DNA from: Halomicroarcula saliterrae
GTDB lineage: Archaea; Halobacteriota; Halobacteria; Halobacteriales; Haloarculaceae
NCBI RefSeq assembly: GCF_031624395.1
Contig: NZ_JAMQON010000003.1
Span: 310,001-374,000 of the forward strand
Direction of reading: 5' to 3'
DNA: 64,000 nucleotides
The notes under the pieces were generated by a model. It had not been told where the DNA came from. It saw nothing but the letters and a program-made list of their open reading frames with translations, and ran no database searches. The position numbers and the translations under genes were made by a program. This document shows, piece after piece, positions 1 through 64,000 of the stretch. How positions within the stretch are numbered: the first letter of the stretch is position 1; each line of letters opens with the position of its first letter.

Positions 1-744
1 GTTCCGGCGTTCGTAGTCGTCCCACCGACCCGTCCACGGCGTCAGTTCGAACCCGTCGTCGACGCGTCGGTAGCGCTCGGTGTGGACCGCCCTCACCTCG
101 TCGTCGGTAAACGAGACCGTCAGCGACGCCGAGACGCCACGGTGCTCGACGGTCGCCTCGGCCGTTCGCTCGTCGATGGGGTCCCACTGGACCCCCTCGC
201 GGGGTAACAGCGCCGTCGGATACCAGACCGCCTCGGCGAGATAGCGCTGGAGCTCCGCCTCGACCAGTTCCGGACTCGTCCCGACGCTGTCGAGCGGGAC
301 GACACCGAACAGCGAGACGGCCGCCGAGCCCTCGCCGTCACAGAACCGGTCGCGCACCGAGACGGAGACGGCCGGCGCAGCCCGAACGCTCGCGTCCCAC
401 AGGAAACCCGGCGGGTCGACCGTGACGTGATGGGTCGCCGAAAAGGGGAGCCACGACGACGCGGCGTCCCCGGTGCGTAGTTGTCCGGTCTGCTCGATTC
501 GCGCCGTGTCGACGAGCGGGTGACCCTCTGGAATCGCACTCGTCAGATACCGTCGGACCGGCGCCGGCAGCCCGGCGGCGTCTGCCGGGTCGAACGTCGC
601 GTCGCGTCCCGTGGTCGAGGGCCGGTAGAGCGCGGCGATTCGCTGTGCCGAGCGACGCGAGCGCAACCGTCTGGCGGCGAGTGCGGCTGCCAGCAGTGTC
701 CCCGCTCCAACAGCCACGCGTCCCAGCGCCCGGGTGTACTGCAT
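1..744 (-). CDS. DUF6544/DUF6920-like protein (3' end beyond window)
   Basis: The frame is open from an ATG at 744 to the left edge (248 codons), so the C terminus is missing. The protein begins with a hydrophobic, Ala/Leu/Arg-rich segment that may be a membrane anchor. It continues with a block of the type LPAPVRRYLTSAIPEG, then PFSATHHVTVDPPGFLWDA and WYPTALLPREGVQWDP. I associate this order of motifs with the DUF6544 (DUF6920) family, whose biochemical function is unknown. The assignment is from memory of the motif pattern, so the family name is moderately sure and the function is not known. It is followed upstream (in the minus direction) by the DehI-like gene about 120 bases away, with no sign of coupling. 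Confidence 0.7.
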   Translation of the reverse strand, partial: MQYTRALGRVAVGAGTLLAAALAARRLRSRRSAQRIAALYRPSTTGRDATFDPADAAGLPAPVRRYLTSAIPEGHPLVDTARIEQTGQLRTGDAASSWLPFSATHHVTVDPPGFLWDASVRAAPAVSVSVRDRFCDGEGSAAVSLFGVVPLDSVGTSPELVEAELQRYLAEAVWYPTALLPREGVQWDPIDERTAEATVEHRGVSASLTVSFTDDEVRAVHTERYRRVDDGFELTPWTGRWDDYERRN

Positions 745-867
745 AGTGAGAGGTGGTCGGGCGAACGCAAGAAGCTATAGGCCACTACTCAGCCGAGGCG
801 ACCGGGGCAGTGCGCGCGCCGCTAGTTGCTGCCGTTGCGGAGCGTCTCGCCGCGCTCAGTCGCCCAC

Positions 868-1749
868 CTACCAGTCGCGCTCGCCGACCGCGTCGACGGT
901 CGCGGCCCAGAGATGCAGTCCGGGGATGACGTCGTCTAAGGCGCCCTCGTCGAACTCCCGAAACAGCTGCTGTACGTCCGCGACGAGGGCCTCGTCGAAC
1001 CCCTGCGTGGCGAGGGCGTCGGGGGCGAGCCGCGGCGAGTACGGGACCGAGTCGACGAACGCGTCGGTGCACTCGTCGGCGCGGTCACACGCCGCTGTGA
1101 ACGTCTCGCTTTCGAGCACTGGCCCGAGGTCCGCCCAGAGCGCGTCGAACAGCGTCGGCCACTGGGCGAGACAGCGGTAGATGCTCGGCAACCCGTCGTC
1201 GAAGCCGTGGAACCGCTGGAACTGGGCCGCGGTCTCGGTGATATCCTCGTCGAACTCGTCGACGGGTACCATCGACGGTTCCCGGCCGCGCCCCGCGTCG
1301 AGCCAGTCCGGGAACGGCGCCGTGGCCGCGCGGTCAGTTCCACGGGAAGCGCCGACGGACTCGCCGTGGAGCGCGCGGTTCGTCACTCGGAACAACACCG
1401 CGAGCCGCGGGGCGACGACGTCGAACGTGGCCAGTTGCCCCCGTAGCTCCGTGTATTCCGCGGGCCGCACACCGAGTTCGCTCCGCCGATACGTCGGTAT
1501 CTCGACCTCGCTCTCGATGGCCGACAGCACCGTCTCGCGGTAGCGAACCGAGAAGCGCGCGAACGCTTTCGTCTCGAAGAGCGGCTTCACCTGCGACCAC
1601 AGATACCGACAGAAATCCGGGTAGTTCGCCATCGTCGTCCGCCAGATCCAGTTGACGATAGGCGCCCGAAACGTCGCCCGAACGTCGTCGTAGACTCCTC
1701 GCTGCCACCCCGTCGCCTCCATCTCGTAGCGCTGCCGGCTCGTGTCCAT
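868..1749 (-). CDS. DehI-family halocarboxylic acid dehalogenase-like protein
   Basis: The 293-residue product matches the haloarchaeal proteins annotated as halocarboxylic acid dehydrogenase/dehalogenase DehI. It is mainly helical, with an internal pseudo-repeat: RAPIVNWIWRTTMANYP near residues 29-45 resembles the GLPSIYRCLAQWPTLFDALW stretch near 185-204. In bacterial DehI these two halves form a pseudo-dimer that hydrolyses 2-halocarboxylic acids. Whether the haloarchaeal proteins act on haloacids is not shown by sequence, so substrate is inference. The gene stands alone, with an ATG start just after a short spacer. No signal peptide is visible, so it should be cytoplasmic. Confidence 0.75.
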   Translation of the reverse strand: MDTSRQRYEMEATGWQRGVYDDVRATFRAPIVNWIWRTTMANYPDFCRYLWSQVKPLFETKAFARFSVRYRETVLSAIESEVEIPTYRRSELGVRPAEYTELRGQLATFDVVAPRLAVLFRVTNRALHGESVGASRGTDRAATAPFPDWLDAGRGREPSMVPVDEFDEDITETAAQFQRFHGFDDGLPSIYRCLAQWPTLFDALWADLGPVLESETFTAACDRADECTDAFVDSVPYSPRLAPDALATQGFDEALVADVQQLFREFDEGALDDVIPGLHLWAATVDAVGERDW

Positions 1750-1822
1750 GCCGAGATAACGGGCCGTGGATTGTTAACTGGGCGACCCGACCCGCGCGTG
1801 GCGACGGTGTCGCTACTGGCCG

Positions 1823-2380
1823 TCAGTCCAGTTCTTTCACGACTTCTGCGGGGTTCCCCTGTACGACGACGCCCTCCGGGACGTCCCGGGTGACGACGGC
1901 TCCCGAGGCCACCACCGACCGGTCACCGACGTCGACGCCCGGATTGAGGACCGCCTGACCGCCAATCCAGACGTCGTCACCGACGCTGACGGGCTTGCCG
2001 TACTCTCTTCCCTCGGCCCGACTCTCAGCATCGAGTGGATGCGTCGCCGTGTAGACGTGGACCGACGGTCCCAGCAGGCATCGGTCGCCGAACGTTATCG
2101 AGCAGACGTCGAGGAAGACACAGCCGAAGTTCGCGAAGAAGCGGTCGCCGACGGTAATCTGTTCGCCGTAGTCACACCGGAACGGCGGCTCGACGGTCGG
2201 GGTCTCGCCGACCGACCCGAACAGTTCGTCGAGGAGGAGCGCTCGGCTCTCCCTGTCGGTCGCGCCCGTCCGGTTGTACAACCGAACCAGTTCTCTGGCG
2301 CGAACGCGGTCGGCGACGAGTTCTGGGTCTGCCGGGTCGTACAGCTCGCCGGCGAGCATCTTTTCCTTCTCACTGGACAT
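1823..2380 (-). CDS. Sugar O-acetyltransferase (maltose/galactoside acetyltransferase type)
   Basis: The 185-residue protein is full length for the LacA/Maa family. It opens with SSEKEKMLAGELYDPADPEL, the usual N-terminal Mac domain, then has the left-handed beta-helix hexapeptide repeats with FANFGCVFLDVCSITFGDRC and the acceptor-binding THPLDAESR block containing the family catalytic His. The C terminus GNPAEVVKEL is typical. It transfers an acetyl group from acetyl-CoA to sugars in the cytoplasm. An open frame continues upstream to 2818, but homology begins exactly at this ATG, so the short start is used. It is divergent from the secreted protein at 2502. Confidence 0.92.
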   Translation of the reverse strand: MSSEKEKMLAGELYDPADPELVADRVRARELVRLYNRTGATDRESRALLLDELFGSVGETPTVEPPFRCDYGEQITVGDRFFANFGCVFLDVCSITFGDRCLLGPSVHVYTATHPLDAESRAEGREYGKPVSVGDDVWIGGQAVLNPGVDVGDRSVVASGAVVTRDVPEGVVVQGNPAEVVKELD

Positions 2381-2501
2381 ACGGACTCTTTCGTCGCCGG
2401 GCGGATAGCCATGGTGCTCACGCGTGTGCAGCTCGGTCACGCACAAAGAGCCGTTTGACCCTCCCAAACCGTTAATTTGCCCCCAGGTGACGGTCGACGT
2501 A

Positions 2502-3602
2502 ATGGTACGAAGCGCACTCGTTCTCGTCGTCCTCGCCTCGGTGACGATAGCGGGGTATTCCGGCGTCCAGAGCCCGGGCACACCGACGGCGGAGCCGACC
2601 GACGAAACTGACGTCTCGCCCGAGGAGATTCCCGGCGTTTCGAACGGGACACTGACGGACGCCGCCGCTCTCGCGACGGCGAACGGGGCCGCCGTCGTCG
2701 GCGACGGCGCGACGATACGAATCACACAGACCGCCCCCGACAGAGAGACGCGGATGCTGCTGACGGTGGCTGACGACGGCGCCTTCGAGTTCTCGCGGAC
2801 GGTCTCGGCCGACGGCAACGAGTCGACCGTCGACTACTACCGCAACGACACGGCTACCTACGTGCGGGCGGAAACCGGCGGCGAGACGACCTACCGCGTC
2901 GTGGAGCAGCCGTTCCGGCCGCTCGAAGGCGTCAACTCGTCGCTCGAAACCGTTCTGGCTGCCGGCGACTTCACCGTCGCTACCGAGCCGTCCGACTCGG
3001 CGACCGTCGTGTTGACCGCGGACGAGTTCACCACGTCGCCGAACAGCCCGGTTCTCGACGGCGCGACGCCGGAGCGCGCTCGGCTGGTGCTGACCCAAGA
3101 GGGCGGGATTCAGAACCTCACAGTCACCGGGCAGCGAGACGGTCAGACGGTGACCTACACGTACGAACGACGGCAGGCTCCCGTCGACCGTGTGCCCGCC
3201 CCCGGGTGGCTCGCCGACGTGCCGCCGACCGCCGACCTGCATCCCGACCTCTCCACGGACGTCGTGGACGACTCGTACCTCCGCATCGACCACGACGGCG
3301 GTGACACGGTCCCGCGAAACACCACGCTCGCCTTCTCCGCGAACGACACCGCCGGTACCGTCACCTTCGACTCCCCGCTCGAAGCCGGCGACACCCGGTA
3401 CGCCTACTTCGCGCCGGCCGACGAGTCGCTCGTGGTGACGGAAGACCGACCGGCCGCCGACGCGACCGTCCCCATCGAGAGCCCCGCCTCGGTCACGATA
3501 TCGACGGCCGACGGCGTGACGCTGCTCAGTGTCGGTATGAGCTGGGGGTCCGAATCAGTGAGCGAGGGGTCGACGGGCGACGCCGGCGGGAGCGACGCGT
3601 AG
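2502..3602 (+). CDS. Secreted protein of the haloarchaeal DUF7537-like lipoprotein type, lipobox Cys lost
   Basis: The protein has 366 residues. The N terminus VRSALVLVVLASVTIAGYSG looks like a lipoprotein signal in which the expected Cys after AG is Tyr (TAT instead of TGT/TGC). The mature part is threonine/aspartate rich with many N-glycosylation-type NxT/NxS sequons and a YYRNDTATYVRAE block seen in haloarchaeal surface lipoproteins of DUF7537 type. The function of this group is unknown. A TATA-like GTTAATTT lies about 27 bases before the ATG, so translation probably begins on a leaderless transcript here rather than at upstream in-frame codons. Without the Cys it may be secreted or held by the N-terminal helix. 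Confidence 0.75.
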   Translation: MVRSALVLVVLASVTIAGYSGVQSPGTPTAEPTDETDVSPEEIPGVSNGTLTDAAALATANGAAVVGDGATIRITQTAPDRETRMLLTVADDGAFEFSRTVSADGNESTVDYYRNDTATYVRAETGGETTYRVVEQPFRPLEGVNSSLETVLAAGDFTVATEPSDSATVVLTADEFTTSPNSPVLDGATPERARLVLTQEGGIQNLTVTGQRDGQTVTYTYERRQAPVDRVPAPGWLADVPPTADLHPDLSTDVVDDSYLRIDHDGGDTVPRNTTLAFSANDTAGTVTFDSPLEAGDTRYAYFAPADESLVVTEDRPAADATVPIESPASVTISTADGVTLLSVGMSWGSESVSEGSTGDAGGSDA

Positions 3603-3669
3603 CTGGCACCTGACGCGGTCACGTCCCACACGTAGAAACCCATATCCGTCCCTGCTCCGGACCCTGCGT

Positions 3670-4686
3670 ATGGAGGAACTAGCCGGGACCGTTCTCGTGG
3701 GGGAGTCGTTCGAGCCGATTCGTGGACGCGTCGTCGTCGAAGACGGCCGCATCGAGGCCGTCGAGGAAGCCGAGACCGACGCGACCGACATCATCGTCCC
3801 GGCGTTCGTCAACGCGCACACCCACCTCGGCGACAGCGTCGCCAAAGACGCGGCCGTCGGGCTGTCGCTCGAAGACGCGGTGGTGCCGCCGGAGAGCCTG
3901 AAACACCGCCGGCTGGCGGCCGCCGACCGAACCGAGCTCGTGACGGCCATGCGCCGGACGCTTCGACACGTGCACCGCACCGGGACGATAACCTGTCTCG
4001 ACTTCCGGGAGTTCGGGGTCGAGGGGGCACAGGCGCTGCGCGAGGCGGCCGAGCCGCTCGCTATCGAGCCGTTCATCTTCGGGAGCGACGAGCTGTCCGT
4101 CCTCGACGTCGCCGACGGCTACGGGGCGTCCGGTGCGAACGACGCCGATTTCACCGACGAGCGCGCCGCGACGGCGGAGCGTGGAGTGCCCTTCGCCATC
4201 CACGCCGGCGAGCCCGACGCCTCCGATATCCACCCCGCGCTCGACCTGGAGCCGGACCTGCTGGTCCACATGGTCCACGCCCGGCAGGAGCACCTCGACC
4301 GGGTCGCGGCGCAGTCGGTCCCCATCGCGGCCTGCCCGCGGACGAACGCCGTCCTCGACGTCGGCCGGCCGCCGATTCGGGAGCTACTCGACCACACGAC
4401 GGTCGCACTCGGGACGGACAACGTGATGTTGAACCCGCCGAACATGTTCCGCGAGATGGCCTACACGGCCACGCAGTTCGACGTGAGCGCACGGGAGGTC
4501 CTGGGGATGGCGACGACGGCCGGCGCCGACATCGCCGGTCTCGACTGCGGGCGAATCGCTCCCGGCCGACGCGCGGCGCTCACCGTCCTCGACGGCGACT
4601 CGGACAACCTGGCGGGGTCGGCCGACCCGGTCGAAGCGGTCGTCCGGCGCGCCACACCGCTCGACGTCGAGCGGGTGCTGGTCTGA
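3670..4686 (+). CDS. Amidohydrolase family protein
   Basis: This is a metal-dependent hydrolase of the amidohydrolase superfamily, 338 residues. It shows the composite-domain N terminus, the metal-binding HTH in FVNAHTHLGDS (about residues 46-56), a second His in FAIHAGE, a third in LLVHMVHA, and the catalytic Asp in ALGTDNVMLN. The pattern resembles the cytosine deaminase/SAH deaminase and chlorohydrolase branch, acting on C-N bonds, but the substrate cannot be named. The acetamidase gene follows 149 bases downstream on the same strand, so a shared amide or amidine catabolic role is possible, though each seems to have its own promoter. Confidence 0.88.
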   Translation: MEELAGTVLVGESFEPIRGRVVVEDGRIEAVEEAETDATDIIVPAFVNAHTHLGDSVAKDAAVGLSLEDAVVPPESLKHRRLAAADRTELVTAMRRTLRHVHRTGTITCLDFREFGVEGAQALREAAEPLAIEPFIFGSDELSVLDVADGYGASGANDADFTDERAATAERGVPFAIHAGEPDASDIHPALDLEPDLLVHMVHARQEHLDRVAAQSVPIAACPRTNAVLDVGRPPIRELLDHTTVALGTDNVMLNPPNMFREMAYTATQFDVSAREVLGMATTAGADIAGLDCGRIAPGRRAALTVLDGDSDNLAGSADPVEAVVRRATPLDVERVLV

Positions 4687-4835
4687 GTTCTCTGTCTGTT
4701 CGTTCTGTGGCCAGTTTCGACTTCGACGGCGACGAGCGCTGTCCGAACGTGTCCAGCGGATTCGCAGTGCTCGACTCGGGTATGGGGTTCCCGGACGCTA
4801 TCGTTATGTCGTGCTAGACCGTATCGTGAGATATT

Positions 4836-6143
4836 ATGGCACAGCAAGGTGTACCAGAGGAGCTACACGTCGACCAGTACACGCTCGGACTGGTCGGTCC
4901 GGACCAGGAGTGGGCCGGTACGGTCGCCGACGGGGGCCGAGTCACGACGTACACGCCGCCGGGCTGTTGGGGGCCGATGGTCACGCCCTCCTTTCGCGGC
5001 GGCCACGAAGTGACACGCCCCATCCGCGTCGAGGGCGCGACCGTCGGCGACGCCGTAGCGATACACATCCGCGATATCGAGGTGACGAGCATGGCGACGA
5101 GTACGGGGTCTATGGCCGAGCGCGAAGACGCTTTCCGGGACGACCCGTTCGTCGACCACCGGTGTCCGGAGTGCGGAACGACGTGGCCCGACTCGGTCGT
5201 CGAGGGCACCGGTGAGGACGCCATCCGGTGTGCTGAGTGCGGTGCGAACGCCTCCTCCTTTGGCTTCGAGTACGGTTACACCGTGGCGTTCGACCACGAG
5301 AACGGCGTCGGCGTCACCCTCGATACAGACGGCGCCCACGAGCTGGCGACGGACGCCGAGGCAGTGATGGATATCCCCGAGAACGCCCGCCAGCACCCGA
5401 TACTGCTGTACGAGCCTGACGGGATGCCAGGCACACTCGGCCGGCTGCGCCCGTTTATCGGGAACATCGGCACGACACCGCCGGTGACGATGCCGGACTC
5501 GCACAACGCGGGGGACTTCGGGCAGAGTCTCATCGGCGCGGACCACGACTACGGCGTCGAGACCGAGGCCGACCTCGAAGCGCGGACCGACGGCCACATG
5601 GACATCCCGGAAGTCCGCGAGGGCGCGACACTCATCTGTCCCGTCGCCATCGACGGCGGCGGCATCTACGTCGGCGACCTCCACGCGAACCAGGGCGACG
5701 GGGAGCTCTCCCTGCACACCACCGACGTCAGCGGGACCGTCACGATGGACGTCGAGGTCATCCAGGGGCTCGAACTCGACGGCCCCGTCTTGCTTCCCAC
5801 CGAAGAGGACCTGCCGTTCATCAGCCGGCCCTACAGCGACGCGGAGCGCGAGGCCGGCCGCGAGCTCGGCACAGCCCACGGCGTCGACGTGGAGACGGAG
5901 ATGGCGCCGATTCAGGTAGTGGGGTCGGGCGCGACGGTCAACGACGCCACACAGAACGCCTTCGACCGGGCGACGACGCTGCTCGATATGACCGAAGGCG
6001 AGGTCCGGGCGCGCTGTACCTTCACCGGGGGCGTCCAGATCGGCCGGCTCCCCGGCGTCGTCCAGCTCGATATGCTCGCGCCGCTAGACGTGTTAGCCGA
6101 GCGCGGTCTCGCCGACACCGTCCGCGCACAGTACGGGCTCTAA
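4836..6143 (+). CDS. Acetamidase/formamidase family protein with zinc-ribbon insert
   Basis: The 435-residue protein has the FmdA/AmdA family framework: TYTPPGCWGPMVTPSFRGGHEVTRPI region, RPFIGNIG, a conserved GATLICPVAIDGGGIYVGDLHANQGDGE core and GVVQLDML near the end. The family hydrolyses short amides such as formamide and acetamide to ammonia and the acid. Residues about 110-135 carry two CPECG/CAECG knuckles, a zinc ribbon inserted in the N-terminal half that is absent from typical bacterial enzymes. The start ATG follows a TATA-like region and a spacer after the amidohydrolase gene. Cytoplasmic. The family is clear; the exact amide is not. Confidence 0.93.
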   Translation: MAQQGVPEELHVDQYTLGLVGPDQEWAGTVADGGRVTTYTPPGCWGPMVTPSFRGGHEVTRPIRVEGATVGDAVAIHIRDIEVTSMATSTGSMAEREDAFRDDPFVDHRCPECGTTWPDSVVEGTGEDAIRCAECGANASSFGFEYGYTVAFDHENGVGVTLDTDGAHELATDAEAVMDIPENARQHPILLYEPDGMPGTLGRLRPFIGNIGTTPPVTMPDSHNAGDFGQSLIGADHDYGVETEADLEARTDGHMDIPEVREGATLICPVAIDGGGIYVGDLHANQGDGELSLHTTDVSGTVTMDVEVIQGLELDGPVLLPTEEDLPFISRPYSDAEREAGRELGTAHGVDVETEMAPIQVVGSGATVNDATQNAFDRATTLLDMTEGEVRARCTFTGGVQIGRLPGVVQLDMLAPLDVLAERGLADTVRAQYGL

Positions 6144-6273
6144 TACCCCACCGCCAGCGCTGGTATAGCGAGCACACGTCCACAACCCTCTCCCAGTGCA
6201 ACGACGTGGTCTGGACGGGAGTCGTCGCGGCCGGTCTCTACAGACTGTTCAGGACCTAGGGCTCGACAACTGA

Positions 6274-6570
6274 CTACAGCTCTCCGCGCAGCCGACCGGC
6301 TCGCCACTCCCACACGAACTCCACTCCCAGCCAGGTCAGGAGCCAGAGTGTCGTGACGACGGCGACCACCGCAGTCGAAGAGAGCACGTACAGCGGCTGT
6401 GTGACGGCCACCAGCGCTGGATACCACAGCGCGAGTATCGCCCCAGTACAGAGCAGCCCGGCGACGCCACAGAGACAGTGCTCGACAGTCCCGACCGTCC
6501 CCGGGAGGCACTGTTCAGCCGGAGTGTGCGGTCCCTCGTCCGTCTGCTCGCGCTTGTATGGTGTGGGCAT
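6274..6570 (-). CDS. Small membrane protein of unknown function
   Basis: The 98-residue product has two hydrophobic segments, around CGVAGLLCTGAILALWY and VVAVVTTLWLLTWLGVEFVW, with a polar N-terminal part and a short basic tail. I do not recognise a family. The ATG at 6570 is chosen; an in-frame GTG nine bases upstream (6579) is about 30 bases from a TTTATAA TATA element, so the transcript may start at that GTG. It is isolated between the acetamidase and the aldo/keto reductase, both of which are on their own promoters. Real coding is supported by the clean promoter and the consistent membrane pattern. Confidence 0.6.
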   Translation of the reverse strand: MPTPYKREQTDEGPHTPAEQCLPGTVGTVEHCLCGVAGLLCTGAILALWYPALVAVTQPLYVLSSTAVVAVVTTLWLLTWLGVEFVWEWRAGRLRGEL

Positions 6571-6604
6571 ACATACCACGCACTGTGTGAAAGTTAGCTA
6601 TTAA

Positions 6605-6616
6605 CCATTATAAATA
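6605..6616 (-). promoter_or_regulatory. TATA box of the small membrane protein gene
   Basis: Read on the minus strand, ATATTTATAATG lies about 30-40 bases before the start of the small membrane protein gene, within a short AT-rich patch in an otherwise GC-rich spacer. Confidence 0.55.
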
Positions 6617-6802
6617 TTCGCCCGAGCCTGCGGTGACAGCCGACGGCACCTCCGCGCGTTCGAGACGCGCAGTCGATGGCTCCCGTGCGTCGACGACGCT
6701 CTCTGCACAGCTCGGAGTCGTGCTGCCGGCTGTAACAGCACGGGAGAATTCGACATCCCGGGTACCGGACACCTCCGCGTGCTCACAGCCGACAGTATCA
6801 CC

Positions 6803-7609
6803 TCACCACGCTGCGAAGCCGGGGTCGATGAGCCGCTCGTGGTAGTCGAGCTCGTCTATCTTCGCGAGGTCGGTATCGTCGAGCGTGAGCCGCTGGCTCT
6901 CCCAGTTCGCTCGGATGTGGGCTTCGCCGGTCGCCTTGGGAATCGCCGCGACGTCGTTCTGGCGAAGCCACGCCAGCGCGACCTGGACCTCGCTGGCGTC
7001 GTGTTTCCCGGCGATGTCGGTCAGTTCGGGCACGTCGGACACTTTCCCGCGGGCGATGGGCGCGTAAGCGACGACGGCGACGTCGTTTCGGTCGCAGTAC
7101 GCCCGTAGCTCGTCCTGCTGGAGGAGCGGGTGGAGCTCGACCTGATTCGCGGCGATGGGCGCCTCGGAGTGTTTCTGTGCGGTCGCTATCTGCTCGGGCG
7201 TGAAGTTGCTCACCGCGATACTGTCGACGACCCCCTCGTCGTAGAGGTCGTTGAACGCCGCCATCGTCTCCGCGGCGTCGTAGCTACCCGCCGGCCAGTG
7301 GACGTAGAGGAGGTCTACGTAGTCCAGACCGAGCCGGTCGAGGCTCGCCGTCGCGCTCGGGACGACGTCGTCGCCGGCGAGGTCGTCGTACCAGAGTTTC
7401 GTCGCGACGACGACTTCCTCTCGGGGCACCGACGACGCCTCGATACCGGCGCCGACCGCCGCCTCGTTCTCGTAGTAGGCCGCGGTGTCGATGTGGCGAT
7501 AGCCCATCTCCAGCGCCGTGGTGACGCTTTCGGTGGCCTGCTCGCCCGTGTTCTTGTACGTGCCGAGTCCGAGTGCCGGAAGCCCGTTCGAGATGGTCGG
7601 TACGGTCAT
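6803..7609 (-). CDS. Aldo/keto reductase (2,5-diketogluconate reductase type)
   Basis: The 268-residue protein is a full-length NADPH-dependent aldo/keto reductase. It has LGLGTY near the N terminus, the catalytic Asp and Tyr in GYRHIDTAAYYENE (about residues 36-49), the catalytic Lys in VVATKLW, the conserved His in DLLYVHWP, SNFTPEQI and ANQVELHP, and the cofactor-binding AIPKATGEAHIRAN near the C terminus. It reduces aldehydes or ketones of sugars or small metabolites; the substrate is unknown. No operon partner: the small membrane protein downstream is 230 bases away and the regulator upstream starts about 50 bases beyond. Confidence 0.93.
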   Translation of the reverse strand: MTVPTISNGLPALGLGTYKNTGEQATESVTTALEMGYRHIDTAAYYENEAAVGAGIEASSVPREEVVVATKLWYDDLAGDDVVPSATASLDRLGLDYVDLLYVHWPAGSYDAAETMAAFNDLYDEGVVDSIAVSNFTPEQIATAQKHSEAPIAANQVELHPLLQQDELRAYCDRNDVAVVAYAPIARGKVSDVPELTDIAGKHDASEVQVALAWLRQNDVAAIPKATGEAHIRANWESQRLTLDDTDLAKIDELDYHERLIDPGFAAW

Positions 7610-7658
7610 AGCAGATGGTGGACGGGGACGTCATTAGGCCCTCGGATACGGGAGCGAG

Positions 7659-8357
7659 TCACGCGCCACCCCCGAACTGGTCCATCACCGCGCGGACGAT
7701 GTTCGCTTCCGCCTTCTGGAGGTGGTCGCTGGCCGTCGGCGGCGCACAGTCGAGTTCGGCGGCGACGTCTTCGTGCGTTGCTCCGCGGGGCTGGTTGTAG
7801 TAGCCCAGTTCGACCGCGGCGGCGACTGCCTCGCGCTGTCTGTCGCTGAGACTCGCTACCGGACCGTCGGCCCCCGCCCGGAGCCGGCCGATTTCGTCTA
7901 TCCGGACGTCGACGCCATCGGGTGCGGCGTCGAGGGCGCGCTGGAGGGCGGCAGCGTCGCCGACGACCCGAGCCGCCATGGTCCCGTCGCGGTAGACGAT
8001 CGGTTTGCGGACGACGAGGCCAGCCTGTGTGGACGCCCGGTGGATGGCGGCAAACAGCGGCGTTTCCAGCGGTCGCATGACGACCAGCACGTACGTCCGG
8101 CCCCGCGTCGTCTCCGACAGTTCCACGGACTCGATACCGTCGGTATCGGTCGCCCGTTCGGCGACGGTCGTCGGATCGCCGTCGACAGTGTACAGGAGCG
8201 TCGACTGGTCGTCCGCCGTCATGCTCCAGTCGACCAACCGGGCCTCCGCGATGGTCGGCGAATCGGCCAGCAACTCGAAAAATTCCGGTGCGTGGTCGTC
8301 GTCGACGTGGACGGTGACCTGGAGGTGTTTCACGCCCTCACGTATCGAGCGAGGCAT
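7659..8357 (-). CDS. Bat-type helix-turn-helix transcription regulator (HTH-10)
   Basis: The 232-residue product ends in the haloarchaeal HTH-10 domain: LSDRQREAVAAAVELGYYNQPRGATHEDVAAELDCAPPTASDHLQKAEANIV. This is the recognition module of the bacterioopsin activator family. The N-terminal about 150 residues form the variable sensing domain usual in this family, here of unknown ligand. An in-frame ATG at 8372 would add five residues (MWDLS) and cannot be excluded. The gene is divergent from the cupin/CPBP protease pair at 8424, so it may regulate that pair; this is inference from position. Confidence 0.87.
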   Translation of the reverse strand: MPRSIREGVKHLQVTVHVDDDHAPEFFELLADSPTIAEARLVDWSMTADDQSTLLYTVDGDPTTVAERATDTDGIESVELSETTRGRTYVLVVMRPLETPLFAAIHRASTQAGLVVRKPIVYRDGTMAARVVGDAAALQRALDAAPDGVDVRIDEIGRLRAGADGPVASLSDRQREAVAAAVELGYYNQPRGATHEDVAAELDCAPPTASDHLQKAEANIVRAVMDQFGGGA

Positions 8358-8423
8358 GGATAAATCCCACATGCATACCTCACAGAAGCTCCATTCGACG
8401 ATGGACCGTAGCTCGGGACCGAG

Positions 8424-9176
8424 ATGGACTCCGAGAGGCGACCCTCTGACAGGGGAGAGCGTATCGACGACGGCGGGGGACAGACGCTGCGGACCGGTCG
8501 CCCGCTCGCGGACGGAACCCCCACTGACGGACCGGCCCTCGACTTGCATCCCGAGAGCGCTGCGAGTGTCCTCCTGCGGCAGTCGCCTCGCCCGCTCGTT
8601 TCCGACCCGGTGAGCGAGACGTGGGCGACGCTGCTAGAGCGGCCGGACCAGGGCGAGAGCGACCGTCCCGTGCTGGTCCAGTGGGTGTCGCCGGCGTCAC
8701 CCGCGCCACCTCCCCACCGCCATCCGACGACAGAGACGTTCAGGTCGCTCGAAGGGACCCTCACTGTCCTCCGCGAGGGCGACCCCGTTCGACTCGGTCC
8801 CGGCGACTCGCTGACTGTCCGACCGGGGCAAGCCCACACTTTCCGAAACGACACCGACGAGACCGTCGCGTTCCGCGCGGAACTCCCGTCGATGCGGACA
8901 GTGAGCGCGCTCTATACGGTCTGGGGGCTGGCACACGAGCGCGGCAGCGACGACGACGGCACCTACCCCGGCCCGGGACCGGTGCGCTCGCTCGCCATCG
9001 CGGCGGACCTGTTCGACGAGACGGCGATGTCGATGGCTCCGCTCCCGGTTCAGCGACTCCTCTGGGCAGTCGTCGGACGGGCCGCCCGCCTGTCCGGAGT
9101 GCCCGGCATCGACGACGCGTATCTCGACTCGCCGTTCTGGGACCGACACGTCGAGCAACCGGCGTGGGACACGTGA
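8424..9176 (+). CDS. Cupin-domain protein
   Basis: The 250-residue protein contains a single cupin barrel in its middle: PPPHRHPTTETFRSLEGTLT supplies the metal-binding His and Glu residues of cupin motif 1, and the PGDSLTVRPGQAHTFRNDTD stretch is motif 2 with its His. A C-terminal helical extension of about 80 residues follows. Cupins of this kind bind a metal and often act as dioxygenases, isomerases or ligand sensors; no specific function can be given. The stop codon overlaps a GTG and lies two bases before the ATG of the CPBP protease, so the two are cotranscribed. A Bat-type regulator is divergent. Confidence 0.85.
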   Translation: MDSERRPSDRGERIDDGGGQTLRTGRPLADGTPTDGPALDLHPESAASVLLRQSPRPLVSDPVSETWATLLERPDQGESDRPVLVQWVSPASPAPPPHRHPTTETFRSLEGTLTVLREGDPVRLGPGDSLTVRPGQAHTFRNDTDETVAFRAELPSMRTVSALYTVWGLAHERGSDDDGTYPGPGPVRSLAIAADLFDETAMSMAPLPVQRLLWAVVGRAARLSGVPGIDDAYLDSPFWDRHVEQPAWDT

Positions 9177-9178
9177 CG

Positions 9179-10018
9179 ATGGGGCTGACTGACCGGACCC
9201 CGCTGACGTTCGAGCGGGGGCCGCTGGTCCCCGCCGCCGCGTACCTCGTCGTCATCGGTGTCCTGTCCGCGCTGGTGTTCGTGTCCCCGGCAGCGTCACC
9301 GCCGCCCGTTCTGGGGATGGCCTGGGGCGTGTTCCTCGTCGGACTCGCTATCGGTGCGTTCACAGTCGAGGGCGTCTCGCAACGCAGGGTCCTCCCGTCC
9401 GCTCGCGCCCTCGTCTCCGTGAGCGGGGTCCTCGCCGCGTTCTGGGCGCTGTACAATCTCGTCGCGGTCGCCCTCGCGCTGGGCGGCGTCGTCGGGTTCG
9501 AGGCCGCGTGGTCGCGCGCCGCCGCCCGCCCGCTCCCCTATCTCGCGGCGCTGTCCAGCTCGCTCCTGTTCACCGCGATTCCGGAAGAACTGTTCTTCCG
9601 TGCGTATCTCCAGCAGCGACTCGTCGCGATGGCCGGCGGCGACACCCGCCGCACGGTCGTCGCCGGCGTCGCGGCCGCGGCGCTCCTGTTCGCCGTCTTC
9701 CACCTCCCGCGGTGGGTTCTCGCGTCGGGGCACGGAGTCGGTACCGCGCTGGTCGTCCGATTCGCCGGGCTGACGCTCGCGGGTCTCGCCTACGGGCTCG
9801 TGTACGCAGTCACGGGGAACCTCTGGCTGGTCGCGCTCTGTCACGCGACGATGAACTATCCGCCTCTCCTGGTTTCAGTGCACGTTCCGGCCGAACTCCA
9901 CCTCGTCGCCGGTGCCGTCGAATACGCCGCTCTCGTCTCGGTCGTCTACCTGGCCGTACGCGTGCTCGACCCGGACCGGCCAGCGCCGGTCTGGTCTCGC
10001 AAGGGGTTCGCGTCCTGA
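9179..10018 (+). CDS. CPBP family intramembrane glutamic protease (CAAX prenyl protease-like)
   Basis: The 279-residue membrane protein has about eight hydrophobic helices. The Abi/CPBP signature is complete: PEELFFRAYLQ (tandem Glu and Arg), LLFAVFHLP with the first His, and ALCHATMNYP with the second His and Asn. This family includes Rce1 CAAX proteases and bacteriocin-immunity proteases; archaeal members have mostly unknown substrates. The ATG is two bases after the cupin stop, and a GTG overlapping that stop is also in frame. Located in the cytoplasmic membrane. Confidence 0.92.
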   Translation: MGLTDRTPLTFERGPLVPAAAYLVVIGVLSALVFVSPAASPPPVLGMAWGVFLVGLAIGAFTVEGVSQRRVLPSARALVSVSGVLAAFWALYNLVAVALALGGVVGFEAAWSRAAARPLPYLAALSSSLLFTAIPEELFFRAYLQQRLVAMAGGDTRRTVVAGVAAAALLFAVFHLPRWVLASGHGVGTALVVRFAGLTLAGLAYGLVYAVTGNLWLVALCHATMNYPPLLVSVHVPAELHLVAGAVEYAALVSVVYLAVRVLDPDRPAPVWSRKGFAS

Positions 10019-10104
10019 ACGCCGCTCTGTCCCGACCGACACCGCTGCAGGTCAGAGACGGGGCGGTTCACACCGCTCGACGGTCCGTGAGCAGTGACCG
10101 CCCA

Positions 10105-10860
10105 CTATTCGTCGCTGGCGTTCGTCCTGTCCTGGTACACCTCGACGGTGAAGGGTTCGTCAACGGGTGCCTCTTCGGTGTCGAGGTAGCCCGTGGCGAC
10201 CGCGGTGTAGGCCTCACCGTCCTCGACAGTCACGTTGACTGTCTGAACGACTTCGCCGTCGTCGTCGTCCGTCGCGTTCCGGACCTCCAGCTCGTACTCG
10301 CCCGGCGGAACCGTCGCGTACTCGGTCGCGTTGCCGAACTCGACGTCGTCGAAGAGCACGTCGCCGGTCTCCGCGACGGTCACGTCGACCGCTGGCGCGT
10401 CAGGTGCGAGGTGGGCGAGTCGGACCGCCGATTCGTTCTCTCCCGGCTCTGCGTCGTCGGGGAGCGCGACAGCGACGAGGTCCTCGCCGTCGGCGGCGAG
10501 CTCACCGCCGACAGCGACGGTGGCCTGGCCGGACTCGACATCTAGCTCCTCTTCGTACACGACCGTTTCAGAATCGTTCGCCGGAGTCACCGTGACCGTC
10601 TGTGTTCCCGCTGGGACCGATTGGTACTCGCTTTCCTCCCCGAACTCGACGTCCTCGAAGACCAGTTCGCCGTCGACGTAGACGTCGACTGCCGGCGCGT
10701 CAGGGACCGCGTGGATGACCCGGACTTCCGCGTCCGACTGGTCCTCCTGTGCCGCCGCGACGCCGACGCTGGCGACAACTAGACTCCCGAATACGGCCGC
10801 TGCAAGTACGAGCGCGAGTAATCGCGCTACTGCCGGTCTGCTTGTTGAGCTGCTGGACAT
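10105..10860 (-). CDS. Secreted DUF4397 domain protein
   Basis: The 251-residue protein begins with a signal peptide with a long hydrophobic core (LLALVLAAAVFGSLVVASVGVAAAQ) and then has two tandem copies of the DUF4397 module: AEVRVIHAVPDAPAVDVYVDG (about 43) and SAVRLAHLAPDAPAVDVTVAE (about 143). Each copy has the beta-sandwich pattern with Y.SVPAG/YATVPPG. The domain occurs in extracellular proteins of bacteria and haloarchaea, with unknown role, perhaps in cell-surface adhesion. It is very acidic. No neighbour is close enough for an operon. Confidence 0.9.
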   Translation of the reverse strand: MSSSSTSRPAVARLLALVLAAAVFGSLVVASVGVAAAQEDQSDAEVRVIHAVPDAPAVDVYVDGELVFEDVEFGEESEYQSVPAGTQTVTVTPANDSETVVYEEELDVESGQATVAVGGELAADGEDLVAVALPDDAEPGENESAVRLAHLAPDAPAVDVTVAETGDVLFDDVEFGNATEYATVPPGEYELEVRNATDDDDGEVVQTVNVTVEDGEAYTAVATGYLDTEEAPVDEPFTVEVYQDRTNASDE

Positions 10861-11070
10861 TGCGACAGGTGGAGAAGGACAGTTCCAATATTGTTATTAA
10901 TGTGATACGATACTCCGTTCAGAGATAGCTGGACGGGAGGAGAGCCGAAAGACTGACTTATCAAACGGCTGCCGTGACTTACTGCACGCTCCCGGCTGGC
11001 AGCTGCGACGTATCCGTGAGCGAAACGCGACCACCGCGACGCCGGACCCGGCTCGCCTGTCTCGGCCCAC

Positions 11071-11325
11071 TCAGCTGTAGTGTTCGTCGAGGTACTCGAC
11101 GATGTCGTCGCTCTCGTACGTCGTCTCCTCGCGCCGGTGGTCGACGAGGAACGGAATCTGGTCCTCGCCGCCGAGGGCGAGCAGTTCGTCGTGGGTCTGC
11201 TCGTTCAGCGTCTCCCCCTCGTGCGTGCGGGGATTGTGGATCGTGTACGAGACGCCCAGGTCGGACAGCTTCTGGCGGGCCTTCTCCGAGTAGGGGCAGC
11301 CCTCGGCCTGGTAGAGTTCGAGCAT
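11071..11325 (-). CDS. Glutaredoxin / GST N-terminal domain protein
   Basis: The 84-residue protein is a single thioredoxin-fold domain: LELYQAEGCPYSEKARQKL gives the N-terminal redox motif C-P-Y-S (monothiol form, with a Ser replacing the second Cys), then the cis-Pro in QIPFLVD and the ESDDIVEYL end typical of glutathione S-transferase N-terminal domains. In haloarchaea, which use gamma-glutamylcysteine rather than glutathione, such proteins are likely thiol-disulfide exchange or repair factors. The ATG is followed at once by homology, and upstream in-frame extension is not supported. It is a single-gene unit. Confidence 0.9.
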   Translation of the reverse strand: MLELYQAEGCPYSEKARQKLSDLGVSYTIHNPRTHEGETLNEQTHDELLALGGEDQIPFLVDHRREETTYESDDIVEYLDEHYS

Positions 11326-11401
11326 CGTTCGCACGGAGGGACGCCAGACCGATAACGGCTCGGCTGGCGCTGGATGTGAGGTGGGTGACTCCGTTAGAAC
11401 A

Positions 11402-12430
11402 CTACGCCGAGTAGCTGTGCGAGGCCGGCGGCACCTTCCCCACGCGGCTCGGCGTGCCGTCCTCGCCCACCACCGGCCAGCCGTCCCGCCATCGAAGGCG
11501 GTCGAGCATGAGGACCCGGCGCGGCGTGTCCCCGACCCACGCCTTGCCCGCGACGTAGGCGTGATACAGCAGCCACCAGCCGCCCTGTGCGTCACAGACC
11601 ACCGCGCAGTGGCCCGGTGCGCGGAACGTCTCGCTACTCTGCAGGATAGTCGTCCCGGTCGCGCCGTCGGCCGTGAGGCGCTCCCCGTCGCGGTTGCGAT
11701 AGGGGCCGCGTAGCTGCTCGGCCCGACCCGTGACGACGTGATAGGTGCTCTCGGCGCCCGCACAGCAGGTCCCCCGCGAGCCGAAGAAGTAGAAACAGCC
11801 GTCGCGCTCGACGACGTAGGGCGCCTCGACGCCCTCGCCCGCTATCTGGAACTTCTCCCCCGCGGTCGAGAGGCCGTCGTCGGCCAGCCGGACGCCGTAG
11901 CTGCCCCGATGGCTTCCCCAGAACAGATACGGATGCCCGCCCTCGAACAGCATCGGGTCGATGGAGTTCGGGACACCGACGGGCTCACTCCTGAAGAGCC
12001 CACCGCGGGGCTCGAAGGGACCGGTCGGGTCCGGAGCGGTAGCGACGCCGACGCCCGGATTCTCGGCACCGAACTCCGCGTCGGAGTAGTATAGCAGCGT
12101 CCGGCCCCCGCGTCGGCCGACCCCCGGCGCCCAGAGCCCCCGGTAGCGCGACCACGGCGGCGCCGCCTCGAAGGCCGGCCCGACGGGCTCCCAGTCGACG
12201 AGGTTCGACGACCGCAGCACGGGTACCAACTGGCGCTCCACGGGGCCCGAGGCCCACTGGTGGTAGGTGCCGTAAGCGTAGTAGGTGCTCTCGACCCGGA
12301 GCACGTCTGGGTCCGGGAAGACGTGGTCGTAGACCGGGTTGCGGTAGGTGTCTGCCGACTGGTACGCTCGCGTGGCGGTCCCGACCAGCGCCCCCGCTCC
12401 GACGCCCGCGAGCAGTTCGCGCCGGTTCAC
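11402..12430 (-). CDS. Glycoside hydrolase family 43-like protein, Tat-exported
   Basis: The 342-residue product begins with a GTG and NRRELLAGVGAGALVG, a twin-arginine signal. The body is a five-bladed propeller of the GH43/GH62/GH32 type: VFPDPDVLRVESTYYAYGT carries the catalytic-base Asp, SIDPMLFEGGHPYLFWGS the pKa-modulating Asp, and GVEAPYVVERDGCFYFFGS the general-acid Glu. GH43 enzymes act on arabinan, xylan or related side chains, usually as arabinanases, arabinofuranosidases or xylosidases; the true substrate is unknown. An in-frame GTG at 12469 would add 13 residues ahead of the twin-arginine motif and seems less likely. It lies next to the galactoside locus but shows no operator of that locus. 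Confidence 0.85.
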   Translation of the reverse strand: MNRRELLAGVGAGALVGTATRAYQSADTYRNPVYDHVFPDPDVLRVESTYYAYGTYHQWASGPVERQLVPVLRSSNLVDWEPVGPAFEAAPPWSRYRGLWAPGVGRRGGRTLLYYSDAEFGAENPGVGVATAPDPTGPFEPRGGLFRSEPVGVPNSIDPMLFEGGHPYLFWGSHRGSYGVRLADDGLSTAGEKFQIAGEGVEAPYVVERDGCFYFFGSRGTCCAGAESTYHVVTGRAEQLRGPYRNRDGERLTADGATGTTILQSSETFRAPGHCAVVCDAQGGWWLLYHAYVAGKAWVGDTPRRVLMLDRLRWRDGWPVVGEDGTPSRVGKVPPASHSYSA

Positions 12431-12603
12431 ACCGGGGCTTGGCCGAAGGGTCACAAAAGGGCGCTGCACGCTGTCGCAAGCTTTTCTCCGGTCGCCAGCC
12501 GTTAGCGAGGCGTGCTCGTGCGATGGCGGCTCACACCACAGGGGGTCCGTTTCGTAACGTATTTCTGTGCCACCGAAGTACCTCAGAATGCTTCAGTCAG
12601 CGT

Positions 12604-12675
12604 GTCCGGGCTGGGGTAGTGGCATCCTTTAGCCTTGTGGTGGCTAAGAGGCGGGTTCAATTCCCGCGCCCGGAC
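12604..12675 (+). tRNA. tRNA-His(GTG)
   Basis: A complete cloverleaf is visible. GTCCGGGC pairs with GCCCGGAC over eight pairs, the eighth being the G-1:C73 pair that is characteristic of histidine tRNA. The anticodon stem TAGCC/GGCTA closes the seven-base loop TTGTGGT, giving anticodon GTG. The T arm is GCGGG-TTCAATT-CCCGC. The terminal CCA is not encoded, and no intron is present. Confidence 0.95.
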
Positions 12676-12787
12676 CTGAAACCGACATCGCCGAGTCGCG
12701 GGACTACTCGTTTTCGTCTCGCACCTGCGGCCGTCTTCTGGAACGGGTCAAGCAGTGGAGAAAGACGGTGTCGAGAGGGATTGGTGC

Positions 12788-14788
12788 TTACCTTTGATCG
12801 AGCGAGAGGTCCGCAGCAGCGCCCTCGTAGACGGCCGCGTCGAAGGCGCCGACGGTTTCTCCGCCGACGAGCCACCGGGCGTCGTCGGGGACAGTGACGG
12901 CGACCGGGTCGCTCGTGAAGTTCGTCACCCAGGTGTAGCCGTCGCGCTGCGTGGCCCGGACGCCGGTAGGCAGTCGCTCGGAGTGGGGCACGTCCGCCCG
13001 CTCGAGCATATCGGCGACCACCGCGTCAGCGAGACCGCTTTCGGGCCAGACGCCGCAGTAGGTGACGTGGCCCGCACCGAACTCGTGTTCCGTGACCGCC
13101 GCGCGGCCGTCGCCGACGCCGCCGACGTGTGAGCCGACAGCGGTTGCGCCGTCGGGGGCGAGCCACTCGGCGAAGGTGCGGTAGCCGTACGTCTCTCCGT
13201 CGTAGGAGACGCGCCGGTCCAACTGCTCCGGGACGGACTCGTGCTGGTCGACAGTCGCGCCGACGAGGTCCGCCAACGGCCCGGGAGCGGGCACGTCGGG
13301 GAGCTTGTTGGACGTGTCTTTGGCGCCCGAGCGGACCGTAAGCAGGAGTTCGGCCCCGTCTTCGACCCGGGATTCGAGGGCTCCGGCGAGCTCCTCGTCG
13401 ACGAGGTGCAGCGCGGGTGCGACGATGGCGTCGTACCCCGAGAGGTCCCAGTCCGGGTGGACAACGTCGGCCTGGACCGAACGGGCCCGGAGCGCGGCGT
13501 AGTACTGGCGCATGTGCGTCCAGTACTCCCAGTCGGGGGCGTGGGGCTGGATGCTCGTCGCCCAGAGGTTGTCGTAGTCGTGCAGGACGGCGACGTCGGC
13601 GTCGACCGGGTCGAGGTCCAGCTCGGCCAGTTCCGTGGCCGTCCGGTCGGCGTCACGGTAGCCCCGGTCGGGCGAGCCGTCCTGCTTGCGGAGACCCGCG
13701 TGGTACTGCTCTTGTCCCTCCCGGCAGCGGCGCCACCGGAAGTACAGCACCTCGTCCGCGCCGTGGGCCACGGCGTGGTGCGCCCACAGCCGCATGGCGC
13801 CCTCGCCGGGCTGGGGAGCGTAGGGCGGCCAGTTGACGTCACCGGGCTGTTGTTCCATCACCCAGAACGGCTGCTGTTTGGCCCCGCGGTAGAGGTCGTG
13901 GTTCATCCCGACCTGATCCGGGTCGCCGGCCCGCAGTTCGTCGGCGCTGGCGGCCCCGGGCCGTCGGTCCTGCGCGAACCCGGTGGGGTAGGAGTCCCAC
14001 GTTATCAGGTCCAGGTCGTCGGCGAAGCGGTAGACGTCACAGGAGTCGAAATCGCCCATGAAGTTGTGCGCGACGAACCAGTCGTCGTTGGCCTCCCGTA
14101 GCAGTTCCGTGTGGATGGCGTTGTAGTCGACGGCGCTCTCCGCGCTGAACCGGTAGTAGTCGAGCAGCCGTGACGGGTGGTGTTCGGCGGCGGTGTGACG
14201 CGGCGGGTCGACCTCGTCGAACGACCGGAGGTGCTGGCTCCAGAAGGTCGTCCCCCAGGCCTCGTTGAGCGACTCGACGTCGCCGTACGCGTCGCTGAGC
14301 CACTCGCGGAACGCCGCCGCGCAGTCGTCACACCAACAGCGAATCGTCTCGTGACAGCCGTACTCGTTGTCGGTCTGCCAGCCGGCGACGTGTGGGTTGT
14401 CCGCGAACCGCTCGGCCATCACCGAGACGATGCGCCGGGTCTGTTCGCGGTACTCCGGGGAGTTGAAACAGTAGTGCCGGCGGCTCCCGTACTGTCGGGT
14501 GGTCCCGTCGGGTTCTTCCTGGAGGATGCCGGGTTCCTTGTCGACGAGCCACTTCGGGGGCGTCGCCGTCGGCGTACACAGCACCGCTTCCATCCCGTGG
14601 TCGCCGATGAGAGAGACCGCCTCTTCGAGCCACGAGAGCTCTATCTCGCCGGGTTCGGGCTCGATGCGGGACCACGAGAACTCGGCCATGCGGACGTAGC
14701 TGAAGCCGGCTTCGGCCATCTGCTCGACGTCCCGTTCCCAGCGCTCCCGGGGCCAGTGCTCGGGGAAGTAACAGACGCCGACGGTCAT
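12788..14788 (-). CDS. bgaH: Beta-galactosidase, GH42 (BgaH type)
   Basis: The 666-residue enzyme hydrolyses terminal beta-D-galactosides. It matches the halophilic GH42 enzyme known from Haloferax. The acid/base Glu is E142 in WQTDNEYGC and the nucleophile is E312 in FWVMEQQPG. Cys107, Cys151, Cys153 and Cys156 (CWCDDC) form the structural zinc site of the family. A trimerisation domain (about 390-600) and a C-terminal beta domain follow. There is no signal peptide, so it works in the cytoplasm on imported galactosides. Its ATG overlaps the stop of the SDR gene upstream (ATGA), showing translational coupling at the end of the seven-gene unit. Confidence 0.96.
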   Translation of the reverse strand: MTVGVCYFPEHWPRERWERDVEQMAEAGFSYVRMAEFSWSRIEPEPGEIELSWLEEAVSLIGDHGMEAVLCTPTATPPKWLVDKEPGILQEEPDGTTRQYGSRRHYCFNSPEYREQTRRIVSVMAERFADNPHVAGWQTDNEYGCHETIRCWCDDCAAAFREWLSDAYGDVESLNEAWGTTFWSQHLRSFDEVDPPRHTAAEHHPSRLLDYYRFSAESAVDYNAIHTELLREANDDWFVAHNFMGDFDSCDVYRFADDLDLITWDSYPTGFAQDRRPGAASADELRAGDPDQVGMNHDLYRGAKQQPFWVMEQQPGDVNWPPYAPQPGEGAMRLWAHHAVAHGADEVLYFRWRRCREGQEQYHAGLRKQDGSPDRGYRDADRTATELAELDLDPVDADVAVLHDYDNLWATSIQPHAPDWEYWTHMRQYYAALRARSVQADVVHPDWDLSGYDAIVAPALHLVDEELAGALESRVEDGAELLLTVRSGAKDTSNKLPDVPAPGPLADLVGATVDQHESVPEQLDRRVSYDGETYGYRTFAEWLAPDGATAVGSHVGGVGDGRAAVTEHEFGAGHVTYCGVWPESGLADAVVADMLERADVPHSERLPTGVRATQRDGYTWVTNFTSDPVAVTVPDDARWLVGGETVGAFDAAVYEGAAADLSLDQR

Positions 14789-15561
14789 CGTTCCTCCCGG
14801 TAGTCCGGCAAGAAGTCGTCCTGGAGGACGGCCGTACGTCCGCCGTCGACAGTAATCGTACTCCCGGTGACGAACGCGGCGTCGTCGCTCGCGACGAACG
14901 CGACGGCGCCGGCGACGTCCTCGGGAGTCCCCAGTCGGCCCGTCGGGTGGATGCTCTCCAGCTCTCGGCGGCGCTCGGCGTCCATATCGCCGGTGGTCCG
15001 GTCGACCGCGACCCAGCCGGGTGCGACAGTGTTGACCCGAATCCGTGGGCCGAAGTCGACGGCCATCGCCCGGGTCATCCCGTTGATACCGGCCTTGACG
15101 GCGTTGTACGGGAATATCCCGGGCGTGGTCGCTATCGAGTGGTTCGACGACATGTTGACTATCGCGCCCGTCTCGATGTGTTCGTGGGCGTGTTTCGCGG
15201 CCAGCCAGAACGCTCGGAAGTCCGTCTCGACGACGAACGACCAGTCGTCGACGGTCGCTTCGTCGGCGCCGGTGTAGGTCTCGACACCGGCGTTGTTGAC
15301 CAGCACGTCCAGGCCGCCGAACTCGGCGACAGTCGCCTCGACGAGCGTCTCGATGTCGTCGGGGTCGCGCATGTCGGCCCGGACGAAGTGGGCGGTGCCG
15401 CCGGCCTCTCGAATGGCCTCGACGGTCTCCCGTCCGTCGTCTTCGGAGCGGCCCGAGACGATGACGCTCGCGCCCTCGGCCGCGAGGCGTTCGCTGACGC
15501 CCGCGCCGATGCCTCTGGTCGAGCCGGTGACGATAGCGACGTCGTCCTCGAAGCGGTTCAT
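14785..15561 (-). CDS. SDR family dehydrogenase, probable galactose dehydrogenase
   Basis: The 258-residue short-chain dehydrogenase has the cofactor motif TGSTRGIG (12-19), NNAG (89-92), the catalytic Ser139 region NMSSNHS, and Y152-x3-K156. The C terminus with TGSTITVDGG is typical of glucose-1-dehydrogenase-like SDRs. In this locus the only missing first step of galactose breakdown is oxidation to galactonate, so it most likely oxidises galactose (or a related aldose) with NAD(P). That assignment rests on context, not on residues. It lies between galactonate dehydratase (stop 1 base from its start) and bgaH (4-base overlap), clearly cotranscribed. Confidence 0.9.
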   Translation of the reverse strand: MNRFEDDVAIVTGSTRGIGAGVSERLAAEGASVIVSGRSEDDGRETVEAIREAGGTAHFVRADMRDPDDIETLVEATVAEFGGLDVLVNNAGVETYTGADEATVDDWSFVVETDFRAFWLAAKHAHEHIETGAIVNMSSNHSIATTPGIFPYNAVKAGINGMTRAMAVDFGPRIRVNTVAPGWVAVDRTTGDMDAERRRELESIHPTGRLGTPEDVAGAVAFVASDDAAFVTGSTITVDGGRTAVLQDDFLPDYREER

Positions 15562-15562
15562 C

Positions 15563-16711
15563 TCACCACTCCGCGACACTCCCGTCGTCGTGGCGCCAGA
15601 CCGGGTTGTGCCAGTTGACCTCGCCGGCCTGCATTCGGACGTAGCTGTGGTCGATGTCGATACCCAGTCCCGGTCCCTCGGGCAGGTCGACGTAGCCGTC
15701 GTGGTACTGGAACACAGTCGGGTCTTTGAGGTAGTCCAGGACGTCGCTGGTCTCGTTGTAGTGTATGTCGAGGCTCTGTTCCTGGATGAGCGCGTTCGGT
15801 GCGCAGGCATCGACCTGGAGACACGCAGCCAGTGCGATCGGCCCCAGCGGGCAGTGCGGGGCCATCGCCACGTCGTAGGCTTCGGCCATCGAGGCGATCT
15901 TCTTGACCTCGGTAATGCCGCCGGCGTGCGAGAGGTCGGGCTGGATGATGTCGACGCAGCCGTCCTCGAAGACCTCCTTGAAGTCCCACCGGGAGAACAT
16001 CCGCTCGCCGGTCGCGATGGGGGTGGTCGTGTGGCTCGCCAGCTCCGGGAGGGCGTCGTTGTGCTCGGGGAGCACCGGCTCCTCGATGAACATCGGGTCG
16101 TACGGCTCCAGGGCCGCGGCGAGTTTCTTCGCCATCGACTTCGAGACGCGGCCGTGGAAGTCGACACCGATGTCTATCTTCTCGCCGACGGCGTCACGGA
16201 CCGCCGCGAGGCGGTCCTCGGCGGCCTGGACAGCCGACGGTGAGTCCACTCGGCGGAGCTCGGCCGTCGCGTTCATCTTCAGCGCGGTAAAGCCCTCCTC
16301 GACCTTCTCGCGAGCGGCGTCGGCGACGCCCTCGGGGCGGTCGCCGCCGACCCACTGGTAGACCCGCATCCGGTCGCGGGCCTTTCCGCCGAGCAGCTCG
16401 TAGACGGGCATGTCGTGGTGTTTCCCCTTGATGTCCCACAGCGCCTGGTCGATACCGGCGATCGCGGACATCAGGATCGGACCGCCGCGGTAGAACCCGC
16501 CGCGGTACATCGTCTGCCAGTGGTCCTCGATGCGCATCGGGTCCTTCCCCAGCAGGTAGGTGTCGAGCAGTTCTTCGACGGCCGTTCTGACGGTGCGAGC
16601 CCGGCCCTCGACGACTGGTTCACCCCAGCCGACGATTCCGTCGCTCGTTTCGAGACGCAGGAACAGCCATCGCGGCGGTACTTCGTAGAGGTCGTAGTCA
16701 GTGATAATCAT
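15563..16711 (-). CDS. dgoD: D-galactonate dehydratase (enolase superfamily)
   Basis: The 382-residue protein starts IITDYDLYEVPPRWLFLRLE and contains GGFYRGGPILMSAIAGIDQA and VYQWVGGDRP, characteristic of the galactonate dehydratase branch of the mandelate racemase group. Metal ligands are in DIGVDFHGR (with the catalytic His), FIEEPVLPEHN and IATGERMFSRWDF, and the general acid/base His lies in MAPHCPLGP. It dehydrates D-galactonate to 2-keto-3-deoxygalactonate. It follows the ABC ATPase gene with a one-base gap and precedes the SDR gene with a one-base gap. Function is well supported by both sequence and locus. Confidence 0.94.
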   Translation of the reverse strand: MIITDYDLYEVPPRWLFLRLETSDGIVGWGEPVVEGRARTVRTAVEELLDTYLLGKDPMRIEDHWQTMYRGGFYRGGPILMSAIAGIDQALWDIKGKHHDMPVYELLGGKARDRMRVYQWVGGDRPEGVADAAREKVEEGFTALKMNATAELRRVDSPSAVQAAEDRLAAVRDAVGEKIDIGVDFHGRVSKSMAKKLAAALEPYDPMFIEEPVLPEHNDALPELASHTTTPIATGERMFSRWDFKEVFEDGCVDIIQPDLSHAGGITEVKKIASMAEAYDVAMAPHCPLGPIALAACLQVDACAPNALIQEQSLDIHYNETSDVLDYLKDPTVFQYHDGYVDLPEGPGLGIDIDHSYVRMQAGEVNWHNPVWRHDDGSVAEW

Positions 16712-16712
16712 G

Positions 16713-17837
16713 TTATTCTGTCTGTGTGACGTAGTCCTCGATAGAGACGTCAGTCTCGTCGGTCATCGTCTTGAGTGACTCGCCGGTCTCGGGGTCGAAG
16801 AGGTACAGCGCCGTCTCCTCGAAGCCGAACTCGACGGTCTCCCCGGGGCTCGGTCGCAGACTGGCGTCGATTCGGGCGGTCAGATCGACCTCGCCCATCT
16901 CCATGTAACAGAAGTTCTCGTTGCCCATCTGTTCGACGACAGTCACCGACGCGTCGATACCGTCCTCGACGAGGGTCATGTCCTCGGGCCGGATGCCCAC
17001 GCGGACGCGGTCGTACCCTTCGACCGGCGCCGGGTCGGAGAGCTCGTAACTGAATCCGCCCGGCCCCGTCAGGCGGTCGTTCTCGACGGTCGCAGTCAGC
17101 AGGTTGATCGACGGCGAGCCGATGAAGTTCGCCACGAACTCGTTGTTCGGAGTGCGGTAGACCTCTTCGGCGGTGCCGACCTGCTGGAGTTCACCGTCGT
17201 TCATAATCGCGATGCGGTCGCCCATCGCCATCGCCTCCGTCTGGTCGTGGGTGACGTAGACGGTGGTGACGTCGAGTTCGTGTTGCAGTTCCTGGAGCTC
17301 GGTGCGCATCTGGGCGCGGAGCTTCGCGTCTAAGTTACTCAGCGGCTCGTCCATCAGGAACACCTCGGGGTCCCGGACGATTGCCCGCCCCAGCGCGACA
17401 CGCTGTTGCTGGCCGCCCGAGAGGGCCTTCGGTTTCTTTCCGAGGAGGTCTTCGATACCGAGCATCTCCGCGGTGTCCTCGACTCGCCGCGTAATCTCTT
17501 GGGAGTCGAAGTCCGTCGAGAGCCGCAGGCCGAAGCCGATGTTTCGCTCCACGTTCATGTGGGGGTACAGCGCGTAGTTCTGGAACACCATCGCCACGTC
17601 GCGGTCGCGTGCGCGGAGGTCGGTGACGTCCTCGTCGCCGAAGGTGATGGTGCCCGACGTTACTTCTTCGAGTCCGGCGACGCTGCGCAGCGTCGTCGTC
17701 TTGCCACACCCCGAGGGACCGACCAGGACGAGGAACTCCCCGTCGCGGATAGTCAGGTCGAGGTCGTTAACGGCGACGATAGTGCGGCTGTTGTCGCGGA
17801 ACTCCTTTCGTACCGTGTCGAGAGTGATTTCTGCCAT
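16713..17837 (-). CDS. Sugar ABC transporter ATP-binding protein (UgpC/MalK type)
   Basis: The 374-residue ATPase has Walker A GPSGCGKTTT (about 39-48), Q loop FQNYALYPHM, signature LSGGQQQRVALGRA, Walker B VFLMDEPLSNLD and the switch His in VTHDQTEAMA. The C-terminal OB-fold TOBE region (about 240-374, with VRVGIRPEDM) places it in the CUT1 subfamily that energises oligosaccharide uptake. It serves the two permeases and the binding protein encoded just upstream. The stop of the second permease is three bases before its ATG. Peripheral on the cytoplasmic membrane face. Confidence 0.96.
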   Translation of the reverse strand: MAEITLDTVRKEFRDNSRTIVAVNDLDLTIRDGEFLVLVGPSGCGKTTTLRSVAGLEEVTSGTITFGDEDVTDLRARDRDVAMVFQNYALYPHMNVERNIGFGLRLSTDFDSQEITRRVEDTAEMLGIEDLLGKKPKALSGGQQQRVALGRAIVRDPEVFLMDEPLSNLDAKLRAQMRTELQELQHELDVTTVYVTHDQTEAMAMGDRIAIMNDGELQQVGTAEEVYRTPNNEFVANFIGSPSINLLTATVENDRLTGPGGFSYELSDPAPVEGYDRVRVGIRPEDMTLVEDGIDASVTVVEQMGNENFCYMEMGEVDLTARIDASLRPSPGETVEFGFEETALYLFDPETGESLKTMTDETDVSIEDYVTQTE

Positions 17838-17840
17838 TGG

Positions 17841-18686
17841 TTATTCCTTGACCGAGCCTGCGAGGATTCCGCTGACGAAGTGTCGCTGTAAGAACAGGAA
17901 CACCAGGAACAGCGGGATGATGCTGAGCGCTGCCGCGACCATGATCTGATCGTAGTAGACGCGCTGGGCGCCGATCAGTTCGTTGATAGCCACTGGGATG
18001 GTGTACTTGCCCTGTTCGAGGACGACCAGCGGGAACAGGAAGAGGTTCCACTGGAAGAGGAACAGGACGATGGCGAGCGCCGCCAGCGACGATTTCATGG
18101 TCGGGAGTGCGATGCGGTAGTAGAGCTGGAACTCGGTCGCGCCGTCGATGCGCGCCGACTCCAGCAGGGCGTCGGGTATCTGCTTCATGTTCTGGCGCAT
18201 CAGGAAGATACCCAGCGGGTTGGCCGCCCACGGCAGGATAATGGCCCAGTAGGAGTTCGACAGTCCCATCTGGGAGACCAACAGGAACAGCGGGATGACG
18301 AGCAGCTGGATGGGCAGGGTCAGCGTCGCCAGGATGCTGTAGAAGATCGGCTCCTTGAATTTGAATTCGTACTTCGCGAAGGCGAACCCGCCCATCGAAC
18401 ACAGCACGAGCGACAGGAGGGTGTAGACGACCGCGATGAACACCGAGTTCCAGATGCTCTGGACGAAGTCGACGCTCTCGCGGGCCTGTAACGCGTCGAG
18501 ATTTGCCAGGAAGTTCGAGCCGGGCAACAGCCGGACGTCGGTCCCCGCCGAGAGGAACGCCTGCTCGGGTAGCGTCGAGGCGACGACGATCCAGTAGATG
18601 GGGACGATCATCAACAGCGTGACCAGCAAGACGAAACTGTAGCCGAGGAACCGCCAGCCCGCCTCGTCGCGGGTGACACTACCCAT
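17841..18686 (-). CDS. Sugar ABC transporter permease (MalG type)
   Basis: The 281-residue permease has six hydrophobic helices and the EAA loop DALLESARIDGATEFQLYYRI (about residues 167-187) that contacts the ATPase. It is the MalG/UgpE-type partner of the permease encoded upstream. The ATG at 18686 is preferred because GGAGGTGA stands five bases before it; an in-frame GTG at 18695 lies inside this Shine-Dalgarno sequence. The gene overlaps the end of the first permease gene by eight bases. Member of the galactoside uptake system. Confidence 0.95.
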   Translation of the reverse strand: MGSVTRDEAGWRFLGYSFVLLVTLLMIVPIYWIVVASTLPEQAFLSAGTDVRLLPGSNFLANLDALQARESVDFVQSIWNSVFIAVVYTLLSLVLCSMGGFAFAKYEFKFKEPIFYSILATLTLPIQLLVIPLFLLVSQMGLSNSYWAIILPWAANPLGIFLMRQNMKQIPDALLESARIDGATEFQLYYRIALPTMKSSLAALAIVLFLFQWNLFLFPLVVLEQGKYTIPVAINELIGAQRVYYDQIMVAAALSIIPLFLVFLFLQRHFVSGILAGSVKE

Positions 18687-19803
18687 CGGATTCACCTCCG
18701 ACGCGCAGCTGGACGATAGACAGCACGGCGACGATGCCGACCAGCACGACGGTCATCGCGCTGGCGTAGCCGAGCTGGAACTGCTGGAACGCCATGTTGT
18801 AGATGTACATTACGAGGGTCCGTGTGGCCGACAGCGGCGCGCCGCCTTCCGAGATTATCAGCGGTTCGGAGAACAGCCGGAAGGTCCCGATGGTCGAGGT
18901 GACGACCACGAACAGCAACACGGGGCGCAGCTGCGGGAGCGTGACGTACCGGAACTTCTCCCAGCGGTTCGCACCGTCGATCTCGGCGGCCTCGTAGAGC
19001 TGCTTTGGCACGCTCTGGAGCCCCGCCAGGAGGATGATCATGTTGTAGCCCGTCCAGCGCCAGGTGACCGCGCCGACGAGTGATATCCGCGGCCAGAAGC
19101 CGGTACCCAGGACCGACTTGAGCGGCCCGGGCAAGAGCCCCGTCCCGCCGGTGAGCCACGGGACCGCCGGGAGACCGACCATCTGGAAGACGGTGTTGAC
19201 GAGGCCGTTGTCTTGCAACAACAGCAGGAAGACCGTCGCGTACGCGACCAGATTGGCGGCGACCGGCAACGCGATGGTCGTCCGGAACAGCCCTTTGAAC
19301 CGCAGCCACGAGGCGTTCAGCGCCAGCGCCAGCGCCAGGCCGAGGACGATCATCAGTGGCACCTGCACCAGGAGAATGAACGTCGTGTTCGCCAGCGCGT
19401 TCTGGAACAGCGCGTCGCCCAGCAGCCGCTGGTAGTTCTGGAGCCCGACGAACTCCAGTTGAGCAATCCGTGTCAGTCGGTACTGTATCGGCCCGATATC
19501 GATCCAGAACAGTGTCGCGGTCCCGATACCTTCGTAGGTATGAAACGATAGGTACACCGTGTAGAGGATCGGGAACAGCAAGAAGACACTGAACAGCACG
19601 AAAAACGGTGTCAGGAAGAGGTACGGGACGGCGACCGTGAACGGCAGCCTATCGGCCATCGCGCGAGTCCGGCGAATCTGTCGCTGTCGTAGCGGACGGA
19701 CCGTGTCCATGGCCGATTGCCACGCCGGCTCGACGGCCCGGCCGGCCCGCTCGCGGACCGCGTTGAACTTGTCCCTAACCGGATTCGAGGACTTGGTTGA
19801 CAT
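18679..19803 (-). CDS. Sugar ABC transporter permease (MalF type)
   Basis: The 374-residue permease begins with about 50 polar, basic residues, then a first helix at VAVPYLFLTPFFVLFSVFLL and at least five more. The EAA loop is KQLYEAAEIDGANRWEKFRY (about 285-304). It resembles MalF/UgpA of CUT1 importers. It is the second gene of the transcription unit, 18 bases after the binding-protein stop, and pairs with the MalG-type permease. The substrate is inferred to be a galactose-containing oligosaccharide because two galactosidases are encoded in the locus. Confidence 0.95.
   Translation of the reverse strand: MSTKSSNPVRDKFNAVRERAGRAVEPAWQSAMDTVRPLRQRQIRRTRAMADRLPFTVAVPYLFLTPFFVLFSVFLLFPILYTVYLSFHTYEGIGTATLFWIDIGPIQYRLTRIAQLEFVGLQNYQRLLGDALFQNALANTTFILLVQVPLMIVLGLALALALNASWLRFKGLFRTTIALPVAANLVAYATVFLLLLQDNGLVNTVFQMVGLPAVPWLTGGTGLLPGPLKSVLGTGFWPRISLVGAVTWRWTGYNMIILLAGLQSVPKQLYEAAEIDGANRWEKFRYVTLPQLRPVLLFVVVTSTIGTFRLFSEPLIISEGGAPLSATRTLVMYIYNMAFQQFQLGYASAMTVVLVGIVAVLSIVQLRVGGESDG
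18692..18699 (-). promoter_or_regulatory. Strong Shine-Dalgarno that decides the second permease start
   Basis: GGAGGTGA on the minus strand, five bases before the ATG at 18686, is a near-perfect match to the anti-SD. It lies inside the coding end of the first permease and fits the use of SD-led starts for internal operon genes. Confidence 0.8.
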
Positions 19804-19821
19804 GAAAGGAAGGTACCGGTG

Positions 19822-21141
19822 TTACGCGAGGTCCCGATTCGTTCGGTTGGCAACCTGCTGTGCGGCCCTGTCAACAGCTTCCTGAGGTGAGAGTTCGCCG
19901 CTGATCATACGGCCGAGTTCGCTGTTGATGGCCTTGGTGATCTCGGGGGTGTCGGTGGTGTAGTTGTAGGTGGGGATGTTCGGCGCGATTTCGGCGAACA
20001 TCCGACCGGCGGCCTGTCCGCCGAGGAACTCCGACCCTTGGTCGAACGCGTCCGACTCGTACGCGGGCTTGTACGCCGGGAAGAGACCGTATTCCTCGTA
20101 CATCGTGACCTGCTGTTCCTTGGTCCCGAGCGCGAACTGCATGTAGTCCCACGCCCGCCGGGCCTTGGCATCGCTGACCTGGTCGGCGATGACGAGATTC
20201 GAGCCGCCCCAGTTGGTGGCGCGGTTGCCGCCGGATTCGTAGGCCGGCGGGCGCATCACACGCCACATCCCGGAGGTGTCTCCGACCTCGGCTTTCAGCG
20301 TGCCTTCCAGCCACGCACCGCTTAATATCGAGACGATAGAGCCCTCTCCGGCACGGCTGAACCACTCGCTGGACCAGGAGGCGACGCTGGACGTGATTCC
20401 AGCGTCGTGGGCCGCCTTCATCTGGCGGGCGACACGGAGAGACGTCTCGGAGTTGATGTTGACCGCGCCGCTGTCGGTGAACGGGAGCCCGCCCAGCTGA
20501 CGGAACATCATCCGCCAGACGCCGTCGTAGTCGTTGGGCGGGAGATTCAGCATCGCGACGTCGTCCGGCAGCTTCTCGCCCTCGGCGATGAACTGGTCCC
20601 ACGTCTCGATACCGTCCATGTCCAGTCCGTGCTCCTCTGCCACGTCGTTGCGGTAGAACGCGGCGACCGGGCCGACGTCCCACGGGAGCGCGTACGTGCT
20701 GCCGTCCTTCGTGAGCGGGCCCCACTTCCCGGAGACGAAATCGCTCCTGATACCGGCGTCCTCGATCCAGCCGCTGACGTCGCGCAGGCCACCGGTGTCG
20801 ACCCAGGCGGCCGCGTCGACGCTCTCCATCATGGCGGCCGCCGGCGCGCCCGAGCCGGAGAGGACGCGCGACTTGAACTTGTCTTTCATGTTCGAGCGAC
20901 CGAACTGCTCGACGGTGATGTCGCCGCCGTGTTCCTCCTCGTAGGGGTCGTCGACGACGTCCAGGGCCTTCGCCGCTACGTCCCAACCCCAGACCGTGGC
21001 GTCCGAGGCCATCTCCCCGCTGGACCCGTCGTCTCCGGGACCCGACTGGCTGCCCGTACCACAACCGGCTAAGCCCGCGAGCCCGGCTGCACTCAGTTGC
21101 AAAACGCGTCGTCGGTCGATTCGTCGATTTGAGTTAGTCAT
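19822..21141 (-). CDS. Extracellular sugar-binding protein of ABC transporter, Tat lipoprotein
   Basis: The 439-residue lipoprotein starts with RRIDRRRVLQLSAAGLAGLAGCG: a twin-arginine motif and a lipobox with the lipidated Cys at about residue 27. The mature part is a cluster B periplasmic-type binding protein fold, with VWGWDVAAKALD, YALPWDVGPVAAFYRND and SIVSILSGAWLEG blocks common in CUT1 binding proteins. It captures the oligosaccharide outside the membrane and delivers it to the permeases. It is the first gene of a seven-gene minus-strand unit ending with bgaH at 12788. A TATA-like AT-rich stretch lies about 30 bases upstream, with a 17-bp operator further out at 21288. Confidence 0.95.
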   Translation of the reverse strand: MTNSNRRIDRRRVLQLSAAGLAGLAGCGTGSQSGPGDDGSSGEMASDATVWGWDVAAKALDVVDDPYEEEHGGDITVEQFGRSNMKDKFKSRVLSGSGAPAAAMMESVDAAAWVDTGGLRDVSGWIEDAGIRSDFVSGKWGPLTKDGSTYALPWDVGPVAAFYRNDVAEEHGLDMDGIETWDQFIAEGEKLPDDVAMLNLPPNDYDGVWRMMFRQLGGLPFTDSGAVNINSETSLRVARQMKAAHDAGITSSVASWSSEWFSRAGEGSIVSILSGAWLEGTLKAEVGDTSGMWRVMRPPAYESGGNRATNWGGSNLVIADQVSDAKARRAWDYMQFALGTKEQQVTMYEEYGLFPAYKPAYESDAFDQGSEFLGGQAAGRMFAEIAPNIPTYNYTTDTPEITKAINSELGRMISGELSPQEAVDRAAQQVANRTNRDLA

Positions 21142-21169
21142 CGGCGCTAGCTATACCCATGATAGTCCA

Positions 21170-21182
21170 TTATTTAATAGTT
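21170..21182 (-). promoter_or_regulatory. Probable TATA region of the galactoside transport operon
   Basis: Minus-strand AAACTATTAAATA lies about 30-40 bases before the binding-protein start. The remainder of the 321-base gap up to 21462 is strikingly AT-rich with repeated CTAAT/ATTAG elements and carries the IclR-type operator sites. Confidence 0.5.
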
Positions 21183-21287
21183 TTGCTAATTATTAGATGG
21201 AACAGTAACACCCGTCACGTATGGCAGTTTTAGCTAATTTTGGCTCGGCTATTAGCGATATAGATACGACTTCTTACATATACTACC

Positions 21288-21304
21288 GTTCACTATTAGT
21301 GAAC
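21288..21304. promoter_or_regulatory. IclR-type operator site A
   Basis: GTTCACTATTAGTGAAC is a 17-bp palindrome, perfect apart from its central base. It shares the GTTCA-N7-TGAAC frame with the site at 21416 and lies between the divergent transport operon and the IclR gene. Probably bound by that regulator. Confidence 0.7.
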
Positions 21305-21415
21305 AGACACGGGTCTACTCGGTCCCGGTAGAGGTAGAACCAACCCTCAGAACCCTTCACACGTCCTTTTTCGGGATATCGCTGGTTCAATCGCCGTGAG
21401 TGCTGTGCGGCGTCT

Positions 21416-21432
21416 GTTCACTCTTGATGAAC
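21416..21432. promoter_or_regulatory. IclR-type operator site B
   Basis: GTTCACTCTTGATGAAC, same GTTCA-N7-TGAAC layout; the arms extend to CTGTTCA/TGAACAG. It ends 30 bases before the IclR start codon, so it overlaps the expected promoter and suggests autoregulation. A degenerate copy (GTTCA-N7-TGAGT) sits at 21385-21401. Confidence 0.7.
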
Positions 21433-21462
21433 AGTTATGGGTCACGCTGCCCATAGCCGACT

Positions 21463-22215
21463 ATGGACGAGCCGTATCCAGTACAGGCGACTGCGACGAC
21501 GATGCGGGTCATCGAGGCGTTACTTGACCACGGCCAGGCGGGGGTTACCGAACTCGCGACGGCGCTCGACCTCTCGAAGGGAACGGTACACAACCACCTC
21601 CAGACCCTCCACCGCATGGAGTTCGTCGTACGCGAAGGGCGTCAGTACCGCATCGGGTCCCGGTTCCTCGACGTCGCCTCGCGTGCGCGGGAGGGGCTAC
21701 CCGCATACCGCGCTGCCCGGAGCGAAGTCGCCCGTCTCGCGCGGGCCAGCGGAGAGGTCGCCGCGCTGGTCGTAGAGGAACACGGGATGGCGGTGTACAT
21801 CTTCGTACTGGGCGGAGAGGACGGAGAGACCGCGGTACGGGAAGGCCGTCGGCGTCCGCTCCACACCGACGCCGCGGGGAAGGCGATTCTGGCACACCTA
21901 CCGAAAGACGAGGTCCGGGAACTGCTCACTGCCAGCGCCCCCGGAGACGAGACGGACCAGCTGCTGAGCGACGAAACAGCTCTGTTCGAGGAGCTACGGA
22001 CGGTTCGCGAGCAGAGCGTCGCCTTCGACCGCGAAGAGCGAGCGGACGGGACGCGGAGCGTGGCCGCCTCACTGACGACCGACAACGGGCGGTCGGTCGG
22101 TGCGGTGTGTGTTACCGGACCCGCCGAACGTATGAGCGGGAAACGACTCGAAGAAGATATCACCGGCCTTGTTGTCAGCAGCGCAAACAGTATCTCTATC
22201 GACCTATCTAATTAG
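21463..22215 (+). CDS. IclR family regulator of galactoside catabolism
   Basis: The 250-residue protein has an N-terminal winged helix (about 8-62), with GVTELATALDLSKGTVHNHLQTLHRMEFV as the helix-turn-helix, and a C-terminal IclR ligand domain with GEVAALVVEEHGMAVYIFVLG and RPLHTDAAGKAILAHLP. Haloarchaeal IclR proteins are known regulators of pentose and galactose catabolism. It is divergent from the transport/catabolic operon and followed by the GH36 gene, and four palindromic sites of one type flank it. It therefore probably senses galactose or a degradation intermediate; activator or repressor mode cannot be told from sequence, and the effector is inference. Confidence 0.93.
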   Translation: MDEPYPVQATATTMRVIEALLDHGQAGVTELATALDLSKGTVHNHLQTLHRMEFVVREGRQYRIGSRFLDVASRAREGLPAYRAARSEVARLARASGEVAALVVEEHGMAVYIFVLGGEDGETAVREGRRRPLHTDAAGKAILAHLPKDEVRELLTASAPGDETDQLLSDETALFEELRTVREQSVAFDREERADGTRSVAASLTTDNGRSVGAVCVTGPAERMSGKRLEEDITGLVVSSANSISIDLSN

Positions 22216-22262
22216 TTAGTAGTGTAGATATTTGCCGCAAATCTCCGTCCGGCAGCTGATCT

Positions 22263-22279
22263 GTTTAGAGATACTGAAC
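22263..22279. promoter_or_regulatory. IclR-type operator site C
   Basis: GTTTAGAGATACTGAAC: the right arm TGAAC is exact and the left arm GTTTA differs at one base from GTTCA, with the same 7-base spacer as sites A and B. It lies between the IclR stop and the GH36 start. Confidence 0.55.
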
Positions 22280-22363
22280 GGCACCGGTACCCCTTCCGTG
22301 AGCTTCTCTGCAGCATATTACGTTTGAACAACAAAAATAGACGATATATGCTCGAACAGCCGC

Positions 22364-22380
22364 GTTTAGTATGACTGAAC
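22364..22380. promoter_or_regulatory. IclR-type operator site D
   Basis: GTTTAGTATGACTGAAC, the same pattern as site C, about 100 bases further toward the GH36 gene. A separate inverted repeat, CTAAAC-CTGATATCA-GTTTAG, follows at 22401-22421. Confidence 0.55.
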
Positions 22381-22492
22381 GAACCCGATTCTCTCGCCGG
22401 CTAAACCTGATATCAGTTTAGATATGAAAGTGCGAAAATCGGGAGGGAGAGCCCCTCCAAACAGCTATTACGGTTCGACCACGGGATGACGT

Positions 22493-24628
22493 ATGGTTCA
22501 GGTCGACGGCGGCGGGACGGTTGTCCGGTTCGTCCCAGAGACGGCTCGCGTAACGGTACGAACCGATGGAACGACACTGGCGACCGGCCGGGTCGTCATC
22601 GAACTCGGTGCCGAGCGCTTCCCCGACACCGATGCCTACCACGTAGAGACCGACGCGGACGGCACGCGGGTGCGCTACGACGACGCTGCCGGGACGACGG
22701 TACGTCTGGGCGAGGCGGCAAACGGCGTCACCCTGACCGTGAGCGTCGCTAACGAAACCGAGACGCCGCGGCCGGTCGGCCGGCTGTGTCCCTTGGCGGC
22801 CGAGGAGCTGTCTTTCGGGCCGGAGACCCGACTCTACCGGCACGGCTACCAGTCGTGGACGCCGACGGCAGCGCTCCCGGTTGCGGAGTCGTTCGCGCCG
22901 GTCGAGCCGGTCGACGTTCCGATGATGACCGACGTCGAAGCCCCGCGGACGACGAGTCACTGTCAGGTGGGCCTGACCGACGGCGACCGCCACCTGACCG
23001 CCGGGTTCCTCGACCACTCGACGTACGTCAACCGGTTCGACTACGAGCGCGGCGAGGGCGTCGAGTCGCTGACGGCGGTCTCTCCGGGCGACGGCGTTTC
23101 GCTGGCTCCCGGCGAGCGCGTGGCCAGCGCGCCGCTGTGGCTCGACGCGTCCCGACCGGTCGACGACGCGCTGGCCGCGCTCGCGGAGCGGACCGGCGAG
23201 CGGATGAACGCCCGCGTCGGCGAGTGGGTTCCGACGGGGTGGTGCTCGTGGTACCACTACTTCACCGAGGTGACCGCGGACGACGTCCGGACGAACCGCG
23301 CCGAACTCGACGAGTGGGGGCTCCCCGTGGAACTGGTCCAACTCGACGACGGCTACCAGACCGCCTTCGGCGACTGGCGAACGCTGGCCGACGGCTTCGA
23401 GGAGATGTCGTCGCTGGTAGCGGACGTCCGCGACGGAGGGTACACGCCGGGGCTCTGGCTCGCACCGTTTTTCGTCCAGGCGGACGCCGACCTCGTGGCG
23501 GCACACCCCGACTGGCTCGTCACCGACGGCGACGGCGAGTTCGTTTCGGCCGGCGAACGCCACGGCGAGATGTACGGGCTGGATTTGACCCACCCCGAGG
23601 TGCAGACGTGGCTCCGGGAGACCTTCCGCACTGTCGTCGACGAGTGGGGGTTCGACTACCTCAAACTGGACTTCCTCTACGCCGGGGCCTTGCCCGGCGA
23701 GCGGTTCGCCGACGTAACGCGGGCCGAGGCCTACCGCGAGGGTCTCGCGACCATCCGGGAGGCCGTCGGCGAGGAGACGCATATCCTGGGCTGTGGTGCC
23801 CCGCAAGGCCAGAGCGTCGGCCTCGTCGATACGATGCGGGTCGGCCCCGACACCGCCGAGTACTGGACCCGCGAGGGCGAATCAGACAGCGAACCGGCAC
23901 ACGAAAACGCCATACGGAACGTCCTCAACCGCGACTACCTCCACCGGGAGTGGTGGCTCAACGACCCGGACTGTCAGCTCGTGCGGGAGACGACCGAACT
24001 GTCGGCGGCCGAACGGGAGGCGTTCGCTACGGTGGTCGCGCTGACCGGTGGCTCGAACCTGTTCAGCGACAAGATCGCCGATATCGGTGCCGCGAACCGT
24101 TCGTTACTGGAGCGGTCCCTCCCGCCGGTGACGGAGGGCACGGTCGACGGTGTCGGCCGAACGGAGCTGCCCGACCGACTCGTCTGTGAGCGGGCGGCCG
24201 ACGGCGGCCGCGCGGTCGCGCTGTTCAACTGGAGCGACTCCGCCGAGACCATGTCGCTGTCGCTGGCCGACGACGAGCGCGGCTGGGACGCCTTCGAGGG
24301 TGAGGCCATCTCCGTCGGGGAAACAGTCGAGCGGACGGTCCCAGCTCACGGCTGTCTGCTCGTCCACGTCGCCCCCGCGAGCGACCGCCCCCACCTGCTC
24401 GGAACGGATAACCTGGCCGGCCTGGGCTCGCGCCTGGAGCGGGTCGCCTGGAGCGCCGACGGTTCGGCGGGTCGATTGACCCTCTCAATCGACGCGGCGA
24501 TGCCTCAGACGGTCGTGATTGGGGTCCCCGACGGCTGGAGCGACGCTGCCGACGACGGTGACACGATGGACACGCGCACGGTCACCGTCGGTCCGGGAAC
24601 GGCGACGCTCTCCTTCGAGCGTGCCTGA
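22493..24628 (+). CDS. Alpha-galactosidase, GH36 (melibiase)
   Basis: The 711-residue enzyme removes alpha-linked galactose from oligosaccharides such as melibiose or raffinose. An N-terminal beta-supersandwich is followed by the barrel with WCSWYHYFTEVTADDV (about 252), LVQLDDGYQTAFGDW, LWLAPFFVQADADL, the nucleophile D393 in YLKLDFLYAG, the CGAPQG block and the acid/base D453 in MRVGPDTAEYW. A C-terminal beta domain ends it. There is no signal peptide, so substrates must be imported, in keeping with the ABC transporter of the locus. It is preceded by two operator-like sites (C and D). Confidence 0.93.
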   Translation: MVQVDGGGTVVRFVPETARVTVRTDGTTLATGRVVIELGAERFPDTDAYHVETDADGTRVRYDDAAGTTVRLGEAANGVTLTVSVANETETPRPVGRLCPLAAEELSFGPETRLYRHGYQSWTPTAALPVAESFAPVEPVDVPMMTDVEAPRTTSHCQVGLTDGDRHLTAGFLDHSTYVNRFDYERGEGVESLTAVSPGDGVSLAPGERVASAPLWLDASRPVDDALAALAERTGERMNARVGEWVPTGWCSWYHYFTEVTADDVRTNRAELDEWGLPVELVQLDDGYQTAFGDWRTLADGFEEMSSLVADVRDGGYTPGLWLAPFFVQADADLVAAHPDWLVTDGDGEFVSAGERHGEMYGLDLTHPEVQTWLRETFRTVVDEWGFDYLKLDFLYAGALPGERFADVTRAEAYREGLATIREAVGEETHILGCGAPQGQSVGLVDTMRVGPDTAEYWTREGESDSEPAHENAIRNVLNRDYLHREWWLNDPDCQLVRETTELSAAEREAFATVVALTGGSNLFSDKIADIGAANRSLLERSLPPVTEGTVDGVGRTELPDRLVCERAADGGRAVALFNWSDSAETMSLSLADDERGWDAFEGEAISVGETVERTVPAHGCLLVHVAPASDRPHLLGTDNLAGLGSRLERVAWSADGSAGRLTLSIDAAMPQTVVIGVPDGWSDAADDGDTMDTRTVTVGPGTATLSFERA

Positions 24629-24732
24629 GTGATTCCCACCGTCGACTGGTAGATGCGGTTCCGCTCGGGCGATACTCGCACAGCGTCACGAGCACCGTGC
24701 CCGATGACTGCACCGAGAACCGGAATCGAGCG

Positions 24733-24741
24733 GTTTTATAA
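24733..24741 (+). promoter_or_regulatory. TATA box of the 2-keto-3-deoxy sugar kinase gene
   Basis: TTTTATAAC is centred 27-28 bases before the ATG at 24765. It supports a leaderless start there and argues against the in-frame ATG at 24750, which would be only about 12 bases from the TATA box. Confidence 0.75.
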
Positions 24742-24764
24742 CGAGTCTGATGCGCCCCTTTACC

Positions 24765-25718
24765 ATGGACGACCTCGTGACGTTCGGCGAGACGATGCTG
24801 CGGTTCTCACCACCGGCTGACGAGCGCATCGAGACCGCAGACGAGTACACGGTCCGTGCAGCGGGCGCGGAGAGCAACGTCGCCGTGACGGCCCAGCGAC
24901 TGGGCCTCGACGCGACCTGGACCTCGAAACTCCCTGACTCGCCGGTCGCGCGACGCGTCGCCGGGGAGCTTCGCAGCCACGGCGTGACGGTCGACGTCGT
25001 CTGGAGCGACGGCGGCCGCCAGGGGACGTTCTACCTCGAAACCGGTGACCGACCTCGCGGGAACACCGTCATCTACGACCGCACCGACGCTGCCGTCACG
25101 ACCGCTACGCCCGCGGAGCTTCCCGTGGCGAGAATCGAGAACGCGGCGGGATTCCACACGACCGGCATCACGCCGGCGCTGTCGGACACGCTCTCGGAGA
25201 CGACGGCGGCCCTGCTCGCGGCCGCACAGGAGGCGGGGACGACGACGAGTTTCGACTGTAACTACCGGTCGAAGCTCTGGTCGCCGGCCGAGGCCAGAGA
25301 CACGCTCGCGGGGCTACTGGACGACGTAGACGTCTTCACCGTCGCGGAACGTGACGCTCGGAAGGTGTTCGATATGTCCGGAGAGAGCACGGAGATCGCG
25401 ACGGAACTCGCGGAGACGTTCGGTCTCGAAGTGGCGGTTCTCACCCGCGGAACCGACCCGGCACTCGCGGTCTCCGGGGACGCCGTCTACGAACAGCCGA
25501 CCTTCGAGTCGACGGACGCTCATCCGGTTGGGACCGGCGACTCCTTCGTCGGTGGCTTTCTCTCGCAGTACCTCGACGGACACGACGTCCCCGACGCCCT
25601 GGAATACGCCGCGGCGACGGCCGCGTTCAAGCGGACGGTTCCCGGCGATATCGCCGTGGTGAGTCCCGAAGAGGTCGAGACGGTCATCGACGGCGGCGCT
25701 GCGGGCATCTCCCGGTAG
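24765..25718 (+). CDS. 2-keto-3-deoxygluconate/galactonate kinase (PfkB family)
   Basis: The 317-residue sugar kinase has the N-terminal DDLVTFGETMLRFSPP and AAGAESNVAVTAQRLG substrate-binding blocks (PfkB signature 1 region) and the C-terminal HPVGTGDSFVGGFLSQYLDG with the catalytic Asp of the anion hole (signature 2). FDCNYRSKLWSP is typical of KDG kinases. It phosphorylates 2-keto-3-deoxygluconate or 2-keto-3-deoxygalactonate at C6. Start 24765 is set by its TATA box. It has its own promoter without the operator seen elsewhere in the locus, as would suit an enzyme also used in the semi-phosphorylative Entner-Doudoroff pathway for glucose. Confidence 0.92.
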   Translation: MDDLVTFGETMLRFSPPADERIETADEYTVRAAGAESNVAVTAQRLGLDATWTSKLPDSPVARRVAGELRSHGVTVDVVWSDGGRQGTFYLETGDRPRGNTVIYDRTDAAVTTATPAELPVARIENAAGFHTTGITPALSDTLSETTAALLAAAQEAGTTTSFDCNYRSKLWSPAEARDTLAGLLDDVDVFTVAERDARKVFDMSGESTEIATELAETFGLEVAVLTRGTDPALAVSGDAVYEQPTFESTDAHPVGTGDSFVGGFLSQYLDGHDVPDALEYAAATAAFKRTVPGDIAVVSPEEVETVIDGGAAGISR

Positions 25719-25756
25719 CGCCGCGAGCAAACGGGCATCCGGAGAGAGACAGCGAC

Positions 25757-26407
25757 TCAGTTCCGCGCGTCTTCGACGGCCCGGACGAAGGCGGCGGCGC
25801 TCTCGCGGACGGCGTCCATGTCGTCGTTCTCGATGGCCTCGTAGTCGACCAGCGCCGAGCCGGCGCCGACCGCCGTCGCCCCGGCGTCGAAGTAGTCGGC
25901 GACGTTGTCCGTCGAGACGCCGCCGGTCGGCATGATGGGTACGTCGCCCAGCGGCCCCTGAATCGCGCCGATGTGGCCCGGCCCGACGGTCGACGCGGGG
26001 AACAGCTTCAGTATGTCCGCGCCCGCGGCCATCGCCCGGTCGGCTTCAGTCGGCGTCATCACACCCGGGACGGCGACGACGCGCTCCCGGTTGCACACTT
26101 CGAGGACCTCCTCACTGATATTGGGGGCGAGAACGAACTCCGCACCGGCTTCGATGACGTTTCGAGCGGTCGCTGCGTCGCGAACCGTCCCGGCACCGAC
26201 GACGGCGTCGGTATCGGCGAGCGCGCGGTCCACGTCGGCTATCAGCTCCGAGCACCGTTTCGCGTCCGCGGTCAGTTCCAGGGCAGTCACGCCGCCCTCG
26301 TAGATAGCACGCGCGACGTCGACCACGTCGTCCTCTGGGATGTCGCGCATCACGGCGACTACGCCGCTATCGACGATACTCTCCATTATCCGCTGTTCGG
26401 TCGCCAT
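25757..26407 (-). CDS. KDPG / KDPGal aldolase (class I)
   Basis: The 216-residue aldolase has the Schiff-base Lys134 in DILKLFPAS and the catalytic Glu44 in VTALELTAD, plus GAGTVRD and MPTGGVSTDN phosphate-binding stretches. It cleaves 2-keto-3-deoxy-6-phospho-gluconate or -galactonate to pyruvate and glyceraldehyde 3-phosphate, the last step of the pathway encoded here. It is convergent with the kinase gene, 38 bases apart. ATG start at 26407; no operator of the GTTYA type is visible upstream. Confidence 0.94.
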   Translation of the reverse strand: MATEQRIMESIVDSGVVAVMRDIPEDDVVDVARAIYEGGVTALELTADAKRCSELIADVDRALADTDAVVGAGTVRDAATARNVIEAGAEFVLAPNISEEVLEVCNRERVVAVPGVMTPTEADRAMAAGADILKLFPASTVGPGHIGAIQGPLGDVPIMPTGGVSTDNVADYFDAGATAVGAGSALVDYEAIENDDMDAVRESAAAFVRAVEDARN

Positions 26408-26620
26408 ATCCGCGTGGATGTATGGCGGAGGTAAAGTGTCCTCGCTATCCGTCTGGGCCTCATCGGCCCGATACTCGCTGTGCCCCTCACGGGATACTTG
26501 GCCCCGTCACGGTGGTAGCAGCGAGTGTCGTGGTCGGTCCGTATGATTTCGGTGACACGTAAACGATGCCTCGGTCGCCGAACGGGTACCAGTCCAACGC
26601 AACGGAGCGCCTGCCAGTCT

Positions 26621-27868
26621 CTACGTCCAGAGCCGTTCGGCGAAGGCGTTGTGCACGCTCTCGTTCGCTATCGCCGCTCCGACGTCGCGTTTGAACGTCT
26701 CGGCGTCGCTTCCGCCCCGTTTGATCGTGTTCAGGGTGTCGATAGTTTGGTGCGTGCCGCGTTCGAACGAGAACGACCCCACTGCGACCCGACCGTCCAG
26801 TTCGGTCCGGAATATCGGCGGGCCGCCGTCCGCGGTCTGTTCGTGCGTGAGGACCGATTCCGCGACGCTCGCGTCGCCGGACTCGACGTACGTGAAATAC
26901 GCCGTCAGGTTCGCCGACGGAGTGAGGGTGAACGGTCCGGTGTCGACGTGACCGTCCGAGAGGTGCACTGCGAACAGACTCCCGGACACGTCGGTAATCC
27001 GGTCGGCCCGTTCGACGGTCGCACCCCGCTCTCGAAGCGTCGCTGTGAGTTGCCGGGAGACGCTCGCCCGGACGTCGGCGTCTCCGCCCGTGACGACGAC
27101 AGTGACAGTCTCATCCGCGACCTGCGGCACACCGGCGTTTGCCGCGGAACCGCTCGTCCCTGCCGGCGCTGTCGAGGTCGTGTACGTCCCGGAGACAGCG
27201 GGGCTATACGCGATTGCGACCGGCATCATGCAGACGCCGACGAGGAGGGTAACAGTGATCAGGAGGGTTTTTCGGGTCATCGGGTTGATCGTTCGTGTTC
27301 TGCGGGAGGAGCTCTCGGCGGACTCCGAATCGGCAGCGGAGCCCCTGGAGACGACGAGTGCCGTGACGACGCCGGCCGCCGCGACCAGCGCCGCCGGCGG
27401 ACTCAGTGTGTGGCTGCTAACGGACTGCTGGACGGCGTCGGGCAGTTCGTCGGCGAGCCCGACCAGTCCGAGGACGCCGATGGCGCCCAGCAGCCGCTTG
27501 AGCCTCGCGACGAGGCCCGATTTTCGCTCCTCGGTGCCGAGGAACACGACGGCCGGGTGCTCCGACGGTGCGTACACGCGCATCTCCTTCCCGCGGGCGG
27601 AGTAGCGCGTCTCGACGACGCGGACAAGCCCGACACCTTCGAGCTTCTCCAGGTGGTACATCGCGTTCTGGACCGACGTGTCGGTCTGTTCGGCGAGTTC
27701 GGACGGGGTGCTCGGCGTTCGATACAGCGCCGAAAGCATCGTGCGTGTCGTCTGTGAGGAGAGCGCATCGAACACCGCGTCGGCCTCCTCGTCGTCGATG
27801 TCGAGGAGTCTGAACGACCCGTCTTGCGTCGATTCGGAGTCCGACCGCGTAGAGGGCAACAGTGACAT
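26621..27868 (-). CDS. Winged-helix regulator fused to a membrane and secreted domain
   Basis: The 415-residue protein joins two parts that usually occur apart. Residues 1-105 are a haloarchaeal ArsR-like winged helix (ADAVFDALSSQTTRTMLSAL, then TPSELAEQTDTSVQNAMYHL). A hydrophobic helix lies near PAALVAAAGVVTALVVS. Near residue 205 comes NPMTRKTLLITVTLLVGVCM, which resembles a new signal peptide, followed by an extracellular-type domain of about 200 residues (TVTVVVTGGDADVRASVSRQ, NLTAYFTYVESGD). It may be a genuine two-pass fusion, or two genes fused by loss of a stop codon. Start 27868 matches the usual SLLPS beginning of this family. Role unknown; a membrane-linked sensor-regulator is inference. 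Confidence 0.8.
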   Translation of the reverse strand: MSLLPSTRSDSESTQDGSFRLLDIDDEEADAVFDALSSQTTRTMLSALYRTPSTPSELAEQTDTSVQNAMYHLEKLEGVGLVRVVETRYSARGKEMRVYAPSEHPAVVFLGTEERKSGLVARLKRLLGAIGVLGLVGLADELPDAVQQSVSSHTLSPPAALVAAAGVVTALVVSRGSAADSESAESSSRRTRTINPMTRKTLLITVTLLVGVCMMPVAIAYSPAVSGTYTTSTAPAGTSGSAANAGVPQVADETVTVVVTGGDADVRASVSRQLTATLRERGATVERADRITDVSGSLFAVHLSDGHVDTGPFTLTPSANLTAYFTYVESGDASVAESVLTHEQTADGGPPIFRTELDGRVAVGSFSFERGTHQTIDTLNTIKRGGSDAETFKRDVGAAIANESVHNAFAERLWT

Positions 27869-28059
27869 ACTCGCCACCTTCGCTATTCGATAGAGTAGGC
27901 TTAGGGGTACGGGTAAGTTCAACGGCCATTGAAGACTGGCAGCGTGGCTTCCGTGGGTCCGACACAAGAACTCTCCCCGCTAGCGTCTCCCGTCCCACGT
28001 CCGCTCGGTCCACAGTGACACTCACACGTCACGCACTCGATGGCGACTCGGCACGCCAC

Positions 28060-28830
28060 TCAGGCGACCGGCGTCGCAGCCGCTTTACACCGCTCGTAGA
28101 GCGCTTCGAGCCACGCTCTCGCGGCCGGCCGGCCCGATTCGACGTGGACGGTCGGGAGTCCGGTCGCGGGGTCGTGGCCGACGATGGAGACATCGTCGTC
28201 GTCGATAGCGAACGAGAACGGAACGGCGTCGTCGTCGGCGACGAGGACGGACAGCGAATCGCTTTCGGTCACTTCGTCGAACCCCTCGCCTCCGACCGTC
28301 TCGTGTGCCTCCAGAGCGCTGGCGGTGAATATCCGCTCGATGTGGTCTTTGGACGCCAGTTCGGGCATCGCACGTTCGATGGCCTCGACGGCCGTCGGGT
28401 TGACGAGCGTGCCGCGGGACGTCGCCGTCGCCTCGAAGCGCTCCATGACGTGGCCGACGACGCGGTAGGGATTGGACGGGTCTGCGACGACGACGGTCGC
28501 GTCGGCAAACAGGTGGGCGTGTTCGAGCAGCGTCGGGTGGGAGACGAGGTCGAACAGCGGGTCGAGTCGGTCGATGGTCTCGACGGCAGTCTCGTACGTC
28601 TCACTGGCCGATAGCAGCGCTGTCCCCTGGCTCGTCGTCCGGTATCCCTCCTTCGTCTTCTCCAGTAGCCCCCGGTCTTCGAGGGCCACGGTCGCACGGT
28701 AGACGGTCGTCCGCGAAACGCCGGTCTGTTCGCTGAGCTCTCTTCGCGAGCGTGCGCTGTCGCGACAGGCGGCGAGGAGCGGCGTACGTCGGAGTATCGA
28801 GACGGCTCGGTCGGTATCCGACGAATCCAT
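28060..28830 (-). CDS. HTH regulator with FilR1-type (DUF1724) domain
   Basis: The 256-residue protein has an N-terminal winged helix (about 8-70) with RRELSEQTGVSRTTVYRATVALEDRGLLE, and a middle/C-terminal domain with PELASKDHIERIFTASALEA and DDDAVPFSFAIDDDDVSIVG typical of the methanogenesis regulatory protein FilR1 family (DUF1724), common in haloarchaea. The ligand is unknown. It is divergent from the giant GLUG protein gene, with an inverted repeat GGGTATA-N17-TATACCC in the shared spacer, so it may control that gene. Confidence 0.88.
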   Translation of the reverse strand: MDSSDTDRAVSILRRTPLLAACRDSARSRRELSEQTGVSRTTVYRATVALEDRGLLEKTKEGYRTTSQGTALLSASETYETAVETIDRLDPLFDLVSHPTLLEHAHLFADATVVVADPSNPYRVVGHVMERFEATATSRGTLVNPTAVEAIERAMPELASKDHIERIFTASALEAHETVGGEGFDEVTESDSLSVLVADDDAVPFSFAIDDDDVSIVGHDPATGLPTVHVESGRPAARAWLEALYERCKAAATPVA

Positions 28831-28927
28831 GGTCCATATCCCTATTCTACCCTCATAACGTTTCAGTTACGCCCCACCTGTTCGTCGATGAACAGCGCGC
28901 CCAACAAAAAATAATGAGTCCAACGGT

Positions 28928-28958
28928 GGGTATAACTGGAGTTTTCAGAGATATACCC
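28928..28958. promoter_or_regulatory. Inverted repeat between FilR1-type regulator and GLUG protein gene
   Basis: GGGTATA at 28928-28934 and TATACCC at 28952-28958 are exact reverse complements separated by 17 bases, near an AT-rich stretch. It could be an operator or the promoter core of either gene. Confidence 0.4.
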
Positions 28959-29081
28959 CATGATTGCCGTGTCGGTTCGGAATTCTGTGGATTCAGGTGG
29001 CGACTGCCGGGCGTCGGCGGGTGGGCGGGCGACCGACTGTGACCTCGCGTCTCTGTCTGCACGCAGTTCGGGTGGCGGTCG

Positions 29082-32000
29082 ATGAACGGCGTTCGCTCGC
29101 TGGCCGCCGTGCTCCTCGTGGTCGGGGCCGTTGCCCTCGCGGGAACGGGGCCGCTCACCGGGACTGCGGCGGCGGCCGCCAACAGCGCGACCCTCACGAC
29201 GACGACTGTCACGGCCGGCAACTCGGCCGCGGTGACCGTCGCGGACGACCCGGCGACGGCCGACCCCGGCTACACGGCCGTCGCGTCGGTGGACTCGACG
29301 TACGACGCCGACGGGACGGACCTCTCCGGCACGAACGCGACGGCCGACGCGGAGACGATCAGTATCGACACGAGCGGGGCCGAAACCGGAGAGTACACCG
29401 TCTACGTCGCGAACGTGACGACGACGCCGGCCGGGGGCACCGACCTCTCGACGTGGGCGAACAGCACGGCCGACCAGGTCCTGACCGTCAACGGTAACGA
29501 GACGGTAACGGGAACGGTGACCGACGGGGCGAGCGGCGAGGCGCTGTCGGGCGTCGAGGTCGAGGTGGACGGCGAAGTCGCGGACACGACGGACGCAAGT
29601 GGCGACTACGACATCGAGGTGGTGAACGGCGAGACCGTCGACCTGAGCGCCGAGACGACCGTCGACACCGCCGACGCGGGCGACGTGACGATTGCGAACA
29701 CCACGGCGGTGACCGTTGCGGGGTCGACGACGCAGGACCTCGTGTTGTTCGCCGAGCACTCGGGTTCGGGGACGAGCGAGCGGCCCTACAACGTCTCGAA
29801 CGCCTACGAGTTGCAGGCGATGAGTCAGGACCTCGATGCGGACTATCAGTTGGTCGAGGACGTCGATGCGAGCGGGACTGCAGACTGGAACGATGGGGAG
29901 GGGTTCGACCCGGTCGGGACGGCAGATGACGTTACTGATCCGAATCCGGCGACCATGTTCACCGGGTCCTTCGACGGACAAGACCGGTCGATAACGGGTC
30001 TCTCGATCAACCGCTCTAACGAACTGGCCGTCGGACTGTTCGGTGCGGCAAGCGGTCTGACAGTTTCGAACGTCTCGCTCGTCGACCTCAACGTGACTGG
30101 GGCGTCGCTCGGTGACGTTGGAGAAATCACCGCGACTGGCGGACTAGTTGGGGTATCTGCTGGCCTCGACGCGTCTTCGATTGACACGTCCGGTTCGGTA
30201 AGTACTGGTCACGTACAAGGTGGCCTCGTCGGCGGTTGGTTTGATTCAGATAACCCGAAGTCTCTCGAACTCAACAACGTCAGTTCGAGCGTCGACGTGA
30301 CCAGCAATGAGATCACGTACGCTAGTGGTGGAGTCGTCGGATTCTGGAGGGGTCAAGAAACGATCGAGGACTCTCGGGCAACCGGTACTGTCGTTGGCAT
30401 AGGGGCTGGCGCTGGCGGATTTGCTGGGTCTCTCGGTCACGCGGAACTCACCAACGTTTCGGCGACCGGAACCGTGCGGCCGCCGGACGGTAAACAGGTC
30501 AACAGAGCTGGCGGGCTCGTTGGGTGGCTCGAAGATGGAAACATTAGCCGCTCGGCTGCAACCGGTGATGTGAGCTCTGGCGACGGAAATTACGCTGGCG
30601 GCTTGATCGGTGATGCCGCCGGGAGTGTTTCTATCGAGGAGTCGTACGCGACAGGGAACGTGACCGGTAGCAGTGCTGTCGGTGGCCTTGTTGGAACCGG
30701 TGCCAAGGAGATTACGAATTCCTCTTCGACCGGGACGGTTCACAGTAACAACAGTGCTGGTGGTCTTGTCGGAAGCAGTGCGGATCTCGTCTTGAACTCC
30801 TACGCCGCAGGCTCCGTCGACGGCAGCGAAGTCGGCGGTATCACCGGCAACTCAGTCGACGAGATGACGAACGTCTACTGGAACGAGAGCACCGCTGACG
30901 AGGCCGTCACTTCCGGTGACGCTACCGGAGCAACTGGTCTCACGCCCGCACAAATGTTCGGCATGAACGCTACCGACAACATGGACGGACTCGACTACGA
31001 AACAACGTGGCTCGCCGTCGACGACGAAGACACGTACCCAGTACTGGGCTGGCAGGTCGACACCTACGATCTCTCGCTCGCGGACGACGACATCAACGTC
31101 GAAGACATCACCGAGGCAACGGTCGACGTTACACTCTCGGACGGCACGGAGACCACCGCAACCGAAACGTCGACCTACGACACTGAAGATAACGTAACGG
31201 TCGACGCAGGAACGGTCACCGCCAACACCTATGGCCCCGACACCGTGACCGCGACGGCTGGCGGACGCTCGGATGCCGCCGCGATCACCGCCCGCGATTC
31301 GGACTTCAACGTCACGCTCGACGAGCCCCCGTCGAGCGTCGACGCGGGCGAAACCTACGAGTTCGAGGCGACCGTCGAGAACGTCGGCAACGCCGAGGGG
31401 ACGAAAAACGTCGCGCTGGCATTCGGCGGGACCGAGCTAACCAACGAATCGGAGACGCTCGCCGCCGGTGGGACTGCAACTATCGCTGTCGACTACGAGA
31501 TTCCCGAGGACGCAGCTACCGCCGCGTCGGTCGACCTCGACGCGAGTACGCCCGACGACGAATCGACGGCTGGCGTGCGGATCGACGGCTTCGAGACGGT
31601 CTCGGGGACGCTGACCGACGGTGCGACCGGCGAGGCGCTGTCGGGCCTCGACATCGCGGTCGATGGAACGGTTCGGGACACGACCGACGCGAACGGCGAC
31701 TACGAGATCGAGATCACCAACGGGTCGACCGTCGACCTCGCGGCGACCACGACAATCGAGGACGCCGACGGCGACCCCGAGATCACCGCCACCGAGACGG
31801 TCACCGTCGACGGGTCCACCCAACAGGACCTCGAACTGTGGGCCGAACTGGAGGGATCGGGCACTGAGAACGACCGCTACAACGTCTCGAACGCTTACGA
31901 GTTGCAGGCGATGAGCCAGGACCTCGATGCGGACTATCAGTTGGTCGACGACGTGGATGCGAACGCGACTGAAGACTGGAACGACGGGAAGGGATTCGAC

Positions 32001-35000
32001 CCCGTTGGGACAGCGGACGAGCTTACCAATCCAGATACCGCGCCCATGTTCGCAGGGTCCCTCGATGGACGAAACCGGACGATAACAGGGCTCAATATTA
32101 ACCGCTCGAACGAGCTATTCGTCGGGCTCTTCGGTGCAACCGATTCAACGACGATACGGGACCTCTCGCTCACGAACGTGGATATCCGTGGTGCATCCGA
32201 GGAAGACGTGGGAGGGAGTACGGCAACCGGTGGGCTCGTCGGTCTATCCGGAGACCTCACTGTATCCTCGGTCTATGTCTCCGGGGCTGTCGAAACGGGC
32301 TACTCTGCTGGTGGTGTCGTCGGGAGCAATTACGGGGGAGCAATCGATGACGGTCCGATTCTTGTCTTCAGCGATGTCACGTCGGAGGTTGGCGTCACTA
32401 CCTCTGCCAACAATCGCGGTTCTGCCAGTGGCGGCGCTATCGGATTCTGGGGTGGACCAGTGACGATTACGAACTCACGGGCGACCGGAGATGTCCTCGG
32501 TAGGGGTGATGACGTCGGTGGGTTCGCCGGATGGATCGGTACTACTTGGGATGAAGTGGAGCTGTCTACGATCTCGAACAGCTCTGCGACGGGGAACGTC
32601 ACGGCATCGGGCGGTGGATCTATTGGATCTGCTGGCGGGCTAGTCGGAACACTATACAATGCGGTCACCGACAGTGTCTCCGCGACCGGCAACGTAAACT
32701 CCGGTGGTGGCGATCGTGCTGGAGGACTAGTCGGTGATCCCGATTCAGTAACTCGTATCAATAGCTCGTATACGACAGGCGATGTCACTGGTGCGGATGA
32801 TGTCGGCGGACTGGTCGGGAATAGCGCAGATGAGATCTCAAACTCGTACGCCGCAGGTTCCGTCAGTGGTGAAACCGTCGCTGGTATCGCCATCAACTCG
32901 GTCGGAGAGATGGACAATGTTTACTGGAACACCAGTACGGCCGCAAATGCCGTCACTTCCGGTGACGCTACCGGAGCAACTGGTCTCACCCCCGCCCAGA
33001 TGACCGGTCCAGACGCAGTCGCCAACATGGCCGGACTCGACTACGACAAGACGTGGCTCGCCGTCGACGACGACTACCCACTGCTCGCGTGGCAAGTCGA
33101 CAGCTACGACCTCTCGCTCGCGGACGACGAAGTCGACGTGAATAACACCACCGAGGCGACGGTCGAAGTCACCCTCCAAGACGGCACGGGGACCACCGCG
33201 ACCGACACGTCGACCTACAGCGCCGACGGACCCAACGTCTCGGTCGACGCGAGCACGATTACGGGCGAGGCCTACGGCCCCGACACCGTGACCGCCACCG
33301 GAGGCGGGCTCTCGGACGTCGCGGCAATCACCGCGCTCGATTCGGACTTCCGGGTCGCTCTCGCAGACGCCCCGGCGAGCGTCGACGCGGGGTCGACCGC
33401 CACGTTCAACGCACGCGTCGAAAACGTCGGCAACGCCGCAGGGACCGAGAACGTCTCGCTCGTGTTCGACGGCGCCGAGTTCTACAACCAATCGGTGACC
33501 GTCGCCGCGGGCGAGACCGAGAACGTCACCGCCGACTACGCGATTCCGGCGGCCACCGAAACCGGCACGGCCGCCCTCAACGCGAGCACGCGGACGGACC
33601 ACGCGACGACGACCGTCGCCACCAACGGCAACGAGACGGTCACCGGCCGGGTCGTCGACGGCGCGACCGGCGCGGCGCTGTCGAACCTGACGGTGACGGT
33701 CGACGACGGAACGAGCACGCAGACCGCCGAGACCAACGCGGACGGCGTCTACGAGCTGTCGGTGGTCAACAACCGGACGGCCACGGTCTCGGCCACCACG
33801 ACAGTCGACGGGGCCGAAGGTCCCGAGGAAATAACGGGAACAGCGACCGCGACAGTCGCCGGCGAGACGACCGTCGACCTCGACCTGTGGCCCGACCTGG
33901 CGGGCGAGGGGACGAGCGAGCAGCCCTACACCATCTCGACGGCCCGCGAGCTGGCGGCGATGAGTCAGGACAGCGATGCGAACTACACGCTCGTCTCGGA
34001 TGTGAACGCAAGCCAGACTGACGAGTGGGACGGCGACGGATTCACGCCGATTGACTTCGATGGCGGCACACTCGACGGCGACGGCTACACGATTACCGAA
34101 CTACAACTCGCTAACGAGAGCTTCTACACTGGACTGTTCGCGAACATATACGCGGATAGTCTGGTGACGAACCTCTCGCTGGAGAACGCGACTGCACTCG
34201 GTGTCGACGGCGGGTCGACCGGACTGCTCGCCGGAACCAGTACCGACGCCACGATCGGGCGGGTGCGCGTGACCGGAACTATCGACGCCGGCGGATTCGA
34301 CACCGGCGGTCTCGTCGGATTCAATTCGGGCGAGATACGCAATTCGACAGCGAACGTCTCTCTCGAAGGAGATTCACAGCGTGTCGGTGGGCTCGTCGGA
34401 CGGAACGGAAACGGTGGCACGCTGTCTTCTTCGTTCGCCGTCGGCAGCGTCGACGGCACCGGCACGCTGGGCGGGCTCGTCGGCGACAACAGCGGCACCG
34501 TCGAAAACGCCTACTGGGACATCGACACGACTGGGCAGGCGGCCTCGGCCGGTGGCGGCACCCCGCTCACGACCGCGAACATGACCGGGCTCGACGCCAC
34601 CGAGACCATGACGCTGGACTTCGAGACGACGTGGGCGCCCTCTACGGACTACCCCGTCCACCGCTTCGATGAGGCCAACGCCGACCCCGTCTTCGCCGTC
34701 CGGAGCGTCGACCTGCCCGAGTACGTGGCCCCGGGCGAGCCGTCCGCGTTCAACGCGACGCTGGAGAACATCGGCACGGCGAACGGAACGAAGACGCTCG
34801 TACTTTCGATAGACGGCACCACGTCCGAGCGTAGCGTGACGCTCGCGGCCGGGTCCAACGAGTCCGTCAGGTCGTTCGTCCTTCTGCCAGCCGATTTCAC
34901 CGACGGGAACTACACTGCCGTCGTCGAAACGCCCGACGACGAACTGACCGACAGTATCGAGGTTCGCAGCCGCGAGACGCTCTCGGGAACCGTCACCGAC

Positions 35001-38000
35001 GGCGCGACGGGTGAGCCGCTGAACGACACCCCGGTCACGGTCGACTACGGCGGCGGCCAGCAGGCGACTGTCCGAACAGATTCGGGGGGGACCTACAGTA
35101 TTCCCGTGTTCAACGGTACAGCGGTCACCGTCTCGGCGAACACGACTGTCGACGCCGTCGGCGACCCTCGAATCGACGACTCCGAGACGCTGACCGTCGA
35201 CGGAAGCGAGACGGCCGACCTCGAACTGTGGCCGGAACTGGCGGGCAACGGCACCGAGGCGAACCCCTTCGAAATCTCGAACGCCCACGAGTTGCAGGCG
35301 ATTGTGCAAGAGACAGGCGCGAAATATACGCTCGTCGATGATGTGGACGCGAGTGAGACCGACGAGTGGACGGTTTCGGCGTTCTCGGAGAAACGCGGAT
35401 TCCGCCCGATAGCCTTCGGTGGCTCACTCGACGGTGACGGGCACGCAATCACTGATATGACGGTGTTCGGTGACGGCGATGCTCCCGGTGGCTACCTTGG
35501 CCTGTTCGGGACGCTCAACGGAGCCCGCGTCTCGAATCTCTCGCTCGAAAACGCGACGACCGACGCTACCGGCGGAAGCTACACCGGCCTGCTCGTGGGG
35601 TCGGCCTACAACGGGGCCACGATTGCGAACGTCAGTATCACCGGGACGATGCGGGGGAACGCGACCAACGTTGGACCGATTGGCGGAATCAGTGGCGGTG
35701 CGATTCGTAACGTCACGGCCGACGTCGACGTCGGCGGCAACGGGACCAACGTCGGCGGACTCGTCGGCTGGAATCTCGGAGCGATGGCCGACACGTCCGC
35801 CGCGGGCTCCGTCTCCGGAAACGGTTCGGTCGGCGGGCTGGTCGGCACCAACACTGGCGACATCGAGACGTCGTACGCGGTGGGAGCCGTGGCCGACGGT
35901 GACGGCGCCGGGGGACTCGCCGGGAGAACAACCACCGGCGCGACCGTCTCGAACGCCTACTGGGATATCGACTCCACCGGACGGACCGACTCCGCCGGAA
36001 ACGCGACGGGGCTCACGACCGACGAGATGACCGGTGCAGACGCGGATTCCGCTATGGACCTCGACTTCGACGGGCCGTGGCACGTCACGCCCGGCTACCC
36101 GGCGCTCGACGAGTACGAACACGCCGGCAACGGGACCGACGACGACCCCTACGAGGTCGGCGACGTCGACGAACTCCAGCTGGTGGCGAACGACCCCGCG
36201 GCCACCTACACGCTCACGCGGGACATCGACGCGAGCGAAACCGCCGACTGGAACGACGGCGCCGGGTTCGAACCGATCGGCATCGACTCCGTCCGGCAGT
36301 TCAGCGGCTCGTTCGACGGTGCCGGACACGAGATCACCGGGCTGACGAGCACCGATAGCGAGGCAGACGGCGTCGGGCTCTTCAGCGAGAGTTCGGGCGA
36401 GATTACGGACGTGGCTCTCTCCGCGGTCGACATCGATGGCCGGCGGTCGGTCGGCGGTGTGGCCGGTGGCGTCTACGACGGCGGAACCGTTCGGAACGTC
36501 TCCGTGAGTGGCACGGTCGTCGGCGTGACGAACGTCGGCGCTCTCCTCGGGGAGAGCGTCGAATCCGACGTGCGCGATTCGTGGACGCGCGGGAGCGTGA
36601 CCGCCGTCGGGGCGAACGCCGGCGGGCTCGTCGGGCGGAGTGAGACGTCGACGGTGACGAACGCCTACGCCGGCGCGAACGTGACCGGGAACGTCAACGT
36701 CGGTGGACTACTCGGGGCGACAGAAGACGGTGGGACGGTCTCGAACTCGTACGCGACCGGACCGGTCGACGGAGACAGTGGCGAGGGCGGACTCGTCGGC
36801 AGCGCGGTCGGAGCGAACGGCGGGACCGTCGAGGACTCGTACTGGGATACGTCGGCGACCAACCAGTCGACTTCGGCGGGCGGCGCGCCGCTGACGACCG
36901 AGACCATGACCGGCGCGAACGCCACCGAGGCGATGGCCCTCGACTTCGGCGGGTCGTGGGTGGCCACGGCCGGCTATCCGCGGCTCCGGTGGGAGGCCGC
37001 GTCACTCTCCCTGCGACTCGACTCGACGGCCCTCGAACCCGGCGAGTCGACCGACGCGACGGCCGTGCTCGGCCTCGCCGACGGCTCGACCGTCTCGGTG
37101 ACCGGGACCGCGAGCTATTCGAGTGGCGACCCCGGTGTCGCGACAGTCGGGAACAGCACCGTCACCGCCGGGAGTGACGGGACCACGGACATCGTCGCGA
37201 GTGCGGGCGGTCTGGAGGCGAGAGTCCGTATTGCGGTCGAGTCACCCGATTCCGGAACTGATGGCAGTGGCGGTACTGCTGGGGGTGGCAGTCGCGGTGG
37301 CGGTGACGATGACTCCGGCAGCGGGGGCGCTGGTGGCGGTACCAGTGGCGGCGCGCCACCGAGCCCCGGGTCCGACGGGGGCCCGGCAGGCACCGATGCG
37401 GACGGAGGCGTCACGGTCAACACGACGGCTACCGCCGACAGCCCGACCAGTATCGACCTCGGCGAGGCAGTTGGCGACGCGGGCAGCGGGATACGCTACG
37501 AGCGAGTCGCCCTCACGCTCGATGCGGACGCCGAAGTGACCTTCGGGGCCCGCCCGACCGCGCCGGAGAGACTGCCCAGCGGGACGCCACCGCTCGCTCC
37601 CGACGACGGCGGGCGCGCCGACCTCGCTCTCTCGTACGTCGAATTCACAGTCCTCGCCGACGGCGGCGACGCGAGCGACCGCGTCACCGCGGCGACGGTC
37701 GGATTCAGCGTCGACACCGCCAGCCTCTCGGAACACGGGCTCGGTGCCGAGGACGTCGCACTCTACCGATACGATGCCGACGCGGGCGAGTGGACGGAAC
37801 TCGACACCACCGTTGCAAGCAGGGATAACGGACGGGTTCGCTTCGAGGCGACGAGCCCGGGCTTTTCGGTGTTCGCCGTCGGTCCGTCGACCGCCGTTCG
37901 CGGCGACTCCGCGACGGCGGGTGCGCCTGACAACGCGTCGGCGGGGCCGCAATCACCGACAGAGAACGCGGACTCCGACCCGGCGACCACCGACTCAGAG

Positions 38001-38096
38001 CGAGAGACGACGGCGGCGGACGGCCCCGGATTCGGTGTCGGTGTCGCGCTCGCCGCGCTCGTCTCGGTGGCGTTGTTCCGCCGCCGACGGACATAG
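29082..38096 (+). CDS. Giant GLUG-repeat surface protein with PGF-CTERM anchor
   Basis: This 3,004-residue protein has a signal peptide (1-33) and a repeating plan. Four carboxypeptidase-regulatory-like modules start near 140, 837, 1517 and 1964 (ETVTGTVTDGASGEAL type). Three CARDB-like modules (VENVGNAEGT type) lie near 743, 1425 and 1873. Five GLUG-repeat blocks begin near 226, 924, 1606, 2053 and 2347, each with ELQAMSQDLDADY-like openings and runs of GGLVG. A Gly/Ser linker (about 2720-2775), a PGF-pre-PGF domain and the tail GPGFGVGVALAALVSV-x-FRRRR complete it. The tail is the archaeosortase A signal, so the protein should be lipid-anchored at the S-layer. Adhesion is likely but unproven. 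Blocks 1 and 2 contain nearly identical DNA. Confidence 0.92.
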   Translation: MNGVRSLAAVLLVVGAVALAGTGPLTGTAAAAANSATLTTTTVTAGNSAAVTVADDPATADPGYTAVASVDSTYDADGTDLSGTNATADAETISIDTSGAETGEYTVYVANVTTTPAGGTDLSTWANSTADQVLTVNGNETVTGTVTDGASGEALSGVEVEVDGEVADTTDASGDYDIEVVNGETVDLSAETTVDTADAGDVTIANTTAVTVAGSTTQDLVLFAEHSGSGTSERPYNVSNAYELQAMSQDLDADYQLVEDVDASGTADWNDGEGFDPVGTADDVTDPNPATMFTGSFDGQDRSITGLSINRSNELAVGLFGAASGLTVSNVSLVDLNVTGASLGDVGEITATGGLVGVSAGLDASSIDTSGSVSTGHVQGGLVGGWFDSDNPKSLELNNVSSSVDVTSNEITYASGGVVGFWRGQETIEDSRATGTVVGIGAGAGGFAGSLGHAELTNVSATGTVRPPDGKQVNRAGGLVGWLEDGNISRSAATGDVSSGDGNYAGGLIGDAAGSVSIEESYATGNVTGSSAVGGLVGTGAKEITNSSSTGTVHSNNSAGGLVGSSADLVLNSYAAGSVDGSEVGGITGNSVDEMTNVYWNESTADEAVTSGDATGATGLTPAQMFGMNATDNMDGLDYETTWLAVDDEDTYPVLGWQVDTYDLSLADDDINVEDITEATVDVTLSDGTETTATETSTYDTEDNVTVDAGTVTANTYGPDTVTATAGGRSDAAAITARDSDFNVTLDEPPSSVDAGETYEFEATVENVGNAEGTKNVALAFGGTELTNESETLAAGGTATIAVDYEIPEDAATAASVDLDASTPDDESTAGVRIDGFETVSGTLTDGATGEALSGLDIAVDGTVRDTTDANGDYEIEITNGSTVDLAATTTIEDADGDPEITATETVTVDGSTQQDLELWAELEGSGTENDRYNVSNAYELQAMSQDLDADYQLVDDVDANATEDWNDGKGFDPVGTADELTNPDTAPMFAGSLDGRNRTITGLNINRSNELFVGLFGATDSTTIRDLSLTNVDIRGASEEDVGGSTATGGLVGLSGDLTVSSVYVSGAVETGYSAGGVVGSNYGGAIDDGPILVFSDVTSEVGVTTSANNRGSASGGAIGFWGGPVTITNSRATGDVLGRGDDVGGFAGWIGTTWDEVELSTISNSSATGNVTASGGGSIGSAGGLVGTLYNAVTDSVSATGNVNSGGGDRAGGLVGDPDSVTRINSSYTTGDVTGADDVGGLVGNSADEISNSYAAGSVSGETVAGIAINSVGEMDNVYWNTSTAANAVTSGDATGATGLTPAQMTGPDAVANMAGLDYDKTWLAVDDDYPLLAWQVDSYDLSLADDEVDVNNTTEATVEVTLQDGTGTTATDTSTYSADGPNVSVDASTITGEAYGPDTVTATGGGLSDVAAITALDSDFRVALADAPASVDAGSTATFNARVENVGNAAGTENVSLVFDGAEFYNQSVTVAAGETENVTADYAIPAATETGTAALNASTRTDHATTTVATNGNETVTGRVVDGATGAALSNLTVTVDDGTSTQTAETNADGVYELSVVNNRTATVSATTTVDGAEGPEEITGTATATVAGETTVDLDLWPDLAGEGTSEQPYTISTARELAAMSQDSDANYTLVSDVNASQTDEWDGDGFTPIDFDGGTLDGDGYTITELQLANESFYTGLFANIYADSLVTNLSLENATALGVDGGSTGLLAGTSTDATIGRVRVTGTIDAGGFDTGGLVGFNSGEIRNSTANVSLEGDSQRVGGLVGRNGNGGTLSSSFAVGSVDGTGTLGGLVGDNSGTVENAYWDIDTTGQAASAGGGTPLTTANMTGLDATETMTLDFETTWAPSTDYPVHRFDEANADPVFAVRSVDLPEYVAPGEPSAFNATLENIGTANGTKTLVLSIDGTTSERSVTLAAGSNESVRSFVLLPADFTDGNYTAVVETPDDELTDSIEVRSRETLSGTVTDGATGEPLNDTPVTVDYGGGQQATVRTDSGGTYSIPVFNGTAVTVSANTTVDAVGDPRIDDSETLTVDGSETADLELWPELAGNGTEANPFEISNAHELQAIVQETGAKYTLVDDVDASETDEWTVSAFSEKRGFRPIAFGGSLDGDGHAITDMTVFGDGDAPGGYLGLFGTLNGARVSNLSLENATTDATGGSYTGLLVGSAYNGATIANVSITGTMRGNATNVGPIGGISGGAIRNVTADVDVGGNGTNVGGLVGWNLGAMADTSAAGSVSGNGSVGGLVGTNTGDIETSYAVGAVADGDGAGGLAGRTTTGATVSNAYWDIDSTGRTDSAGNATGLTTDEMTGADADSAMDLDFDGPWHVTPGYPALDEYEHAGNGTDDDPYEVGDVDELQLVANDPAATYTLTRDIDASETADWNDGAGFEPIGIDSVRQFSGSFDGAGHEITGLTSTDSEADGVGLFSESSGEITDVALSAVDIDGRRSVGGVAGGVYDGGTVRNVSVSGTVVGVTNVGALLGESVESDVRDSWTRGSVTAVGANAGGLVGRSETSTVTNAYAGANVTGNVNVGGLLGATEDGGTVSNSYATGPVDGDSGEGGLVGSAVGANGGTVEDSYWDTSATNQSTSAGGAPLTTETMTGANATEAMALDFGGSWVATAGYPRLRWEAASLSLRLDSTALEPGESTDATAVLGLADGSTVSVTGTASYSSGDPGVATVGNSTVTAGSDGTTDIVASAGGLEARVRIAVESPDSGTDGSGGTAGGGSRGGGDDDSGSGGAGGGTSGGAPPSPGSDGGPAGTDADGGVTVNTTATADSPTSIDLGEAVGDAGSGIRYERVALTLDADAEVTFGARPTAPERLPSGTPPLAPDDGGRADLALSYVEFTVLADGGDASDRVTAATVGFSVDTASLSEHGLGAEDVALYRYDADAGEWTELDTTVASRDNGRVRFEATSPGFSVFAVGPSTAVRGDSATAGAPDNASAGPQSPTENADSDPATTDSERETTAADGPGFGVGVALAALVSVALFRRRRT
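29789..29880 (+). repeat. Intragenic direct repeat, copy 1 (GLUG block opening)
   Basis: About 90 bases encoding NVSNAYELQAMSQDLDADY and following residues match 31880-31970 with only a few mismatches, including third positions, indicating recent duplication or gene conversion. Confidence 0.85.
30903..30943 (+). repeat. Identical 41-bp direct repeat, copy 1 (end of GLUG block 1)
   Basis: GCCGTCACTTCCGGTGACGC and the next 21 bases are identical to 32949-32989, encoding AVTSGDATGATGLT. Confidence 0.9.
31880..31970 (+). repeat. Intragenic direct repeat, copy 2 (GLUG block opening)
   Basis: Second copy of the repeat at 29789-29880, inside the same reading frame. Confidence 0.85.
32949..32989 (+). 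repeat. Identical 41-bp direct repeat, copy 2 (end of GLUG block 2)
   Basis: Second, identical copy of 30903-30943 at the matching position of the next block. Confidence 0.9.
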
Positions 38097-38122
38097 CGCG
38101 GTCACGCGCTCCCGTCCGGCAC

Positions 38123-38416
38123 TCACCGGGAGTCGAACATCTCGTGGTCGTTGATCAGGGTGACGACCCGAAGGGCCTTTCTGGAGGCGTCGCCCTCGCC
38201 GTCGACGCGGTCGACGGGAACGCCGACGCTCTGGACGAGCCAGTCGTCAGTCTCGTCCCGTCCCATCTGTACGTCACTTCCCGGCACTTCCGACTCGGCG
38301 AGGTCCCGCGCCCAGTCGGGCGTCTCCAGTTCGTCGAAGTCGTCGGCGTCGCGGAACCGAACGTGGTAGTGGTCTTCGTAGTGCTCGACCGCTTTGACGG
38401 TCAGCTGTGAGGTCAT
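38123..38416 (-). CDS. Conserved haloarchaeal small protein
   Basis: The 97-residue acidic protein (SQLTVKAVEHYEDHYHVRFR, then ETPDWARDLAESEVPGSDV and DDWLVQSVGVPV) resembles a short hypothetical protein conserved in halophilic archaea. No known catalytic or binding motif is seen. It is probably cytoplasmic. The gene stands alone, convergent with the giant surface protein (26 bases between stops), and divergent from the DoxX-like gene. Confidence 0.75.
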   Translation of the reverse strand: MTSQLTVKAVEHYEDHYHVRFRDADDFDELETPDWARDLAESEVPGSDVQMGRDETDDWLVQSVGVPVDRVDGEGDASRKALRVVTLINDHEMFDSR

Positions 38417-38572
38417 GCCTAAGCGGTGGCGCTCTACTCTCATAGCCGGTCTACTTGCGAACGCAAGCCGCTGCACAGCGGTCTGGACACGCGAGTAGTG
38501 CGTGCCGGAGAGTCAGATAGAGGCGCCAGACACCCCAAACTGCTTGACTCCGGTGACCGTACCGGATGGCAG

Positions 38573-38965
38573 ATGTGTGCTAGCTTGGCGCGGTTCAAAC
38601 GTCCATTGCTCTACCTGATGGGCCCGCTGTACGTCGTCGCGGGGCTCTTGCATTTCGTCGTCCCGGAGCTGTACGTCCAGATTGTCCCACCGATACTGCC
38701 CGCACCGCTCGCGCTGGTCTATCTCTCCGGACTCGCCGAAATCGGTGTCGGGATTGGGGTGTTGCTGCCACGGACCCGACAGTACGCGGCGTGGGCGACA
38801 ATCGCGTTGCTGGTCGCAATCTTTCCCGCCAACATCTACATGGCGACCAGCGGGGTCGTCGTCGCGGGGATGCCCGGCGGGGGCGACCCCTCCGCGTTCG
38901 GTCGCTGGGCACGGCTGCCCCTGCAGGGCGTGTTGATTCTGTGGGCGTACTGGTATACGGAGTGA
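38573..38965 (+). CDS. DoxX family membrane protein
   Basis: The 130-residue protein has four hydrophobic helices, with YVVAGLLHFVVPELYVQIVP in the first and LAEIGVGIGVLLP in the second, as in the DoxX/MauE-like family. These proteins are thought to take part in respiratory or thiol redox reactions in the membrane. The frame is open upstream to 38426, but the added 49 residues are polar and lack any family match, so the ATG at 38573 is used. A shorter ATG (GPLYVV) is also possible. Monocistronic. Confidence 0.82.
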   Translation: MCASLARFKRPLLYLMGPLYVVAGLLHFVVPELYVQIVPPILPAPLALVYLSGLAEIGVGIGVLLPRTRQYAAWATIALLVAIFPANIYMATSGVVVAGMPGGGDPSAFGRWARLPLQGVLILWAYWYTE

Positions 38966-39125
38966 GCGCGGTATCGCGCCGATCCCGGTCCGAGACAGCA
39001 CCGCTCCGAGCCGACGTTGCGTTGTCGGAGGCCGTCGACAGTCCGGCCGCTTGGAGTCGGAACAGTTGATTTTAATTCCGACGGGGCTGTGCCTATGTAC
39101 GAACACAGCTAGTTCCTGACGACCT

Positions 39126-40325
39126 ATGCCCTCCCAAAGTTCCACTCAGCGGATATCGACCGACCGGCTCGTGTTGGCAGTCACGGGACTCCTCATCACG
39201 GCCGTCCTGGTCGTCGCGGTCTGGTCGGCGGGCGTTTCGTCCGTCGAGAAGCCGCCGCCAGTCGACGTAAACGTCAGCGAGCGCTACCAGTCCCTCGACG
39301 GTATCGAGGCCACGCGGACGACCGTCATCGAGCGAAACGGGACGGTTCAGAGCAGGACGGCGTACGACGCGACGACAGTCCCGACGACGGGAGAGCGGCG
39401 GCTGCGGCTCAGCAGCGGCACCTCGCGGTACGATCTGCGCGTCTCGAACGGGTCGGTGCTGTGGCTCCACGACGAGGACCGAGCGGTCGTGACACGGATT
39501 CGGCTCAGCGGGCCGTCGCCGACGACCGGTACTGCCGACAGGGTCCAGCGCCTGCTCGTCAGGGCGAATCTCACGGCCACCAGCGCCGCGAGTGACACGC
39601 GCCCCGCTGTCGAACCGCTCCCGGTCGTTCCCGAAGACACGTCCCCGGGCGGCCCCGGGCTCGACACCGAGTACACCGTGCGCTACGGGGGCAACGAGAC
39701 GGTCGACGGACGGGAGACGTACGTCGTCCACGTCACGCCCGGCCCGAACCAGTCCGAGGCCGGCTATCGGCAGACGCTGTGGATCGATACGGAGTGGTTC
39801 TACCCGCTCAAGCGACAGACGACGTGGCGTGACGACGGGACGCGGACGGAGCTGACCACGACCTACACGGACGTCACGTTCAACCCCGACATCCCGGCCG
39901 GGACGTTCACGCCCGAAATCGGGCCGAACACGACCGTCGAGCCCACCGACGCACCCGAGACGCAGGTGTACCGTCGGCCCAGTGCCCTGCGGGCGAACAC
40001 CACCGTTCCCGTGCCGGAACCGACCGTCCCACCGTCGTACGAGCTGGCTTACGCCACACACACCGACGGCTCTGTCCAGGGGGTCGGACTGCGCTACGTG
40101 AACCAGACGAGCTGGATTACGGTCTCGAAGTACAACTTCACGTACCCCGTGCCCGACGGCGGCGAGCGGCGGTATATCGACGGTCGGCCGGCTCTCCTCA
40201 CCCGCGGGTCGACCGTGACGCTCTCGTGGAACTGTGGGACGTATCGGTACACGCTGCGTGGCTCCGGCGTGACGGCCGACCTGCTGGTCGCGGTCGCCCG
40301 GTCGGTCGGCTGTCCCGGAGCCTGA
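39126..40325 (+). CDS. LolA-like envelope protein with N-terminal anchor
   Basis: The 399-residue protein has one N-terminal helix (LVLAVTGLLITAVLVVAVWSAG) and a large extracellular domain. ATRTTVIERNGTVQSRTAYD, SRYDLRVSNGSVLWLHDED, and the YRQTLWIDTEWFYPLKRQTT / DVTFNPDIPAGTFTPEIG pair are the signature of haloarchaeal outer-membrane lipoprotein-sorting (LolA/RseB-like) proteins. The role in a cell with no outer membrane is unknown; lipid or lipoprotein binding on the outer face is inferred. It lacks a lipobox. TATA-like TTTTAATTCC lies upstream. Many NxT sequons suggest N-glycosylation. Confidence 0.85.
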   Translation: MPSQSSTQRISTDRLVLAVTGLLITAVLVVAVWSAGVSSVEKPPPVDVNVSERYQSLDGIEATRTTVIERNGTVQSRTAYDATTVPTTGERRLRLSSGTSRYDLRVSNGSVLWLHDEDRAVVTRIRLSGPSPTTGTADRVQRLLVRANLTATSAASDTRPAVEPLPVVPEDTSPGGPGLDTEYTVRYGGNETVDGRETYVVHVTPGPNQSEAGYRQTLWIDTEWFYPLKRQTTWRDDGTRTELTTTYTDVTFNPDIPAGTFTPEIGPNTTVEPTDAPETQVYRRPSALRANTTVPVPEPTVPPSYELAYATHTDGSVQGVGLRYVNQTSWITVSKYNFTYPVPDGGERRYIDGRPALLTRGSTVTLSWNCGTYRYTLRGSGVTADLLVAVARSVGCPGA

Positions 40326-40333
40326 CCCCCCAG

Positions 40334-40366
40334 TTTCTGGGTCAGAAACTCGACTCCCTTTTATAA
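40334..40366 (+). promoter_or_regulatory. Palindrome plus TATA module, copy 1
   Basis: TTTCTG-GGT-CAGAAA (40334-40348) is a perfect inverted repeat, followed after 10 bases by TTTTATAA (40359-40366). No convincing protein starts at the expected point near 40390, so it may drive a short RNA or a long leader of the regulator gene. Confidence 0.55.
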
Positions 40367-40539
40367 GTCCTCCCGTACCGATAGCAAAGTTGCAGGTCCC
40401 CCGCCCCGGGGACGACGGCAGCGCACACACGCTGTCCCGTGGTTCGACGGTGGCTTGCCCTCCTCCCCCCCCTCTATTGCCACCGGCCCACGGCGTCCCC
40501 GTCGGACCCTGCTGACGCCTCCGTAGTGCCTCCCCCCGG

Positions 40540-40571
40540 CTTCTGAGTCGGAAAGTGGGAGGTCCTTTTAT
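40540..40571 (+). promoter_or_regulatory. Palindrome-like plus TATA module, copy 2
   Basis: CTTCTGAGTCGGAAA (40540-40554), a degenerate copy of the 40334 palindrome, is again followed after about 10 bases by CCTTTTATT. The TATA element is about 28 bases before the GTG at 40598 and so marks a leaderless start for the regulator. Confidence 0.6.
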
Positions 40572-40597
40572 TCGGTCGCCCGTGATTGGTCACGGAC

Positions 40598-40969
40598 GTG
40601 AGTGAGGACCCGGCGCTGGGCGAACTTCTCGACCTGCTTAGCGACGAGTACGCCCGGGACATCCTCGCAGCAGTGAGTGAGAAACCAATGTCCGCCAAAC
40701 AACTCGCCACCCAGTGCGACATGTCAGAGCCGACCGTGTATCGCCGTATCCGCCTGTTACGAGAGCACGATCTGGTGGAGGAACAGACCAAGATAGAGAC
40801 CGGAGGGAACGATTACAACGTGTACGCGGCGACGCTGTCGGGGTTCTCGATGCGACTGGAGGACGGGACCTTCGACGCGACTGTCGAGCGGCGCTCCGCG
40901 CCGGCGTTCCCCGGCCAGAACGAGGCCGACACCGCGGACCGGTTCAAGAAGATGTGGGAGAACCTGTGA
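40598..40969 (+). CDS. Winged-helix transcriptional regulator
   Basis: The 123-residue protein is one winged-helix domain: LGELLDLLSDEYARDILAAV, then KQLATQCDMSEPTVYRRIRL as the recognition helix and a C-terminal acidic tail. It belongs to the ArsR-like regulators found widely in haloarchaea next to a small DUF7521 membrane protein. The GTG at 40598 is chosen because the TATA box lies about 28 bases upstream; a TTG at 40586 is less suited. Its stop is one base before the next gene, so the two are cotranscribed. A palindrome just upstream of its TATA box may be its own operator. Confidence 0.87.
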   Translation: MSEDPALGELLDLLSDEYARDILAAVSEKPMSAKQLATQCDMSEPTVYRRIRLLREHDLVEEQTKIETGGNDYNVYAATLSGFSMRLEDGTFDATVERRSAPAFPGQNEADTADRFKKMWENL

Positions 40970-40970
40970 G

Positions 40971-41282
40971 ATGAGTTCGATACCGGCGCTGGTCGACTGG
41001 CTCATCGTCGCGCTCGCCGCCGGTTCGACGGTCGTCGGCAGCTACGTCGGCTATCAGGCCTACCGGGGGTACCGCCGGCACGACAGTCCGACGATGCAGT
41101 ACCTCTCTCTGGGGTTGATATTCCTGACGGCGGTGGCGTTCAGCATCGCCTTCGTCGGGTCACTGCTGCTCAGAGAGGGGATCGTTCCGATGCGCTTCCA
41201 GCAGTCGCTCACGCTGGTGACGCGCACCTTCCAGTTTCTCGGCGTGGTGTTCATCGCGTATTCGCTCCACCGACGAGAGTAG
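40971..41282 (+). CDS. DUF7521-type membrane protein
   Basis: The 103-residue protein has three hydrophobic helices (LVDWLIVALAAGSTVVGSYV, LSLGLIFLTAVAFSIAFVG, FQFLGVVFIAYSL) joined by short charged loops. Its size, helix pattern and constant position after an ArsR-like regulator match the haloarchaeal DUF7521 family. The pair may form a membrane signal system in which the small membrane protein affects the regulator; this is inference, with no direct evidence in sequence. ATG follows the regulator stop by one base. Confidence 0.82.
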   Translation: MSSIPALVDWLIVALAAGSTVVGSYVGYQAYRGYRRHDSPTMQYLSLGLIFLTAVAFSIAFVGSLLLREGIVPMRFQQSLTLVTRTFQFLGVVFIAYSLHRRE

Positions 41283-41358
41283 CGCCGAACCGGCGACTCC
41301 GGGCGACTTACACGGCGGCACGCGACCGGCGCCGGGCCGCGTACCTGGCGGGGCGGTC

Positions 41359-42336
41359 TCACTCTTCCGTTTCGTTCACCACTGTGACGGCCGACTCGTC
41401 GAGGTCGAGCGCGACGCTGTCGGGATGTTCGGACGCGTTGCGGGCCTCGAACTCGCCGGCCGTCCTGATGTTCTCCTCGTCTATCTGTATCTCGACCCAC
41501 GAGTGGACGACCGTCTCCGCGTCGCGGTCGACGGTCAGCATGACCGAACTCCCGTTCCCGTCGGGGCGCTGGAGTTCGACGTCGACGCGGCCGTCAGCGG
41601 TCGCTTCCGTGACAGTCGCCCGAAGCTCCGTGGCGTCGAGGTGTGCCCGCACGTTGTAACTCGTCTGTCCGTCGGCAGCGACGAGACGCTCTATCAACGC
41701 CCGGTCGGCCTGGTCCAGCACGCCGATGTCGTCGGTGTAGTTCAGGCTCACCTCGTCGATGTCCGCGCGGGCAGTCCGCACGTCGACCGTCTCGTTGGCG
41801 AGGTCGACTGTCCCCCGAACCGACGGGAGGCAATCGTCGGCGGGTCGAACGTGGATACCGGCGATATCCAGCGGCTCGTCGCGCGCCGTGGACTCGTAGT
41901 ACTGATTGACCTGTACTTCGAGCCGGTCGTACGCACCGAGGCCCGCACGAGTGCCCGTCTCGTCGACGACGAGCTCGGCGAACCGCTGGCGGCCGACCTC
42001 GTCGAACGCCGCGCCGTCGTGGTGTGAGACCAGCGTGACGGTCACGTTCCCGACCTGATGGCTGGTTCTGTTGCGCTCCGGACTGTCGAGGCGCAGGACG
42101 CCGCTGCACGTGCGGTCGGCTTGCTGGAGGGTGTACTCCCCGTCGCCGGTCCCGCTCACCGTCACGTTGAACTGCCGTTGGTCCGCCTCGATTTGCGTGC
42201 CGTTCGTCTCGTTTGCGGTATCCGGTTCCGCGTCGGCGGGCAGACCGGCACCTGCGATGACCGCGGCGCCGCTGGCCGCGAGGACCACGGCCGAGACGCC
42301 GAGGGCGTACATCGCGAGTCTGTAGTCACGTTGCAT
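41359..42336 (-). CDS. Secreted or membrane-anchored protein of unknown function
   Basis: The 325-residue protein has an N-terminal helix (LAMYALGVSAVVLAASGAAV) and an acidic extracellular domain with about ten NxT/NxS sequons. Two cysteines, in DRTCSGVL and DDCLPSVR, could form a disulfide. No family is recognised. It is divergent from the secreted protein at 42592 and shares with it the spacer that holds the 11-bp-phased GAAACG repeats, so both are probably under the same control. ATG at 42336 is preferred to a GTG nine bases upstream. Confidence 0.7.
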   Translation of the reverse strand: MQRDYRLAMYALGVSAVVLAASGAAVIAGAGLPADAEPDTANETNGTQIEADQRQFNVTVSGTGDGEYTLQQADRTCSGVLRLDSPERNRTSHQVGNVTVTLVSHHDGAAFDEVGRQRFAELVVDETGTRAGLGAYDRLEVQVNQYYESTARDEPLDIAGIHVRPADDCLPSVRGTVDLANETVDVRTARADIDEVSLNYTDDIGVLDQADRALIERLVAADGQTSYNVRAHLDATELRATVTEATADGRVDVELQRPDGNGSSVMLTVDRDAETVVHSWVEIQIDEENIRTAGEFEARNASEHPDSVALDLDESAVTVVNETEE

Positions 42337-42486
42337 TACTCTCACTCCGTTCGCATCGATTCTGTCGTGTCATTGGCTGCTCCGGCAACAGTCGAGCGGG
42401 GATTCGCAGAGCGGTCACGGACACCGTGGCGCCGCCGTCGACTGTTGCACTCGTGGGTTGCAGGAAAGTGCTTGTAAATCGCCGTT

Positions 42487-42533
42487 GGAAACGCCTGTGA
42501 AACGCGACTGAAACGCGTTTCACGGGTGTTTCA
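42487..42533. repeat. Helically phased GAAACG/TTTCA repeat array (probable operator)
   Basis: GAAACGC recurs at exact 11-base intervals (GGAAACGC 42487, TGAAACGC 42498, TGAAACGC 42509). Inverted TTTCA elements follow at 42518 and 42529, again 11 apart. The last direct and first inverted copies form the 14-base palindrome TGAAACGCGTTTCA (42509-42522). The array sits between divergent secreted-protein genes. Confidence 0.75.
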
Positions 42534-42591
42534 CCGCCTGAAAGCGGTGAAAACCATCAGATTCATACTGCCGATGTTTCGACAACGACCC

Positions 42592-43239
42592 ATGGACTCG
42601 GTCGCGCCCTCCCGACTGGCGTTGGTCCTCTCGCTGGTCGTCCTCGGCGGTAGCCTCGCGGTGTTTGGCAGTGTCAGTGGGGTCGTCCCCGACCGGACCC
42701 ACGAGCTCGAAATCGAGGACGGTGCCCTCGTCGCCGCGACCGGCGGCGGACAACAGCAGGTGCTGGTCGAAGACGTACGCACAGTCGTCCGAATCGAAAT
42801 CAGCCGGCAAGACGGCTATCACGTCGTCCGAACGGTCGACCGTGAGCCGACAGCCGTGCGAACGCGGGTTCGAGTGCGGGCACAGCGTATCGTCGCCGAC
42901 GCGGAGACCGTCGGCGGAGACGTCCCGGCGACAGACAGCGCGGCGTACGCTGTCCGTCGGATTCCGTCGGGCCTCCCGAGCGACCGCGCGGCGGTCGTCG
43001 GTGCCACACCCAACGGCTCACTGCGGACGGCGATGGAACCCAACGAGTCCGCGTTCGTTCTCCGGGCGAACGAGACCACGGACACCGTCGTCTTCGAGCG
43101 GCGCGAGCCCCGATGGAGTGACGACCGCGTCCTCGTCGTCGTGACGCCCGACGGAACCGGGGCACAGTACAGCGTGGTGGTCAACCTCCGCACCGAGACC
43201 GTCGAAGCACTCGTGCGACTCGACAGGGGTGACCGATGA
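42592..43239 (+). CDS. Small secreted protein of unknown function
   Basis: The 215-residue product has an N-terminal hydrophobic segment (LALVLSLVVLGGSLAVFGSV) serving as signal or anchor, then an extracellular domain with TVVRIEISRQDGYHVVRTVD and YAVRRIPSGLPSDRAAV. I do not recognise a family. It begins about 60 bases after the GAAACG repeat array; an in-frame ATG 18 bases upstream is possible. A gene for a membrane-bound helix-turn-helix protein follows 124 bases downstream on the same strand, and the two may work together. Confidence 0.65.
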   Translation: MDSVAPSRLALVLSLVVLGGSLAVFGSVSGVVPDRTHELEIEDGALVAATGGGQQQVLVEDVRTVVRIEISRQDGYHVVRTVDREPTAVRTRVRVRAQRIVADAETVGGDVPATDSAAYAVRRIPSGLPSDRAAVVGATPNGSLRTAMEPNESAFVLRANETTDTVVFERREPRWSDDRVLVVVTPDGTGAQYSVVVNLRTETVEALVRLDRGDR

Positions 43240-43363
43240 GCGGTCGCTGTTCACACGGCAACTGGGGAGCGGGCCGGGGGACTCCGCTGCCCGTCGCTAT
43301 CGCACGCTCGCTCGCGTCCCCGCAGCATGCCCGTCCCCGGTTGCCTCACGGTGGTGACTACCT

Positions 43364-43906
43364 GTGAGACGGACGCGCTCGCGCTCCGAACTGTTCGCTG
43401 CGGGTGTCCTCGTCACCGCCACGGCGGTCCTGGTCACACAGTTCCTGACCGCGACACCGACCGTCGCCGTAGCGGGTGACCAGAGCGTGCGAGCCGGGAC
43501 CCTCGGCTGGCGTTTCACGCTCCGCGACGTGGCTGTCGTCGCGGTCACGGCGTGGGCCGCCGGAGTGAGCGCGACGGTACTCCTCACTGGCGGTTCGACG
43601 GCGGCCGCGAACGGGACAGCTACGGCGCGAGACACGGAGACACAGGCGTCTACGGACCGTTCCAGCGGTGAGCTACTGCAGGCCCGTCGGCGGGAGTGGG
43701 AGACCGTCTCGGACCGGCTCGCGAGCAACGAGGAACTGGTGTACCAGACGGTGTTAGACGCCGACGGCGTCCTGCCACAGAGCGAGATCGTCGACCGGAC
43801 TGACCTCTCGAAAGCGACGGTCAGCCGAACGCTCGACAGTCTGGAAACCAGAGACCTCGTCGAGCGAAAGCGCCGCGGGATGGGGAACACGGTCCTGCTC
43901 ACGTAG
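43364..43906 (+). CDS. Membrane-anchored winged-helix regulator
   Basis: The 180-residue protein has two N-terminal hydrophobic helices (ELFAAGVLVTATAVLVTQFL and VAVVAVTAWAAGVSATVLL) and a C-terminal winged helix: NEELVYQTVLDADGVLPQSE, DLSKATVSRTLDSLETRDLV, ERKRRGMGNTVLL. The layout is that of haloarchaeal one-component regulators held in the membrane, thought to sense a signal outside and act on promoters inside. The start is a GTG. It lies downstream of the secreted protein and near the phased GAAACG array, which could be its target; this is inference. Confidence 0.85.
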   Translation: MRRTRSRSELFAAGVLVTATAVLVTQFLTATPTVAVAGDQSVRAGTLGWRFTLRDVAVVAVTAWAAGVSATVLLTGGSTAAANGTATARDTETQASTDRSSGELLQARRREWETVSDRLASNEELVYQTVLDADGVLPQSEIVDRTDLSKATVSRTLDSLETRDLVERKRRGMGNTVLLT

Positions 43907-43998
43907 GCGGAGCACCGGTTTCGACGGGTCAGCGTCGGTGGACCGACACCGTCGCGGGGCCAGCATTATGCCGCCGGTGGACGGAGTTGTTCGAACCC

Positions 43999-44691
43999 AT
44001 GTCCCCAGACAGCGCCTCGAACGCATCCGACCTGACGGATGGCCAGACGGACGACCAGCCGCGCGGCTCGCGTCACCTGTCCAGTGCGGACATCGCCGAC
44101 CTCTACGACGACATGGCCGACCGCTACCAGCGCTGGGACTGGGCCAATCGGCTGTTCAGCGGCCCGCTCCGGAAGCGGGCGTTCGGCGACGCGCGCGGGC
44201 GGGTCCTCGACGTCGCCTGTGGCGCCGGCACGAACTTCCGGTATCTGCCCCGGACGGCCCAGCTGGTCGGCGTCGACATCAGCGCGGACATGGTGGCCGC
44301 GGCACGGGGAGAACTCGACGCTATCGGTCGGGGCGGGACGGTGTACCGGATGGACGCACAGGAACTAGCCTTTCCCGACGACAGCTTCGACACCGTCGTC
44401 TCCGCGCTCTCGACGTGTACCTTCCCCGACCCGGTCGCGGCGCTGTCGGAGATGGCGCGGGTCTGTCGCCCCGACGGACGGGTGCTGTTGCTCGAACACG
44501 GCCGCAGCGACGCCGAACTCGTCGGCCGGTTCCAGGACTGGCGCGCCGACGCCCACTACGAGCAACACGGCTGTCGGTGGACACAGGACCCGCTCGCACA
44601 CTTCGAGGAGACGGACCTGACTGTCGTCGACAGCGAGGCGTTCCTCTTGGGCACGGTCACCGTCATCGAGGCTCGGCCGACGGCGGATTGA
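43999..44691 (+). CDS. Class I SAM-dependent methyltransferase
   Basis: The 230-residue enzyme has the Rossmann-type methyltransferase motifs: VLDVACGAGTNFRYL (motif I), LVGVDISADMVAAA (motif II), MDAQELAFPDDSFDTVVS and PDPVAALSEMARVCRPDGRV. It resembles the UbiE/phospholipid methyltransferase group (Methyltransf_11); the substrate is unknown. The ATG at 43999 is used in place of a TTG twelve bases upstream. Single gene between the membrane regulator and the convergent beta-propeller lipoprotein. Confidence 0.93.
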   Translation: MSPDSASNASDLTDGQTDDQPRGSRHLSSADIADLYDDMADRYQRWDWANRLFSGPLRKRAFGDARGRVLDVACGAGTNFRYLPRTAQLVGVDISADMVAAARGELDAIGRGGTVYRMDAQELAFPDDSFDTVVSALSTCTFPDPVAALSEMARVCRPDGRVLLLEHGRSDAELVGRFQDWRADAHYEQHGCRWTQDPLAHFEETDLTVVDSEAFLLGTVTVIEARPTAD

Positions 44692-44725
44692 GGGCCGGCT
44701 CGCGGCGGGCGGCGACCGGCCGAAC

Positions 44726-45979
44726 TCACGCGCCGTCGGCGTAGAACGCCTGCAATCCGGAGAGGCCGACGACGAACACGCGGCCGGCCGCGACCACCGG
44801 CGAGGCGTACTCCGACGCGTAGCCGGCCGAGGTCTCCCACCGCGTGCGGTCCGGACCGAACAGCCCCTCGGTTTCCCGTCGGAACGCGTGGACGTTGCCC
44901 GTCGCCACGAGGACGCTGTCGTCGGTCACGACCGGCGCGGCGGTGCCCTCGCTCGGGAGGTGGACCTGCCAGTTCGTCTCGCCGGTCGCCCCGTCGAGCT
45001 CGTGGAGGTCGCCGGCGGCGACGTAGACGTCGCCGCCGGCCGCGGCCGCGGCGGCGCGACTATGTAAATCCCGCCGCCAGCGGACCGACCCGTCGGGCGA
45101 GGCGGCGACGACCTCGCGCCAGCCGGTCTGGACGACGCCGCCGTCGTCGACGACCGACGCGGCGTACGCCGTCTCGACGGCGACGCGCCACTGTTCCTCG
45201 CCGGTCTCCCGGTCGAGTCGCACGAGCGCGTCCCGGTCGGGGACGTAGACGCCGTCGGCCGTGACGGCGGGGGCGATCTGCGTCGCGGTCTCGTCGCCGA
45301 GGTTGAACTCGTCGTAGACGAGCGGGTCGAGCGAGCGCCGCCAGCGTTCGGTCCCGTCGGGCGCGAGTCTGACGCAGGTAGTCGCGCTCCGGGCGTACAC
45401 GTCGCCGTCGACGACGGTGACGCCGTACGTTCGCTCGTCGCCCACACGCTGGGTGTCGAGGACCGAGCCGTCGGCGAGCGAGAGCGCGGTCAGGGTCGCC
45501 GGCTCCGTGTCGGTGCCGACCGCCGGCTCTTCCCCTATCGTCGGGACGTAGAGCCGCCCGCGGTCGGGGTCTATCGCCGGCACGCCGAACGCCTCGCTGT
45601 CGAGAGTTCGCGACCACTGCCTGGTCCCGTCGGTCGCGAGGGCGACGACACGCTGGTCCGTCGAGAAGTACGCGACGCCGTCGTGGACGACGGGCGGCGC
45701 GTACGCCCACGTCCTCGGTTCGAGGACCTGGTGGCCCCCCGGCTCCGGGGCGCCGCCGGCGACGCGGTTCGTGTTCGTCGGGCCGTTGCCGTACGAACGC
45801 CAGTCGCCGTCGTGGAACACGCCGGTGTCGCTGCCGCCGCCGAGGGCGTTACACCCGGCCAGTGCGCCGGTCAATGCGGTTCCGAGGGACGCGAGGGCAG
45901 TCCGACGTGAGATACGCACCCGGGACGAGTCGGTGTGTGACGAGCCGGGCGCTGTCGCACGTGGGCCGGGAGAGGGCAT
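44726..45979 (-). CDS. PQQ-type beta-propeller lipoprotein, Tat-exported
   Basis: The 417-residue lipoprotein carries a twin-arginine signal RISRRTALASLGTALTGALAGC with the lipidated Cys at about residue 43. The mature protein is a propeller of PQQ-like repeats: PPVVHDGVAYFSTDQRVVAL, GVTVVDGDVYARSATTCVRL, APAVTADGVYVPDRDALVRL and PVVAAGRVFVVGLSGLQAFY are successive blades. Most such haloarchaeal proteins lack the active-site residues of PQQ dehydrogenases and are taken as binding or scaffold proteins on the cell surface. No partner gene nearby. Confidence 0.9.
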   Translation of the reverse strand: MPSPGPRATAPGSSHTDSSRVRISRRTALASLGTALTGALAGCNALGGGSDTGVFHDGDWRSYGNGPTNTNRVAGGAPEPGGHQVLEPRTWAYAPPVVHDGVAYFSTDQRVVALATDGTRQWSRTLDSEAFGVPAIDPDRGRLYVPTIGEEPAVGTDTEPATLTALSLADGSVLDTQRVGDERTYGVTVVDGDVYARSATTCVRLAPDGTERWRRSLDPLVYDEFNLGDETATQIAPAVTADGVYVPDRDALVRLDRETGEEQWRVAVETAYAASVVDDGGVVQTGWREVVAASPDGSVRWRRDLHSRAAAAAAGGDVYVAAGDLHELDGATGETNWQVHLPSEGTAAPVVTDDSVLVATGNVHAFRRETEGLFGPDRTRWETSAGYASEYASPVVAAGRVFVVGLSGLQAFYADGA

Positions 45980-46057
45980 AGTACACCTGACCTGTCCAGT
46001 TTGAAAACGGTTTCCGCTCGTTCGGCCCGCCCGTTTCGCCCGCTCCGCAACCGTTGA

Positions 46058-46065
46058 TTTATAAA
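46058..46065 (+). promoter_or_regulatory. TATA box of the exonuclease gene
   Basis: TTTATAAA lies about 27 bases before the ATG at 46089, which fits a leaderless transcript. Confidence 0.8.
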
Positions 46066-46088
46066 GGTCTCCGGGAGGGGTTCGTCCT

Positions 46089-46751
46089 ATGGAATACACA
46101 CGCGAAGACAGCGGCGCCCAGCGAATCGCGACGCTCGACATCGAGACCACGGGCTTCGACGCCGCGTCCGAGGAGACCGTCGCCGTCGGCGTCGGACTCC
46201 ACGAGCGCGGCGCGGCCGGATACGAGGCTGCGCTGGACTGTTTCTACCGAGAGACGGCCGACGACGAGGCCGAGATGATACGTGGCGCGGCCGACCGACT
46301 GGCCGAGTACGAGGCGGACCTGCTGGTCACGTACAACGGCGCCGACTTCGACCTGCCCTTTCTCCGCGACCGGCTCGCGGAACTCGGTGCGGGCCGCACC
46401 GAGTTCTCGTTCGCCGCCGACCATCTGGACCTCCTGACGGACCGAAAGGCCCTGCCCGGAAAGTGGCCCAAACTCGAGGAGTGCGTCGAAGCCTACGGCT
46501 CCACGCCGGCCCGGACGGTCTGGAACGGGACGGACGTCGACGGCGGCGTGTTCGGCGAGGAACTCGCTCCGGCCTATCTGGACGCCCTCGCGGCCGAGGA
46601 CGACGACCGGACGGCGGCGCTTCGGCCGGTCATCGAGCACTATCTCGAAAGCGACCTCGAAAACAACTGGCTCGTCTACTACGGTGACGTGGGTGTCGCG
46701 TTCGACCCCGGATACGCGGGCACCGTCCGGGAGTTCTCGACGTCACCATAG
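46089..46751 (+). CDS. RNase H-fold DEDD exonuclease (YprB type)
   Basis: The 220-residue protein has the DEDD nuclease residues: Asp and Glu in ATLDIETTGFDA (motif Exo I), Asp in LLVTYNGADFDLPFL (Exo II) and the final Asp in VIEHYLESDLENNWLV (Exo III region). This is the ribonuclease-H-like superfamily group named YprB, single-domain form, with 3'-5' exonuclease activity expected on DNA or RNA; the cell role is unknown. A strong TATA box sets the start. It is convergent with the BNR-repeat gene. Confidence 0.88.
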   Translation: MEYTREDSGAQRIATLDIETTGFDAASEETVAVGVGLHERGAAGYEAALDCFYRETADDEAEMIRGAADRLAEYEADLLVTYNGADFDLPFLRDRLAELGAGRTEFSFAADHLDLLTDRKALPGKWPKLEECVEAYGSTPARTVWNGTDVDGGVFGEELAPAYLDALAAEDDDRTAALRPVIEHYLESDLENNWLVYYGDVGVAFDPGYAGTVREFSTSP

Positions 46752-46825
46752 AACGGGGACACGCTGTCCGTGGCGGGACTGAACCGGCCACGGCGCCGCG
46801 GGAACCGACTGGGTCGACCGGCCGT

Positions 46826-47857
46826 CTACAGCGGACAGAGCGTGGTCGTTCCGTACGCCAGCGGAGCGTCCGCGGCGACGGGGACACGGCCCACGACGGC
46901 CGCACTGTCCCCCGCGATTTCGAGGAGTGTCCCGTGTGTCGTCCCCGCAAAGACGCGTCCGCCGGCTGTCGCCCACGAGAGAATCTTCTCGACGGGGGCA
47001 CCGGCGTAGCCGATTCGCGTGTGGTCGCCGTCCCACGCGTCGACGGCGTAGAGCGCCGCGTCCGCCCCCGATTCCCCGTCCCACAGCGGTCCCGAGCGGG
47101 CGACCGGCACGTACAGCCGGCCTTCGGACACGAGCAGCTGCCGGACGTACCGCCGCTTCCCGAGCGGGAGTTCGGTCCACGAGTCGCCCGCGTCCCGCGT
47201 CCGATAGACGCCCTCTCGCCCGGCGAGCACCCATCTCTCGGCGGTCCGGCACACCACCTGATGGACGTCGTCGTGGAACGGCCCCGATATCTCGTGCCAC
47301 GTCCGGCCGTAATCGGTCGAGGCGTACAGCCCCGCGACCTCGACACCGGCGATCAGCCGCTCGGGGGCCGCCGGGTGGCTGGCGAGCGTGTGGACGCGCA
47401 CCTCGTCTTGGTTCGGATCGGTCGGCCAGTCCGCCCGGACGGGCAGGGCCTGAAACCCCCGACACTCCGTCCACGTCTCGCCGTCGTCCGAGCGGTACAC
47501 CGCCGCGGGCAACGTCCCCGCGAAGAGCTGGCCGTCGCTCTCGGTGACGGCGTGGACCCGTCTGGTTGGCACGTCGCAGTCGTGCCACGTTCGGCCGTTG
47601 TCGCTCGTCCGGTAGAGCCCGTCGTCGGTCGCTGCCAGGACATCGCCGCCCGGCGGCCGCTTGAGCCGGTGGACGGTTCCGGCATCGAGACACGGTTCGG
47701 GGTCCTCGACCGGCAGTGTCGGGGCGCGAAAGACGCCGTCGGTCGTCCCGACGAGGAATCCGGGGCCGCTACCGTCGGCCGCTGGTTCGGGCCGGTGTCC
47801 GTCGGTGGTCTGCTCGTCGCCGTCGAGCCGGTCCGTGAGGCGCTTGTTTCCCGGCAT
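46826..47857 (-). CDS. BNR/Asp-box repeat protein
   Basis: The 343-residue protein is a propeller made of Asp-box/BNR repeats: LYRTSDNGRTWHDCD, VYRSDDGETWTECRG, LYASTDYGRTWHEISG and VYRTRDAGDSWTELPL. The SxDxGxTW pattern resembles photosystem assembly factor Ycf48 and sialidase-like folds, but catalytic residues of sialidases are absent. There is no signal peptide, so it is cytoplasmic. It follows an SDR gene by one base and so is cotranscribed with it. The function is unknown; protein or ligand binding is inferred. Confidence 0.87.
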   Translation of the reverse strand: MPGNKRLTDRLDGDEQTTDGHRPEPAADGSGPGFLVGTTDGVFRAPTLPVEDPEPCLDAGTVHRLKRPPGGDVLAATDDGLYRTSDNGRTWHDCDVPTRRVHAVTESDGQLFAGTLPAAVYRSDDGETWTECRGFQALPVRADWPTDPNQDEVRVHTLASHPAAPERLIAGVEVAGLYASTDYGRTWHEISGPFHDDVHQVVCRTAERWVLAGREGVYRTRDAGDSWTELPLGKRRYVRQLLVSEGRLYVPVARSGPLWDGESGADAALYAVDAWDGDHTRIGYAGAPVEKILSWATAGGRVFAGTTHGTLLEIAGDSAAVVGRVPVAADAPLAYGTTTLCPL

Positions 47858-47858
47858 G

Positions 47859-48560
47859 TTACCACGGTATCCGTTCGTTGTCACGCCAGAACGCCCCGCT
47901 CGGCCCGTGCTCGAACCGGGCCAGCCAGACCGCCGTCGCCGCTCCCTCGGGAACGCTCCGCGGTGCGTCCGGCCCGCCGTTGTCCGTGCGGACCCAGCCG
48001 GGGTCGACGCTGTTTACCAGGAGGTCCGGATACTGGCCCGAAAGCGTCCGCGTGACGGCGTTGAGCCCGGCCTTGGAGACGCTGTAGGGCATGTGGGACG
48101 GCTCCATCTCGCCGTCGAACTGCCCCGCGCTGCTCGCGACGTTCACCACGCGCGGGGTCGCCGCGTTCCCCAGCAGCGACAGGGCGTGGCGAGTCAGTTC
48201 GAGCGGACCAGTCAGATTGACGTCGAGGGTTTCGGCGACCGCTTCGCTGTCGAGGGTTTCGAGGGGGCCCTCCGGTCCCCGTGTGCCCGCGTTGTTGACC
48301 AGCACGTCCAGCGTTCCGACCTCCCGGTCGAGCCGCGCTATCGCCCGTTCGATCCCGGTCTCGTCGGTGACGTCGAGTTCGAGCCGCCGGAGCGAGTCCC
48401 CGTCGACGGCGGACGGGTCACGGGCGCTGGCGTAGACGGTGGCCCCGTGGTCCGCTAGCTGGCGCGCTATCTCCGCGCCCAGACCCCGGGACGAGCCGGT
48501 TACGAGGGCGGTCTGCCCCTCCAACGTGTCGAAGAGCTCGACGGCCGGTCCCTGTGTCAT
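47859..48560 (-). CDS. Short-chain dehydrogenase/reductase
   Basis: The 233-residue SDR shows TGSSRGLG (21-28) for NAD(P) binding, NNAG (89-92), the catalytic Ser in VVNVASSAGQF and Y159-x3-K163 in PYSVSKAGL. The family reduces or oxidises alcohols and carbonyls; the substrate is unknown. The C-terminal FWRDNERIPW is like carbonyl reductases. It precedes the BNR protein with a one-base gap and lies about 60 bases after the TrmB-family regulator gene on the same strand. Confidence 0.93.
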   Translation of the reverse strand: MTQGPAVELFDTLEGQTALVTGSSRGLGAEIARQLADHGATVYASARDPSAVDGDSLRRLELDVTDETGIERAIARLDREVGTLDVLVNNAGTRGPEGPLETLDSEAVAETLDVNLTGPLELTRHALSLLGNAATPRVVNVASSAGQFDGEMEPSHMPYSVSKAGLNAVTRTLSGQYPDLLVNSVDPGWVRTDNGGPDAPRSVPEGAATAVWLARFEHGPSGAFWRDNERIPW

Positions 48561-48621
48561 CGGACGGCCCTCGGGCCAGTCGGCGCGTCGGCGGCGCTGG
48601 ACCGCGACCGGTCGGACGCTC

Positions 48622-49695
48622 TCATCCGTCTATCTCCGTTACCACGATGCGGCTGGCCTCGATATCCTCGGTCCGAGCGTCGAACCCACCGACCGTGTAC
48701 GTCTCGTTGCCCGTTTCGAGCGTCAGTCTCGCCTCGGCGAACACCCGGTGTGGTTCCGGTTGGGCTCCCGCCTCGAAGCCGGGATAGGAAACCGACGCTA
48801 TCGTCCCCGTCTCCCTGCGTTCGCGGCCCGTCGCGACGGACTCGCCGGTGATTTCGGCGCGAAGGCCCGTGTCGTCACGGACCAGCGGTTCGATGACGGC
48901 GAGACAGTCACGGAGCGACCCGAACCGCAGCGGCGGTTCGTACGGCGTCTCGACGTAGACCTCCTCGGCCGCCCGCCGGAGATTCATCGTGTAGTGCCAT
49001 ATCATGTTCTCGTGGGCGCTGTCGTCGACGTAGAGGCCGTACTCGTCCTCCGTTCGCTGGTGCCACGAGTAACAGGCGCGCTGGCGGTCGACCAGCACGC
49101 CGAACGGGGCCGACCGGAGCGGGTACCGGATGGCGTGGGCGCGCGTACAGAAGGCGCCGAAGTCGATGTCCGTCAGGGCGTCCTCGTCGTCGACGCCGTA
49201 GACGGTGCAATCCACGAAGACGTCCCGCTCGTGTGCGTCCGCCAGTGTCTCCCTGAGCGGTTCGAGGCGGTCCATCGAGAGGACGACCTGCGCGTAGTCC
49301 AGCGCGTGGTCGAGTTCTTCGATGCCCTTCTCGAAGACCGACTGGGCCCGCTGGACGAGGCTGGTGGTGTGTCGCTGCAGCGTCGGTTGCTGCCAGCGCT
49401 CGGTCACCACGTCGACAGCGCGCTCCAGTTGGTCGGCGCGCTCTCTGACCCCTTCGAGCGCCGACTCGGGGTCCAGCGCCTGCGCGTAGAGCTTGTCCTG
49501 CTCGTACGTGGTGACGAACCCTTTCGATTCCAGGTCGCGAACGACGTCGTACACGCGAGGTCGGGGGACGTCACTCACGTCGGCGATGTCCTGGGCGGCG
49601 ACTGTCCCCCGGTTGACGAGCGCGACGTACGCGCTCGCCTGGTACGGCGACAGCCCGTACCGTTCGAGTGTCTCGACCAGCTCGGCCTCGTTCAT
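48622..49695 (-). CDS. TrmB family transcriptional regulator
   Basis: The 357-residue protein has the TrmB N-terminal winged helix (ELVETLERYGLSPYQASAYV, then AAQDIADVSDVPRPRVYDVV), a coiled linker (about 85-115) and the C-terminal sugar-binding-like TrmB domain with DCTVYGVDDEDAL and PFGVLVDRQRACYSWHQRTE. Relatives sense sugars and control sugar metabolism genes. It is upstream of the SDR/BNR pair and divergent from a 31-residue gene and a ZIP-like gene. An inverted repeat CACAAC-AGCC-GTTGTG stands about 40 bases before its ATG and may be its operator. The ligand is unknown. Confidence 0.93.
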   Translation of the reverse strand: MNEAELVETLERYGLSPYQASAYVALVNRGTVAAQDIADVSDVPRPRVYDVVRDLESKGFVTTYEQDKLYAQALDPESALEGVRERADQLERAVDVVTERWQQPTLQRHTTSLVQRAQSVFEKGIEELDHALDYAQVVLSMDRLEPLRETLADAHERDVFVDCTVYGVDDEDALTDIDFGAFCTRAHAIRYPLRSAPFGVLVDRQRACYSWHQRTEDEYGLYVDDSAHENMIWHYTMNLRRAAEEVYVETPYEPPLRFGSLRDCLAVIEPLVRDDTGLRAEITGESVATGRERRETGTIASVSYPGFEAGAQPEPHRVFAEARLTLETGNETYTVGGFDARTEDIEASRIVVTEIDG

Positions 49696-49736
49696 GACAC
49701 TCCCCTGTTTTCGGGCTGTGGACAAGAAACCGCCAG

Positions 49737-49752
49737 CACAACAGCCGTTGTG
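49737..49752. promoter_or_regulatory. Inverted repeat upstream of TrmB regulator
   Basis: CACAAC-AGCC-GTTGTG is a perfect 6-bp inverted repeat. A half-site with its flank, CACAACGGCTATTG, recurs at 49771 close to the promoter of the small protein gene. Confidence 0.5.
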
Positions 49753-49797
49753 ACGCGGACGAGACTGCCGCACAACGGCTATTGATAAAAAATTTGA

Positions 49798-49807
49798 TAA
49801 TATTTAT
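49798..49807 (+). promoter_or_regulatory. TATA box of the 31-residue gene
   Basis: ATAATATTTA in a short AT-rich stretch is centred about 30 bases before the ATG at 49835. Confidence 0.65.
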
Positions 49808-49834
49808 CCGTCAGATTCGACTCGATACCCGTGT

Positions 49835-49930
49835 ATGTTCCCGACACAGTTGCCCGCCGAGACCGCGCCCGAAGACCAGTCCCCGTCCCTCCACTGGTGG
49901 TACGTCGCCGGGGTGTGTACCGCCTGCTGA
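49835..49930 (+). CDS. Predicted 31-residue small protein ending in VCTAC
   Basis: A short frame, ATG to TGA, encodes MFPTQLPAETAPEDQSPSLH followed by WWYVAGVCTAC. Support comes from the well-placed TATA box and leaderless start; the protein is too short for family recognition. It has a polar, acidic first part and an aromatic, Cys-ending tail with two cysteines three apart. This layout is like a precursor with a leader and a small core, or a tiny metal/thiol-binding protein, but no modifying enzyme lies near. It faces the TrmB regulator and precedes the ZIP-like gene by 142 bases. Confidence 0.5.
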   Translation: MFPTQLPAETAPEDQSPSLHWWYVAGVCTAC

Positions 49931-50072
49931 CGGCCTCGGCCTCGCGCTGTCGCAGACCTGCGCCAGAACTATCGGACTAGAACGATTAGATATCGCACAT
50001 GTATCGACCGACCGACGGCCCAGTGGCTCGGTATCGAGGACCGGACCGCTGTTCCCGGCGACACAGCCGCCT

Positions 50073-50837
50073 ATGAGCGGCCGTCTCACGGCGCCCCCGT
50101 CGCTGTTCGTTCAGGCCAGCCCCGCGGGTGGCCTCTTTGGCGGCCTGCTCTCGAACCCGTGGTTCTACGCTGTGTTCTCCGCGCTCGCGCTCGTCGTCGG
50201 CGCAGCCGTCGGCATCTGGGTCAGCCCGCAGCGGCGGTGGCAGGCGGCGCTGCTGGCCGTCGGCGGGGGGTCGCTGGTCGTCTCGCTGGCCTTCGAGCTG
50301 TACGACCCCGCGGTCCGAACCATCGGGAAGTGGGCGGCCTCGGGCTACTTCCTGTTCGGCGTGGTCACCTTCGGCGGCCTCGACATCCTCATCGACAGGC
50401 TCGCCAGCGACCGGTCCGAGGAGCGCGGCTGGGGGCTGTGGGCGAGTGTCACGACCGACGGGGTGCCGGAGAACATGGCGATGGGGTCGCTGCTGGTCGG
50501 CAACGTCTCGGGCGCGCTGGCGTTCCTCTTTGCCCTCGTCGTCACCAACACCTCCCAGTCGATGATGTCGGGGACCAACATGGCACAGAACCACGACAGA
50601 TGGCGGACGATGGGAGCGTGGGCCGTCACCGCCGTCGTCGTCGGCGCCGCGGTGTTGCTCGGCTACTGGCTCCTGCCGCCGCTGCCGGAGCTGTGGGTCG
50701 GCGCGATACGCGCGTTCGCCGGCGGGGCGATTCTCGCCTCGCTCGCCGGCGAGATATACCCCGACGCCTACCAGGAGGCCGGGCCGTACATCACGCTGGC
50801 GACGGCGGTCGGCTTCCTCGGGACCTTTCTGCTCTAG
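50073..50837 (+). CDS. ZIP-like membrane transporter with altered metal motif
   Basis: The 254-residue protein has seven to eight hydrophobic helices. Its middle and C-terminal helices (SVTTDGVPENMAMGSLLVGN and RAFAGGAILASLAGEIYPDA) correspond to ZIP helices IV and V-VII, and the order of segments matches ZIP metal transporters. The usual HxxPEG motif reads TDGVPENMAMG, so the first metal-binding His is absent. It may transport another substrate or have lost function. The frame is open up to 49782, but the ATG at 50073 sits just before the first recognisable part. It overlaps the next, minus-strand gene by four bases at the stops. Confidence 0.78.
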   Translation: MSGRLTAPPSLFVQASPAGGLFGGLLSNPWFYAVFSALALVVGAAVGIWVSPQRRWQAALLAVGGGSLVVSLAFELYDPAVRTIGKWAASGYFLFGVVTFGGLDILIDRLASDRSEERGWGLWASVTTDGVPENMAMGSLLVGNVSGALAFLFALVVTNTSQSMMSGTNMAQNHDRWRTMGAWAVTAVVVGAAVLLGYWLLPPLPELWVGAIRAFAGGAILASLAGEIYPDAYQEAGPYITLATAVGFLGTFLL

Positions 50838-51334
50838 CGGCCGGGAATCTCGCCGTCGTAGGGTTCGAGCCGGTACTCCGAGGCCGGCACGTACTCCAGT
50901 TCCCGTTGCGTGTAGGACTGCTCGCAGTCCCGGGGGACGACGCCGAGGCCGTCCCGCTGGACGTCGACGACGACGATTCGCTCGCCGCTCTCGTCCGCCG
51001 GACAGGGGTGGCTGACGAAGGTCACTTCGTCCGACGGCGGCGCGTCGGGGAGCGTCCCGTGGATGACGTGGCGGCGGTCGCGTTCTAACACGGTCTCGAA
51101 CTCCAGGGCGTGGCCGTTGGGTATCCGATACCAGGCCGCCACCTCGCGCTCGACGGTCCCGTCCGTCCGCTCGGCGATGACGAGGGCGATGCGTCGGTCG
51201 ACGCCCGAGGCGTTTTCGACGTAGACGTGTCCCGCAGCAGTCCTGGGATTGTCCAGCAGACACCCACTGAGTCCGGCTCCCGCTGCGAGTCCAGCAGCCC
51301 GTAAGACCCCCCGTCGTGAGAACGAGTCCGCCAT
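50834..51334 (-). CDS. Tat-exported lipoprotein of unknown function
   Basis: The 166-residue protein begins FSRRGVLRAAGLAAGAGLSGC, a twin-arginine signal and lipobox with lipidated Cys at about residue 25. The mature domain is a small beta-rich unit with HVYVENASGVDRRIALVIAE and two further cysteines (HPCPADE, RDCEQSY). No family is recognised; it looks like an immunoglobulin-like surface domain. Convergent with the ZIP-like gene (stops overlap by four bases). It is likely anchored on the outer face of the membrane. Confidence 0.8.
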   Translation of the reverse strand: MADSFSRRGVLRAAGLAAGAGLSGCLLDNPRTAAGHVYVENASGVDRRIALVIAERTDGTVEREVAAWYRIPNGHALEFETVLERDRRHVIHGTLPDAPPSDEVTFVSHPCPADESGERIVVVDVQRDGLGVVPRDCEQSYTQRELEYVPASEYRLEPYDGEIPGR

Positions 51335-51359
51335 AGTCGCGCTAGCCGGTAGCCGTCAA

Positions 51360-51575
51360 AAAACGTGGTTACCAGTTCGGTCCGCTCGCGTCCAGCTCAC
51401 GACGCTATCGACCCCATCTCGCATAGATTCATCAGAAAAATACAACAATTGGATGCGAGAAAATCGAAAGTGGTCAAATACAACTTCTAAAGCACTCAAT
51501 TGCAGTATCTGTCTACGTAAAAAATGGTTGGAAATAGTGAATAAATCCGTCATATACAGGGTCGGTGCCCACCAA
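51360..51575. other. AT-rich spacer without a recognisable gene
   Basis: This about 215-base stretch is much richer in A and T than its surroundings, with runs such as GAAAAATACAACAATTGG and GTAAAAAATGG. Short open frames exist on both strands (65 and about 40 codons), but none shows a domain or haloarchaeal codon use. It could be a relic of acquired DNA, and it includes the promoter of the halocyanin gene at its right end. Confidence 0.4.
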
Positions 51576-51583
51576 TAGCGGGC

Positions 51584-52333
51584 ATGGCTTCTCGGAACAC
51601 GACCGTGTCTCGGCGGGCGTTCGTGCTGACGGCCGCGGGAGCGGCGACAGCCGCCACGGGTACTGCGGCCGCACAGGAGTCGCCCACTGGCGGCGGGACC
51701 GAGACGGGAACGGCAGAGGGAACACCGGCGGGAACCGACGGTGGCGCCACTGGCACGGAGGGAGGTTCACCCGCCGACGGCGGTGGCGGCGGGGGCGGCC
51801 CGCCGGACTTCGGCGGCTTTCTGGACTCGGTGGGGAACTTCGACGGCACCGTCGTCGACGCCCAGGGGCAAGACCAGGTGTCGGTGGCCGTCGGCGCCCA
51901 GGGCAACGGCGGGAACTTCGCGTTCGACCCGCCGGCGGTCCACGTCGACAACGGCGCGACGGTGGTGTGGGAGTGGACGGGGCAGGGCGGCGGCCACAAC
52001 GTGGTCTCGGACGGCGAGGGACCGCTCGACTCGGGCGAAGCCGTCGCGGACCAGGGGACGACCTACGAGTACACGTTCGACGAAGACGGCATCTTCAACT
52101 ACATCTGTGAACCCCACGAGAGCCTCGGGATGAAGGGGTCGGTTGTCGTGGGCACCGACTATCCGACGGCGAGCGCCGGTGGTGGTGGCGGCGGCGGTGG
52201 CGGTGTCCCGCAGGTGCCAAACAGCGCGAAGACCCTCGGCATCGCGACCTCGCTGGTGATGGTCGTGACACTCGGGTTGACCTACGTGTTCATGCGCTAC
52301 GGCGGCGACTACGAACTCTCGGAAAAGGACTAG
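51584..52333 (+). CDS. Halocyanin-like blue copper protein with C-terminal membrane anchor
   Basis: The 249-residue protein has a twin-arginine signal (VSRRAFVLTAAGAATAA), a Gly/Thr-rich linker (about 33-72), a cupredoxin domain and a C-terminal helix (LGIATSLVMVVTLGLTYVFM). Type 1 copper ligands are H138 (GGHNVV), C175 and H178 (YICEPH) and M183 (LGMKG). It carries electrons on the outer face of the membrane. The convergent neighbour encodes a Rieske protein, which supports a role in the respiratory chain, with the copper protein accepting electrons from a bc1-like complex. A TATA-like element lies in the AT-rich region just upstream. Confidence 0.94.
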   Translation: MASRNTTVSRRAFVLTAAGAATAATGTAAAQESPTGGGTETGTAEGTPAGTDGGATGTEGGSPADGGGGGGGPPDFGGFLDSVGNFDGTVVDAQGQDQVSVAVGAQGNGGNFAFDPPAVHVDNGATVVWEWTGQGGGHNVVSDGEGPLDSGEAVADQGTTYEYTFDEDGIFNYICEPHESLGMKGSVVVGTDYPTASAGGGGGGGGGVPQVPNSAKTLGIATSLVMVVTLGLTYVFMRYGGDYELSEKD

Positions 52334-52359
52334 ACAGACGGCGCGGCCGCGGCCCAGTG

Positions 52360-53232
52360 TCACTCCGAGCTCTGTTCTGCGGGCGGGCGTGGCAGCGCGA
52401 CGAACTGCTTCAACACGGGGCTGAACGGGTCGTAGATGGACTGGTGACACTGGCAGTAGATGTCGTTCTCGGCGCCGAAGGCGGCGCTGCCCCCCTGGGT
52501 CTTCCAGCCGGGGACACAGCAGAAGTGCGTACACTTGTTGAGCCACGCGATAAAGCCCTCCGCCGTCGCGGCCGAGACGAACTGCCGGACGCTGCTCGGG
52601 AGGTCGCTGAACTCGCCTTCGCCCTCGGCCATCTGCGTAACCCGGTTCGACCGGATGAGCTGGACCGTGATGGACTGGACGTCCCCCTCGGAGCGCCACG
52701 TCGCGCTGGCGGGTTTGCCCAGCCCCGACTGGCCGATACCGTTGCCCCACGACTCGTAGTCCTCGAACATGTCGACGGTCAGCGGCGCGCCCTGCTCGAT
52801 GTCGCTCTGCCATTCGTAGCTCCCGGGGCTGCTCAGGAGGGTGTTGTTCTGGTCGGCCTGTGGCCGGACGCCCGGCGCAGTCTGGACCCCGCAGTACTGG
52901 AACCACGCCGAGGAGTAGTCGATGCCGCTCCCCCCGAAGTTCGGGGCCCGCGCGACTCGCTCCTCGGGGTCGTACTCGGGCCAGACGCCCGTGAGCTGGC
53001 CGTCCCGGATTTCGATGGGGATGATGGGCATCCCGCGGGGCGCCGGCCCGTCGATGTTCTCGACGCCGACGAACTCCGTGGTCCCGCCGCCCTCGCCCGA
53101 GGGGTCGGTGAGCGTGTCGACTGCTGCCGCGCCGCCGACGCCGATACCTGCCAGGGCCGCGCTCCCGACGACGCCGGTCACGAAGCGTCGCCGGCCCGTT
53201 GCTGCCGGATATTTGTCTTCGTCTAGTGGCAT
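52360..53232 (-). CDS. Rieske iron-sulfur protein
   Basis: The 290-residue protein has a twin-arginine signal (GRRRFVTGVVGSAALAGIG, about 13-31) that serves as membrane anchor, and a C-terminal Rieske domain. The [2Fe-2S] ligands are in CTHFCCVPGW and CQCHQSIYDPF, giving two Cys and two His (CTH and CxxH), with the extra Cys pair of the disulfide type in the same motifs. An inserted region of about 120 residues before the domain is usual in haloarchaea. It is the electron-transfer subunit of a quinol-oxidising complex; no cytochrome b gene is in this window. Convergent with halocyanin (26 bases between). Confidence 0.94.
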   Translation of the reverse strand: MPLDEDKYPAATGRRRFVTGVVGSAALAGIGVGGAAAVDTLTDPSGEGGGTTEFVGVENIDGPAPRGMPIIPIEIRDGQLTGVWPEYDPEERVARAPNFGGSGIDYSSAWFQYCGVQTAPGVRPQADQNNTLLSSPGSYEWQSDIEQGAPLTVDMFEDYESWGNGIGQSGLGKPASATWRSEGDVQSITVQLIRSNRVTQMAEGEGEFSDLPSSVRQFVSAATAEGFIAWLNKCTHFCCVPGWKTQGGSAAFGAENDIYCQCHQSIYDPFSPVLKQFVALPRPPAEQSSE

Positions 53233-53387
53233 GGTGGATACTGTGTCGCGACGGTCACGCGGGGCGTTCACGACCTGTCACACGCTCTCAAACGACGGTA
53301 CGGGACACCGTCCCGTCTCCCACCGGTGAGGCCCCGTCGGTTCCTCCGCCCCGTCGTTACGTTCCGCGGCGGTATAGTCTCAACGAT

Positions 53388-54158
53388 CTAACAATTAGTG
53401 GCGTCACCCGACTCGCCGAACCACGACGCCGCCCGGGCCGCGGTGTCCCGGAGCAGCGCCACGTCGTCGGTGAACACCTCGACGGCGACGGTGCCGTCGA
53501 AGCCGTCGAGATGGCGCGCGACCGGGTCGCCGTCGACCTCGCCGGCGCCCAGCGGCATGTGCGTGTCACCGCGGCCCCGCACGTCGTGGACGTGCAGATG
53601 TGAAATCCGGTCGCCGTGGCGCTTGCAGAACCGTTCGATACCCTCGTTCCCGTCCTCCATGTACGCGTGGCCGACGTCGAAACACACCGGGAGACCGACC
53701 TCGTCGGCGATATCGCCCAGCACGGAGAGCTGGAGCCCGCGGGGCTGGTGGCCGACGTTCTCGACGACGATCTCGACTCCTCTTTTCTCCCCGGCCGCGA
53801 CGACGCGCGAGAGCTGGTCGGCGGCAGTCGACCGCAGGCCGGTGTCGTAGGGGTCCCGGACGGTCGCGTGGAGGACCGCCTTGCGCGCCCCGCGCGCCGC
53901 CGCCCAGTCGAGCAACCGCTCCTGATAGGCGAGGATAGCGTCGTTGATCTCGGGGACCGGCGTCGCCACGTCCTGCTTGAACGGGAGGTGGACGACGAGC
54001 GACTGGTCGCGCTCGGCCAGCAGGTTGTCGAGGCGGGCGTCGTCGATGGCCCCCGGAACGTCCAGCGCCTCACCGAGGCCGAACTCGGCGAACGCGAAGT
54101 CCGCCGCGGTCTTTTCGAGTCGGTCGAGGTCGTCGCCGACGGTCACGCCGAACTCCAT
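53388..54158 (-). CDS. Sugar phosphate isomerase/epimerase-type TIM barrel protein
   Basis: The 256-residue protein is an AP endonuclease 2-like TIM barrel of the xylose isomerase superfamily. Metal-binding residues appear in LVVHLPFKQD, KAVLHATVRDP, EIVVENVGHQP (Glu), VCFDVGHAYMED (Asp and His), SHLHVHDVRGRGDTH (His and Asp) and VAVEVFTDD (Glu). This set is complete. Such enzymes isomerise or epimerise keto sugars or sugar phosphates; the substrate is unknown. It is divergent from the methyltransferase gene, with a short spacer and no operon partner. Confidence 0.92.
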   Translation of the reverse strand: MEFGVTVGDDLDRLEKTAADFAFAEFGLGEALDVPGAIDDARLDNLLAERDQSLVVHLPFKQDVATPVPEINDAILAYQERLLDWAAARGARKAVLHATVRDPYDTGLRSTAADQLSRVVAAGEKRGVEIVVENVGHQPRGLQLSVLGDIADEVGLPVCFDVGHAYMEDGNEGIERFCKRHGDRISHLHVHDVRGRGDTHMPLGAGEVDGDPVARHLDGFDGTVAVEVFTDDVALLRDTAARAASWFGESGDATNC

Positions 54159-54239
54159 ACGCGGCGTTCGGGCTGTGGCCCTATCACCGGTTCGTCGAGG
54201 ACCGCCACGGCTTTTACCTACAGCGCCGTCCCCGGGCGT

Positions 54240-54857
54240 ATGGACCCGGACGACGTCCGTCGGGACTGGGCCGAGCGCTCGGGCAAGTACTCCCCCGAGT
54301 ACTACGCCGAAATCGGCCCGAACGAAGTGAGCGAGACGCTCGTCGACGTGTTCGACCACTACGTCGCCGACGACGCCGCGATTCTGGAAATCGGCTGTGG
54401 CTCCGGCCGCCACCTCGCACACCTCCGGAGCCGGGGCTACGAGAACCTCACCGGCATCGACATCAACGAGGACGCCTTCGACGTGATGACCGACCAGTAC
54501 CCCCGCCTCGCCGAGGTCGGGAGCTTCCGCGCCGGAGCGATAGAGGACCTCGTCGGCGAGTTCGACGACGACGCCTTCGACGTCGTCTACACCGTCGAGA
54601 CGCTCCAGCACATCCACCCCGAGGACACGTGGGTGTTCGAGGAACTCGCCCGCATCACGGCCGACCTGCTAGTCACCGCCGAGAACGAGGGCAACAGCCC
54701 CCGGCGCGGCCGCGGCGAGACGGCCGTCAGCTACGTCGACGACGACTTTCCCCTCTATCACCGCAACTGGAAAGCGGTCTTCTCCCAGCTCGGCTTCGCG
54801 CAGCTGATTCGGGAGCCGACCGACCGCGACACGATTCGCGTGTTCCGGTCGCTCTGA
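54240..54857 (+). CDS. Class I SAM-dependent methyltransferase
   Basis: The 205-residue enzyme has motif I ILEIGCGSGRHLAHL, motif II LTGIDINEDAFDVM, and the post-motif DVVYTVETLQHIHPEDT block of methyltransferases acting on small molecules or lipids (Methyltransf_11/25 type). The substrate is unknown. TATA-like CTTTTACC lies 27 bases upstream of the ATG. Its codons for residues about 145-175 are duplicated about 770 bases downstream, in the spacer and 3' end of the HxlR gene, as a decayed copy. Confidence 0.92.
   Translation: MDPDDVRRDWAERSGKYSPEYYAEIGPNEVSETLVDVFDHYVADDAAILEIGCGSGRHLAHLRSRGYENLTGIDINEDAFDVMTDQYPRLAEVGSFRAGAIEDLVGEFDDDAFDVVYTVETLQHIHPEDTWVFEELARITADLLVTAENEGNSPRRGRGETAVSYVDDDFPLYHRNWKAVFSQLGFAQLIREPTDRDTIRVFRSL
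54672..54765 (+). repeat. Source copy of the duplicated methyltransferase segment
   Basis: About 94 bases encoding VTAENEGNSPRRGRGETAVS and the next residues. The core 54702-54719 is identical to 55473-55490, and the next 16 or so bases after a three-base difference also match. Confidence 0.8.
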
Positions 54858-54923
54858 GGCCGGCGTCGCCTCGCCCGGTGCCGATGTCAGGATTTATGAT
54901 TTGCCCGTGACAAGACGCCGGGT

Positions 54924-55436
54924 ATGTCGCCCTCCGACACCGTCGAACTCGCCGACGCGGTCTCCGACGTGCTCTACGCGCTCGCCGGCTGGCTCCTCGT
55001 CGGCCTGGGCGGGCTCGGCGTCGTCGTCCCCGTGCTGGCGTTTCTCCGTGGCGCCGGGTCGAACCCGCTCGTGCCGGCCGTCATCGTCCTGTTCTCGCTG
55101 TGTCTGGTCGCGCTCGGCGTGTTCGTCAACCCCCGACTTCGCCGTCGGCTCGACCGCCGCCGCTCGCTCGGGACGTTCGGACGGTCCCGCGTGGTCGAAC
55201 ACCGCGTCCTGCGTTCCGAGCCACACCGGACCGACCGCTGTGTCGACTGTGGGACACAGGTGAGTGAAGGAGAACTCAGGCGCTACCGGGAGGAGTTCTG
55301 TCTCGCCGGAGTGCCGGTGTACACCCACAGCGAAGGCCGGAACGCCTACTGTCTCGACTGTGCGACGGCCGACGTCCCGAGCGAGGAGACGGCGGCTGAC
55401 CGGCGGGAGCGAACGGAGCCGCTAACCGAGTCCTGA
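54924..55436 (+). CDS. Membrane protein with C-terminal zinc ribbon
   Basis: The 170-residue protein has two hydrophobic helices (LYALAGWLLVGLGGLGVVVPVL and LVPAVIVLFSLCLVALGVFV), a basic stretch, and a C-terminal domain with CVDCG at about residue 107 and CLDC at about 143, plus an extra Cys in EEFCLAG between. This is a zinc-ribbon-like unit. No family name can be given; it seems to be a haloarchaeal membrane protein with a cytoplasmic zinc domain. Single gene after the methyltransferase. Confidence 0.8.
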   Translation: MSPSDTVELADAVSDVLYALAGWLLVGLGGLGVVVPVLAFLRGAGSNPLVPAVIVLFSLCLVALGVFVNPRLRRRLDRRRSLGTFGRSRVVEHRVLRSEPHRTDRCVDCGTQVSEGELRRYREEFCLAGVPVYTHSEGRNAYCLDCATADVPSEETAADRRERTEPLTES

Positions 55437-55442
55437 CGCGTT

Positions 55443-55536
55443 GTGACCGCCGATAACGGGGACAAAAACCCTCGGCGCGGCCGCGGCGAGGGAGCCGTCA
55501 GCTACGTCGCCGACGACTCGCCCTCCCACCGCCGTG
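55443..55536 (+). pseudogene. Decayed duplicate of a methyltransferase segment
   Basis: In the + frame the DNA reads VTADNGDKNPRRGRGEGAVS then YVADDSP, closely matching residues of the methyltransferase at 54240. There is no start codon or complete domain. Its right end is used on the opposite strand as the last codons of the HxlR gene. Confidence 0.65.
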
Positions 55537-55861
55537 CCCACTCGTCCAGTTCGTCCAGCACGTCGAGCAGCTCCCGCCCTTTCGGCGTGAGCGCGTAGTA
55601 CACGGCGACCGGCGCCGCCTCCTCCATGCGTCGGTCGACGATGTCGTTCTCGACGAGCGCATCGAGCGCGTCGGAGAGCGTCTTCGAGCGCGCGTCAGTG
55701 GCGGCCTTGAGCTCGTTGAAGCGCTGTTCCCCGCCGTCGAGCGCGTGGACGACGTTGAGCCGCCACGGCGTGCCGATCCGGTCGATGGCCTGCACGACCG
55801 AACAGGCCGACTCGTTGTGTCGCTCGACCGACGCCCGTCGGTCGGCGGTGTCAGCGGCCAT
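55502..55861 (-). CDS. HxlR family transcriptional regulator
   Basis: The 119-residue protein is a single HxlR winged helix: VVQAIDRIGTPWRLNVVHAL, QRFNELKAATDARSKTLSDA (recognition helix), then VYYALTPKGRELLDVLDELD. A Cys in ESACSVVQ near the N terminus lies where redox-sensing Cys residues occur in some HxlR/YodB regulators, so it may respond to thiol stress or quinones; this is inference. Its last ten codons lie on a duplicated fragment of the methyltransferase. ATG at 55861 is chosen over a GTG three codons upstream. DoxX and DsbA-like genes nearby are possible targets. Confidence 0.9.
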   Translation of the reverse strand: MAADTADRRASVERHNESACSVVQAIDRIGTPWRLNVVHALDGGEQRFNELKAATDARSKTLSDALDALVENDIVDRRMEEAAPVAVYYALTPKGRELLDVLDELDEWARRWEGESSAT

Positions 55862-56026
55862 CGTTACCACCGCCTCCCGCTCTGTCGCTGTTCCGTCCCG
55901 TCGCGTCGACTGCCCGCCTGTTCCGTGCAGGTCCGAGTCGCGTGCATACGTAGCAAAACCGCACGGACGGCTGGTGCATAAGGGCTCGCAGGAGCGAGTT
56001 TAAGTTACGGGGCTGATATTTCGGCG

Positions 56027-56815
56027 CTACTCGACGCGGGCCCGGAGCCACTCGACGGTCCGGCGGTCCTGGGCGCGCTCGGTGCCGCGGGTCACCGGGT
56101 CGCCGTCGGGCGTCTGGAACGCGTGGTCGGTGTCCTCGACGGTGTGGAAGTCGGCACCGCTTTCGGTTGCGACCCGTTTCGTCGGCTCGTAGGGTACGAT
56201 ATCGTCGTCGTCGCCGTGGACGACGAGCGCGGGCATCGACCGCTCGGCGAACCGAGCACCGGGGTCGTAGCGGTGGAGCTCGTCGTACAGCACTCGCCCC
56301 AGCTCGAACCCGTCGCCGAGCGGCAGCGACCCGGACTCGCGCAGTTCGGCCAGCGCCTCGCCGGTGAACTGCTCGCGGCCCCACGGGGTCTGTGGGTCGA
56401 GGAACGTGCTGTCGATGTCGAGCACCGGGTTCCACAGCACGACCCCGCTGATGGCGTCGCTGTACCGGTCCAGCGAGAGGCAGGTCGACACTGCGCCGAA
56501 GCTCTTGGCGACGACGAAGTACGGCCCGTCGAAGGCCGCCCGCGCGTGCTCGAACGCGGCCTCGAAGTCGAGGCGTTCGCCGGCGACGGTGACGCCGCGC
56601 GGCCGCCCGTCGCTGTCCCCGTGGCCCCGGTAGCTAAACCGGACGGCGTCGAAACCGGCCGCCGCGAGCAACTCGGCGAGCCGCGTGAACATCCCGCCCT
56701 CGTCCATGTCCTGTGTGATGCCGTGGGCCAGCAACACCGTTCCGTCGGCGTCCCCCTCGGCCGGGTGGTGCACGCAGTCGAGTTCGAGGCCGTCAGCCGT
56801 CTGGATCGCTGTCAT
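56027..56815 (-). CDS. Alpha/beta hydrolase (serine aminopeptidase/BAAT type)
   Basis: The 262-residue hydrolase has the oxyanion loop VLLAHGITQDMDEGG, the nucleophile Ser in FVVAKSFGAVSTCL (AKSFGA in place of the usual GxSxG), the acidic residue in VVHGDDDDIVPYEP and the catalytic His in VEDTDHAFQTPDG. It probably acts on esters, peptides or acyl groups in the cytoplasm; the substrate is unknown. Its start is six bases after the stop of the DoxX gene, and the two form a small operon driven from the promoter at about 57355. Confidence 0.9.
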   Translation of the reverse strand: MTAIQTADGLELDCVHHPAEGDADGTVLLAHGITQDMDEGGMFTRLAELLAAAGFDAVRFSYRGHGDSDGRPRGVTVAGERLDFEAAFEHARAAFDGPYFVVAKSFGAVSTCLSLDRYSDAISGVVLWNPVLDIDSTFLDPQTPWGREQFTGEALAELRESGSLPLGDGFELGRVLYDELHRYDPGARFAERSMPALVVHGDDDDIVPYEPTKRVATESGADFHTVEDTDHAFQTPDGDPVTRGTERAQDRRTVEWLRARVE

Positions 56816-56821
56816 CGGTGG

Positions 56822-57244
56822 TTAGAGGCCGACCCCCACGCCCGCTGCCAGCGGCCACGACAGCGAGGACAGCGCGAGGAAGACCAGAGCGCCGCCCAGC
56901 AGCCCGACGTTCTTGAGGAAGTGTATCTCCTCGTTCTGCCGGTCCTGGCCCTCCATGGTCCAGAAGTCGTGCATGACCACGGTGATAGGCGCGAGGATAG
57001 CCAGTATCGTCACGGCCCCGACGGCGGGATAGGCCCCGACGAGCACCGACAGCGCACCGACGATGAGCCCGAGGCTCCCCAGCGGCACCGTCGCCGACGC
57101 CAGCGGCGCGCCTTTGCTCCGGGCGTACCCGACCGACGCTTCGAGGTCGAGGAGGTTCCCCAGCGCGAGGTAGCTGACCACGAGCGCGAACAGCGCCCGT
57201 CCGGCGAGGAACGCGCCCTCGGCCAGCGGCGACGCGAACGCCAT
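56822..57244 (-). CDS. DoxX family membrane protein
   Basis: The 140-residue protein has four hydrophobic helices, with LAGRALFALVVSYLALGNLL, PLGSLGLIVGALSVLVGAY, ILAILAPITVVMHDFWTMEG and HFLKNVGLLGGALVFLALSS. HDFW followed by KNVGL marks the DoxX family. These membrane proteins are linked to thiol or quinone redox defence. The ATG overlaps the stop of a 26-codon upstream ORF (TGATG), and the alpha/beta hydrolase follows six bases downstream. Its promoter motif resembles that of the DsbA-like gene, so the genes may be in one regulon. Confidence 0.88.
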   Translation of the reverse strand: MAFASPLAEGAFLAGRALFALVVSYLALGNLLDLEASVGYARSKGAPLASATVPLGSLGLIVGALSVLVGAYPAVGAVTILAILAPITVVMHDFWTMEGQDRQNEEIHFLKNVGLLGGALVFLALSSLSWPLAAGVGVGL

Positions 57245-57324
57245 CAGCACGCACCCCCCTCGCGACCGGGGGCGGTTTGTATCCGATTCGGATCGACCGC
57301 GTGTCGAACATCGCTTCGTAGCAT
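57244..57324 (-). CDS. Predicted 26-residue leader ORF of the DoxX operon
   Basis: From an ATG at 57324 the frame reads MLRSDVRHAVDPNRIQTAPG REGGAC and stops at TGA, which overlaps the DoxX ATG as TGATG. It starts about 30 bases after the TATA box (57355-57360), so it is the first codon on the expected transcript, and DoxX would be reached by translational coupling. The short basic sequence ends in Cys. It could be a regulatory leader peptide or merely an uORF; expression is not proven. Confidence 0.45.
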   Translation of the reverse strand: MLRSDVRHAVDPNRIQTAPGREGGAC

Positions 57325-57353
57325 CGTTGCACACGGTGCGAGGACCCCCTGCA

Positions 57354-57387
57354 GTATATACTTCAGGCAACTTACACTAAATCAGGT
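57354..57387 (-). promoter_or_regulatory. TATA and shared upstream motif, DoxX operon
   Basis: On the minus strand, ACCTGATTTAGTGTAAGTTG then CCTGAAGTATATA. Compared with the DsbA-like promoter at 58432, it shares ACCTG, TTT, TGTA and TGCCTGA and has the TATA box in the same position. Confidence 0.65.
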
Positions 57388-57482
57388 TGACCGCACTACA
57401 CCTGCTGTTGTGCGCGCTATCTGACGGAGTAAAACGGCTACTCAGGGCTTAGGGCGCACGAAAAGTCCAGAGTACCACGAAC

Positions 57483-57500
57483 GGCAAAAATAGTAGAATT
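57483..57500 (-). terminator. Possible T-tract terminator after the DsbA-like gene
   Basis: On the minus strand a short CTATTTTTGCC lies about 75 bases beyond the stop of the DsbA-like gene, in the otherwise empty spacer between 57388 and 57566. No other feature is seen in this part of the gap. Confidence 0.3.
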
Positions 57501-57566
57501 TGTTACCATTCACGTTCTCACTCGCGGGTCACGCCGCTCCCCGCTCGCCGTCGTGGACCAGCCTCA

Positions 57567-58406
57567 TCAACTGTCACGCCGGCTGTCCCAGAACACGCCG
57601 TTTCCGCGCGGGTCGCGACCCACCGCCCCCTCGTCGTGGAGCGACTGGAGGACCTGTCTGGCCTTGCCGCGCGCGAGTTCGCAGGTCTCGGCGACCTCCT
57701 GCGTCGCGACGGGCCCGAACTCGCCGACGAACTCCCGGACCGACGGCGGGTCGGCGGGCTCTGCCGACGGGGCGACCGCCTCCAGCGCGGCTCGCAGCTG
57801 GTCGTACGACTGAAATCCGGCGGCGACGCGTTCGCCTTCGGGGCCGCTGACGCGGTAGGTCGGGAACGCGCGGACGCCGGCCTCGCGGGTGCGAGCGAGG
57901 TCGCTCTCGAAACGTTCCCGGGCCGTTCCGTCGTCCAGCGCCTGCTCGAACGCGGTCACGTCGATGCCCACGCGCTCGGCCAGGGCGACCTGCGCTTCAC
58001 GCCGGCTGACGTTGCGTGCCTCTGTGGCGTAGGCCTCGCGCAAGGCCCGGAGATACCTGTGTGCGTCGCGGCGGTCCTGCTGGCGCGCCGCGACGAACGC
58101 GACGCTCGCCGGATACGTCGACTGTGCGGGGTCAGTCTCGAATATCGAGGTATCGACCGGCATCCCGTGGGCCTCCGAGGCCGACTCCCAGTGGGGGACG
58201 ACGTCGCTCGGCTGCGAGATGTCGTTGGCCGCGTCGTAGAACGTCTCGAAGTCCTCGACGAGCCCGCCCATGACGTATTCGAACTGGATTTGCTCCCCGT
58301 AGGCCGCTCGGAGGTGCCGGACGACCGGCTCGGACCCCCAGCACCAGGTGCACATCGGGTCGGTGTACTGCGTTATCGTTCCGCCGGCGGTGTCTGTGGC
58401 AGACAT
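57567..58406 (-). CDS. DsbA-family thioredoxin-fold protein with C-terminal winged helix
   Basis: The 279-residue protein has the redox motif C19-x2-C22 in TDPMCTWCWGSEP, followed by the DsbA/FrnE-type helical insertion and a cis-Pro in REAGVRAFPTYRVSG (about 177-190). The last 65 residues (VREFVGEFGPVATQEVAETCELARGK-like, split by Gln-Arg) look like a winged helix added to the fold, a combination seen in haloarchaeal DsbA family proteins. It probably acts in cytoplasmic thiol-disulfide reactions as FrnE does. A TATA box is 29 bases upstream of the start, with an upstream motif shared with the DoxX promoter. Confidence 0.9.
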   Translation of the reverse strand: MSATDTAGGTITQYTDPMCTWCWGSEPVVRHLRAAYGEQIQFEYVMGGLVEDFETFYDAANDISQPSDVVPHWESASEAHGMPVDTSIFETDPAQSTYPASVAFVAARQQDRRDAHRYLRALREAYATEARNVSRREAQVALAERVGIDVTAFEQALDDGTARERFESDLARTREAGVRAFPTYRVSGPEGERVAAGFQSYDQLRAALEAVAPSAEPADPPSVREFVGEFGPVATQEVAETCELARGKARQVLQSLHDEGAVGRDPRGNGVFWDSRRDS

Positions 58407-58431
58407 GGCTCTCGCTTCCGGTCACGCGGGG

Positions 58432-58463
58432 ATATATCTCAGGCAGCGTACAGGAAAGCAGGT
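58432..58463 (-). promoter_or_regulatory. TATA and shared upstream motif, DsbA-like gene
   Basis: On the minus strand, ACCTGCTTTCCTGTACGCTG then CCTGAGATATAT. The TATAT is centred 29 bases before the ATG; the upstream part matches that of the DoxX operon promoter. Confidence 0.65.
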
Positions 58464-58530
58464 GTAGACGACTACGCCGGGTTACCATCCGAAACCTCGC
58501 CGCGCTCGACGCGCCGACCGCCGGTCCCGC

Positions 58531-59382
58531 TCAGAACTCGATGACGGCGTTCTCGGTGACGACGGAGTCGAGCAGCCGCGTCGGCGTCGCGTCGTAGCCC
58601 GGGTTCGCCACCTCGAACCCGTCGGCGGGTTCGAGCATGACCTCGCTCGCCGGCCGGAACGTGTTCTCGAAGGTGAAGCCGCTGCCGATGAACTTCGAGG
58701 AGGAGCCGACGGTCGTGACGGGGACGCCGTGGCTGTTCGCCGTGGCGACGATGGCGTGGGTCCCGATGCGGTTGTACACCACGTCCTCGATGAGGCAGTT
58801 CATGCCGATGAACACGCGGTCGACCTCCGCGAGGTAGTGGCCCGCGGCCCCGTCGGTGATGAGCGTCACCGCGACGCCCTCGCGCTCGGCGAGCTGGCGG
58901 GCGGTCTTGCGGCCGAGGAACCTGGGCCGGGACTCGGTGACGAACGTCTCGACCTCCTTGCCCGCGTCGAGCACCTCGTCGAACGTCGCCATCACTGTCG
59001 AGGAGTTCTCGTGTGTCAGGAGCACGTCCCCGTCCTCGACGAGCTCGGCGGCGCGCTCGGCGGCGCGCTGCTTGCTCGACTCGACCTCCGTCACCACGTC
59101 GTCGATGGCCTCGACCAGCACGTCCTTCGCCGACTCGACGCTGTCGGCGTCGGACTCCGTGACGGCCTCGACGATGCGCTGCTGGGTCGTGTAGAGGGGC
59201 GCGTGCGAGCGGTTAGCCCGCTGGAGCGCCGACGAGTTGCGCTCGACGACGCGGTAGAAGTCCTCGACGGTGTGGCACTCGCGCTCGGTCAGCTCGCGCA
59301 GGGCTTTGGCGGCCTTGACGGCGACGATAGAGGAGCTCTGGGTCTGCATCTCCTCTATCTCTCTGACTGTTTCGTCTATCAT
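58531..59382 (-). CDS. eIF-2B alpha/beta/delta family protein
   Basis: The 283-residue protein has the helical N-terminal domain (EEMQTQSSSIVAVKAAKALR) and the Rossmann-type core of this family, with DVLLTHENSSTVMATFDEVL, FVTESRPRFLGRKTARQLAE, LITDGAAGHYLAEVDRVFIG and THAIVATANSHGVPVTTVG. Archaeal members include translation-initiation-factor-like proteins and ribose-1,5-bisphosphate isomerase of AMP degradation. The ESRP and ITD motifs fit the isomerase group too, so both remain possible. Cytoplasmic, single gene. Confidence 0.88.
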   Translation of the reverse strand: MIDETVREIEEMQTQSSSIVAVKAAKALRELTERECHTVEDFYRVVERNSSALQRANRSHAPLYTTQQRIVEAVTESDADSVESAKDVLVEAIDDVVTEVESSKQRAAERAAELVEDGDVLLTHENSSTVMATFDEVLDAGKEVETFVTESRPRFLGRKTARQLAEREGVAVTLITDGAAGHYLAEVDRVFIGMNCLIEDVVYNRIGTHAIVATANSHGVPVTTVGSSSKFIGSGFTFENTFRPASEVMLEPADGFEVANPGYDATPTRLLDSVVTENAVIEF

Positions 59383-59455
59383 GTGTGTACATGCGACAGT
59401 GGGCACTAAGGACCTTCCCCCATCGGGCCCTCACGCGGCCGGTGGTCGCCCCGGC

Positions 59456-60637
59456 TCACTGCTCCGCCCGAAGCCGGCTCGCTCTGACAGCGCCCTCGTC
59501 GCTCGACCGGAGGATAGAGAGGGCCGTCATGACGTCCGAACGGGTGAGCAGTCCCCGGAACGCGCCGTCTTCGTCGGTGACGACCAGCCGGCCCACGGAG
59601 TTGTCCTGCAGTTCGTTCAGCGCGTCCATCACGTCCAGCTCGGGCCCGACGGTGACCAGCTCGGTGGTCATCACGTCCCGGACGGTGTAGGCGTCGCGTT
59701 CGACGTCCCGGACCGCGCGGGCGTCCTCCAGCGTGACCAGCCCCACCACCTCCCCGTCGACCTCGACGGGATAGCCCGTGTGGCGCTCCCGGAACATCGT
59801 CTCGACGAGCTCCCGGACCGACACCTCGGGCGTGACCGTGGTGACGCGGTCCGCCGGGGTCATCACGTCTCTGACCTGCACGCCCTCCAGGTCGGCACGC
59901 ATCGTCGTCTCTCGGGCCTCGCCCGCCGCGCCGATGTAGATGAAGAACGCCAGTCCGGCCAGGAAGATGTTGCCCGCGACAAAGAGGCCGAACAGTCCGA
60001 GCAGGATGGCAAAGACCTTGCCCACCTCGGCGGCGATCTGCGTCGCTCGCGCGTACGGGCGGGTCCGGGCGAGCAGGGCGCGAAGCACGCGCCCGCCGTC
60101 CATCGGGAACCCCGGGAGCATGTTGAACGCCGCGAGTGCGACGTTCATCACCGCCAGATAGGCGAAGACGAAGCGGGCTGACTCGACGGCCGTCGACTGG
60201 GTGCCCGGCAAGACGAGGAAGACGCCGTAGGAGACGACCCCCAGCACGATGCTGACGATGGGGCCGGCGACGGCGATGGCCAGCTCCTGTTTCCAGTCTT
60301 CGGGCATCTCGGTCAGCTGGGCGACGCCGCCGAAGAGCCACAGCGTGATGGAGTCGATCGGGAACCCGTACCGAATCGCGACGAGCGAGTGGCCCAGCTC
60401 GTGCAGGACGACGCCGGTAAAGAGGCCGACGGCGGCCACGGTGCCGAGCGCCCAGACGAGGCTCCCGCCGGTCAGCAGCGCCGGGTCCAGCCCGGTTCCC
60501 AGCGAGCTGTTCAACAGCCCCGCCGTCTGTGCTATCTGGGTCCCGATAATCCACGCGAACAGCGGCAGGACGAGCAGGAAGGTCAGGTCGAGCTGGATGG
60601 GGATGCCGAAGGCGCTCCCGATGCGGAACCGTCGCAT
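59456..60637 (-). CDS. Site-2 protease family membrane metalloprotease with two CBS domains
   Basis: The 393-residue protein has six hydrophobic helices, the zinc motif HELGH at 79-83 and the second motif FNMLPGFPMDGGRVLRAL with the third metal ligand Asp. After the membrane part (about 245) are two CBS domains (VRDVMTPADRVTTVTPEVSV and VRDVMTTELVTVGPELDVMD) that bind adenine nucleotides. Such S2P enzymes cut transmembrane substrates, and CBS domains may tune activity to energy state. The substrate is unknown. Next gene upstream (in the minus direction) is 50 bases away. Confidence 0.94.
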   Translation of the reverse strand: MRRFRIGSAFGIPIQLDLTFLLVLPLFAWIIGTQIAQTAGLLNSSLGTGLDPALLTGGSLVWALGTVAAVGLFTGVVLHELGHSLVAIRYGFPIDSITLWLFGGVAQLTEMPEDWKQELAIAVAGPIVSIVLGVVSYGVFLVLPGTQSTAVESARFVFAYLAVMNVALAAFNMLPGFPMDGGRVLRALLARTRPYARATQIAAEVGKVFAILLGLFGLFVAGNIFLAGLAFFIYIGAAGEARETTMRADLEGVQVRDVMTPADRVTTVTPEVSVRELVETMFRERHTGYPVEVDGEVVGLVTLEDARAVRDVERDAYTVRDVMTTELVTVGPELDVMDALNELQDNSVGRLVVTDEDGAFRGLLTRSDVMTALSILRSSDEGAVRASRLRAEQ

Positions 60638-60686
60638 ACCTGACGTTGGCGGCCGACGGTGATAAGGGCGGTGTGCCAGCGCGGGG

Positions 60687-61385
60687 CTACGACCGCCGGT
60701 GCGGTCTGTTCGTCGCCTGCGGGTCGAGCGGGCGCCAGTCGCTGCTCCCGCCCCGGAAGTCGCTCTCGCGCAGTTCCACGTCGTCGTCCCGCCGCCGGAC
60801 CTCGACGGTGCACTCGCAGAAGTGCTCGACGACCTCGACACTCACGTCGCCGTCGAGTGAGCTGTCGATGTAGAACACGCCGAGGTCGCCCGTCGCGATG
60901 ATGCGCCCGGTCAGCATGTGGATAAATCGCGAGACAGTCCGGAGGTCGGAGTGAGCGAGCATGGCGGAGACGGAGAACAGACCGACTCGAATCCGGTCGA
61001 ACCCTTTCGCACGGAGCGTCTCGTAGAGGGTGGCGACGGCCATCTCGATGGCCATGACGTCGCCGGGACCCTCGATGTGGTCGTGGTGGTCGAACCGGTG
61101 GTCCTCGTCGGCGATGCCCGAGCAATCGACGACCCCGACCCGCTCGGGGTCGACGCCGTCGCTCACCTCCCTCGCCCGGTCCAGCAGGTGTCGCCCGCTC
61201 ACGTCCGCCGACAGCAGGAGCCGCCCCTCGTTCCGGTAGGGCTCGGGCTGTGTCAGCCGGAGCGCCACCTCCCGGGCACCCGAGTCCGCGGGCCCTTTGA
61301 CGAGGATGTTGGTGCCGGGTTCGACGCCGTCCGGGAACAGTGGTGCCGGGAACCCGAACCGAACGCCGCGCGCTCCCGCGGTCAC
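60687..61385 (-). CDS. DUF7504-type RecA/KaiC-like signalling protein
   Basis: The 232-residue product resembles small, ATPase-like haloarchaeal proteins (DUF7504; a KaiC-type fold). It has PGTNILVKGPADSGAREVAL at the place of a Walker A loop, but the GxxxxGK(S/T) motif is not kept (no Lys before Ser), so it may not bind ATP. GRLLLSADVSGRHLLDRARE and SVSAMLAHSDLRTVSRFIHM follow. Its GTG overlaps the stop of the receiver-GAF gene (GTGA), showing cotranscription and suggesting joint action in signalling. Function unknown. Confidence 0.8.
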   Translation of the reverse strand: MTAGARGVRFGFPAPLFPDGVEPGTNILVKGPADSGAREVALRLTQPEPYRNEGRLLLSADVSGRHLLDRAREVSDGVDPERVGVVDCSGIADEDHRFDHHDHIEGPGDVMAIEMAVATLYETLRAKGFDRIRVGLFSVSAMLAHSDLRTVSRFIHMLTGRIIATGDLGVFYIDSSLDGDVSVEVVEHFCECTVEVRRRDDDVELRESDFRGGSSDWRPLDPQATNRPHRRS

Positions 61386-62287
61386 GGCGACTCCCCCTCC
61401 TCGACCCCTCGCTCGGCTCCCGTCCGCGGCTCGCGGGCGACCTCCAGCCAGTCCGTCACCTCGTCCGCGAGCAGGGAGAGGTAGGCGCGGTCGGCCTCGC
61501 TGAACACCCGCGGCTCGTCGTCGTAGACACAGAGCGTCCCGACGGGATGGCCCTCCCGCGTGGTGAGCGACGCCCCCGCGTAGAAGCGGATGGCCGTATC
61601 GTCGGTGACGTCGGGAAAACGCGGGTCGGCCGCGACGTCCTCGATTACGGAGACGCCGTCGTCGAGAATCGTGTAGGTACACGCCGAGTCCTCTCGGGGG
61701 GTCGGTTCGAACTCGCCGCCGGCACTGGCCAGGAACTCCTGGGTCCGTTCGGTGATGATGTTCACCGAACTCTGTGGCACCGCGAAGTGTTCGGTGGCCA
61801 GTTCGGTTACTCGCTGTACGGCCCGCCCCAGCAGCTCGTCGTCGAGGTCGATGGTCGCCAGCGCGGCGAGGCGCGCCCGCTCGTCGGGCGGGAGCGGATA
61901 CGAGGTCTGGCTCCGGTTGGCCGCGGTGTGTTTGACGAGCTGTACGACGCGGGCACCGACTTCGGGGACGCTCTTGGGGACGAACTCGGCGACGGGTCCG
62001 CCAGGGGACTCCTCGGCGATACGGACGGGCGAGTCGTCCGTCACGAGAATCGCACCGGTGTCGGGGGCGACCTCCCGGAGCGTGGTGACCAGCTCTACCC
62101 CGGTCCCGTCGGGGAGGTCGTACTCCGTCACCACGCAGTCGACGACCCGCTCGCCGAGTGTGGCCACCGCGTCAGCGATCGAAGTTTCGCGGTAGACCTC
62201 GATAGCGGGGTCGGCGACCAGTTCTCGCAGCGGTGACGTCCCCGCGGTCGCGTCCGGGTCGACGTAGAGGACTTGGATGTCCCCCAT
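61382..62287 (-). CDS. Receiver domain-GAF domain signalling protein
   Basis: The 301-residue protein has a receiver domain (about 1-115; IQVLYVDPDATAGTSPLREL, with the phospho-acceptor Asp in VVTEYDLPDGTGVELV and Lys in EFVPKSVP) and a GAF domain (about 150-285; ASLTTREGHPVGTLCVYDDE). It has no kinase or output DNA-binding domain. It would relay signal from a histidine kinase encoded elsewhere, with a ligand or light/redox input in the GAF domain. It is translationally coupled to the DUF7504-type gene through a four-base overlap. Confidence 0.92.
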   Translation of the reverse strand: MGDIQVLYVDPDATAGTSPLRELVADPAIEVYRETSIADAVATLGERVVDCVVTEYDLPDGTGVELVTTLREVAPDTGAILVTDDSPVRIAEESPGGPVAEFVPKSVPEVGARVVQLVKHTAANRSQTSYPLPPDERARLAALATIDLDDELLGRAVQRVTELATEHFAVPQSSVNIITERTQEFLASAGGEFEPTPREDSACTYTILDDGVSVIEDVAADPRFPDVTDDTAIRFYAGASLTTREGHPVGTLCVYDDEPRVFSEADRAYLSLLADEVTDWLEVAREPRTGAERGVEEGESP

Positions 62288-62459
62288 GGGGTCAGGGCTC
62301 CCGACGCGGCCGGTCTCCGGCTATCAGTTCCCCTGTCGCTCGTTCAGGGCGCATACACGGCTTTCTCGTCCGACGGGTAAAAGTTGAACGTGTGACATTA
62401 TCATCCGCGCCGAGCCCATGCCGAGCCAGTAAAGTAGCTCCCCAGTCGTACCTACAGCC

Positions 62460-64000
62460 GTGTCACAGCAGGTTGGGAAGGTGGAGACACTGTTTCTCCA
62501 CGAACACGGCGAGGACGTTCGCGTCGTCGCCCAGCGCGACGGGTCGCGACTCTTTCGCGGGGTTCTCGAACTGAAAGAGACCGACGCGGGGCCCCGGCCC
62601 CGCCGGCTCCGCATCGAGGACGGCTCCGGCGAGCAGCTGCGCTCGCCCGACCAGTTCGTCGAGCTGGCCCGCCGCGCGAGCCGCATCCGCATCTCCCAGC
62701 AGACCGGCCCCGTCGCCCGCGAGCGCATCACGGAGATGCTCGACGGCTATCAGCTCGACGCGAAGGTCGTCCGGACCTGTCGCTTCTGCGCGTCGGCGGG
62801 GCGGTACTCGCCTATCACGAGCGAGACAGCCATCGCGGCCGACGGGGAGTCTATCTGCCCCGACTGCGCGAGCGAGGAGCTCGACCGCCAGCTCGCCTTC
62901 GACGGCTCGATCACCGGCGACGCCCGGAAACGCCTCGAAGAGCTCCTGCTGGAGGTCCAGGACCTGGACCGCATCACCAACCTCCTGTCGGGGCAGCTCG
63001 ACCCCGACCTGACGAAGTTCGACGAGATCTCGGCCACGACCGAGGACGTCGACCCCGTCCGCGTGGACTCGCTGGGGCTCCACCCCGGCGTTCAGGACCG
63101 GCTGGAATCGCGCTTCGATACGCTCCTGCCGGTCCAGAGTCTCGCCGTCGAACACGGCGCGACCGATGGCGAGGACCAGCTCGTGGTGTCGGCCACGGCG
63201 ACGGGCAAGACTCTGGTCGGCGAGATGGCCGGGCTGGACAGGGTGTTGAACGGCGAGGGCAAGATGCTCTTTCTGGTGCCCCTCGTCGCCCTGGCGAACC
63301 AGAAGTACGACGACTTCCAGGACCGCTACGGCGACATGGTCGACGTTTCCTTGCGTGTGGGGGCGAGCCGTATCGCCGACGAGGGCGGTCGGTTCGACCC
63401 GGAGGCCGACATCATCGTCGGCACCTACGAGGGTATCGACCACGCGCTGCGGACCGGCAAAGACCTCGGCAATATCGGAACGGTCGTCATCGACGAGGTC
63501 CACACGCTGGGCGAGGACGAACGAGGCCACCGACTCGACGGCCTGATTTCGCGGCTCAAGTACTACTGTGAACGCGGGATGACGGAGTCGTCCCGGAACG
63601 AGCGAGCGGGCGAGGCGAGACGTGAAACGTCTCGGACCAAAGCGGAGAGTGAAACGAACCGCGGAGGAAACGCCCGCGAGTACGGCGACACCCAGTGGAT
63701 TTACCTCTCGGCGACGGTCGGCAACCCCGGCCAGCTGGCGAAGAAGCTCCGGGCGACGCTCATCGAGTTCGAGGAGCGCCCGGTCCCCATCGAACGCCAC
63801 GTCACCTTCGCCGACGGCCGCGAGAAGATAGAGACGGAAAAGAAGCTCGTCAAGCGGGCCTTCGACACGAAATCCAGCAAGGGGTACCGGGGCCAGACCA
63901 TCATCTTCACCAACTCTCGGCGGCGCTGTCACCAGATATCCCGGAAGCTGAACTACTCTTCGGCCCCGTATCACGCCGGACTGGACAACCGCAAGCGAAA
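62460..64000 (+). CDS. DEAD/DEAH-box helicase (3' end beyond window)
   Basis: About 513 codons are present. The N-terminal part has a zinc ribbon (CRFC near residue 107, CPDC near 139). The helicase core has a Q-like LLPVQSLAVEHG, Walker A VVSATATGKTLVGEMAG, motif Ia FLVPLVALANQKY, motif II VVIDEVHTLGEDERG, motif III WIYLSATVGNP and the start of domain 2 (QTIIFTNSRRRCHQ, PYHAGLDNRKR). This is the Ski2-like superfamily 2 group common in haloarchaea (ATP-dependent helicase with CxxC). An extra low-complexity, charged segment at about residues 374-410 lies between motifs II and III. The start is a GTG. It likely acts in DNA or RNA unwinding or repair. Confidence 0.92.
   Translation, partial: MSQQVGKVETLFLHEHGEDVRVVAQRDGSRLFRGVLELKETDAGPRPRRLRIEDGSGEQLRSPDQFVELARRASRIRISQQTGPVARERITEMLDGYQLDAKVVRTCRFCASAGRYSPITSETAIAADGESICPDCASEELDRQLAFDGSITGDARKRLEELLLEVQDLDRITNLLSGQLDPDLTKFDEISATTEDVDPVRVDSLGLHPGVQDRLESRFDTLLPVQSLAVEHGATDGEDQLVVSATATGKTLVGEMAGLDRVLNGEGKMLFLVPLVALANQKYDDFQDRYGDMVDVSLRVGASRIADEGGRFDPEADIIVGTYEGIDHALRTGKDLGNIGTVVIDEVHTLGEDERGHRLDGLISRLKYYCERGMTESSRNERAGEARRETSRTKAESETNRGGNAREYGDTQWIYLSATVGNPGQLAKKLRATLIEFEERPVPIERHVTFADGREKIETEKKLVKRAFDTKSSKGYRGQTIIFTNSRRRCHQISRKLNYSSAPYHAGLDNRKR
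63585..63690 (+). repeat. In-frame palindromic insertion within the helicase gene
   Basis: The DNA changes to a Gly/Ser/Arg/Glu-coding stretch with repeated CGAGCGAG-like words and the exact palindrome CGAGACGT-GAA-ACGTCTCG (63616-63634). It keeps the reading frame. Confidence 0.55.

Follow-up and report, generated by a model that had tools for sequence, protein, structure and literature searches.

Between the divergent genes sec and div, both of which encode predicted exported proteins, lies an array of five GAAAC half-sites in a single 11-bp register (42488–42532, unstranded, in the window, the whole 64-kb stretch of DNA that we analyzed). This array is very probably the autoregulatory operator of wH, a predicted membrane-anchored winged-helix protein encoded downstream of sec, with several wH subunits binding one face of the helix from the membrane. 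That wH is the cognate regulator of the array is well supported by comparative evidence, because the two co-occur, because the array follows the sec/wH/div module through rearrangement and forms a single site per genome, and because paralogous winged-helix loci are free of it. The phasing beyond chance, the exclusive 11-bp period, the invariance of the SKATVSR recognition helix, and the joint loss of the array with other parts of the module in one genome argue for the same reading, as does the fact that a neighboring helix-turn-helix (HTH) gene (40586) and a methyltransferase gene are not conserved at the locus.

The sequence-only reading had described three GAAACG words at 11-bp steps (42488, 42499, and 42510), two TTTCA words 11 bp apart (42518 and 42529), and a palindrome, and all of these are present. 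The phasing is stronger than it had claimed. If each half-site is placed by its 5' G, as read on its own strand, then the positions are 42488, 42499, and 42510 (forward strand) and 42521 and 42532 (reverse strand): all five share one register, and the exact 11-bp steps run through the strand switch at the central palindrome TGAAACGCGTTTCA (42509–42522, unstranded), which is perfect and is the most conserved core of the array. Two further TGAAA words that had been grouped with these repeats (starting at 42539 and 42548, and spanning 42539–42552 on the forward strand) do exist, but we rejected them as members of the array: they are 9 bp apart, both lie outside the 11-bp register, and only one is kept. 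(The first sits in a stretch of about 9 bp that is missing from most Haloarcula relatives; the conserved one is the GAAAACC that adjoins the TATA-like block of sec.) We also considered and rejected CRISPR-like repeats as the identity of the array. Another word, GAAAG, is found 24 bp ahead of the array, immediately beyond the TATA-like block of div (42464–42468 in the window, and equivalent positions elsewhere), and is kept in both of the main gene layouts.

When its five units are scored together, the array reaches 25 out of 25, while the chance maximum was 19 in 60 first-order Markov simulations of the whole window and 20 in 3000 simulations of the local intergenic sequence. Also, the pattern GAAAC-N6-GAAAC-N6-GAAAC-N2-GTTTC, with up to 3 mismatches, had no occurrences in 100 shuffles. 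Chance or low-complexity repetition without function can be raised for any repeat as a general possibility, but given these simulations and shuffles it is hardly credible here, and the conservation of the array across the class already refutes it.

Within the window's genus (the GTDB genus of Haloarcula, 32 genomes), the exact pattern GAAAC-N6-GAAACGCGTTTC was found in 11 genomes, all of them among the 12 that encode wH and only beside wH, and in none of the 20 genomes without wH. This supports the earlier proposal that the membrane winged-helix protein at 43364 is the regulator. In the twelfth wH genome (G020), wH is truncated (residues 49–180) and neither sec nor the array is present, so the pattern is not missing from close relatives that have the same genes. 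In an alignment of the 11 loci, the mean pairwise identity was 0.81 in the array, as compared to 0.68 in the coding start of sec, 0.59 in the leader of div, and 0.39 in the spacer after the TATA; the two TATA-like blocks had identities of 0.71 and 0.79. A sequence-only profile of the array matched the locus with E values of 1e-14 to 3e-8, and nowhere else in the 32 genomes scored better than 0.03. Thus, each genome that carries the array has, in effect, just one.

Searching with the wH family, we obtained 53 named loci, of which 49 are haloarchaeal (from Haloarcula to Natrinema, Halorubrum, Haloferax, Natronomonas, and others). Across 46 orthologous upstream regions, the mean best score was 22.6 with a period of 11 and 15.4–16.7 with the other periods from 7 to 16. 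A score of at least 22/25 was reached by 37 of the 46 regions at period 11 and by none or one at each of these other periods. The pattern upstream of orthologues is thus conserved across Halobacteria, and exclusively with the 11-bp period that had been noticed in the window. The half-site consensus (from 217 distinct units) is T-GAAAC-G-(C/G)-(G/C)-T-T. Arrays comprise about four to six units, and the position of the strand switch shifts between lineages. Paralogous winged-helix loci lacked the array (best score 15–18).

To measure co-occurrence we used a sample of 391 genomes from across the class, with cut-offs of E = 0.001 for the array and 1e-20 for wH; the query for the wH search was one hand-written consensus-like sequence. 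The array was found in 65 genomes, wH in 77, and both in 64. In other words, wH was detected in 64 of the 65 genomes with the array versus 13 of the 326 others (P = 4e-59, Fisher test, ignoring phylogeny). The one array genome with no detected wH is G335. In the other direction the link is not absolute, as 13 genomes have a wH homologue and no array match; some of these may carry degenerate arrays that fall below the threshold. There were 71 places where an array shared a contig with wH. In 38 of them, the center of the array lay 63–138 bp upstream of the wH match; in the others, it lay 407 bp upstream (one place), 726–1822 bp upstream, behind sec (26 places), or just downstream of wH (6 places). 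So, across relatives, the array adjoins the wH gene, as in an autoregulated operon.

Two more distant loci have related features. In a Candidatus Diapherotrites locus (L147), a wH homologue with an altered recognition helix is preceded, at a distance of several hundred bases, by a weak GAAAC-type repeat (18/25, at about 62–120). In a Candidatus Altiarchaeales locus (L148, 2579–4444), outside of Halobacteria, a wH-like protein comes after a sec-like one, and there is no GAAAC array. From the latter locus, the pairing of sec with wH may be older than the operator.

Profile searches found that sec, wH, and div travel together as a three-gene module that most genomes of the class lack. As in the window, div lies on one side of the array and sec and then wH on the other in 14 named loci. 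In a second layout (31 named loci, five of them without a detected div), sec lies on one side and wH and then div on the other. In one named locus, sec lies on one side and div, with wH beyond it, on the other. The gene order is thus rearranged between lineages, and the array stays between divergent promoters. In several of the loci where sec and wH are adjacent, the stop codon of sec overlaps the start codon of wH as ATGA. By-eye comparison of loci with the second layout found that a further, more degenerate array often precedes div, and that it adjoins the same CAACGG...TATA...CTTTC block as the probable div promoter of the window. The div genes of the two layouts are probably homologous (hhalign probability 87.6, E = 3.5e-6).

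The module seems to be mobile: two copies lie on one contig of genome G015 (loci L015 and L038), and another copy (L132) is on a plasmid of Halostella pelagica. In Halorubrum rubrum and Halorubrum halodurans (L099 and L100), wH is 65–66% identical to the window's and the gene order is that of Haloarcula, whereas the other Halorubrum loci have the other gene order and a wH of about 45% identity. For this reason, a horizontal transfer of the module is probable.

These data also bear on whether the array might be the operator of a different, unlinked regulator of the module, with wH having other targets or signals. Action in trans is common among archaeal regulators, a wH homologue without a detectable array is present in 13 genomes, and another regulator that travels unseen with the module could in principle explain the co-occurrence. 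Nevertheless, this seems unlikely because none of the genus genomes that lack wH has the exact array and because the array stays with the module through rearrangement while the linked HTH gene is not conserved. It is also less economical to posit an unlinked regulator that has only one target throughout Halobacteria than to posit wH itself.

On both sides, the array abuts a conserved block that is probably a core promoter. The block for sec, GAAAACCATCAGATTCATACTG (42549–42570, forward strand), is the one with an identity of 0.79. Its TATA-like element TTCATA (42562–42567) is about 27 bp before the ATG at 42592, and this spacing fits a leaderless transcript. The block for div (42464–42487, reverse strand) has the TATA-like element ATTTACAA (42472–42479) and CTTTC (42464–42468), and the same TATA/CTTTC block is found ahead of div in the second layout. 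(A scan for bacterial sigma-70 promoters carries no information for archaeal DNA.) With the array between these divergent TATA-like blocks, it would lie outside of either transcript in the layout of the window. Thus, although the palindromes could fold, a role of the repeats at the RNA level, whether as structured leader or as processing element, is very improbable. The half-site is also conserved letter by letter and not as compensating pairs.

The wH gene (43364–43906, forward strand) encodes 180 amino acids. A hydropathy scan found hydrophobic segments at residues 10–28 and 56–74, and almost all orthologues retain them; these predicted membrane segments would be separated by an external loop of about 27 residues, and the basic N terminus suggests that both termini are cytoplasmic. 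Residues 119–179 form a C-terminal winged helix that matches Pfam PF24034 (DUF7343, a domain of unknown function; E = 3.8e-13, 49.5 bits versus a cut-off of 27.6). The protein also matches MarR_2 (36.6 bits versus a cut-off of 27), and the domain resembles the domains of MarR and CodY, with MarR structures among the top Foldseek matches. One mark of the MarR family is a soluble dimer with a helical dimerization domain; in wH, two predicted membrane helices precede the MarR-like domain. In the literature that we searched (subscription journals were outside the search), there was no description of DUF7343, DUF7345, the GAAAC motif, or the module.

The recognition helix of wH, SKATVSR, is near-invariant at array-bearing loci. 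At two Natrialba loci without the array, it reads SEATVSR (K→E), and non-haloarchaeal relatives of wH with other changes in the recognition helix likewise lack arrays. That a change in the recognition helix tracks the loss of the array is suggestive, with few independent events; the K→E change in Natrialba is probably one event.

The structural matches of wH also include AspA and TubR, which are winged-helix centromere-binding proteins, and a phased multi-unit array that occurs once per genome, with a membrane protein as its likely binder, could be a membrane-tethering or centromere-like site. In that case, wH would anchor the locus and any control of transcription would be secondary. We view this as quite improbable because the array always sits between the module's divergent promoters and its distances to the core promoter blocks are tightly kept, and because a module that most genomes of the class lack does not have a general chromosomal function.

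The other two proteins of the module match no Pfam family. Sec (42592–43239, forward strand, 215 amino acids) is predicted to be exported and anchored by its N terminus. A structural model (mean pLDDT 81.6) has an N-terminal helix and an alpha/beta extracellular part; within residues 84–214, a helix packs on a beta sheet. A fold search with residues 84–214 gave moderate matches to the N-terminal region of copper amine oxidase (Z = 8.4), YpeB (Z = 6.8), and the vibriolysin propeptide (Z = 4.8). This loose likeness to a PepSY or cystatin-like fold in the modeled structure is a lead only; if true, it would suit a sensing or inhibitor domain. Div (41359–42336, reverse strand, about 325 amino acids) is also predicted to be exported and has an N-terminal hydrophobic segment.

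Other genes lie beyond div in the window. An ArsR-like HTH gene and then a gene for a small DUF7521 membrane protein occupy 40586–41282. We rejected the HTH gene as the cognate regulator, as it is not conserved at array loci elsewhere, and the same lack of conservation holds for the methyltransferase gene. Further away, 39126–40325 encodes an exported protein that weakly resembles LolA-like and MucB/RseB domains, and an open reading frame of 3004 amino acids (29082–38096) encodes a giant exported repeat protein whose C-terminal hydrophobic segment is followed by arginines.

We propose that wH is held in the membrane by its two N-terminal transmembrane helices, with the C-terminal winged helix in the cytoplasm. 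Each subunit would contact one GAAAC word. Subunits on four to six half-sites (five here) would bind cooperatively as neighbors along the same face of the helix, and the words change strand at the central palindrome. From its position between divergent core promoters, the array would let bound wH control the two transcripts together, div on one side and sec-wH on the other, and because wH is downstream of sec in the latter transcript, wH would regulate itself. Thus, of the two envelope genes that the sequence-only reading had named as targets, sec and div both stand, but the targets would be three, with wH as the third. A role as sensing partner or as regulated output would fall to the extracellular domain of sec, and perhaps to div.

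Two features slightly favor activation by wH over repression: both TATA-like elements are weak, and each has the array directly on its upstream side. Repression, through a block of TBP/TFB, is the less favored alternative. A more ambitious possibility is that this is a new type of archaeal signaling module, in which membrane-held wH polymerizes along a phased, strand-switching operator, pulls its own promoter to the membrane, and reads the state of the cell surface directly into the expression of surface proteins, with the extracellular domain of sec as the gate. We offer this only tentatively and consider it doubtful. In any case, the regulator, its probable operator, and its probable whole set of targets can be named from the sequence, and some of the genera concerned contain laboratory haloarchaea; the phased multi-site operator offers a direct test of cooperative DNA binding by a protein that is confined to the membrane.

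Several known systems resemble this one. The winged helix of the bacterial activators ToxR and TcpP is N-terminal, whereas wH has a C-terminal DUF7343 domain after two transmembrane helices and has no match to an OmpR-type domain. ToxR and TcpP bind a target promoter from the membrane, by means of an OmpR/PhoB-type domain and a single transmembrane segment (PMC8546550), and the ToxR box, TNAAA-N5-TNAAT, was read as the cooperative binding of two ToxR (PMC7496328). The likeness to ToxR/TcpP (with their partners ToxS/TcpH) is in the membrane-anchored winged helix, the partner with an extracytoplasmic domain, and the short A-rich words of the operator, which in ToxR/TcpP form direct repeats (PMC7496328, PMC8546550), but the putative operator here consists of four to six half-sites, spaced at 11 bp and with a strand switch.

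Among the archaea, wH fits the broad definition of the transmembrane transcription regulators (TTRs), which have a DNA-binding domain and predicted transmembrane region(s) in one chain and are, by prediction, widespread in archaea (PMC10269533). This is a descriptive class, and in the portions of that paper available to us, we found no operator or regulon of the phased-array type (PMC10269533). Another archaeal comparison is to ArnR and ArnR1 of Sulfolobus acidocaldarius, in what describes itself as the first study of archaeal membrane-bound regulators (PMC6396743). These one-component regulators oligomerize, have an N-terminal HTH and a putative HAMP domain, and bind paired operator boxes (TCGAC-N5-GTCGA) that lie upstream of the BRE/TATA, with both boxes needed for binding (PMC6396743). 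The wH system would share with them a membrane regulator, a multi-box operator, and oligomers, but the winged helix of wH is at the C terminus and its putative operator is a phased GAAAC array at 11 bp. The wH system thus appears to work like ToxR/TcpP or ArnR and is a member of neither family, as the type of domain, its position in the protein, and the operator all differ.
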